From Bacteroidales bacterium (GTDB lineage: Bacteria > Bacteroidota > Bacteroidia > Bacteroidales > ML635J-15), in contig JAFGVU010000241.1 in NCBI GenBank assembly GCA_016937855.1, positions 1-33,692 on the forward strand: a stretch of DNA of 33,692 nt. Reading direction: 5' to 3'. The position numbers and the translations under genes were made by a program. The notes below the pieces were generated by a model. It did not search any database. It saw only the letters and a list, made by a program, of their open reading frames with translations, and was not told the DNA's origin. Shown in pieces: positions 1 through 33,692 of this stretch. The stretch's first letter is position 1. Each line of letters begins with the position of its first letter.

Positions 1-1
1 A

Positions 2-2350
2 TGTCCTGCTCCTGTAGCAGTTAATACTGACGCTGACGAATGTACAGCTAGCGGTGTAGATCTTGGAACACCAACAGTTGACGATAACTGTACAATACTA
101 AGTGTAACTAACGATGCTCCTGCAGTTTTCCCAATCGGAAGCACAATCGTAACATGGACAGTAACTGATGGCAGCGGAAACATTGCAACTTGTGAGCAAA
201 TTGTAACTGTAACTGATATTGAACTTCCAACAATAGTTTGTCCTGCTCCTGTAGCAGTAAACACTGACGCTGACGAATGTACAGCAAGTGGTGTTGTTCT
301 TGGAACTCCAACAGTTGACGATAACTGTACAATACTAAGTGTAACCAACGATGCTCCAATGGTATTCCCAATCGGAACAACTGTTGTAACTTGGACAGTA
401 ACTGACGGCAGTGGAAACATTGCAACTTGTGAGCAAATCGTAACTGTAACTGATATTGAACTCCCAACAATAGTTTGTCCTGAGGACATTAGCTCTTGTT
501 CAAATGTAATTACACTTGTTGAACCAATGGTTTCTGACAATTGTGGTATTGCCGATATTACAAATGATGCGCCGACAGTTTTTGCAGCAGGAACAACAAC
601 TGTAACTTGGACGGTAACTGATGTTAACGGAAATATTTCTACTTGTGAGCAATTGGTTCACGTTTCTTTAATGGATGTTGTTGTAGAAGCTTCTTCTCAA
701 GTTAGCTGTACTGATGCTAGCGATGCTACAATCACTGTTTCGGTTGATGGAGCATTTGGAGATGTTACTTATTCTCTAAACGGAGCAAGTCCACAATCAT
801 CAAATGTGTTTGAGAGCTTAACTGCCGGAACATATACAGTCTTAGTTGAAGACGAAAACGGATGTTCAGTACTAACGGATGTGATTACTATTAGCAATCC
901 GACTCAAATTGATGCTGAGATTGTTGTAACTTCTCAAGTTTCTTGTTTCGATGGCAATGATGCATCAATCGAGGTACAAGCTGCCGGTGGAACAGGTCAA
1001 CTAACCTATTCTCTAAATGGAGGAGCATATCAAACATCAAATGTCTTTGAAAACCTTGTTGCCGGAACTTATTCTATTGTAGTTGAAGATGAAAATATGT
1101 GTTCAACAACCTTAACCGATTTTGTAATTGAGAATCCTGAAGCTTTAGTTATTTCTTATGTGGTAACAAGCGAAGTTTCATGTTATGGTTTAAACGACGG
1201 AGCAATTGAGGTAATGGTTAGCGGTGGAAGTGGTGATTATACAGTTGTATTAACAAACATCACAACCGGTCAAGAAAATAGCTTAAACAGCTCGTACATG
1301 TTTGAAGACTTAAACGCAGGAAACTACACAATACGCGTAACCGACTCTAACGGATGTTCAGAACTGATTAATGCAACAATTCAGACTCCTGATGCCTTAG
1401 TAATGAGTTATGCTCCATATTGTGAAGCCGGAGTTGTTGGAATTGAACTAACAGCAACCGGTGGAAATGGAACGCACATGTTCTCAATTGACGGTGGTCA
1501 AACTTGGACTGAGACAAGTAGTTTTGAGAATCTTCTTGATGGAACAACACTTTCTCTAGTTGTTAGTGATGCAAATGGATGTCTAACTCAAGTACAAGAT
1601 GTTCCTGTTGCTAGTTTAAACACTTTAAGTGCAAGTGCAGAAGTTGCATCTGAGAATGCATGTTATGGTATTGCTGATGCTGCTGTTCAAATAAATATTG
1701 CAGGCGGTGTCGCTCCTTATACGTTTATTGTAAACGGAGAAGATGTTCATTATTCAAATCTGATTGAAAGTCTGAATGCAGGAGATTATACAATACAGAT
1801 TCGTGATGCAAACGAGTGTCCTGCTGTTACTGAAATTTCAATAGAAAGTAGCGAAGAAATAATCATTGATCTGGTTTCAAAAACCAATGCGGACTGTAAT
1901 GGAAATAATGATGGTACAGCCGAAATTGAAGTTGTTGGGGGATTTGGTGAGTTTGAATACGCTTGGTCAGATGGTTCAAACAGTAGAGTTGTTGCAGGAC
2001 TAAATGCAGGTACACACACCGTTACAGTTACAGACCTCAGAGGTTGTGAAGTAACTTATGATCTAATTATTGAATCGGATGTAATCGGTGTAGAACTTAT
2101 TCAAAACAATGTGTTTACTCCAAACAATGATGGCATAAACGATTATTTCGTAATTTCTAATCTGGAAATGTATCCAGACAACGAACTAGTAGTACTTAAT
2201 CGTTGGGGTAACGAGGTATATAGCAAGAAATCATACGACAATTCATGGAATGGTAGTAACCTAACCGAAGGAACTTATTTCTATGTTCTTAAAGTGAAAA
2301 TGTGTGATGAGTACAAAACTTTAAACGGATACATAACAATTCTTGAGTAA
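2..2350 (+). CDS. HYR/SprB-repeat surface adhesin with type B T9SS sorting domain (5' partial)
   Basis: The reading frame is open to the left window edge, so the start and signal peptide are missing; 782 residues are visible. In order: two near-identical 79-residue HYR repeats (each with the TWTVTD motif and paired Cys), a third divergent HYR repeat to about residue 222, six SprB-type repeats (about 224-700, each with a Cys near its start and a motif like AGTYTVxVxDxNGC), and a C-terminal gliding-motility-associated domain beginning near VFTPNNDGINDYF and including LNRWGNEVY. That last domain is the type B sorting signal, which sends proteins through the type IX secretion system to the cell surface. 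It lies directly upstream of porP/sprF and a PorE-like gene, as SprB-type adhesins often do, so I infer a large surface adhesin, possibly for gliding or attachment. An internal ATG at 359 falls inside an HYR repeat and is not the real start. Confidence 0.9.
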   Translation, partial: CPAPVAVNTDADECTASGVDLGTPTVDDNCTILSVTNDAPAVFPIGSTIVTWTVTDGSGNIATCEQIVTVTDIELPTIVCPAPVAVNTDADECTASGVVLGTPTVDDNCTILSVTNDAPMVFPIGTTVVTWTVTDGSGNIATCEQIVTVTDIELPTIVCPEDISSCSNVITLVEPMVSDNCGIADITNDAPTVFAAGTTTVTWTVTDVNGNISTCEQLVHVSLMDVVVEASSQVSCTDASDATITVSVDGAFGDVTYSLNGASPQSSNVFESLTAGTYTVLVEDENGCSVLTDVITISNPTQIDAEIVVTSQVSCFDGNDASIEVQAAGGTGQLTYSLNGGAYQTSNVFENLVAGTYSIVVEDENMCSTTLTDFVIENPEALVISYVVTSEVSCYGLNDGAIEVMVSGGSGDYTVVLTNITTGQENSLNSSYMFEDLNAGNYTIRVTDSNGCSELINATIQTPDALVMSYAPYCEAGVVGIELTATGGNGTHMFSIDGGQTWTETSSFENLLDGTTLSLVVSDANGCLTQVQDVPVASLNTLSASAEVASENACYGIADAAVQINIAGGVAPYTFIVNGEDVHYSNLIESLNAGDYTIQIRDANECPAVTEISIESSEEIIIDLVSKTNADCNGNNDGTAEIEVVGGFGEFEYAWSDGSNSRVVAGLNAGTHTVTVTDLRGCEVTYDLIIESDVIGVELIQNNVFTPNNDGINDYFVISNLEMYPDNELVVLNRWGNEVYSKKSYDNSWNGSNLTEGTYFYVLKVKMCDEYKTLNGYITILE
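5..475 (+). repeat. Two tandem 237-bp HYR-domain repeats
   Basis: The segment starting at 5 recurs at 242 with a period of exactly 237 bp (79 codons). The copies are roughly 90% identical by eye and most differences are at synonymous positions. A third, much more divergent unit begins at about 479. The array probably continues left of the window. Confidence 0.9.
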
Positions 2351-2404
2351 ATCTGTTAATTTAGAAACGTTATAAATAAAAAAGCTAGCGATGAGTAAAA
2401 CAAT

Positions 2405-2506
2405 GCAAATAGCACACAAGAAACAGACAGATTTATTGGGTATATTCTCTGTAACTGATAATTCAAATGTCTTAGTAAGCGTACTGAATTCTTGTGTGCT
2501 GTTTGC
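2405..2506 (+). other. Long inverted repeat (possible leader hairpin) before porP
   Basis: The left arm GCAAATAGCACACAAGAA (2405-2422) pairs with TTCTTGTGTGCTGTTTGC (2489-2506): 17 Watson-Crick pairs and one G-U over 18 positions. The 66-nt loop contains a smaller ACAGA/TCTGT pairing. No T-run follows the right arm, so it does not look like a standard terminator. It ends 20 nt before the porP start, so it could be a structured 5' leader or an mRNA-processing site between the adhesin and porP. Function is inferred only. Confidence 0.5.
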
Positions 2507-2526
2507 TTAAATTAAAACAACTAATT

Positions 2527-3480
2527 ATGAAAAAGTTATACGCAATATTGATAATATCACTGTTTGGAACAAGTTTAATTGCTCAGCAAAACTTTATTTC
2601 AAATCAGTACATTTTTAATCCAATGACTATCAATCCAGCTTATGCAGGAACGAAACAATGGACTAGTGTAAACATGATGTACTCTGCTCCCTGGACGGGT
2701 TTGGAAGGTTCGCCCAACACTCAATCTATAAGTATTGAGGGAGCTCCAACCCAGACTATGGGGATAGGACTTCAATTGATTAATGATAAAATTGGAGCAG
2801 AATCTCGTCAGGCTTTGTGGGGTAATTATTCATACATATTAAAACTTAACGAAAAGCTAAATTTATCTATGGGATTAGCTGCAGGAATATCTTATTTTAG
2901 TCTCGATGGTCGCAAGCTAATTTCGGAATCGATTGATGATCCTTCGGTACCGTTAAATCAGGTAAATTCGATTCGTTTTGATCCAAAAATGGGATTATTT
3001 CTTTATTCTCAAAGGTTTTATGCCGGCCTATCTGTAACAGATATGCTGGGGAATTTAATCGAAGCTCCTGATGGATTTGTAGCTAAGCAGGACAGACATT
3101 ACTATTTTACAGCTGGTTATGTTTTTGATATGGGAGAGGATGTAAAAGCAAAACCAAGTATATTGATTCGCGAAGACTTTAAAGCTCTCACAAATATTGA
3201 TGTAACCACCCATTTTTTATTTAGAAATACATTTTGGATTGGTGCAACATATCGTTTTGGTGCAGACTTGTTAACTAGCAATAGCCTAGACAACACTTTG
3301 CAAAAACGCGACGCATTAATTGTTATGACCCAGTGGAATGTAAATCCATCATGGGTGATTGGATATGCTTATACTCACTCATTAACAGCTTTAAGTAGCT
3401 TCGCCGGTCATGAAATTATGCTGGATTATACTTTGCCTAGAAAAATCGAAACTAGAATGAAAACTCCTAGATATTTCTAA
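2527..3480 (+). CDS. Type IX secretion system membrane protein, PorP/SprF family
   Basis: Predicted outer-membrane protein of 317 residues. The chosen start (ATG 2527) gives a clean signal peptide, MKKLYAILIISLFGTSLIAQ; an upstream start at 2494 would add 11 residues of no signal character. The mature N-terminus (NFISNQYIFNPMTINPAYAG) is the hallmark of the PorP/SprF family, followed by alternating beta-strand segments to the C-terminus, as in a small beta-barrel. Family knowledge: these proteins are tied to type IX secretion, and SprF is needed for surface delivery of the adhesin SprB. Position between a type B adhesin and a PorE-like gene supports a dedicated partner role for the adhesin upstream. 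Only 43 nt separate it from the next gene, so the two are probably co-transcribed. Confidence 0.9.
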   Translation: MKKLYAILIISLFGTSLIAQQNFISNQYIFNPMTINPAYAGTKQWTSVNMMYSAPWTGLEGSPNTQSISIEGAPTQTMGIGLQLINDKIGAESRQALWGNYSYILKLNEKLNLSMGLAAGISYFSLDGRKLISESIDDPSVPLNQVNSIRFDPKMGLFLYSQRFYAGLSVTDMLGNLIEAPDGFVAKQDRHYYFTAGYVFDMGEDVKAKPSILIREDFKALTNIDVTTHFLFRNTFWIGATYRFGADLLTSNSLDNTLQKRDALIVMTQWNVNPSWVIGYAYTHSLTALSSFAGHEIMLDYTLPRKIETRMKTPRYF

Positions 3481-3523
3481 TTAGAATATCAAGATGAAAG
3501 AAAAACACTAAAAAAAAGAAGTT

Positions 3524-5542
3524 ATGAAAACAAAATTTACCATATTATCACTCCTGTTTGTAATTTTATTTGCAGGTGTATCATTTGCACAAACAAGTCT
3601 GCCTAAAGCAGAACAATATATGCAAAAATTTGAGTACGTAAAAGCAATAGATATGTATCTAAATCACTTTTTAGTTTCTACTCCAAATGAAACAGATATT
3701 AGAAACATTACTCACTGTTACATAAAAATCAATGATACTAAAAGCGCTGAAGAATGGTTATCCAAACTTATTAAATCCGGTTCGGCAAACCCAGAGGACA
3801 TTAAAATTTATGCAGATTTACTAAAATCGGAGGGTAGATATTCCGATGCAATAATTCAATATCAAAAACTAAAGGAATTAGAGCCTGCAAAATCGAGTAT
3901 GGCTGATAAAAATATTAAAATTTGTGAGGATGCACTAACCTGGTCAGAAACAGAGCCTGATTTTATTGTTAAAAATGAAGAGCAGTTTAATTCTGTAAAT
4001 TCTGATTTTGGACTTGTTTCATTTGGTGATGGATTTTTGCTAACATCAGATCGTATTCCAAAAGGAGAGGGCACAAATCAGAAAGATGTTTATGGATGGA
4101 CAGGAAACCCGTATCTAAAACTCTATAAAGTTGATGCAGATAAATCTGGCGAAGTAAAAGACATTTCGTTTATTCCGGAATTAAATCATGAGTTTCACAA
4201 TGGGCCAGGATATTTTGACGGTAAAACTAAGACTCTTTATTTTACAAGAACAAAAACTGTAAAGCAAAACCGAAAAACTGAAAATCCTGATCCTACGGCA
4301 TGGTTTAAAGAAGAAGCAGATATTTACACAAATAGACTTGAAATTTATACCGCTGAATTAGTTGATGGTAAATGGCAAAACATTAGCGAATTTGCTCATA
4401 ATAATGCTGCAATGTTTTCAGTTGGTCATCCTGTTATTTCAGAAGATGGCAAAATTTTATATTTCGTATCTGATATGCCCGGTGGTCAAGGAGAAACCGA
4501 CATTTGGTATTGTGAGAAAACTCAGAGTGGAACATGGGGTAGTCCCAGAAATGCCGGAGAGACAATTAATACCTCAGGAAAAGAAATGTTTCCATATTTT
4601 GATTTAAACGGAAATCTATATTTCTCTTCTGATGGACATCCTGGAATGGGAGGATTAGACTTGTTTAAATCTAGCGGAAGTAAAAATAAATGGGCAAGCC
4701 CCGAAAATCTAAAATATCCCATAAACTCACCAAAAGATGATTTTGCCGTTATTTTTACAGAGCCCGAGACAATGGGATATTTTTCATCTAATAGATATGG
4801 TGGACTAGGAAACGATGATATTTACAGTTTTGTGTATTCTCCTCCTCCACCACCCGTGCCAACCGAACTGATGCTATCGGTAACAACCTACGAAAGGCTG
4901 GATGATGGAAAATTAATACCATTACCAGGTATAAATGTACACTATCACCTCGAGGCTTTAACTGAGGAGAATCCGGTACCCGAGATTTCTGCCGGAGTTT
5001 ACCAAACAACATTAAATTGTGATGAGACTTATATGATACACGGAACTAATTCAGATTTTTTTGCTCAATCACAACAAATCACAACACAATGTGAAACCAT
5101 GAATGATACTGTGTTTGTGCAATTGGTTTTCGATAGAATCGTAATTGATAAGCCAATAGTTATAGAAAACATATATTATGATTACGACAAATGGAATATT
5201 CGTCCGGATGCTGCCATAGAACTTGATAAGATTGTTGCTCTTTTAATTGAAAATCCACAAATAATTATCGAATTGGGTTCACATACAGATGCCAGAGGAA
5301 CAAAATGGTATAACGAAAATCTATCGCAGAAACGCGCCGAGTCTGCTGTTCAGTACATTGTTAGTAATGGAATAGCTAAGGACAGAATAACTGCTAAAGG
5401 ATACGGTGAATATCAATTAGTAAATAAATGTGCTGATGGTGTTAAGTGTTCCGAAGAAGAACATCAATTGAACAGACGTACCGAATTTAAAGTTACAGGC
5501 TTTAGTAAGAATCAGCCTGTGATATACAGCGCTACTGAATAA
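3524..5542 (+). CDS. PorE-like OmpA-family protein (TPR, beta-propeller, CRD, OmpA_C)
   Basis: 672 residues with a signal peptide (about 1-22, ending SFAQ). Domains in order: TPR-like helices (about 25-145), a PD40/WD40-like beta-propeller (about 150-440, with repeated strand motifs such as KILYFVSD, NLYFSSDG and GYFSSNRYGG), a proline stretch, a carboxypeptidase-regulatory-like domain (about 445-540), and an OmpA C-terminal peptidoglycan-binding domain (about 545-665) with SHTDARG and NRRTEF, which carry the Asp and Arg used to bind diaminopimelate. This is the architecture described for PorE, which links the type IX apparatus to peptidoglycan. Unlike lipoprotein PorE there is no Cys at the signal cleavage site, so it would be a soluble periplasmic protein. 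It follows porP/sprF by 43 nt. A terminator at 5574 closes the unit. Confidence 0.88.
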   Translation: MKTKFTILSLLFVILFAGVSFAQTSLPKAEQYMQKFEYVKAIDMYLNHFLVSTPNETDIRNITHCYIKINDTKSAEEWLSKLIKSGSANPEDIKIYADLLKSEGRYSDAIIQYQKLKELEPAKSSMADKNIKICEDALTWSETEPDFIVKNEEQFNSVNSDFGLVSFGDGFLLTSDRIPKGEGTNQKDVYGWTGNPYLKLYKVDADKSGEVKDISFIPELNHEFHNGPGYFDGKTKTLYFTRTKTVKQNRKTENPDPTAWFKEEADIYTNRLEIYTAELVDGKWQNISEFAHNNAAMFSVGHPVISEDGKILYFVSDMPGGQGETDIWYCEKTQSGTWGSPRNAGETINTSGKEMFPYFDLNGNLYFSSDGHPGMGGLDLFKSSGSKNKWASPENLKYPINSPKDDFAVIFTEPETMGYFSSNRYGGLGNDDIYSFVYSPPPPPVPTELMLSVTTYERLDDGKLIPLPGINVHYHLEALTEENPVPEISAGVYQTTLNCDETYMIHGTNSDFFAQSQQITTQCETMNDTVFVQLVFDRIVIDKPIVIENIYYDYDKWNIRPDAAIELDKIVALLIENPQIIIELGSHTDARGTKWYNENLSQKRAESAVQYIVSNGIAKDRITAKGYGEYQLVNKCADGVKCSEEEHQLNRRTEFKVTGFSKNQPVIYSATE

Positions 5543-5573
5543 CATTAACTTGCTTGTGTGTTTTTCCTTTCTA

Positions 5574-5609
5574 AACAGGGCTATAGAGATACTCATAGTC
5601 CTGTTTTTT
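5574..5609 (+). terminator. Rho-independent terminator after the PorE-like gene
   Basis: AACAGG (5574-5579) pairs with CCTGTT (5600-5605), with further pairing inside (CTAT with ATAG, GAG with CTC), followed by a T-run (5604-5609). It lies 31 nt after the stop codon. Confidence 0.8.
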
Positions 5610-5897
5610 GCTAGAAAGTGTGAAACAATCAGAATATTTGGTTGATTTGCTTCTTTTTTTCTAGTTAATTGCCATTTTGTTTTAACTTTATGCGTTAGGT
5701 CATTTTTGGAAACTTACTTTGGTAAAGCACAGGCAGTTCATCGCTTCGTAATAGATCCCCTAATTTATAATGTGGGTTTAAATATTATACAATATCGATG
5801 GGTTTAGAGTTTATCTCTTTTGAACGTAGAAATTATTTTTCTTTTTTTTTACTCCACCTGTAACTTTTCCGTATAATTGTACGTCTGACAACCGATA
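5610..5897. other. Gene-free stretch before the ECF sigma factor
   Basis: No ORF or RNA gene recognised. It must contain the sigma-factor promoter, but I find no full match to TAnnTTTG. It includes a poly-T tract (about 5840-5850) and a short sequence at about 5741-5765 resembling one at about 9842-9865. Confidence 0.5.
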
Positions 5898-6389
5898 ATG
5901 AAAACGAAAGAATACAATATTATAGTTGATAAACACGCCGACGGTGTGTATAGGTTCATTCTTAGTAATATCAAAGATGAATTTAAGGCTCAGGATATTG
6001 TGCAGGATAGTTTCGAGAAACTATGGATAAATCACGAATCTGTAGAGTTTGAGAAAGCTAAATCTTTTCTTTTCAAAATCGCATATAACAGAATGATAGA
6101 TGTTATCAGACATGATAAACGAATGACCGGCTCAGACGAAATTACAACAAGACAACAAGACGAAGTTGTTGATTATAAGCAAGTTGAGCTTAGAGAAATT
6201 ATCAGTAATGCGCTCGAAAAACTTAGCGAAATTCAACGATCTGTTGTATTATTACGAGATTATGAAGGCTATTCGTACGAAGAAATTGCAAAAATTACAG
6301 ACCTTACCGAATCGCAAGTAAAAGTCTATATTTTTAGAGCGCGTCAACATCTGAAAAACTTTATCGGAAAATTTGAGGAGGTAATTTAA
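5898..6389 (+). CDS. ECF-type RNA polymerase sigma factor
   Basis: 163 residues, the usual size for group 4 sigma factors. Region 2 lies at about 8-75 (HADGVYRFIL, then AQDIVQDSFEKLW, then FLFKIAYNRMIDVIR); region 4 at about 105-160 (LSEIQRSVVLLRDYEGYSYEEIA, a helix-turn-helix, then VKVYIFRARQHLKNF). The protein would direct RNA polymerase to a specific set of promoters. Its stop codon overlaps the first base of the next gene, which encodes a one-TM protein, so I infer a sigma/anti-sigma pair that are translationally coupled. The target genes cannot be read from the window. Confidence 0.93.
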   Translation: MKTKEYNIIVDKHADGVYRFILSNIKDEFKAQDIVQDSFEKLWINHESVEFEKAKSFLFKIAYNRMIDVIRHDKRMTGSDEITTRQQDEVVDYKQVELREIISNALEKLSEIQRSVVLLRDYEGYSYEEIAKITDLTESQVKVYIFRARQHLKNFIGKFEEVI

Positions 6390-7330
6390 TGAAAACAATT
6401 ATAAACATAAACAACTACGAAGCATATTGGGTTGACTATCTCGATGGAGTTCTTAATTCTGATCAAGAAGATGCTTTGATGTCATTTTTGGAGGAAAATC
6501 CTAATATAGCTGGTAGCCTAATTGATGTGGAAGATTATAAACTTCCCAATCTTGATGCCGAGTATCCTGAAAAAACAAAATTACTTAGCTTTTATCAAAT
6601 TGATAACCTGCTCATTGCCAAAATAGAAGGAACAATTAGCCTAGAAGATGATAAATTCATCACTGAGAAGATTAATTCAGAAGTAGCTACCAAAGAATCA
6701 TACTCCATATACAAAAAGACATTATTAAGTCCGGATAATACAATTGTCTTTCCTAACAAAAATTCGCTTAAACAGTCGGTAAGAGTTCCTATGTTCCGTT
6801 ATGTGAGTTCTATTGCAGCTGCCATATTAATTGTGGCTTTGTCGGGTTATTTCCTGACACGCGAATTTGAATCTACTGATAACGGAACATCTACTCTTAC
6901 GGCAAACTTAGTTGGAATTAGTATAGAGGAGAATGACACAAATGAGATTAACTCAAATCTCGAAATTCCTGATAAAAGAACTAATAATGTTAGTCAAACT
7001 AACACTTCAAATAATTACATAGCTGAAACTAACAGCAACTCAATAGATTTTGGTGTTCCTAAAAGACTACCTGTTAAAGAAATTGAAAAACTAGAATATA
7101 AATTAGCATTTTCCTCAACAAATATCATGGAGTATCGTTATGACATTCCAAACGAGCAAAATTCAGGCATCGAATATACTTTAGAGTATAAAAGAACACC
7201 AAAAGAAAATAAAATCGTTAATGGGATAAAAAATATTGTAAACTTTGGAAAAGAAGTTGATGTAATCGAAAAGTGGGAAAATGTCAAGATTCGTAAAGAG
7301 GAATTTTTGTACTCGAGTCTGGATAATTAA
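6389..7330 (+). CDS. Probable one-TM anti-sigma factor
   Basis: 313 residues with no signal peptide. The N-terminal cytoplasmic part (1-133) begins with NYEAYWVDYLDGVLNSDQEDALMSFL, a small helical segment typical of proteins encoded beside Bacteroidota ECF sigma factors. A single hydrophobic segment (about 138-156, around AAAILIVALSGYFL) separates it from a C-terminal part rich in Asn/Thr/Ser (about 160-225) and a charged tail, presumably periplasmic. The start is supported by a strong GAGGAGG at 6375-6381 and a 1-nt overlap with the sigma gene. No zinc-binding HxxxCxxC anti-sigma motif and no full FecR domain are visible. The anti-sigma role is inferred from position and topology. Confidence 0.7.
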   Translation: MKTIININNYEAYWVDYLDGVLNSDQEDALMSFLEENPNIAGSLIDVEDYKLPNLDAEYPEKTKLLSFYQIDNLLIAKIEGTISLEDDKFITEKINSEVATKESYSIYKKTLLSPDNTIVFPNKNSLKQSVRVPMFRYVSSIAAAILIVALSGYFLTREFESTDNGTSTLTANLVGISIEENDTNEINSNLEIPDKRTNNVSQTNTSNNYIAETNSNSIDFGVPKRLPVKEIEKLEYKLAFSSTNIMEYRYDIPNEQNSGIEYTLEYKRTPKENKIVNGIKNIVNFGKEVDVIEKWENVKIRKEEFLYSSLDN

Positions 7331-7412
7331 AGTTTGCGGATTTAAGGTAAAAACTAAAATTACATCGTTTTTAAAAAAAACTACTTATTATCCTTCGTTT
7401 TATCAAAATTTA

Positions 7413-7420
7413 TATCTTTG
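7413..7420 (+). promoter_or_regulatory. Candidate -7 promoter element for the ROK gene
   Basis: TATCTTTG matches the Bacteroidetes -7 consensus TAnnTTTG and lies 20 nt before the ATG at 7441. No clear TTTG -33 element is seen at the usual 19-21 bp spacing. Confidence 0.5.
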
Positions 7421-7440
7421 AGGACTAAACTTATTGTACT

Positions 7441-8520
7441 ATGCTTGTATTAACACTAGATGCAGGAGGAACAAATTTTGTTTTTGCAGCAATTAAAGAT
7501 GGAAAATTTATTGGAGAAAAAATAAAACGTCCATCAAACGGTCATGACCTTGATTTATGCCTTAAAGGGATTATCGAGGGATTTTCGACAATGCACCAAA
7601 TGATAAACCAAAAAGTGGATGCAATTAGTTTTGCATTTCCCGGACCTGCACAATTCAGCAAAGGGATTATTGGAGATTTGCACAATCTTACAGGATTTAG
7701 AGGCGGTGTTCCAGTAGGACCAATGCTAAAAAATATTTTTAATGTCCCTGTTTTTATAAATAATGACGGAGATTTATATGCCTATGGAGAAGCTCTAGCA
7801 GGTAGTCTCCCAAAGATAAACTACGAATTGGAAAAATCTGGTAGCTCTAAAAGATATAAAAATCTTGTCGGCATGACTCTAGGGACAGGTTTTGGAGCAG
7901 GGCTTGTTCATGATCAAACTCTGATTACCGGTGACAATATATGTGCAGGAGAAATCTGGACTACTTCTAACAGAGCAGATAGTGAGTATAATAGTGAAGA
8001 AGGTGTAAGTATTAGAGCTGTAAAACACTTTTATAGTAGTTTTGCCGATATTAATTTTAATGATAGCCCTGAACCAAAGGATATTTTCGAAATTGCCAAA
8101 GGCATAGTCCCCGGAAACATTAATGCTGCTAAATGGGCTTATGAAAAAATGGGGCGCTTCATCGGTGATAGTATAGCAAATATGATTACCTTGTTCGATG
8201 GAATTGTCATATTAGGAGGTGGTGTCTCGGGCGCAATGGAACTTATTATTCCGGGTATTGATTATGAATTAAACAGGCCTTTTAAAACTCTATCGGGGAA
8301 AGAAAACAAACGGTTGACCCATAAAGCATTTTGTCTTAATAAAACCTCGGAGAAATTAGAATTTTTAAAAGACCATGGAAAAGAAATTGTAATTCCTGGA
8401 ACAAATAAACTAATCCATTATGATATTCAACCTCGTTCTGCATACATGTTTTCAGAATTTGACACAAGTGAAATGATAAGTCTGGGAGCATATTATTATG
8501 CTAAACGGCATGAATTTTGA
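7441..8520 (+). CDS. ROK-family sugar kinase-like protein
   Basis: 359-residue cytoplasmic protein. The actin-like ATPase fold is shown by the phosphate-1 motif LDAGGTN (6-12), FINNDGDLYAYGEA (about 104-117) with the Asp expected to be the catalytic base, the glycine-rich GMTLGTGFGAGLV (about 145-157), and ILGGGVSGAMELI (about 257-269). The family phosphorylates sugars such as glucose, fructose or N-acetylmannosamine, or acts as a repressor; no N-terminal DNA-binding domain is present, so an enzyme is likelier. Unusually, the ROK zinc site is absent: the conserved GEIGH reads GEIWT (about 170-174) and no CxCGxxGC follows. The real substrate cannot be told from sequence. It stands alone with its own candidate promoter. 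Confidence 0.85.
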   Translation: MLVLTLDAGGTNFVFAAIKDGKFIGEKIKRPSNGHDLDLCLKGIIEGFSTMHQMINQKVDAISFAFPGPAQFSKGIIGDLHNLTGFRGGVPVGPMLKNIFNVPVFINNDGDLYAYGEALAGSLPKINYELEKSGSSKRYKNLVGMTLGTGFGAGLVHDQTLITGDNICAGEIWTTSNRADSEYNSEEGVSIRAVKHFYSSFADINFNDSPEPKDIFEIAKGIVPGNINAAKWAYEKMGRFIGDSIANMITLFDGIVILGGGVSGAMELIIPGIDYELNRPFKTLSGKENKRLTHKAFCLNKTSEKLEFLKDHGKEIVIPGTNKLIHYDIQPRSAYMFSEFDTSEMISLGAYYYAKRHEF

Positions 8521-8571
8521 TATTAGCGAAAAATTCAATGTAACAGTTAATGCTTATATTGTTTTTTTAAT

Positions 8572-8579
8572 TATATTTG
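8572..8579 (+). promoter_or_regulatory. Candidate -7 promoter element for the 8673 lipoprotein
   Basis: TATATTTG matches TAnnTTTG; it implies an untranslated leader of roughly 90 nt before the ATG at 8673. A matching -33 element is not obvious. Confidence 0.4.
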
Positions 8580-8672
8580 CATTCACAAAACAAATTAACA
8601 TTTTTTAAGTTATATAGAGGAAATTGAAAATAGAGAAACTAAAATTAAAAACGAATTAAAATTTATTAGATT

Positions 8673-9737
8673 ATGAAAAGAATTAGTATTTTATTATTGA
8701 CGGTTGCTTCTGCGGTATTATTTTTCAGCAGTTGTAACAAAGAGTATGCAGAACCAACAATTACATGGACTCCTGACGATCTTTCTCACTTTGTAACAAT
8801 TGGTGATGAAGACACTTACAACAAAACGTTAAACGTAACTTTTAATGCCGAAGCTGGTATTGCAGAAATTCAGGTTTGGAAACACACATATAAAATGGGT
8901 GATATCGAATCAGTAGTTTGGGCAACACCAACAGGTTTTGACGGATTGTTAACATTTGACTATGTTTTAACAACTGACAACGTTGAAGCTGACTTTGGTG
9001 GTGGTGTAACAAAAATTGTTTATGAAGTTGAAGTTACCGATTTAAGTGAAACTCCGCAAACAAAAACAAAAGAATATACTTTTATGGTTGACGAAGCCTA
9101 CGCTGTTACATTTGCTGTAGAAGACGAAGCCGGTAATGCAATTACAGATGCAAAAGTTACTTTCAATTCAGTTGAAAAAACTGCTGCTCCTTATGTTTAC
9201 AACTTTATTCAAGAGGGAACTTACACTTACACTGTTGAAAAAGCCGGTTATCAAACAGTTACAGTTACTGACTTTGTAATGCCTGCAAATGATACTACAG
9301 TTACTGTTGAGCTTGTTGACTTATTATCTGCTTATTCTGATAGTATTTTCATTACTCAATCAACAACTTCGGCTTATGCTACTTATAATGGGGTGAGAGT
9401 AGAAGATACAGAAAATACAACAATCGGTGTAAAATATCACACAAATACAGCTAGCACAATTGTAATCCAACCCACAACAAACTGCGAAGGTTTTGTTGAG
9501 GTTGACAACGATGATTTTACAAGCTATACCGAAATAGTTAACGCTTATACTAATGGAACAAAGCTTGATGAGTATGAATTACCATTTGATTATGATTCAA
9601 AAGCTTACGCAGCTAAATATTTCATTGCTAAAGTTGATGGAGCTTATGTTTTAGTTAAATACATTGATGGTTTTGTTAATCCAAATGCTCATGATGGCAA
9701 TTTAGGTAACGTTATTGTTTTCAGATACAAAAACTAA
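8673..9737 (+). CDS. Lipoprotein with a carboxypeptidase-regulatory/PEGA-like domain
   Basis: 354 residues. The N-terminus MKRISILLLTVASAVLFFSS followed by Cys21 is a lipoprotein signal with lipobox FSSC, so the mature protein is probably anchored in the outer membrane. Residues about 25-145 look like an all-beta domain I do not recognise. Residues about 148-215 (VTFAVEDEAGNAITDAKVTF, then GTYTYTVEKAGYQTVTV) form a carboxypeptidase-regulatory or PEGA-like beta-sandwich. The rest (to 354) is unassigned. No enzyme motif is visible. It is a single-gene unit ending at a strong terminator. Confidence 0.75.
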   Translation: MKRISILLLTVASAVLFFSSCNKEYAEPTITWTPDDLSHFVTIGDEDTYNKTLNVTFNAEAGIAEIQVWKHTYKMGDIESVVWATPTGFDGLLTFDYVLTTDNVEADFGGGVTKIVYEVEVTDLSETPQTKTKEYTFMVDEAYAVTFAVEDEAGNAITDAKVTFNSVEKTAAPYVYNFIQEGTYTYTVEKAGYQTVTVTDFVMPANDTTVTVELVDLLSAYSDSIFITQSTTSAYATYNGVRVEDTENTTIGVKYHTNTASTIVIQPTTNCEGFVEVDNDDFTSYTEIVNAYTNGTKLDEYELPFDYDSKAYAAKYFIAKVDGAYVLVKYIDGFVNPNAHDGNLGNVIVFRYKN

Positions 9738-9754
9738 TAAAGATTGAAAATATT

Positions 9755-9782
9755 AAAGCCGCAATTTTTTGCGGCTTTTTTT
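9755..9782 (+). terminator. Strong rho-independent terminator
   Basis: AAAGCCGCAA (9755-9764) and TTGCGGCTTT (9769-9778) form a perfect 10-bp stem with a TTTT loop and a T-run to 9782, 17 nt after the lipoprotein stop. It lies between convergent genes; the minus-strand T-run is weak, so it mainly serves the plus strand. Confidence 0.92.
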
Positions 9783-9839
9783 ATGCTTTTAAAACTTTAA
9801 TCCCGCAATATGAATTAGGGCACTTCGAGTACCTCAAGC

Positions 9840-10205
9840 TCACCGCTTTGTAATAGATTTTAATTTCGGACTACATTGATTTGGAATCCACAAGTGTTGA
9901 GCAAAATTAATTATTTTATCGTTTTCAACATATATACCCTCAGATTGCAATAATTCTTTCATTGTATTTGTGCCGGCAAAGTGATTTTTACCCGACAACA
10001 TACCATTTCTATTTACAACTCTGTGAGCCGGAACAAAAGGCATAACAGCATGAGAGCTATTCATAGCCCAACCAACCATACGGGCAGCCTGAGGACTCCC
10101 AATTGCTTTGGCAATATGACCATAAGTCGTTACCATACCTACAGGTATCTGCCTAACAGTCTCATAAACTCTTTCGAAAAAATTATCTGAGTTACTAGTC
10201 TTCAT
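9840..10205 (-). CDS. Alkyltransferase-like protein (MGMT family, Cys replaced by Ala)
   Basis: 121 residues, equal to the DNA-binding C-terminal domain of O6-alkylguanine-DNA alkyltransferases. The segment PVGMVTTYGHIAKAIG (21-36) covers the helix-turn-helix start, QAARMVGWAMNSS (39-51) contains the Arg-finger region, and PAHRVV (59-64) replaces the PCHRV active site, with Ala60 in place of the methyl-accepting Cys. Proteins of this kind (ATLs) bind O6-alkylguanine in DNA and flag it for nucleotide excision repair without removing the alkyl group. ATG at 10205 is preferred: it overlaps the end of trmB by 11 nt, whereas an upstream TTG at 10220 overlaps more. The last residues lie in a short sequence that recurs elsewhere in the window. 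Confidence 0.88.
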   Translation of the reverse strand: MKTSNSDNFFERVYETVRQIPVGMVTTYGHIAKAIGSPQAARMVGWAMNSSHAVMPFVPAHRVVNRNGMLSGKNHFAGTNTMKELLQSEGIYVENDKIINFAQHLWIPNQCSPKLKSITKR

Positions 10206-10908
10206 CTTTTGGTAAATCAACCAAAGCCTTATCGCTTGGCAGAAGGAATTTTAAATATTTTATCGTCTTTTTCTCTTTATTCCACAATTTCTCGTAATGT
10301 GTTTTTACTTGTAAAATCCCTGTATAATATTCCGACTCATAAAGATTATCGGTATCAATTAAAACTTCGAGTTGATTTATTTCCAAAACCCTTTTTGTAT
10401 AAGCATAGAGAGTGTCGTCGTCTGTTTTTATGTTAACAGTTCCTCCATCCTTTAAAAACTTTTGATAATAAGACAAAAATCGTGGTGATGTAAGCCGTTT
10501 CTTAATAGTTTTTTTTGGTCCAAGTTGGGGGTCGGGAAATGTTATCCAAATTTCTTCAACCTCATTTTTAGCAAAACACAATGGAGTAAATTCTACTCTT
10601 GTTCTTACAAATGCAATGTTGTCCAATTTTAATTCAAGAGAGTCTTTTGCTCCTTTCCACATTCTTGCTCCCTTAATATCTATCCCAATAAAGTTTTTAT
10701 CTGTATTTTCTTTTGCCAAACTAACCGAATACTCTCCTTTACCGCATCCTAACTCAAGAATAATTGGACTCTCATTTTTAAAGAAATTAGTATTCCACTT
10801 TGATTTAAGAAAAAAATCCTCCGTTTTGTTATAATATAACTCTGGCTCAAAAAAATGTGGAAATAATTTAGTTTCAGCAAATTTAAGCAGCTTCCTTTTT
10901 TGTGACAT
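10195..10908 (-). CDS. trmB: tRNA (guanine-N7-)-methyltransferase
   Basis: 237 residues. It is an SAM-dependent Rossmann methyltransferase that makes m7G46 in tRNA. Visible motifs: SAM-binding ILELGCGKGEYS (about 50-61), FIGIDIKGARMWKGA (about 74-88), the substrate loop IWITFPDPQ (about 122-130) with the TrmB-specific FPDP, followed by KKTIKKRLTSPRFLSYY and NIKTDD. Length fits the family. An AAGGAT just upstream of the ATG may serve as ribosome-binding site. The gene lies 106 nt after gldH and overlaps the alkyltransferase-like gene, so the two nucleic-acid modification genes are probably co-expressed. Confidence 0.95.
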   Translation of the reverse strand: MSQKRKLLKFAETKLFPHFFEPELYYNKTEDFFLKSKWNTNFFKNESPIILELGCGKGEYSVSLAKENTDKNFIGIDIKGARMWKGAKDSLELKLDNIAFVRTRVEFTPLCFAKNEVEEIWITFPDPQLGPKKTIKKRLTSPRFLSYYQKFLKDGGTVNIKTDDDTLYAYTKRVLEINQLEVLIDTDNLYESEYYTGILQVKTHYEKLWNKEKKTIKYLKFLLPSDKALVDLPKDED

Positions 10909-11014
10909 CCTTGCTATTTTTTATTCTGACCAAATACAAAATTTGGCTTTCTCAGTATTATCAACCTCTCAATTTTTAACTTTCTGTAATCTAATTTTTT
11001 AGTTTCTCAAAAAA

Positions 11015-11497
11015 CTAATTATTGCTTTCAATCTTTTCGACTCTCAATCCAATATCCATAATCCCTGGCAAATCTTTTACTCTCATAGCTTGTTCAAATT
11101 GCACCCGATATACCCCCTTATGTGAGAATCGCACATTAGATTTCCAGGGTATCTGAATATCCCATATATCTCCCATACCATCTCCCAGCCATCTGTTATC
11201 AGCATCCACCAAAACACATTCCACAGAATCGATGTTAATAGTTCCGTTGGGTGCAGAGGATTTTACAAACATCCACAAGTTACTATATGGATAAACCGAA
11301 GCATGTCTTACATTAATTAGTACGTTGTGTAATGAGGCAGTATCCTCAATCTCAAACTCAAAATTGATTTTATTATCTTGTGACCATATATTGTTTTCAA
11401 TTTCGACATACTCTTCAAATACCCTATTACGGTCGCAAGAAGTCGATAATACTATTACAAATAATATTGTGAAAATGGAGCTAAACTTTTTTATCAT
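11015..11497 (-). CDS. gldH: Gliding motility lipoprotein GldH
   Basis: 160 residues from ATG 11497. The signal MIKKFSSIFTILFVIVLSTS followed by Cys21 marks a lipoprotein. The mature part matches GldH: an early FEEYVEIENNIWS, a beta-rich core with LINVRHASVYPYSNLW, GDGMGDIWDIQIPW, and a final YRVQFEQAMRVKDLPGI. Family knowledge: GldH is a periplasmic or outer-membrane lipoprotein needed for gliding in Flavobacterium and present in many non-gliders with type IX secretion; its biochemical role is not settled. The start overlaps the end of ricT by 17 nt, indicating translational coupling. A longer frame to 11575 would lack a signal peptide at its start. Confidence 0.9.
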   Translation of the reverse strand: MIKKFSSIFTILFVIVLSTSCDRNRVFEEYVEIENNIWSQDNKINFEFEIEDTASLHNVLINVRHASVYPYSNLWMFVKSSAPNGTINIDSVECVLVDADNRWLGDGMGDIWDIQIPWKSNVRFSHKGVYRVQFEQAMRVKDLPGIMDIGLRVEKIESNN

Positions 11498-12644
11498 TTT
11501 TGTTTGGTTTAAAATTTCGTTTTTTTCTTCTTCTCGGATTGTTTTTATTAGAATTATTAGTTTCCGGTTTATCAAATCTGGTTAAGCTTTCGGAGTTTAA
11601 CTCCTCTTTGTAGTTTGTGCTTCTACCACCTTGTTTTTCTATCTCAAAAATTTCGTCAGGTATAATACCTTTTGCATTTAATTCCATTATTTCCTTAACT
11701 TTTTCGACATGCAAAGCTCTGATAACTGGTATATCATTCATTCTTATCTCAAAATACATCAGTTGCTTAAAAATATCGTTTTTAATATGGTGAGCTTCGC
11801 CCTGCTTAGTTTTCAGACTTACGATTTTTTTAGGAAATTTTTCTCTCTCGGTGAGATAAATAGGTAATTCATAATTTAAACAACATTTGAGTTTGCTACA
11901 TTGTCCTGCGAGCTTTTGAGGATTTAAGGATAATTCCTGCAGACGTGCAGAGTTAGTTGAAACTGAATTGAAATCCGACATCCAAGTTGTGCAACAAAGT
12001 TCTCTGCCACATGGTCCAATTCCACCTATACGACCTGCTTCTTGTCTGGCACCAATTTGTTTCATTTCCACTCTGATGCGAAATTCTTCGGCCATTTTCT
12101 TTATCAATTCACGAAAATCGACTCTTTCTTCGGCTATATAATAGAAAATAGCTTTAGTTTTATCTCCCTGATATTCGACATCGCCAATTTTCATTGAGAG
12201 TTTAAGCATGTCTGCAATTTCTCTTGTTCTAATCATTGTTGGGATTTCGAGACTGATTGCATCTTGCCATTTTTGAATATCAGAAGTTTTAGCTTTACGA
12301 TATACCTTTTTAGGGACATTATCTTTGGTTGGTTTTTGTTTATTCATTTGCAACATTGCAATATGTCCTACTGCCGATACAATGCCAATATCGTGTCCGG
12401 GTGAGGATTCAACAGCAACAATATCGCCAACTTCAAGATGTAGATCGGTAGCATTTTCGTAAATTCCTTTGCGAGTATTTTTAAACCTTATCTCGACATA
12501 TTTATTTTGAGTTAAAGGGTCTTTTATATCCTTAAGCCAATCGTAAACATCAAGTTTGTTACAGCAATTGACGGATTTTATATTGCAACCGTTTTCGTCA
12601 ACACTTGATGGTGTACATCCTCTTTCGTATTCTCGGTCTGTCAT
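11481..12644 (-). CDS. ricT: RicT/PSP1-domain regulatory iron-sulfur protein
   Basis: 387 residues. The PSP1 domain fills about 45-300. The core signature GPCGRELCCTTW (about 213-224) and GQCSKLKCCLNYEL (about 247-260) supplies Cys residues known in the Bacillus Ric (YaaT) complex to help hold 4Fe-4S clusters. Additional Cys at 10, 20, 27 and 28 form an N-terminal cluster. The C-terminal tail (about 345-387) is basic and Asn/Lys-rich (NNSNKNNPRRRKKRNFKPNK), suggesting RNA contact. In Bacillus, RicT helps RNase Y mature mRNAs; whether that holds in Bacteroidota is unknown. It sits between holB (4 nt gap) and gldH (17 nt overlap), an order I recall as common in this phylum. Confidence 0.9.
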   Translation of the reverse strand: MTDREYERGCTPSSVDENGCNIKSVNCCNKLDVYDWLKDIKDPLTQNKYVEIRFKNTRKGIYENATDLHLEVGDIVAVESSPGHDIGIVSAVGHIAMLQMNKQKPTKDNVPKKVYRKAKTSDIQKWQDAISLEIPTMIRTREIADMLKLSMKIGDVEYQGDKTKAIFYYIAEERVDFRELIKKMAEEFRIRVEMKQIGARQEAGRIGGIGPCGRELCCTTWMSDFNSVSTNSARLQELSLNPQKLAGQCSKLKCCLNYELPIYLTEREKFPKKIVSLKTKQGEAHHIKNDIFKQLMYFEIRMNDIPVIRALHVEKVKEIMELNAKGIIPDEIFEIEKQGGRSTNYKEELNSESLTRFDKPETNNSNKNNPRRRKKRNFKPNKNDKKV

Positions 12645-12648
12645 AATT

Positions 12649-13773
12649 CTAGTTTTTTCTGATAACTTTCATAATTTTAAATGACGAATCTGTAAACACC
12701 AATTTGGCATTAACATTTCGTTCTATATGATAATAGGCTTCTTCGAAAATTTGCATCAGCTCATTAATGTTTGCTTGATTTACAAATTTTGCAAATTTTT
12801 CGGAAAATTCTATTTCTGTTTTAGTCATGTAAATTACTTGTTTTAACTTTGAGTTGTATGCAAAGTTTTCGCGTAATAGAACCAGACTATAGTATAGAAA
12901 ATTTTTTTGTTTCTCTCTTGAGTTTTTTGCTAGTTCTTCGCTGAGATTAATTGCATCAGGAATTTTATATCCATAACAAACTCTCATCAACTCAGTAAAT
13001 TTTGCAAAATTATATTCGGTTTCATCGTTAGTAATGATTTGTTTTCGAGCTTCAAAAAGACTGCCATTACTTATATTGACGATATCGCTTGCCATTTGAT
13101 CGCTAATGTTGTATTGCCGAATTATTGCATCTTTAAGGTCATTGTCTTCTATTCCTAGAATTTTAACAGGTTGTGTACGCGAACGTATAGTTGGCAAAAT
13201 ATCCTCACTATTATCACTAACCGAAATAATGATAGTATTTTGAGGTGGTTCTTCGAGAATTTTTAGAAGTTTGTTTGCACAAGTCCCATTCATCATCTCG
13301 GGAAGCCAAATAATCATACACTTATAATCAGATTCAAAAGTTTTCAGATTAATTTTTTTTGCAATTTCTACCGACTCATCCGCAAAAATACTACCTTGTT
13401 TATTTTCGCTAGCAATTGAGAATAACCATTCGTTATAGGTAAAATATGGGTCTTCTAAAACCTTTGCTCTCCATTCCTGAATATAATTATCGCTTATAGA
13501 TTTTTTCTTTGGATTTGAAATCACCGGAAAAACAAAATGCAAATCTGGATGTATCAGCTTCTCGAATTTTTTACAACTTGGGCATTCCCCACAACTGTCA
13601 TTCTCCAATTTATTGGTACACGAGATATATTGAGCAAAGGCAATAGCCAAAGCGAGTTTGCCAACTCCCGGGCTTCCATAAAACAAATACGAGTGACTTA
13701 CACGATTATCCCTATAAGCCTGTATTAACTTTTGTTTTATTTGGTGTTGCCCTATTACTTTTTCAAATTTCAT
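12649..13773 (-). CDS. holB: DNA polymerase III delta' subunit
   Basis: 374 residues from ATG 13773; a TTG at 13785 would add MCIR and is less likely. It belongs to the clamp-loader AAA+ family: Walker A GSPGVGK (33-39), a four-Cys zinc module (Cys52, 61, 64, 67), sensor region KLLKILEEPPQNTIIISVSDN, and the arginine-finger region IRSRTQPV, where the usual SRC Cys is Thr. Unlike E. coli delta', the P-loop looks intact, so it may bind nucleotide. It is too short for the DnaX tau form. Role: loading the sliding clamp at replication. It leads a compact leftward unit with ricT and gldH. Confidence 0.85.
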   Translation of the reverse strand: MKFEKVIGQHQIKQKLIQAYRDNRVSHSYLFYGSPGVGKLALAIAFAQYISCTNKLENDSCGECPSCKKFEKLIHPDLHFVFPVISNPKKKSISDNYIQEWRAKVLEDPYFTYNEWLFSIASENKQGSIFADESVEIAKKINLKTFESDYKCMIIWLPEMMNGTCANKLLKILEEPPQNTIIISVSDNSEDILPTIRSRTQPVKILGIEDNDLKDAIIRQYNISDQMASDIVNISNGSLFEARKQIITNDETEYNFAKFTELMRVCYGYKIPDAINLSEELAKNSREKQKNFLYYSLVLLRENFAYNSKLKQVIYMTKTEIEFSEKFAKFVNQANINELMQIFEEAYYHIERNVNAKLVFTDSSFKIMKVIRKN

Positions 13774-13795
13774 TCTTATGCACAATATATTAATG

Positions 13796-13803
13796 CAAAA
13801 ATA
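13796..13803 (-). promoter_or_regulatory. Candidate -7 element for the holB-ricT-gldH unit
   Basis: On the minus strand this reads TATTTTTG, a match to TAnnTTTG, 22 nt upstream of the holB ATG. The -33 spacing is not canonical. Confidence 0.4.
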
Positions 13804-13925
13804 GTAAAAGTATCAAAGAATTGTTCTATTTTTTTTGACTATTGATGCAATATCTCTAATAAAATCCGAGGCGATTATCTTGTGTAACTTGTAATAATGT
13901 AATTATGTGAATATTTTTTTAGAAA

Positions 13926-13947
13926 AATTTGTAAAATTTTACAAATT
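13926..13947. promoter_or_regulatory. 22-bp perfect palindrome, candidate operator of the fused PGK gene
   Basis: Each half-site is AATTTGTAAAA, and the second half is its exact reverse complement with no spacer. It ends 16 bp before a TAAGTTTG -7 match, so it covers the place where the -33 element would sit. That is where a dimeric repressor or activator would bind. AT-richness makes chance palindromes likelier, but 22 perfect bases is long. Confidence 0.5.
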
Positions 13948-13963
13948 AATAATTTAAACATAT

Positions 13964-13971
13964 TAAGTTTG
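13964..13971 (+). promoter_or_regulatory. Candidate -7 element for the fused PGK gene
   Basis: TAAGTTTG fits TAnnTTTG and lies 46 nt before the ATG at 14018, downstream of the palindrome at 13926-13947. Confidence 0.5.
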
Positions 13972-14017
13972 TCAAAGTAAAAAAATAACTACTCAATGTA
14001 AAACCAAATGTTTAAAG

Positions 14018-16405
14018 ATGAGCAACTTAGATAATTATAATTTCGCTGAGAAAAAGGTTCTTTTAAGGGTAGATTTTAATATCCCAATAATCAGTGATAA
14101 CAGAGATTCCGTTGATGACACCCGTATCCGATTATCATTGCCAACAATTCAGAAAATCTTATCTGAAAATGGGTCGATTATTTTGATGACTCATTGGGGT
14201 CGCCCAAAAGGAAATTTTGTCGAAAACAGATCATTAAAACATCTTTTACCATTGATTGAAAAACTAATTGGTCGTAAAATACAGTTTTGTGATGATCCAT
14301 TATCTGATAAGGCATTAAAAATGTCGCAAGACCTTAAACCGGGAGAGATTATGCTATTAGAAAATCTTAGGTTTTATGAAGGTGAAATCAGTGCAGACGA
14401 ACAATTTGCCGAGAAATTATCAAAACTTGGAGATTGCTATGTAAACAATTCATTTGGAACAGCACATCGAAACCATGCCTCTACCACCACAATAGCAAAG
14501 TTTTTCCCATACGATAAAATGTTTGGTTACGTTTTTGAGAGCGAGATAAAAAAGCTTGACAAACTGATAAAAAATGCCGAAACGCCATTTACCCTAATGA
14601 TTGGTGGCGACAAAGTAACCACAAAAATAGGTATTGTTGAGGCCTTGCTACCTAAAATAGACAACCTTCTTATTGGCGGAGCGATTGCGTTTACATTTGC
14701 GAAAGCTATTGGATATAATGTCGGAAAATCGCTTGTCGAAGAAGATTACATCCCTGTTGCAAAAAGAATACTCGAAACTGCTGAAAAGTTCAATGTAAAT
14801 ATTCAACTACCGGTTGACTGCCTTATTGCTGATAAAAATGGAAATGATGCAAATATTGAGCATTGCGAATTTTCTGAAATTCCGGATAGCTGGACAGCTC
14901 TTGATATAGGAATCAAAACCGTTGATTTATTTGCAGAAATTATCGAAGAATCAAAAACTCTACTTTGGGACGGACCTTTAGGCGTATATGAAATGTCGCA
15001 TTTTTCGTATGGAACACTAAAATTAGCTTTGTCAATTGCCAGAGCAACCGATAAAGGATTGTATTCAGTTGTTGGTGGCGGAGATACAATTGCAGCTCTT
15101 AACAAATATAGCCTATCTCATAAAATTTCATATATCAGTTCGGCGGGAGGCGCTTTGTTAGAATACTTTGAAAAGAAAAACCTACCTTCAATAAAAGCAA
15201 TTATCGAATCTTTTAGTATTGACGATTACAATTTTTACGGAAAAAGAGCATTGATTCGAGTCGATTTTAATGTTCCTCTTGATAAAGATTATAACATAGT
15301 GGACAATACACGCATAATTACTGCAATCCCAACTATCCGAAAAATACTTGCTGATGGCGGATCTGTAATATTAATGACACATCTCGGACGACCAAAAGGA
15401 GAATATGAGGAAAAATACTCGGTAAAACATATTGTTCCTTACTTGTCAAAAATTCTTGATACAGAGGTTAAGTTTGCAACAGATATTGTTGGTCAAGAGG
15501 CCTTAAATTTATCCAAAAATTTAAAGGCTCGTGAGGTGATGATTCTGGAAAATCTCAGATTCAATCCTCTCGAAACTAAAAATGACGAAGGATTCGCAAA
15601 ACAATTGTCCGAACTTGGTGATGTATATATTATGAATGCTTTTGGAACAGCGCACAGGGCACATTCATCAACTTATATGATTGCTAAGTTTTTCCCTGAA
15701 GATAAAATGCTTGGCTATCTGGTTGAAAGCGAAATCAATAATATCGACAGAGTTCTGTACAAAGGAGAAAAGCCTTTTACAGCAATAGTTGGAGGATCAA
15801 AAGTTTCTACTAAAATTGATATTATCAGAGCTTTGATGGAAAAGGTAGATAATTTAATTATTGGCGGTGGTATTGCATTTACATTTATCAAAGCAATGGG
15901 TGGTAGTATTGGCGATTCACTAGTAGAGGAAGATTATGTTGCTGTTGCAAAAGAAATACTTGAGCAGGCAATGAAAACTGATGTAAAATTATACCTCCCG
16001 ATTGACTGCATAATTGCAAATAAATTTGATAACAATGCAAAAATCAAACACTGCAAAATCAACGAAATCCCTAAAGGATGGATGGGGCTGGATATTGGCG
16101 TTAAATCGGCAGAAACTTTCAATAAAGTAATTGAGAAGTCGAATACTCTTTTATGGAATGGACCAATGGGGGTTTTCGAAATGGATCATTTTTGCAATGG
16201 GACAATAAAAATTGCCCTTGCTGTTTCCAGATCTACTGATTTTGGAGCATTTTCACTTGTTGGTGGTGGTGACAGTATTGCCGCACTAAACAAATACGGT
16301 TTAGCGCACAAAATCTCTTATGTTTCTACTGCAGGAGGAGCTCTTTTAGAATATATCGAAGGCAAAGAATTGCCAAGTTTAAAAGCAATTAGAAGCAGAC
16401 TATAG
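14018..16405 (+). CDS. Tandem fused phosphoglycerate kinase (PGK-PGK)
   Basis: 795 residues, twice the usual PGK length of about 395. Domain 1 (1-398) and domain 2 (399-795) are each complete and align end to end: MSNLDNYNFAEKKVLLRVDFN matches FSIDDYNFYGKRALIRVDFN, with no linker. PGK transfers phosphate between 1,3-bisphosphoglycerate and ADP in glycolysis. Domain 1 shows RVDFN (17-21), TRI with Arg36, HWGRPKG (59-65), LENLRF (Arg118), FGTAHRNH (146-153), GGDKVTTK (196-203), WDGPLGVYE (317-325) and GGGDT. Domain 2 shows RVDFNVP, TRI, HLGRPKG, LENLRF, FGTAHRAH, GGSKVSTK, WNGPMGVFE (713-721) and GGGDS. Domain 1 differs at two nucleotide-site positions (Asp198 in GGDK; Asp318 for Asn), so its nucleotide use may differ. 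No stop codon separates the halves. Both could be active, or one could be regulatory. Confidence 0.93.
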   Translation: MSNLDNYNFAEKKVLLRVDFNIPIISDNRDSVDDTRIRLSLPTIQKILSENGSIILMTHWGRPKGNFVENRSLKHLLPLIEKLIGRKIQFCDDPLSDKALKMSQDLKPGEIMLLENLRFYEGEISADEQFAEKLSKLGDCYVNNSFGTAHRNHASTTTIAKFFPYDKMFGYVFESEIKKLDKLIKNAETPFTLMIGGDKVTTKIGIVEALLPKIDNLLIGGAIAFTFAKAIGYNVGKSLVEEDYIPVAKRILETAEKFNVNIQLPVDCLIADKNGNDANIEHCEFSEIPDSWTALDIGIKTVDLFAEIIEESKTLLWDGPLGVYEMSHFSYGTLKLALSIARATDKGLYSVVGGGDTIAALNKYSLSHKISYISSAGGALLEYFEKKNLPSIKAIIESFSIDDYNFYGKRALIRVDFNVPLDKDYNIVDNTRIITAIPTIRKILADGGSVILMTHLGRPKGEYEEKYSVKHIVPYLSKILDTEVKFATDIVGQEALNLSKNLKAREVMILENLRFNPLETKNDEGFAKQLSELGDVYIMNAFGTAHRAHSSTYMIAKFFPEDKMLGYLVESEINNIDRVLYKGEKPFTAIVGGSKVSTKIDIIRALMEKVDNLIIGGGIAFTFIKAMGGSIGDSLVEEDYVAVAKEILEQAMKTDVKLYLPIDCIIANKFDNNAKIKHCKINEIPKGWMGLDIGVKSAETFNKVIEKSNTLLWNGPMGVFEMDHFCNGTIKIALAVSRSTDFGAFSLVGGGDSIAALNKYGLAHKISYVSTAGGALLEYIEGKELPSLKAIRSRL

Positions 16406-16453
16406 AACAATATTACTCTATATAAAAGCAATATTTAACTACAACGCGTGCAA

Positions 16454-16480
16454 ATACGTACTAATACGTAATTATACGTA
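16454..16480. repeat. Three ATACGTA sites at exact 10-bp spacing
   Basis: ATACGTA occurs at 16454, 16464 and 16474; each contains the palindrome TACGTA. The 10-bp phase puts all three on one face of the helix. They lie 60 bp upstream of a candidate -7 element for the TonB receptor and 49 bp after the fused PGK stop. Likely a regulator-binding array; the regulator is unknown. Confidence 0.6.
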
Positions 16481-16539
16481 AGCTTTTATAAAACCTACAT
16501 TTTTACACAATAAATTGGTTTTTGGGTTATATTATTTTC

Positions 16540-16547
16540 TATTTTTG
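16540..16547 (+). promoter_or_regulatory. Candidate promoter of the TonB receptor operon
   Basis: TATTTTTG matches TAnnTTTG, 26 nt before the ATG at 16574. A TTGG at 16515-16518 lies 21 bp upstream, close to the expected -33 spacing. Confidence 0.5.
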
Positions 16548-16573
16548 CTGACATTAATCATTATTATTGCATT

Positions 16574-19042
16574 ATGAGGAAACTTTTTCTATTAATGATT
16601 GCCGCCTTGCTTACAAGTTTTTCAATTTTTTCACAAACAGTTTTACTGAGTGGAAAAGTTATTGATGATGGTAACAAAGAGGCACTTTATGGTGTAAATA
16701 TCATAATTAAAAATGCTAACGAGTTGTTGACAGACTCTAAACAACTAGGAACCACAACTGATTTTGATGGAAACTATAAAATCGCTTTATATCCGGGTAC
16801 ATATAATGTTAAGTTTGTTTATATTGGATATGAAGAAATTGAAAAAACTGTAGAGCTTATTGTAGGTCAAGCAGTAGTTTTGGATGTCGCAATAGGTCAG
16901 AAAGCCGAAATTATTGATGAAATTGTTGTTAGTGCCGGAAAATTTGAACAAAAACTTTCGGAAGTAACCGTATCGATGGAAGTAATAAAGCCAAGTACCA
17001 TCGAAAACAACAACTCGTTTGACATGTCAGATGCTCTTAATCAAATATCCGGAGTCGATATACAGGACAAGCAACCGAGCATTAGATCAAGTACAGGTTG
17101 GAGCTATGGTGCAGGCAGTCGTGTTGTGATTTTAATGGACGATTTGCCAATTATGTCGGCGGACGCCGGTGATGTCAAGTGGAATTATATTCCTGTAGAA
17201 AATATTTCGCAGGTCGAAGTTCTAAAAGGCGCTAGCTCTGTATTGTTTGGTTCTTCGGCAATAGGTGGAGTAATAAATGTACGTTCTGCCTATCCTACCG
17301 ATAAACCTGTTACAAAAATTAGTTATTTTAATGGAGTTTATGGTTCGCCAAGAGACGATAGATATAAATGGTGGGCAAAGGAGTTTTTTAGTGGTTCTAA
17401 TAGTAAATTTAATGTTCCTTTGCGTGAAGATGTATTTTATTTTGTGCGTAATCCTATGTATGGTGGATTAAGTTTCTCGCACAGTCAAAAATTCGACAAT
17501 CTCGATTTAACGATGGGCGGAAATCACTTTATTGATGAAGGCTTTAGACAAGCCGATTACGAAAGACGAAGCAGATTTAATGCAAATATTAGATACAGAA
17601 GTAAAAAGATTAATGGTTTGGCTATTGGTTTGAACTCAAACTTCATGGCTATAGACATGAGCGACTTTTTTATGTGGGCTTCTGATACTATGCCATATCT
17701 GGCAAATCCAACATTAGGTGCAAGCGTTCCTACTCAGGGATATCGAATGAATCTCGACCCTTTTATATATTATTATAAACCAAATGGCTCGAAATATAGT
17801 TTGAGAACTAGATACTTTATGACCGACAATGTTATGCCTGATGACACCATGAAAAACAGTACGGCGCACAGTTATTATATGGAGTATCAATACCAAACAG
17901 TGTTTGCAGACAAATGGAATTTTGCTGCCGGTGCTGTTTATGCACCAAGTTTAGTTCAATCAAATCTTTTTGGTGATCACCAAAGTACCAATCTTGCCGG
18001 ATACGCACAAATTGATGTTAGATTTGGCAGGTTAAAAGCCAATTTCGGAATGCGAGGAGAATACTTCTTACTTGATTCTACACAGACCGAATCAGCTTTT
18101 AATATTGATTTGGGTGATGATTATATCGAAATTCCAATAAGACCTGTTTTTCGTGCAGGTGTAAACTATCAGGCTACCGAGCAGACTTTTATCAGAGCCT
18201 CCTTTGGTCAGGGATATCGCTTTCCATCTATTGCTGAAAAATACACAGCAACTTCGCTTGGAATGGTTAATATTTTACCTAACCCCAGACTTACCCCTGA
18301 AAGTAGCTGGAGCGCAGAGGTTGGAGTTAAACAAGCTTATAAACTTGGAAAATGGAGAGGATTTGCCGATTTTGCCGTTTACAATCAGGATATTAATAAT
18401 ATGATGGAATTTACTTTCGGAATATTTAATCCAATTACTTTTATGCCTGCAACAGATCAAGACACTGTTCCTTCTACATTGGGTTTCCAATCACAAAACA
18501 TTGGAGATGTAAGGGTTACCGGAATGGATTTATCTGCTAGTATTGGAGGTAAAGTTAGAAATAGTTTGATAACCACAATTGTAGGTTATTCTTATAATAA
18601 TCCATTCTCTAAAACAGGTGAGGATACAACTACTTCAAGTTTGTCTCCAATGCTAAAATACAGGAATAAGCACTCCATTAAAGGAGACATTAATGTTGAA
18701 ACAAGAAGAATCACTTTTGGAGTAAATGTAATTTGGAGAAGTGCAATGGAAAATGTTGATAGACTTTTTTGTGATGAAAGAGATGAAACAACTGTAGATC
18801 CAGTTACATATAACTCATACTTTTTGTTTAGTAGCTTTATTTTGCCAGGTTATTGGAACTACAGAATCGAGAATGCCAATAGACAATATATAAATTTTGA
18901 TGTCAGATTTGGATTTAAATTCAGTGAAAAAATGCGTACTTCTTTGGTAATAAAAAATGTCTTTAACCGAGAATTTGTTGGCAGACCTGGAGATATGTAT
19001 GCCCCAAGAAGATTTGAAATAGTACTTTCTGCAACTCTTTAA
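16574..19042 (+). CDS. TonB-dependent outer-membrane receptor with N-terminal CRD domain
   Basis: 822 residues. Signal peptide about 1-20 (ending SIFSQ), then a carboxypeptidase-regulatory-like domain (about 22-110; LSGKVIDDGNKEALYGVNI, FDGNYKI, YIGYEE), a plug domain (about 112-235; EIVVSAGKFEQKLSEVTVS, VEVLKGASSVLFGSSAIGGVINV), and a beta-barrel to the C-terminus ending VLSATL after a final FNREFVGRPGDMYAPRRFEI strand. The barrel imports a substrate across the outer membrane using TonB energy. No SusD-type partner follows, so this is not a standard glycan SusCD pair; the size and plug resemble receptors for siderophores, cobalamin or metals, but the ligand cannot be told. A secreted PKD protein follows after 29 nt, probably in the same transcript. 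Upstream lies the ATACGTA array. Confidence 0.92.
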   Translation: MRKLFLLMIAALLTSFSIFSQTVLLSGKVIDDGNKEALYGVNIIIKNANELLTDSKQLGTTTDFDGNYKIALYPGTYNVKFVYIGYEEIEKTVELIVGQAVVLDVAIGQKAEIIDEIVVSAGKFEQKLSEVTVSMEVIKPSTIENNNSFDMSDALNQISGVDIQDKQPSIRSSTGWSYGAGSRVVILMDDLPIMSADAGDVKWNYIPVENISQVEVLKGASSVLFGSSAIGGVINVRSAYPTDKPVTKISYFNGVYGSPRDDRYKWWAKEFFSGSNSKFNVPLREDVFYFVRNPMYGGLSFSHSQKFDNLDLTMGGNHFIDEGFRQADYERRSRFNANIRYRSKKINGLAIGLNSNFMAIDMSDFFMWASDTMPYLANPTLGASVPTQGYRMNLDPFIYYYKPNGSKYSLRTRYFMTDNVMPDDTMKNSTAHSYYMEYQYQTVFADKWNFAAGAVYAPSLVQSNLFGDHQSTNLAGYAQIDVRFGRLKANFGMRGEYFLLDSTQTESAFNIDLGDDYIEIPIRPVFRAGVNYQATEQTFIRASFGQGYRFPSIAEKYTATSLGMVNILPNPRLTPESSWSAEVGVKQAYKLGKWRGFADFAVYNQDINNMMEFTFGIFNPITFMPATDQDTVPSTLGFQSQNIGDVRVTGMDLSASIGGKVRNSLITTIVGYSYNNPFSKTGEDTTTSSLSPMLKYRNKHSIKGDINVETRRITFGVNVIWRSAMENVDRLFCDERDETTVDPVTYNSYFLFSSFILPGYWNYRIENANRQYINFDVRFGFKFSEKMRTSLVIKNVFNREFVGRPGDMYAPRRFEIVLSATL

Positions 19043-19071
19043 TATTCATTAATATTTATAAATATTCAATT

Positions 19072-20055
19072 ATGAAAAAAACAATTTTTATTTTAAGCAT
19101 TATGTTAACTGCATTTGCAGTTCAATCTCTAGCTCAGATTTGTAATCCTTCCTGTACTCCAGATGTTACTTGCATTGATGAATTAGGCCCTGGTGAGGTT
19201 TGTCCTCTTGTGTTACCGGTAGCTCATATAGGGGAATACTATGATGAAACAGTAACTGTAATTCCTCCTGCAACATTTGAAATTGCTGGATCTCAACAAA
19301 ACATCTATCAGATTAAGATTGATGATGTACAAGGTTTGCCAAACGGAATGGACTGGTGTAAGAGCGAAGAATTCTTTTTAGTTACCAACCCTGCAACAAG
19401 GTATTGCTGTCAATTGACCGGAACGCCTGATCAGGTTGGTGAGTATCAACTTACTCTTTATATTACACCTTATTATAATTTTTTTGGAACACCAACAGCT
19501 TTGCCACAGCAAACAGACGACACTTCACTAGTAGTTATTGTTCTTCCAGCATTGCCTGAAGCAGACTTTACCGCTAGTACAACTACAACTACTACAGGTG
19601 CAGAAGTAGTCTTTACAGATGAGAGTACTAATAATCCAACAGGTTGGGCATGGGCTTTTGAAGGAGGAACTCCACCTAGTAGCCCCCAACAAAACCCTAC
19701 AGTTACTTATGCTGCCGAAGGCGTTTATGATGTTACATTAGTTGTTTCAAACGATGGAGGCTCAGATGAGATTACAATGTATGACTATATCACAATTGAT
19801 AATGGGACAGGAATTAACGATAACTTGACTAATAACGTTAAACTTTATCCGAATCCTGCCACAAACCAAATATCTGTCGAAGCCGAAGGTTTAAAATCTG
19901 TATCTGTTATTGATATGCTTGGAAAAGTTGTATTTACTGTTGAGGCAATTGCTAACAAAGAAACAATTGATATTTCTTCTTTAGGGAAAGCAAATTACTT
20001 TGTGAAAGTTGTAACTACAGATGGAGAAATTACAAAAAGCATCTCTATTAAGTAG
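19072..20055 (+). CDS. Secreted PKD-domain protein with type A T9SS sorting domain
   Basis: 327 residues. Signal peptide about 1-22 (ending SLAQ). An N-terminal Cys-rich segment (CNPSCTPDVTC, later WCKSEEF and RYCC) covers about 23-140 and includes an Ig-like stretch (QLTGTPDQVGEYQLTLYI). A PKD domain follows (about 160-243; ADFTASTTTTTTGAEVVFTD, GVYDVTLVVSNDGG), then a type A sorting domain (about 252-327; LYPNPATNQISVEA ... ITKSISIK). It should therefore be exported by the type IX system and attached at the cell surface. Its place 29 nt after a TonB receptor suggests a surface partner for that receptor, perhaps a ligand-binding protein; this is inference. A hairpin terminator follows. Confidence 0.88.
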   Translation: MKKTIFILSIMLTAFAVQSLAQICNPSCTPDVTCIDELGPGEVCPLVLPVAHIGEYYDETVTVIPPATFEIAGSQQNIYQIKIDDVQGLPNGMDWCKSEEFFLVTNPATRYCCQLTGTPDQVGEYQLTLYITPYYNFFGTPTALPQQTDDTSLVVIVLPALPEADFTASTTTTTTGAEVVFTDESTNNPTGWAWAFEGGTPPSSPQQNPTVTYAAEGVYDVTLVVSNDGGSDEITMYDYITIDNGTGINDNLTNNVKLYPNPATNQISVEAEGLKSVSVIDMLGKVVFTVEAIANKETIDISSLGKANYFVKVVTTDGEITKSISIK

Positions 20056-20080
20056 TTGATAATGAGAATATTATAAATTT

Positions 20081-20107
20081 AAGGAGGCTATTCGCCTCCT
20101 TTTCTTT
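20081..20107 (+). terminator. Terminator after the PKD protein, overlapping the end of the minus-strand PGK paralogue
   Basis: AAGGAGGC (20081-20088) pairs with GCCTCCTT (20094-20101), with loop TATTC and T-rich tail. It starts 25 nt after the stop at 20055. The final codons and stop of the convergent PGK-like gene lie inside the hairpin. Confidence 0.85.
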
Positions 20108-21383
20108 TTATTAGCTCTGCAACAGGTTCAATTCCTAAATGTGAACCTTGTTCAATTGCTTTTAAAACAGCCCCTCCACCGGTAAAAATATAATATTTTG
20201 GGCTATCCAGAGCCATAATATATAATCCGGGAAGAAGACGTTTAAGCTCTTGCATGGTGTCTCCACCGCCATAAAGTTTAACAGCTTCAGGATTTTCGTC
20301 AATTAGCGTATCTAGTGCAATGGTTCCATCATTAAAGTGTGGTGTAAATCCCATTACTGCATTTACAAAAACTGTACGTGCGCTATGAAAAACCTCTTGT
20401 ACATTTTTATCCTCAAAAGACTCTGCAGCAACATCTAAAATATAGTTTAGAGCATCGCCCTTTTTAAGTTTTCGAATGTCATGTACACGATATTTGCCTT
20501 TTGCTTTATCTCCCAACACATCTGATTCAACAATAAATGGAAGTTCCACAATTTTATTGGGATACTGCTTTGCAAACTCAACAAACTCACCCGCTAATTT
20601 AATGTCTTTTTCGCTAACCCCTTTAATTGAAATGCCGTATTTTGCACATAAATAAGCATTGTACATAACACCGCCCAAAATAAGATTGTCCGCCTTTTTT
20701 AAAAGAGCATAAAGTGGTTCTATCTTTGTATCAAACTTACTTCCGGCAACAACAGCAAGAAAAGGTTTATCGGCATTATAGAGCCGCTCAAGATTTTTTA
20801 TTTCTTTTTGCATTAAAAACCCTGCATACGATGGCAAATACTTGTTTATTCCCACAGTCGAAGCGTGTGGCTGCCAACTTCCAAAAGCATCGTTAATGTA
20901 GATATCCGCTAGCCCGGCTAACTGATTAGCAAATCTATCCATCTCTTCGGAACCTGCTTCTTCGCCCTTAAACCATCTGGTATTTGGCAAATAAATGGCA
21001 TCTATCTCACTATTTTTTAGTCGCTTTATTGCGTGATTGATATTTGTTTCGATACTTAAATACCCCTGATTTTCATGTGAGTAAAACTCAGGAACTTCAA
21101 TATTAATGTGTAGTTTATTACTGAGATAGTTTACAATAGGTTGAACAGAGGTTTTGTCGTCAATTGTTATATTTCCTGTACTTTTTTCTTTCGGACGTCC
21201 AACATGTGTCATGAGGATAATTTTTCCTCCTTTTGCCAAAATGTAAAACAATGTGCCAAATGTGGCATCAATTCGATAAGGATCGTGAATCATTCCGGAT
21301 TTTACGACGTTGTGATCAACGCGCACCAAAACAACTTTTCCTGTTAAATTAGCATCTTGAATAAGTGGTAAATTGCTATTCAT
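20088..21383 (-). CDS. Divergent phosphoglycerate kinase paralogue
   Basis: 431 residues from ATG 21383; a TTG at 21422 would add 13 residues. The PGK fold is clear: VLVRVDHNV (18-26), YRI with Arg37, MTHVGRPK, INDAFG, AGSKFDTK, LYGGGDTMQEL and FTGGGAVLKAIEQG. Many family-invariant positions have changed: LLENLRF reads LPNTRWF, the substrate-site TAHRAH reads SWQPHA (losing a His and the Arg), and WNGPMGVFE reads VNAVMGFTP. The protein is also about 35 residues longer than usual. It may be an enzyme with altered substrate or a non-catalytic paralogue. It is present alongside the two-domain PGK 3.7 kb away, so it is probably not the main glycolytic enzyme. A minus-strand TAATTTTG (21406-21399) is a candidate -7 element. 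Confidence 0.82.
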   Translation of the reverse strand: MNSNLPLIQDANLTGKVVLVRVDHNVVKSGMIHDPYRIDATFGTLFYILAKGGKIILMTHVGRPKEKSTGNITIDDKTSVQPIVNYLSNKLHINIEVPEFYSHENQGYLSIETNINHAIKRLKNSEIDAIYLPNTRWFKGEEAGSEEMDRFANQLAGLADIYINDAFGSWQPHASTVGINKYLPSYAGFLMQKEIKNLERLYNADKPFLAVVAGSKFDTKIEPLYALLKKADNLILGGVMYNAYLCAKYGISIKGVSEKDIKLAGEFVEFAKQYPNKIVELPFIVESDVLGDKAKGKYRVHDIRKLKKGDALNYILDVAAESFEDKNVQEVFHSARTVFVNAVMGFTPHFNDGTIALDTLIDENPEAVKLYGGGDTMQELKRLLPGLYIMALDSPKYYIFTGGGAVLKAIEQGSHLGIEPVAELIKRKGGE

Positions 21384-21398
21384 AAAATTATATTTTTG

Positions 21399-21406
21399 CA
21401 AAATTA
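21399..21406 (-). promoter_or_regulatory. Candidate -7 element for the divergent PGK gene
   Basis: Minus strand reads TAATTTTG, a match to TAnnTTTG, 15 nt upstream of the ATG at 21383. This would give a very short leader. A TTTG lies 13 bp further upstream, closer than usual. Confidence 0.4.
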
Positions 21407-21450
21407 GAAAATTATATGGCAAATTTTAGAGGAACTCAAAAAGTTAAAAT

Positions 21451-21493
21451 AAAAAAACACCATAATCTATAAAAACAGAATTATGGTGTTTTT
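21451..21493 (-). terminator. Terminator after the giant SprB/PKD adhesin
   Basis: AAAAACACCATAAT (21453-21466) and ATTATGGTGTTTTT (21480-21493) form a perfect 14-bp stem with a 13-nt loop. On the minus strand the stem runs into a T-tract, 21 nt after the stop at 21515. T-runs on both sides allow it to work in both directions. Confidence 0.85.
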
Positions 21494-21514
21494 GTTTGTT
21501 AACTCAAAAAGGGG

Positions 21515-24500
21515 CTATCTTAAAAGAGTAACTTGTCCTGTTTCTGTATGTTCGTTTCCATAAAGATCCACAAATGTTAATACCCAAATATAAACTCCTT
21601 CGGGACATTCTTTGTTTTCATATCTTCCATCCCACTCTTCTTCGTATTCCTCAGAGAAGAAAACAGTTTCTCCCCAACGATTATAAACAGCTAATGTATA
21701 TGTTTCGGAATCAACTCCATCAACAATAACTTTAAAGGTTTCGTTAAGTTCGTCATGATTTGGAGTAAATGCTGTTGGAGCATAAACTGCAAGTTCATTA
21801 GACACAAAGATATCAACTCCTGTAGAGTCTGCACATCCATAGAGTGATGTTGTGAGCATTGTTACATGATACGTTCCGGGTAATGAGAACACATGGCTTG
21901 GATTAGCCGCATTGCTAAAGTTTCCGTCGCCAAAGTCCCAATTATAGAAGAATCCTCCCTCAGTATAGTTTGTAAAGTAAACTACCGGTGTTGCCATAGT
22001 AACATTTGTTCTATTTGCTCTGAATTCGGCTTCCGGTATCGGGAATACAGTAATTGCAATTGTAGAATCGATACTACATCCTTCAGTAGAAACAATTTCT
22101 AATCCAACATGGAATGTTCTGGCATTGTAGAAAGTGTGAACCGGATGTTTATCGAAAGATAAGTTTTCAAAATCTCCATCATCGAAATTCCAAATATATC
22201 TTTGCCCTATATCAGGACTATTTTCGTGGAATTGCACTGTAAGAGGAGTACATCCATTATTTGGATCAGCCGTAATATTTACAGGAGGTAATGGATAATT
22301 ATAAAGTGGATACTCAATCTTCACACTATCAAAGCCACAAACATCATAAACTAAAAACTCAAAAACAGAATCATTCGCTACTGCAACAGATATCGGCAAA
22401 GTCATCAAGGAGTCATTAACATAAACTTCTGTACCTGATAATCCACCACCATCAATAATTACTTCGAAATTAACAGTATCTCCAGGACAAACAGTATCGC
22501 GATCGGCGGTTACTTCCATTAATAAAGGTTTTAAAACATTTACAGTTATTTCAACATCCTGGCTTACGCAATTTGCTGCATCAACAATACTGGCAGTGTA
22601 AGTAGTTGTTTCAAGTGGATTAACAAGTGTTGTCATACCATTATCATCATTACTCCAAACAATAGTATATGGAGGAACACTTCCTGTAATAATTCCAATT
22701 CCAATTTCTGTATTTTGACCATAACAAATTGTTGGATCGTCCATGGTTTGAATATAGAAAGGATCTGGCTCTGTTAAGTCTATTGTCATAGAATAATGAC
22801 AGAAGTTTTGGTCGGTAGCAGTAACGGTATATGTACCTGCACCTACTCCGATTAAGTCTTCCTGCCAACTTCCGGTATTCCACTCATAATTATAAGGAGG
22901 TATTCCTCCCGAAACAGTAATATATACATTTCCGTCTTCTCCACCATTACAGGTAATATTGTTTCCGCTAATTGTTCCGACCATTGGAGAGTCTGCCTGG
23001 AATATCTGAACTGTATCTCCGGCAACACAACCATGATCATCATTAATTGTTACGCTGTAAATACCCGGAATTAAATCATAAATATCTTCGGAGATTTCGC
23101 CGTTACTCCAACTGAAGTAATATGGGGGTGTTCCTCCGAAAACGTTCAGGTCTGCAATTCCATTACCTTCACCAAAACATCTTACATGAGTTGGAGTAAT
23201 ATCTCCATGCAATGGTAAGTCGGGTTGTTGAATTTGAACCATAGTATAGTTTACACAACCATGAGCATCGGTTACAGTAACGACATAAATACCGGCAAAA
23301 ATATCGAATAAATCTTGCGACCCGGAGCCATTACTCCACTCATAATCATAAGGAGGAGTTCCACCAGTAACAACAAGATCGACCGAGCCAGTGTTGTCTC
23401 CGTAGCATAATACATCCTGTGTGTAGGTTGACAATTCTAGTGGATCGGGTTGAGTAATTTCAAATTCATACTCAAACAAACATTCATGAGAGTCCACAAC
23501 TGTACCATTATAAACTCCTGCAGGAATATTTAATAAGTCTTGTGTCATTTGACCATTCGACCAAATATAGTAATATGGAGGTGTTCCGCCATCAATTTCG
23601 ATATCGATAAAACCGTCGCTTAAACCATGGCATGATACATGACCAATTTCGCTAAACGGCATTGAGATAGGAGCGTCTGGTTCAATGACGAAAACAGAAT
23701 CTTCGTGCTCACAACCAACAGCGTCGGTAATTGTTAAATAATGCCATCCGGCATAAACACCTTCGGGATTTGCATCAGTGCTACCGCTTGGCTCCCACAA
23801 ATAAGTATATGGAGGCACTCCACCTGTAACATAAGAGAATAAACTTCCGGTAGGTTCGCCATGACACAAAACTTCTTCTGAATATAAATTTGACAATATT
23901 GGTGGATTTTCGTCTGCAATATTCATCTCACCAAACACCTGACAACCATAAGTATCGGTTAGAGTAACAAAATAGTAACCCGAAGGAACGATAATCTCAT
24001 CCGTTGGTCCGGCATGAGTATTTATTGATCCCCATGAGTATTCCCAAGTAAAGTTAGGAGAACTGTTTATTGCAGTTACCGAAATAACACCACTAGTATC
24101 TCCAAAACACAATACGTCTTGTCCGGTAATTTCGATATCTAACTCAGGTAATGGGAACAACCATGTACCATCAAAAACTGTATCCTGAACAAAGCCTTGC
24201 AAGTCCCACTCCTGATCATACCATGTTAGTGGGATATATCCTAATGGGAATGTTTCTGAAATCAGTGGCTCGCAGTTTGTTGGGAAACAAAACTCTATAT
24301 CTTTTGCTTGAGAATCACCTCCACCTTTTGCCGGTTCGGGATCGTAATTCTCGGGCATATACTCGGCAAGAGTTATTGCCGGAGCCGGAATTGCAGGAGC
24401 ACAAGCTGTTATTGTCTGTGACATTCCTAAATCAGCATTATCCATATGTATTTCGGGAAGACAGAACTCAGGCATTGTTGTTATAGGAATAATATCATCA

Positions 24501-25810
24501 ATTGGGATATAAATTGAGAAATATATTGCTTCGATAATAAAATCGAATGTTATTGAGTCCCAGGTATGATTAGAAAAACCTGAAGTAATATTATAAGTAA
24601 CATCATAAACCTCAAGTGAGTCGTAATCATAACAAGGATAAGTAATATTCAGATCGTTGTTTATGGCAAAGGTAATAGTATCGGACACTCCTTCCTGAAC
24701 AATGATATTTCCGTTGGCCGGGTCTGTTTCGGAAAATGGAAGCTCAGTCTCAAATGCAAGTGTAGCCCAAATTGTAGGGCAGAAAGCAAAGTCCTGAGTC
24801 ATATAACTCGACATGTGCAAATCCATATGAAGGATAAAATACTCTATGACTGCATTTACACCGCTAATAATCTCATATTCGATTGTACCTCCTTCCAGAA
24901 AATCGATAGCTTCCTGAATTGCCGGTCCGTTTGGAGGGGGTATTAAGCCAGCAAGGAAACCGAGAAAGTCCATTAGATTAAGATTAAACCACATCCACTC
25001 GTCATTGCCATGAGCGTGCAAACATTGCGTTGTCGGGTCTAACCAATCATCTGTTTCGACATAAGGAATATCAATTTCTCCGGTTAGTCCAATTCCGAAC
25101 CAATCGGGTATTACAATTGGCAATAAATCGTCTTCACAAATTTGGGGCAAACTAGTAACTGGGTCGAGACAAGGATATGCAACCTCGCCAGTTTGTCCGT
25201 TAAGATAAAAAATAGCTATAGAATCGTGTGGTAATGGATCGGTTGAGTATGGAACCGCAGGCACGCTAATTGTTGGAAGAATAGGAATCGTTTCACAATC
25301 AACCATACAAACTATAATATCTAAATTAAATCCAAAACCGTATTCTAAATCAAGTGCAATAATCCCGGCTGTTGGGAAATGTGTTTCAAGAGCCCAGCCG
25401 TCAAGGACTTCGTACGATGAATTGATAGTTATTGTTTCGCCATGGTCAAAAGAGTAATGATCAGGAAAATCTAGAGTAATCTCTACAGGATAATCAACAT
25501 CAACAGAACCTAATGTAAACCCATGAATACTAAAAGTTGAGTGTAAATACATCCATATCCCCATTTCGATGCCAATACCCCATTGAGTACCAAGAATATC
25601 CTCTATCCAGCCTTCCGAAAAACCTTCGTCCACCTGAATATCGAACAAATCGTAGTCAAAATCGAGGCTAAAAGCTCCTCCGGCACCCCACATATCCTGA
25701 TCGTGAGTGCTATAAGGTATTTCATGCACTAAAACATTAGTTTGAGAGTATATACCCGATACTCCCAAGGCTGCAAGAAATGTACAGATTATTAGTAACT
25801 TTTTTATCAT
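21515..25810 (-). CDS. Giant SprB-repeat/PKD surface protein with type B T9SS sorting domain
   Basis: 1431 residues from ATG 25810, which starts a signal peptide (MIKKLLIICTFLAALGVSGI, then YSQ); a longer frame to 25843 overlaps the upstream gene and starts outside the signal. Residues about 22-555 are a large N-terminal region I do not recognise, rich in Asp, Ile, Pro and aromatic residues, including IPPPNGPAI and AKGGGDSQAKDIEFC. Residues about 557-1094 hold seven SprB repeats (motifs GGTPPYxYxWSNG and AGxYxVTVTDxxGC). Then come a short beta domain, two PKD domains (about 1177-1334; YIWNFDDGDF and YNWDFGDGNF), and a gliding-associated C-terminal domain (about 1340-1431; APTAFTPNHDELNETFKV, VYNRWGETVF). 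It should be exported by type IX secretion as a surface adhesin-like protein. It starts 2 nt after the upstream stop, so the pair is translationally coupled. Confidence 0.9.
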   Translation of the reverse strand: MIKKLLIICTFLAALGVSGIYSQTNVLVHEIPYSTHDQDMWGAGGAFSLDFDYDLFDIQVDEGFSEGWIEDILGTQWGIGIEMGIWMYLHSTFSIHGFTLGSVDVDYPVEITLDFPDHYSFDHGETITINSSYEVLDGWALETHFPTAGIIALDLEYGFGFNLDIIVCMVDCETIPILPTISVPAVPYSTDPLPHDSIAIFYLNGQTGEVAYPCLDPVTSLPQICEDDLLPIVIPDWFGIGLTGEIDIPYVETDDWLDPTTQCLHAHGNDEWMWFNLNLMDFLGFLAGLIPPPNGPAIQEAIDFLEGGTIEYEIISGVNAVIEYFILHMDLHMSSYMTQDFAFCPTIWATLAFETELPFSETDPANGNIIVQEGVSDTITFAINNDLNITYPCYDYDSLEVYDVTYNITSGFSNHTWDSITFDFIIEAIYFSIYIPIDDIIPITTMPEFCLPEIHMDNADLGMSQTITACAPAIPAPAITLAEYMPENYDPEPAKGGGDSQAKDIEFCFPTNCEPLISETFPLGYIPLTWYDQEWDLQGFVQDTVFDGTWLFPLPELDIEITGQDVLCFGDTSGVISVTAINSSPNFTWEYSWGSINTHAGPTDEIIVPSGYYFVTLTDTYGCQVFGEMNIADENPPILSNLYSEEVLCHGEPTGSLFSYVTGGVPPYTYLWEPSGSTDANPEGVYAGWHYLTITDAVGCEHEDSVFVIEPDAPISMPFSEIGHVSCHGLSDGFIDIEIDGGTPPYYYIWSNGQMTQDLLNIPAGVYNGTVVDSHECLFEYEFEITQPDPLELSTYTQDVLCYGDNTGSVDLVVTGGTPPYDYEWSNGSGSQDLFDIFAGIYVVTVTDAHGCVNYTMVQIQQPDLPLHGDITPTHVRCFGEGNGIADLNVFGGTPPYYFSWSNGEISEDIYDLIPGIYSVTINDDHGCVAGDTVQIFQADSPMVGTISGNNITCNGGEDGNVYITVSGGIPPYNYEWNTGSWQEDLIGVGAGTYTVTATDQNFCHYSMTIDLTEPDPFYIQTMDDPTICYGQNTEIGIGIITGSVPPYTIVWSNDDNGMTTLVNPLETTTYTASIVDAANCVSQDVEITVNVLKPLLMEVTADRDTVCPGDTVNFEVIIDGGGLSGTEVYVNDSLMTLPISVAVANDSVFEFLVYDVCGFDSVKIEYPLYNYPLPPVNITADPNNGCTPLTVQFHENSPDIGQRYIWNFDDGDFENLSFDKHPVHTFYNARTFHVGLEIVSTEGCSIDSTIAITVFPIPEAEFRANRTNVTMATPVVYFTNYTEGGFFYNWDFGDGNFSNAANPSHVFSLPGTYHVTMLTTSLYGCADSTGVDIFVSNELAVYAPTAFTPNHDELNETFKVIVDGVDSETYTLAVYNRWGETVFFSEEYEEEWDGRYENKECPEGVYIWVLTFVDLYGNEHTETGQVTLLR

Positions 25811-25812
25811 AA

Positions 25813-26325
25813 TTATTTGGTGTATTGTGCGGTTAATAAACATTCAACTAGAACATCATATAAAAGCGATTTTGCAGATGTAGGATAGTTTGCGTTAATC
25901 CAGATTGTATTGTTGTAATCACCTGCGAATAACATTATCCGTTCGTAGTCATATCCCTTAACTGTAAATTCGACTAAATACAACACTCCACTCATACCAT
26001 TTTGCATTTTTACATTTTCTTTTGATATCAAAGTAACGTTTTGACTTTCGAAATGCTCGGGAGTCATCGCTTGGTCAATCATAATGTATGATGTCCCAAT
26101 TACCTCCTGCACTTGAACAGTAGTAGATGATCCGGGATGTAATAGACCCGGGATATTCTCGCTAACCAAAAAATGCTCCGGCGGAACCAATGTTACACTT
26201 GTTCCCGGTATTTGCACAAGCTCTCCTGGCGTATAGTTGGTTTGGAGAGCATTTTCTCCTAAATTTGTCTGTGAAAATGCTGTTACAGTGAACAACAAAA
26301 ATACGACTGAAATAAAAAATTTCAT
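25813..26325 (-). CDS. Small secreted protein, possibly PsbP/DcrB-like fold
   Basis: 170 residues from ATG 26325, chosen because AAGGAGG (26340-26334) precedes it at good spacing and a signal peptide follows (MKFFISVVFLLFTVTAFSQ). The mature part has IPGTSVTLVPPEHF, then VQVQEVIGTSYIMIDQAMTPEHF, then GVLYLVEFTVKGYDYERIMLFAGD. That pattern recalls small periplasmic proteins of the PsbP/DcrB/Mog1-like superfamily, but this is a by-eye resemblance only. No sorting domain or lipobox is present, so it is probably periplasmic or released. Translational coupling to the giant adhesin suggests it helps that protein fold, be exported or be anchored. Confidence 0.65.
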   Translation of the reverse strand: MKFFISVVFLLFTVTAFSQTNLGENALQTNYTPGELVQIPGTSVTLVPPEHFLVSENIPGLLHPGSSTTVQVQEVIGTSYIMIDQAMTPEHFESQNVTLISKENVKMQNGMSGVLYLVEFTVKGYDYERIMLFAGDYNNTIWINANYPTSAKSLLYDVLVECLLTAQYTK

Positions 26326-26333
26326 GTTAAATT

Positions 26334-26340
26334 CCTCCTT
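26334..26340 (-). promoter_or_regulatory. Strong Shine-Dalgarno site deciding a start
   Basis: Minus strand AAGGAGG, 8 nt before the ATG at 26325. Most genes in this window lack such a strong site; it fixes the start of the small secreted protein. Confidence 0.75.
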
Positions 26341-26485
26341 ATAAATAAAATAGCCCAATTTATTAGTTTGTAAATATACAATATTTTTGTTTAACAAATT
26401 AAATTATTGACGAAAACATTACTTTTTGGTTGTCTGATTTGCTAAATAAATGTATTTTTACAGCAAATTTTTTAAAATAACTACA

Positions 26486-27706
26486 ATGAGGACAAGAGAT
26501 TTATTATTTTTAGTAATTGGTATGGCATTTTTTAGTGTTATTTTTTCTTGCAATTCAGGCGGAAAATCTGATGGAGAATCAAAAACAAATGACACTATCC
26601 CGAAGGAGGATAAAATTAATTATCCTAAGGACACAACTTTAGATCAAATTGCTGCATTACTTGGGGGAGACCAAGCCGACGCTTTTAAAGATGTATTTAC
26701 AGACAATATGACATTTTGGGATGATTATAAAATGTCGATTGACACTCCCTGGACAAGAATAACAGAAGAAAGATTATCTAAAATGGATATTTGGTCGGCC
26801 GAAGAGGTTAGCACAAAAATTAACGACACCTTGTTGCTTTTCTATCCATTTTCGGGCCCCGATTTCTTAAATGCTTATCATTTATTTCCCAATGCAAATG
26901 AGTATATTCTTATTGCAATGGAAAAATTAGGGACAATTCCAAATTTATACGAATTAGATGAGGAAAATCTTAAAGGATATTTAGATGCAGTTAATTTTGC
27001 CTTGAGAGATATCTACAAACGTAGTTATTTTATTACAGGAAACATGGATCAAGACTTGAGAAAACAAAAAGTTAACGGTGTATTGCCACTTCTATATGTT
27101 TTCCTTCATCGTACCGGACACGAAATATATGATTTCGGTTATTATCGCCTCGAAAACGATGGTGTTAGTTTTACCAAAATAGACGAACCAACAAACTCTC
27201 TCGAAGTTTCCGAGTGTATTAAATTTAAAGTAAGAAAAGATGGTGACAACAAGCTTAAAAATGTAACATATTTTTATGCCGATATATCTAACGATGGATT
27301 TGCTAAAAACCCTGTTTTTCTACAATATTTGCAAAATCTTCGTCCCAATAATACTTTTATCAAATCCGCATCTTATTTAAGTCACTACGAAACATTCTCC
27401 GATATCAGAAATACTGTTCTCGATAAAGCCGATGCTGTTTTAGAAGACGATACAGGAATTCCATACAGATATTTCCTCGACGAATTTGACCACTACTTGT
27501 ACGGTGTTTACGAAAAACCTATTGCAGATTTTAAATCTACTTATTTGTTCCAAAAAGACCTGGACGAAGAATACCAAAACACTGAAGTTAAACCCCTTGA
27601 TTTCTCTCTTGGATATCACTGGAGAAGCGGAAATCAAAATTGGATGCTTTATGTGAGAACAAAAGATCCAAATACTGACAAAACCGAAAATATGGATCAA
27701 GAATAG
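26486..27706 (+). CDS. Lipoprotein of unknown function
   Basis: 406 residues from ATG 26486; an upstream ATG at 26450 would add 12 residues before the signal. The signal MRTRDLLFLVIGMAFFSVIF ends in Ser21-Cys22, a lipobox. After Cys22 comes a flexible polar linker (NSGGKSDGESKTNDTIPKED), then a globular region with TLDQIAALLGGDQADAF, an early WDDYK, LLLFYPFSGPDFLNAYHLFP and HEIYDFGYYRL. No catalytic motif I recognise. It is divergently oriented from the small secreted protein/adhesin pair, and the 160 nt between the two start codons must hold both promoters. A hairpin with a 35-nt loop follows. Confidence 0.7.
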   Translation: MRTRDLLFLVIGMAFFSVIFSCNSGGKSDGESKTNDTIPKEDKINYPKDTTLDQIAALLGGDQADAFKDVFTDNMTFWDDYKMSIDTPWTRITEERLSKMDIWSAEEVSTKINDTLLLFYPFSGPDFLNAYHLFPNANEYILIAMEKLGTIPNLYELDEENLKGYLDAVNFALRDIYKRSYFITGNMDQDLRKQKVNGVLPLLYVFLHRTGHEIYDFGYYRLENDGVSFTKIDEPTNSLEVSECIKFKVRKDGDNKLKNVTYFYADISNDGFAKNPVFLQYLQNLRPNNTFIKSASYLSHYETFSDIRNTVLDKADAVLEDDTGIPYRYFLDEFDHYLYGVYEKPIADFKSTYLFQKDLDEEYQNTEVKPLDFSLGYHWRSGNQNWMLYVRTKDPNTDKTENMDQE

Positions 27707-27723
27707 TGATTCTTTAAAAAAAC

Positions 27724-27784
27724 AAAAAGCAAGAACGAGACCTTTAGCGACTTAAAAACTAAATTCTCTTTTCTTGCTTTTTTT
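27724..27784 (+). terminator. Probable terminator after the lipoprotein gene
   Basis: AAAAAGCAAGAA (27724-27735) is the exact reverse complement of TTCTTGCTTTTT (27771-27782), followed by more T. The loop is long (35 nt), which lowers confidence. The distal arm ends just before the acyltransferase gene. Confidence 0.6.
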
Positions 27785-27803
27785 ATTTAATTCACAAACT
27801 ACT

Positions 27804-28943
27804 TTGCTAAAATTGTTTACTTTTTTTAAAGATATTGAAAAACGAAATTTTGGACTAGATTTATTTAGGGCAATTGCTATTGCTTTAGTAGTTTTTGGAC
27901 ATGGATTTAGCCTATTTAAATTAGAAAATCTCAATGTTTTTATCCAAATTGATGGAGTAGATTTGTTTTTCGTTTTAAGCGGTTTTTTAATTGGTAACAT
28001 ACTCTTAAAAATAAAGTCAAATTCTTTTAAACCCTTAATTGCAGAATGCAGAAACTTCCTAAAACGAAGATGGCTGCGCACACTACCAAATTACTTTTTA
28101 TTCCTCATACTAAATATTTTTTTAGTCAAATTTGGAGTATATGATGGTTTGTTAAACATAAATACTCTCGCCTATTTTGCTTTCCTGCAAAACCTCTATA
28201 TCCCTTTGGATTTAATGTTCTGGGAATCGTGGAGCTTGGCTGTGGAGGAATGGTTTTATTTGCTGTTTCCTGTATTATTGATTCTAATCTTCTCGATAAA
28301 GAAAATATTTAGGCTAAATTTCAATTCATACATTTCAATTTGTTTGCTAATGGTAGTTGTCCCGCTTTTGTTGAGGATTATCTTTGCCATAGACCTGCCA
28401 AAAGAAACTAATACAGATATTTATTTACGCAAAATAGTTATTTACAGACTAGATACTATTGCCTATGGCTTATTAACGGCATATTTATTTGTAAATTTTA
28501 AAGAACTTTTTTCCCGACATTCAAAATTGTTTCTAATAATAGGTTTTTTAGGACTTGTTTTGCTTCGTTTTCTGCCAATAGACGGAAGCAATTTTTTTAG
28601 AAACACATTTCATTATAGTTTGGTGTCTCTTTTTATTGCTTTCCTGATCCCATTTTTTTATGGAATAAAAAAGCCTAAGACTATTTTAAACAAATCAACA
28701 GTTTTCGTAAGTTTAATTTCATACTCAATGTATTTGGTTCATTTGCCGGTATTATATTTAATTAAAATTACATTTTCCGAGCTAGATGTTAAAATCCACG
28801 CACTAATAGTGTTTTTGGCATATCTGATAATTACAATAATAATTTCCGCAGCGGTCTATCTGTTGTGGGAGCGACCTTTTCTGAATTTGAGAGACAAAGC
28901 TAATCGCATGAACGGCGAATTACGGAGTAATCAGCGAAGCTAA
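27804..28943 (+). CDS. Acyltransferase-3 family membrane protein
   Basis: About 379 residues. Typical OafA/YrhL-type acyltransferase: RNFGLDLFRAIAIALVVFGH near the N-terminus with the conserved catalytic-type His, then IDGVDLFFVLSGFLIGNILL, RRWLRTLPNYF, SWSLAVEEWFYLLFPV, and about ten hydrophobic segments to the end with YLVHLPVLYLI. Such proteins O-acylate surface sugars or lipids using a cytoplasmic acyl donor. The start is uncertain: no ATG lies near the N-terminus. TTG codons at 27804 or 27813 fit best; a TTG at 27774 lies inside the preceding hairpin. No glycan genes are adjacent, so the acceptor is unknown. Confidence 0.85.
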   Translation: MLKLFTFFKDIEKRNFGLDLFRAIAIALVVFGHGFSLFKLENLNVFIQIDGVDLFFVLSGFLIGNILLKIKSNSFKPLIAECRNFLKRRWLRTLPNYFLFLILNIFLVKFGVYDGLLNINTLAYFAFLQNLYIPLDLMFWESWSLAVEEWFYLLFPVLLILIFSIKKIFRLNFNSYISICLLMVVVPLLLRIIFAIDLPKETNTDIYLRKIVIYRLDTIAYGLLTAYLFVNFKELFSRHSKLFLIIGFLGLVLLRFLPIDGSNFFRNTFHYSLVSLFIAFLIPFFYGIKKPKTILNKSTVFVSLISYSMYLVHLPVLYLIKITFSELDVKIHALIVFLAYLIITIIISAAVYLLWERPFLNLRDKANRMNGELRSNQRS

Positions 28944-29217
28944 CCCCTCACGAAGTAATAATGTGGGCTAATAAATAAGATATAAAACACATATTATAGA
29001 TACAAAAAGGCATTTTGTATAATTTTGGAATTTGTAAAAATCTACAGAACCAACTAATTATTAGACATTTACCCCCCCCTCTGATAGATAAGAAAAATGC
29101 TGTTTGTATAAAACAAACCCACCTTAACATTACTTTGATAAGAATAATTATATATTTGCTACCATAAGTAACAAAAAAAAGAAGAGCAGAAGGTTTGCAC
29201 CCTCACGCCCTTGTTAA
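28944..29217. other. Gene-free stretch with poly-C tract
   Basis: No gene recognised. It contains a run of eight C (29072-29079), unusual in this AT-rich DNA, and a TATATTTG at 29151-29158 that fits the -7 consensus. The latter may be the surviving promoter of a gene whose 5' coding part is gone. Confidence 0.5.
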
Positions 29218-29793
29218 TTATATTTAATATCAATTGCAACTTTAAATACAATTAAATTGTCTTTGGTAAACGAAGATTTAGATTACAGAAGCGAAATGGA
29301 AAACTATCTTGAACTGGAAAAGATTTTGCTTGATATTGAATTTGGACAAGCCGACTTAAACGAAGCTGTTACAAACAATTTTGAGTTAATCGATTTTATT
29401 GCAAATAATGAATCGTATGCAGGACAAGTTAGTGCTCAATTGTTATTACAAGAAGCAGGATTAGTAGAGTACAACGAGCTTATTAAACTACCCGAACCTG
29501 TTGTAATACCAAAAAATGCAGTTATCAACAACAAACCGGCACAAGCAGTTAAATACGATGACATTATAAATGTGTATCCAAATCCTGCAAGTGAAGTATT
29601 TTATGTTGAATATGCTTTGATAGGACAAAATTCTAACCCATCCCTACAAATCCTTAACCTAAATGGCTCAATTATCGAGAATATTAAGTTAAAGCAAAAT
29701 GCAGGAATTTTTGTTTATAACAAGAAACTCGCTGCCGGAACTTACATTATTAAAGTTGGAAACAACTATACACAAAAAATAACTATTAACTAA
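29218..29793 (+). pseudogene. 5'-truncated type IX cargo protein remnant
   Basis: The open frame begins after an in-frame stop at 29215-29217 and has no signal peptide. Possible starts are TTG 29257 (178 residues) or ATG 29296. The N-terminal part (YRSEMENYLELEKILLDIEF ... QVSAQLLLQEAG) is helical and resembles the segment that precedes the sorting domain in large secreted Bacteroidota proteins. The C-terminal part (from about INVYPNPASEVFYVEY to ITIN) is a complete type A sorting domain. A sorting domain without a signal peptide cannot reach the periplasm, so this is most likely the tail of a larger cargo gene that lost its 5' end; a functional cytosolic protein is less likely. A terminator follows. 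Confidence 0.65.
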
Positions 29794-29803
29794 TTAAACT
29801 ACG

Positions 29804-29836
29804 GGCTGTCTTGTGTTTGCAAGACAGCCTTTTTTT
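29804..29836 (+). terminator. Terminator hairpin directly abutting the next start codon
   Basis: GGCTGTCTTG (29804-29813) and CAAGACAGCC (29820-29829) form a perfect 10-bp stem with loop TGTTTG and seven T. The next gene's ATG begins at 29837, with no room for a separate promoter or leader. Confidence 0.88.
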
Positions 29837-31423
29837 ATGAATAGAATAATCAAAATATTATTAATATTGTTAATTACAAAATACAGCTTTTCGCAAGAAA
29901 ATACTGTGTTCAATTACAATTACCCGTTAGAATGGAATTACAATAGTTTTACGTTGGTTTATGATGATAATACATATTTTTTTTCAGGTGGAATTGCATT
30001 TTCTCAAGAAGCCTGTCCATTTTGGCTGATTGGACATCACATAACAAAAATCAATAATCAGGGAATTAGAGATACAATCATCCTATTTGGGAAATGCGGT
30101 CAAAATATATACACTGGATATGGCAAATCAATGACAAAGCACCAAAATACAATTTCTGTTATCGGTGGCGAATACACGGATTCTTTGTGCAAAATATTTA
30201 TGCTTAATTTGAATGAAAACATAGACACTACGAGTAATTTGTATTTTTTTAATGACACTACTACTAAAAGAGCATGGAGCATGCTAAGATTAGGTTTAAA
30301 CAATTCTATAATCTGTGGACAAATAGACAGCACATATAACGAAGTATTAACACCTACTCCTAATACAACATACACAAAATCACTATTACTATCAGTAACC
30401 ACTGACGGCGACATCCTTTGGTCAAGATCATATTCCTTCGGTGATATTTCGGATGGTTGTTGGTCGGCATTTTATCGAGTAATTCCGAGCTATGATAATG
30501 GCTATATTGCAATTGGCATTACTCATGATTTTGGAAACAGAAAAGCCCTTATTGTTAAAACAGACAGTATTGGAAATCAGCAGTGGTTTAGGACTTACGG
30601 AAATAGTTCATATCATAATCCCGGCTTCTCCGACATCATCCCCACCAGCGACTCCTGCTATATTGTTTGCGGTGCATACACTTACGGCGAAACTTTTGGC
30701 GGGCTATACCCTTACGATGGCTGGATTATTAAAATTGATAATAATGGAAATACAGTGTGGGATAGAAAGTATAGGGAACGAAGAGAGTCCCCCGGTGATT
30801 ACAGAGATACAATATACTGTGAATTAAACTCGTTAATTGAATTGAACAATGGCAATTTGGTTGCAGTGGGAAAACAAAGAACAGAACCAGGATACTCAAA
30901 TAGAACACCATTTGCTTACTATCTAAATGCATTTGGGGACACACTTTTCTCAAAGCACTATTTTCAATACGAAATTGGTCACCCATTTTACATTAACAAA
31001 TGTGAGCCTCATACTATCGTCAAAACTAATGATAATGGTTGGGCAATTGGAGGTTGGGCAGAATTTATAGAATATGACGAAATAAATCAACAATGGTTAA
31101 ACCCACAACGCATTTTCCTCATCAAAACCGACAGCCTTGGCAACGATACAATAATAAGCGACATTTCGCCTGTTGAGTCTAAACCGATTACAGAATTTAA
31201 ACTTGAGTGCTATCCAAACCCTGCAAGCAGTGAGTTTTTTGTTGATTTGCCGCAAGGAATAGATAATGATATGCTGGAGATTTATTCTACAAATGGGAGT
31301 TTGGTTTTGCAGCAAAAAGTACAAACCGGAACCAACAATATAAACATTGCAAACCTGAGAACGGGCATGTATTTGCTCCGCTTAAAAGAAAGTGGACTGT
31401 ATGGGAAGTTTGTGAAAGAGTGA
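29837..31423 (+). CDS. Secreted type IX cargo protein with beta-propeller-like repeats, type A sorting domain
   Basis: 528 residues from ATG 29837, giving signal peptide MNRIIKILLILLITKYSFSQ; a longer frame from 29813 runs back into the terminator. Residues about 25-440 carry repeated strand patterns such as LIVKTDSIGNQQWFRTYG, GWIIKIDNNGNTVWDRKY and FLIKTDSLGNDT, typical of propeller-like secreted Bacteroidota proteins. The C-terminus (about 450-528; FKLECYPNPASSEFFVDL, EIYSTNGSLVLQQKV, GMYLLRLKESGLYGKFVKE) is a type A sorting domain. It should be exported and displayed on the cell surface. Function beyond that is not visible. Its sorting-domain DNA is nearly identical to part of the gene starting at 31660. 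Confidence 0.85.
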   Translation: MNRIIKILLILLITKYSFSQENTVFNYNYPLEWNYNSFTLVYDDNTYFFSGGIAFSQEACPFWLIGHHITKINNQGIRDTIILFGKCGQNIYTGYGKSMTKHQNTISVIGGEYTDSLCKIFMLNLNENIDTTSNLYFFNDTTTKRAWSMLRLGLNNSIICGQIDSTYNEVLTPTPNTTYTKSLLLSVTTDGDILWSRSYSFGDISDGCWSAFYRVIPSYDNGYIAIGITHDFGNRKALIVKTDSIGNQQWFRTYGNSSYHNPGFSDIIPTSDSCYIVCGAYTYGETFGGLYPYDGWIIKIDNNGNTVWDRKYRERRESPGDYRDTIYCELNSLIELNNGNLVAVGKQRTEPGYSNRTPFAYYLNAFGDTLFSKHYFQYEIGHPFYINKCEPHTIVKTNDNGWAIGGWAEFIEYDEINQQWLNPQRIFLIKTDSLGNDTIISDISPVESKPITEFKLECYPNPASSEFFVDLPQGIDNDMLEIYSTNGSLVLQQKVQTGTNNINIANLRTGMYLLRLKESGLYGKFVKE

Positions 31424-31440
31424 TGCTTCGGGCCTTCACA

Positions 31441-31510
31441 CCCCTTGCATCCCTAAAGGGAAGCCGACGCACAATGCACAAGTGGGCAGGCTCCCTTTAG
31501 GGACAAGGGG
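31441..31510. repeat. Long imperfect inverted repeat, possible MITE-like element
   Basis: The left arm (31441-31465, starting CCCCTTGCATCCCTAAAGGG) pairs with the right arm (31489-31510, GGCTCCCTTTAGGGACAAGG and a final GG), with a small bulge and a 23-nt loop. The centre of each arm, TCCCTAAAGGGA, is itself palindromic. It is much richer in G+C than its surroundings and starts 17 nt after a stop codon, so it may act as a terminator or be a small mobile repeat. Confidence 0.65.
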
Positions 31511-31613
31511 CGCGGTGGCAAGAAAGGCAAAACAAAACTTGCTCTTCAAGGGGCGCGGTGGCAAGAGAGCAAAAGAAATCCAAAACTTGCCTTTCAAGGG
31601 GCGCGACGGCAAA
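31504..31613. repeat. Three tandem GC-rich units
   Basis: CAAGGGGCGCGGTGGCAAG begins at 31504 and 31547, with a changed third copy (CAAGGGGCGCGACGGCAAAG) at 31595; spacings are 43 and 48 bp. Units 1 and 2 each contain a GCAAG...CTTGC inverted repeat. The spacers differ in length and the unit count is small, so it is not a CRISPR array. It overlaps the right arm of the preceding inverted repeat. Confidence 0.75.
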
Positions 31614-31659
31614 GGCAAACAATTAAGTGTTAATTAAATATCAATTTAAATTGAAATAT

Positions 31660-33692
31660 ATGAAAAAGACATTTTTAGTTTTAGCATTGCTAAGCAGTTT
31701 AAATATTGCTTTTGCACAGAGTTTTTCAAATTATTTTTCGGGGTATTTTTATTCTATTTCACTAAAAACCAGTGGTGAATATGTTTTTATTGGAGGAACA
31801 AATAAAATAAATGTTTTCAAAACAGATGGTAGTTTTGTTGAAACAAAGTATGCAACAGGAAGTGTTACCTCAATAGCCAAAGCAGAAAGCGGCAAGATTT
31901 ATTTTGGGGTAAGTAGTGGACAAATATTAGTTTATGATAACGGGAATTGGTCTGAAGTATTTCTAAATGATGAAATGACTTGTAGATATATTGCAGGAAT
32001 TGCAATTGATCAAAATGATAATATTTGGATTACTACACATTGTTCTACATCAGAATTTTCCAGTATTTCTTCTTTCAATGGCGAAACTTGGCAAAACATA
32101 ATCGGTTTCGGAGATACAATCACAATTCAATATGCAGATCAAATAATAATTGATTCGAACAATTATGTCTATGCAGGTTTTAATGCTTCTGGTGGCACAA
32201 CCTGGTCATACGGGATAGTTCGAATCGGTGAAAATGATACAACAATTTACAATTATACAAATTCTAACTATCAAGTTGCATGTCGTCATTCATCTTTTCT
32301 CGATATGAACAACAATCCATGGTTTGGAGGCTGTTATAAAAGTATTTCATATTTCGACGGTGAGAACTGGACCATGGAAGCTAATGACGAAATTTTCCAT
32401 GAAAATGACGCATTTTATGCGATAGGTCAGCAAAATAACTCATTTATGCTATTTGGAACTACTGCCGGGTTATACGTTCAGAACGAGAACTCTTGGGAAA
32501 AATTCACAACCGAAGACATGCTGCTGTTTGATGAAATTAGAGGAATAGGTACTGATGAGAATTCAAACATTTGGATAACAGCCAATAATAATGAAAACTA
32601 TTTTCCTGTTGATTATCGTTACAGTTGTTTGACAAACTTCAATTATCAAAATTCAGTTAACTATTTTCCTAATACACACATTGGCAATCCTAGAAACATT
32701 AAGTTTATCGAATCAGATATTTATACATTTCAAAATTCTCCATTAAGTATTTTTGATGGTGAAAACTGGAATATTGACATTACCCAAAATGATTTTTTTA
32801 ACCTTATTACCAACGACATATGTAAAGACAATTCCGGTAATCTATGGATTGGCACAAACAACGGTTTGTATAAAATTAACATTTCTCAACAGGTTGAACA
32901 TATAACAGATATTAATGGTAATGCTGTAGCTAACATAAAAGCACTTGGTACACTAAATAATAAAATTTGGTTAGTTAGTTCCGACAATAAACTTTACAAG
33001 TCGGAAAATGGCACTTGGACACAAATTGAGATTCCGATTGGATATAGTTTAGCCCACACAACAAAAATGTTTATTCGTAGCGAAAATGAAATTTGGTTCA
33101 CAATACTTGCTAACAGTGCAATAAAGTACGATACTAACGGTTGGCAAAGATTCAGTGAAGAACAAGGGTTTTTACCAAACCAATCAATTAATGATATCTG
33201 CTTCCATGGCGATAGCACTTGGTTTGCAACTCGATATGGCGCAGTGTTAATGCACAATGAAACTCTAAATTTTTACTGCAACGATTCAAGCTCTTTTTCA
33301 GGATACAGCAATTTACAAAGCGTTCATATTGATAAAACAGGACTACTATGGTTTGGAAACATGCAAGGAGCTATGACTTTTGATGGACAAAATATAAACT
33401 ATCTACAACCTTCGAATTTGGCAGAGCCAATTTATACTATACGTGAAGATGATAACAATAATATCTGGTTTTGTGGTGGCAAGTCTTTATCGAAATATCA
33501 TTACGAATATAACCGAATTGAAAACAATAAACTTACTGCATCTCATCTAAAATCTTACCCCAACCCTGCAACAAACAATCTCAATATTGAGTTGCCAAAA
33601 GAAATAATAAATGACATTGTGGAGATATATTCTACAACCGGCAGTTTGGTTTTGCAACAAAAAGTACAAACCGGAACAAACAATATAAACAT
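31660..33692 (+). CDS. Secreted propeller protein with type A T9SS sorting domain (3' partial)
   Basis: The frame is open from ATG 31660 to the right window edge (677 full codons), so the stop lies beyond it. Signal peptide MKKTFLVLALLSSLNIAFAQ. Residues about 25-620 carry repeated propeller motifs like those of two-component-regulator (Reg_prop) propellers: IDQNDNIWITTH, TDENSNIWITAN, KDNSGNLWIGTNNGLYKI, IDKTGLLWFGNMQGAM and EDDNNNIWFCGG. A type A sorting domain begins at about SYPNPATNNLNIELP and is cut off at NNIN. No kinase or DNA-binding part is visible, so it is a surface or released propeller protein, not a sensor. Its sorting-domain DNA matches the upstream gene over about 72 bp at roughly 92%. 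Confidence 0.88.
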   Translation, partial: MKKTFLVLALLSSLNIAFAQSFSNYFSGYFYSISLKTSGEYVFIGGTNKINVFKTDGSFVETKYATGSVTSIAKAESGKIYFGVSSGQILVYDNGNWSEVFLNDEMTCRYIAGIAIDQNDNIWITTHCSTSEFSSISSFNGETWQNIIGFGDTITIQYADQIIIDSNNYVYAGFNASGGTTWSYGIVRIGENDTTIYNYTNSNYQVACRHSSFLDMNNNPWFGGCYKSISYFDGENWTMEANDEIFHENDAFYAIGQQNNSFMLFGTTAGLYVQNENSWEKFTTEDMLLFDEIRGIGTDENSNIWITANNNENYFPVDYRYSCLTNFNYQNSVNYFPNTHIGNPRNIKFIESDIYTFQNSPLSIFDGENWNIDITQNDFFNLITNDICKDNSGNLWIGTNNGLYKINISQQVEHITDINGNAVANIKALGTLNNKIWLVSSDNKLYKSENGTWTQIEIPIGYSLAHTTKMFIRSENEIWFTILANSAIKYDTNGWQRFSEEQGFLPNQSINDICFHGDSTWFATRYGAVLMHNETLNFYCNDSSSFSGYSNLQSVHIDKTGLLWFGNMQGAMTFDGQNINYLQPSNLAEPIYTIREDDNNNIWFCGGKSLSKYHYEYNRIENNKLTASHLKSYPNPATNNLNIELPKEIINDIVEIYSTTGSLVLQQKVQTGTNNIN

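Follow-up and report, generated by a model that had tools for sequence, protein, structure and literature searches.

A tandem of two fused phosphoglycerate kinases in a clade of Bacteroidales, and a possible passage of its first copy from enzyme to partner

Phosphoglycerate kinase (PGK) works by hinge closure. The enzyme is described as generally monomeric in PMC7729029, passages of which also name archaeal dimers and tetramers, PGK–TIM fusions and multidomain or dead PGKs of kinetoplastids. The kinetoplastid proteins resemble the one described here in having fused PGK domains, some of them 'dead' through loss of 3PG- or ATP-binding residues, but their fusion partners are PAS, CNB, calmodulin-binding and other domains; passages of PMC7729029 contain no double-PGK chain, and the terms 'PGK domains' and 'second PGK' are absent from its searched text. 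The PGK–TPI (PGK–TIM) fusion of Thermotoga (NCBIfam PRK13962) likewise joins PGK to a second glycolytic domain. Searches of openly available literature gave no PGK–PGK tandem among the titles and abstracts listed, in agreement with an initial sequence-only reading that knew of none in Bacteroidota.

Here we describe such a tandem. The window, by which we mean the whole stretch of DNA analysed, is the 33,692-nucleotide contig JAFGVU010000241.1 of a Bacteroidales bacterium (assembly GCA_016937855.1). Its PGK features are the following.

14018–16405, forward strand: tandem PGK–PGK gene, 795 residues, a single ORF with an ATG start (ORF call, Pfam, recurrence in relatives).
14027–15178, forward strand: copy 1 (T1), a full PGK domain matching profile positions 1–379 with 436.5 bits, changed at otherwise invariant positions (profile search, alignment).
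14969–14971, forward strand: Asp codon in copy 1, where aligned single PGKs and second copies have Asn (human Asn336 by motif; alignment).
15140–15142, forward strand: Ser codon in copy 1, where aligned single PGKs have Thr (human Thr393 by motif), adjoining the Ala394 change common to both copies (alignment).
15179–15217, forward strand: junction, 13 residues separating the profile matches; residues 387–401 of the structural model have pLDDT below 50 (profile search, model).
15218–16366, forward strand: copy 2 (T2), a full PGK domain matching profile positions 1–379 with 497.5 bits, with the checked catalytic residues all retained (profile search, alignment).
20088–21422, reverse strand: separate, divergent PGK paralogue (P3) outside the fusion, 290.5 bits (profile search, alignment).

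The sequence-only reading had claimed two complete PGK domains in one polypeptide, each with its main catalytic motifs, and both claims held. In a profile search of the whole genome, each copy exceeded the PF00162 cut-off of 27 bits and matched 379 of 379 profile positions in the same frame, with no stop codon within either. All 12 ligand residues checked (R21, D23, N25, R38, H62, R65, R122, R170, K215, K219, E343 and D374; human numbers assigned by motif and spacing, not by alignment to the human sequence) are present in both copies, which are 56% identical; copy 1 has Asp at N336. The genome contains only one further PGK match, separate and weaker (20151–21362, reverse strand), making three in all. 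Each half of the tandem, like monomeric PGK, is full length, and copy 2 has every catalytic residue checked, but the tandem differs from the monomer in carrying two copies per chain and Ala, not Gly, at hinge position 394 in both.

The tandem also exceeds the cut-off of the PGK/TPI model PRK13962 (929 against 883 bits), apparently as the sum of two PGK matches. Unlike the Thermotoga fusion it has no TPI domain: PGK was the only Pfam family found at 14018–16405, in two stretches totalling 930 bits, and the best NCBIfam stretch covered positions 4–392 of 645. We therefore rejected a PGK/TPI identity. A double PGK that satisfies the NCBI PGK/TPI model without a TPI domain is an annotation trap, and automatic naming of such proteins may be wrong.

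A separate start for copy 2 is unlikely in the window because the stretch checked contains ATG, GTG or TTG only at two places, 34 and 2 codons ahead of the RVDFN motif of copy 2; some such codon is present in the equivalent stretch in 18 of 29 tandems. An AlphaFold model of the tandem, made with a 21-row alignment, folded both halves (mean pLDDT 80.5) and gave them no fixed mutual arrangement, hence no interface between them (pTM 0.61; pLDDT below 50 at the junction). The 50 Foldseek matches listed were all PGK chains, aligned over at most 419 columns, the first being 3q3v_A (target TM 0.92).

A sequencing error hiding a stop or frameshift near the junction had been feared from the sequence, and recurrence in independent assemblies excludes it for the clade. 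The complete tandem lies in one unbroken ORF in 12 of the 31 genomes of the window's family, the window included, and so it does in 9 genomes drawn from five further families; two more are cut by contig ends. Two tandems of the same genus are each interrupted by a single in-frame stop, a TGA near the end of copy 1 in G012 (locus L055) and a TAA in copy 2 in G041 (L044), as an assembly or sequencing artefact might produce; set against the unbroken ORFs, an artefact is extremely improbable. Copy 1 of the G041 tandem also carries R65H and sits on a long branch.

Besides the unbroken tandems, the 31 family genomes include one (G001) in which the tandem is divided between two contigs, both of them crossing the junction, the two with one stop, 13 in which a half copy precedes a full PGK, and three without the tandem (G004, G009 and G011). 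G004 and G011 had no PGK match, and G009 had a match of paralogue strength only. With 2 of 31 interrupted and 3 of 31 lacking it, the tandem seems dispensable in some genomes of the family, although these bins may be incomplete. In an even sample of the order (247 genomes), 241 had a PGK match and 14 had the tandem or half form, in 7 of 120 family labels (f1, f10, f34, f48, f54, f82 and f97), a count for which every sampled genome with at least two PGK matches, 28 together with G000, G014, G016, G036 and G037, was re-inspected and to which genes split between contigs could add. The tandems of G033 and G186 are cut by contig ends.

Beyond the order, we used a query of 250 residues across the junction, which spanned the junction in 6 of 6 known tandem or half-tandem genomes as a positive control (E-values 1.9e-72 to 2.0e-112). 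These searches covered Bacteroidota and one other phylum, with the best value available for every genome. No comparable match appeared in 394 other Bacteroidota genomes, five of them from the same order (best 1.8e-46, a match to one half), or among 120 genomes from the phylum to which a Pelagibacteraceae record belongs (best 1.0e-30). Among plasmid records, the best 12 of 72 matches were about 1.2 kb each, the length of one PGK. The 26 loci named in a contig scan came from metagenome bins labelled Bacteroidales, Bacteroidota, Bacteroidetes, Marinilabiliales and, once, Acetofilamentum; the last of these is a Pelagibacteraceae single PGK with 37% identity. The fusion is a trait of a clade and not peculiar to the window's genome.

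The divergent paralogue has features of its own. In 7 of 7 rows it lacks the E343 position, R170 is replaced by Gln and the His just before it by Trp, with K215, K219 and D374 kept. A match of paralogue strength (243–292 bits) occurs in 28 of 31 family genomes, being the sole PGK match in G009, and in several other genomes of the order the best PGK match is only of this strength. In genus g19 (G044, L125:8668–12438; G043, L046) the tandem is followed, in the same orientation, by a paralogue ORF, giving three PGK units in a row, with a gap of about 33 bases between tandem and paralogue in G044. One genome has an extra single PGK (G046:C8:1687–2802, 424.6 bits) besides tandem and paralogue, in a bin with 7% contamination. 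On the reverse strand at 21515–25843, the window encodes a protein of 1,442 residues that carries SprB repeats together with a type IX secretion tail of the CHU_C kind.

A single duplication and fusion probably gave rise to the tandem, because 51 tandem halves formed one clade (100/99.9) against 32 other sequences in our careful full-length tree; several independent fusions are accordingly not favoured. In a tree of the N-domain alone, 51 halves formed one clade (100/98.7), as did 57 rows in a C-domain tree that included half copies (100/100). When the tree was rooted on PGKs from other Bacteroidota, one clade (SH-aLRT 100) took in all the tandem halves together with the full PGKs that follow the half copies. 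P3 paralogues, fragments, L072, L083, L044_T1 and redundant half-copy rows were omitted from the trees, and near-duplicates and long branches were further omitted from the careful ones; the first tree had no outgroup, and its midpoint root was not used. All 46 single PGKs have Gly at position 394, whereas Ala occupies it in all 32 second copies and in every first copy but one of the 32 (L010). Similarly, position 225 in copy 2 numbering is Met throughout the 46 singles; among tandems it is Ile in 94% of second copies and in 31 of the 32 first copies.

Within the clade, the first copies were not monophyletic in the best tree, and a constraint joining all 25 of them was not rejected (AU p 0.295). 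Both halves of the same protein were sisters in f97 and L078, and likewise in f48 in the rooted tree. We read these sister halves as gene conversion within the tandem; alternatively, they may reflect separate duplications. Adjacent unfused PGK ORFs in G169 (f27) were considered as a possible ancestor of the fusion and rejected, as their best matches sit in different single-PGK groups. These neighbours (locus L086) are about 64% and 78% identical to their best matches, which suggests that one was acquired; one of the two was absent from the tree set and compared by BLAST only. A 659-codon frame in G212 was also set aside, its upstream part being judged by eye to be open frame only.

The neighbourhood of the tandem is shared as well, beginning with its divergent neighbour.

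12649–13785, reverse strand: DNA polymerase III delta' gene, holB (neighbourhood comparison).

Relatives of holB, psp1, gldH and trmB flank the tandem in the window, in G003, G012 and G019 and in two other families. holB lies beside 3 of the 31 single-pgk loci tested, where most flanks extend for only about 1.5 kb, so that its absence says little; one further locus in this comparison, which made 32, was a tandem. It was probably at an old pgk locus that the fusion took place. In the window the GldH lipoprotein gene occupies 11015–11575.

In families other than the window's, both sites look intact from their residues. The catalytic ligands checked are retained in both copies, apart from H62S in one of the 18 first copies scored. 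Ala takes the place of G237 in 9 of 19 first copies, and it does so in 5 of 18 second copies. Constraint is also equal on the two copies there, dN/dS for the f82 pair being 0.055 (N-domain) and 0.009 (C-domain) for T1 and 0.045 and 0.009 for T2. This is what two independent PGKs on a string would look like: the fusion would only have raised dosage or been fixed by drift, and copy 1, not needed beside copy 2, would decay afterwards. In the window too, copy 1 retains those substrate and phosphate ligands that were checked. We consider this explanation rather unlikely, though a serious one, in view of the changes in the window's family described below. Our preferred reading, which we hold with moderate confidence, is that copy 2 is the enzyme and that copy 1, at first a second enzyme, is a cis partner on its way to becoming a non-catalytic module.

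In the window's family, copy 1 is altered at positions that are otherwise invariant or nearly so. N336D, F342Y and S375T are present in 9 of 9 same-genus rows and 3 of 5 other family rows, and T393S in 9 of 9 and 1 of 5; in the two rows from genus g19, copy 1 has the usual letters at these positions. Several of these sites have been linked to domain closure. Passages of PMC3900376 identify human Gly394 as a hinge residue, quote Szabo et al. for Arg38, Lys219, Asn336 and Glu343 as essential for closure, and report simulations in which Asn336 and Thr375 relay the nucleotide signal and Thr393 relays the substrate signal to the hinge. That N336D, F342Y and S375T are fixed together and not scattered argues against independent PGKs on a string. 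By contrast, the losses of catalytic residues from copy 1, found in 4 of 14 family rows (K215N in L022, D374N in L020, R65Q in L035 and R65H in L044) and not in the window's own copy 1, are scattered, one per lineage. They fit plain decay as well as they fit a copy turning into a partner, and so cut both ways. L022 (G020) and L020 (G010) are close relatives of the window.

The same substitutions could also mean that copy 1 has gained a new specificity, for instance for another nucleotide such as GDP or pyrophosphate, or for another acyl-phosphate, making the protein bifunctional. The fixed changes (position 214 to Asp, N336D, F342Y and S375T) do fall in the nucleotide half, and most 3PG ligands are kept, but K215, D374 or R65 is lost in single family members, and the half copy described below shares D214 and T375 yet has, by its residues, lost catalysis; we consider a new specificity improbable. 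Selection acts on both copies of the tandem to different degrees. Among three close genomes of the genus (dS was saturated for pairs involving the window), dN/dS was 0.117–0.149 for the N-domain and 0.042–0.063 for the C-domain of copy 1, against 0.028–0.036 and 0.008–0.043 for copy 2. Copy 1 is therefore under weaker constraint than copy 2 in the window's genus.

The most altered form of copy 1 occurs in 13 same-genus genomes of the 31 in the family, in which only its nucleotide domain (profile positions about 171–365, about 200 residues) precedes a full PGK. In 13 of 13, this half copy lacks the 3PG domain and residues Ser392-Thr393 and carries K219Q and P338T; its GGGD loop reads DGDD in 12 and DGND in one. 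It keeps D214 and T375. Mean dN/dS over 78 pairs was 0.087 for the half copy; for the full PGK that follows, it was 0.017 in the N-domain and 0.003 in the C-domain. This indicates that the half copy is maintained by selection even though it is predicted to be non-catalytic. Such constraint over 13 genomes is not expected if copy 1 merely decays beside a sufficient copy 2. Four of the 13 half copies, placed in the careful tree, grouped with first copies of the family (99/90). Position 336, however, is Asn in 13 of 13, whereas the first copies of the genus have Asp there. This is hard to square with the half having simply descended from those copies, and it counts against copy 1 passing gradually into a partner.

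The PGK behind the half copy looks like a mosaic, with a single-type N-domain and a tandem-type C-domain. Its N-domain fell with insertion-bearing single PGKs (97/80 and 99/90; two rows), and joining it to the tandem clade was not rejected (AU p 0.113), so that the tree alone is indecisive. This PGK also carries the insertion typical of singles, and in 5 of 5 rows used, from the 13 that exist, it has the residues of singles at positions 60 and 146 but those of tandems at 225 and 378. The N-domain placement, positions 60 and 146 and the insertion all counter a vertical origin of the entire second copy in these genomes. In 4 of the 13 half-copy loci, compared over 18 kb, the gene lies elsewhere, next to a relative of a glycine-cleavage H gene, which Pfam identified in one of the four.

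The two termini of PGK are near each other. The order of domains in the half form could thus be the end state (C1-N2-C2, half plus full) of a re-pairing in which the first nucleotide domain works with the second 3PG domain, much as in a circular permutant. The surviving half is indeed the nucleotide domain, immediately ahead of the second 3PG domain, and the PGK entry 1fw8, which we take to be a circular permutant, is among the solved-structure matches. With Lys219, Pro338 and the glycine loop gone, however, such a half is most unlikely to build a working site, and we regard re-pairing as very improbable.

Taken together, the data fit a model in which an ancestral Bacteroidales PGK gene was duplicated and fused head to tail once, to yield a covalent PGK pair. 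Conservation suggests that copy 2 is the working glycolytic/gluconeogenic PGK. Copy 1 would originally have been a second working enzyme, as it apparently still is in other families, and in the window's family it would be turning into a cis partner. From its fixed substitutions at the nucleotide site and at residues reported to transmit domain closure, we infer a copy 1 site that is slower or impaired in closure and that may aid copy 2 by nucleotide binding, packing or stabilisation. In one sub-lineage, the 3-phosphoglycerate-binding domain of copy 1 would then have been lost, leaving a decayed nucleotide domain that is conserved though non-catalytic. The fusion, the single clade, the residue changes and the purifying selection are observed; what the model says of activities, contacts or regulation is drawn from them. 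Two points weigh against copy 1 as a partner: purifying selection is equally expected of an active copy, and the window's copy 1, with its ligands all kept, may be fully active. The sequence-only reading had suggested either two coupled active sites or a catalytic paired with a regulatory half. Intact sites in other families favour the former and the altered or halved copy 1 of the window's family the latter; coupling or regulation itself found no support.

The most useful new part of the finding is that living relatives appear to stand at consecutive points of one series: both sites are intact in some, one site is altered in others, and in yet others a constrained, non-catalytic half-domain is left. 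Two PGKs have been welded together, with the hinge glycine changed in nearly all copies, and the passage from enzyme to partner becomes testable in a simple central enzyme.

Glycolytic kinases that arose by duplication and fusion are familiar. In the tandem hexokinases of mammals and in eukaryotic phosphofructokinase, a half may take on a regulatory role, and what the second half does was established by measurement. Those proteins are not PGKs, and the tandem PGK is known here from sequence alone. Passages of PMC8256278, on hexokinase, contain nothing on tandem halves. The tandem PGK matches the hexokinase-like way of working in having two homologous full domains per chain that derive from duplication. 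A constrained non-catalytic half is seen, from residues and dN/dS, in the 13 half-copy relatives, whereas copy 1 of the window keeps the ligands checked. By analogy, and tentatively, the tandem could be to bacteria what the tandem hexokinases are to mammals. Its hinge would have been retuned and its copy 1 made into a dedicated cis-regulator of PGK, and relatives would retain, as the regulator, only a pseudo-nucleotide-domain ahead of a PGK rebuilt by recombination.
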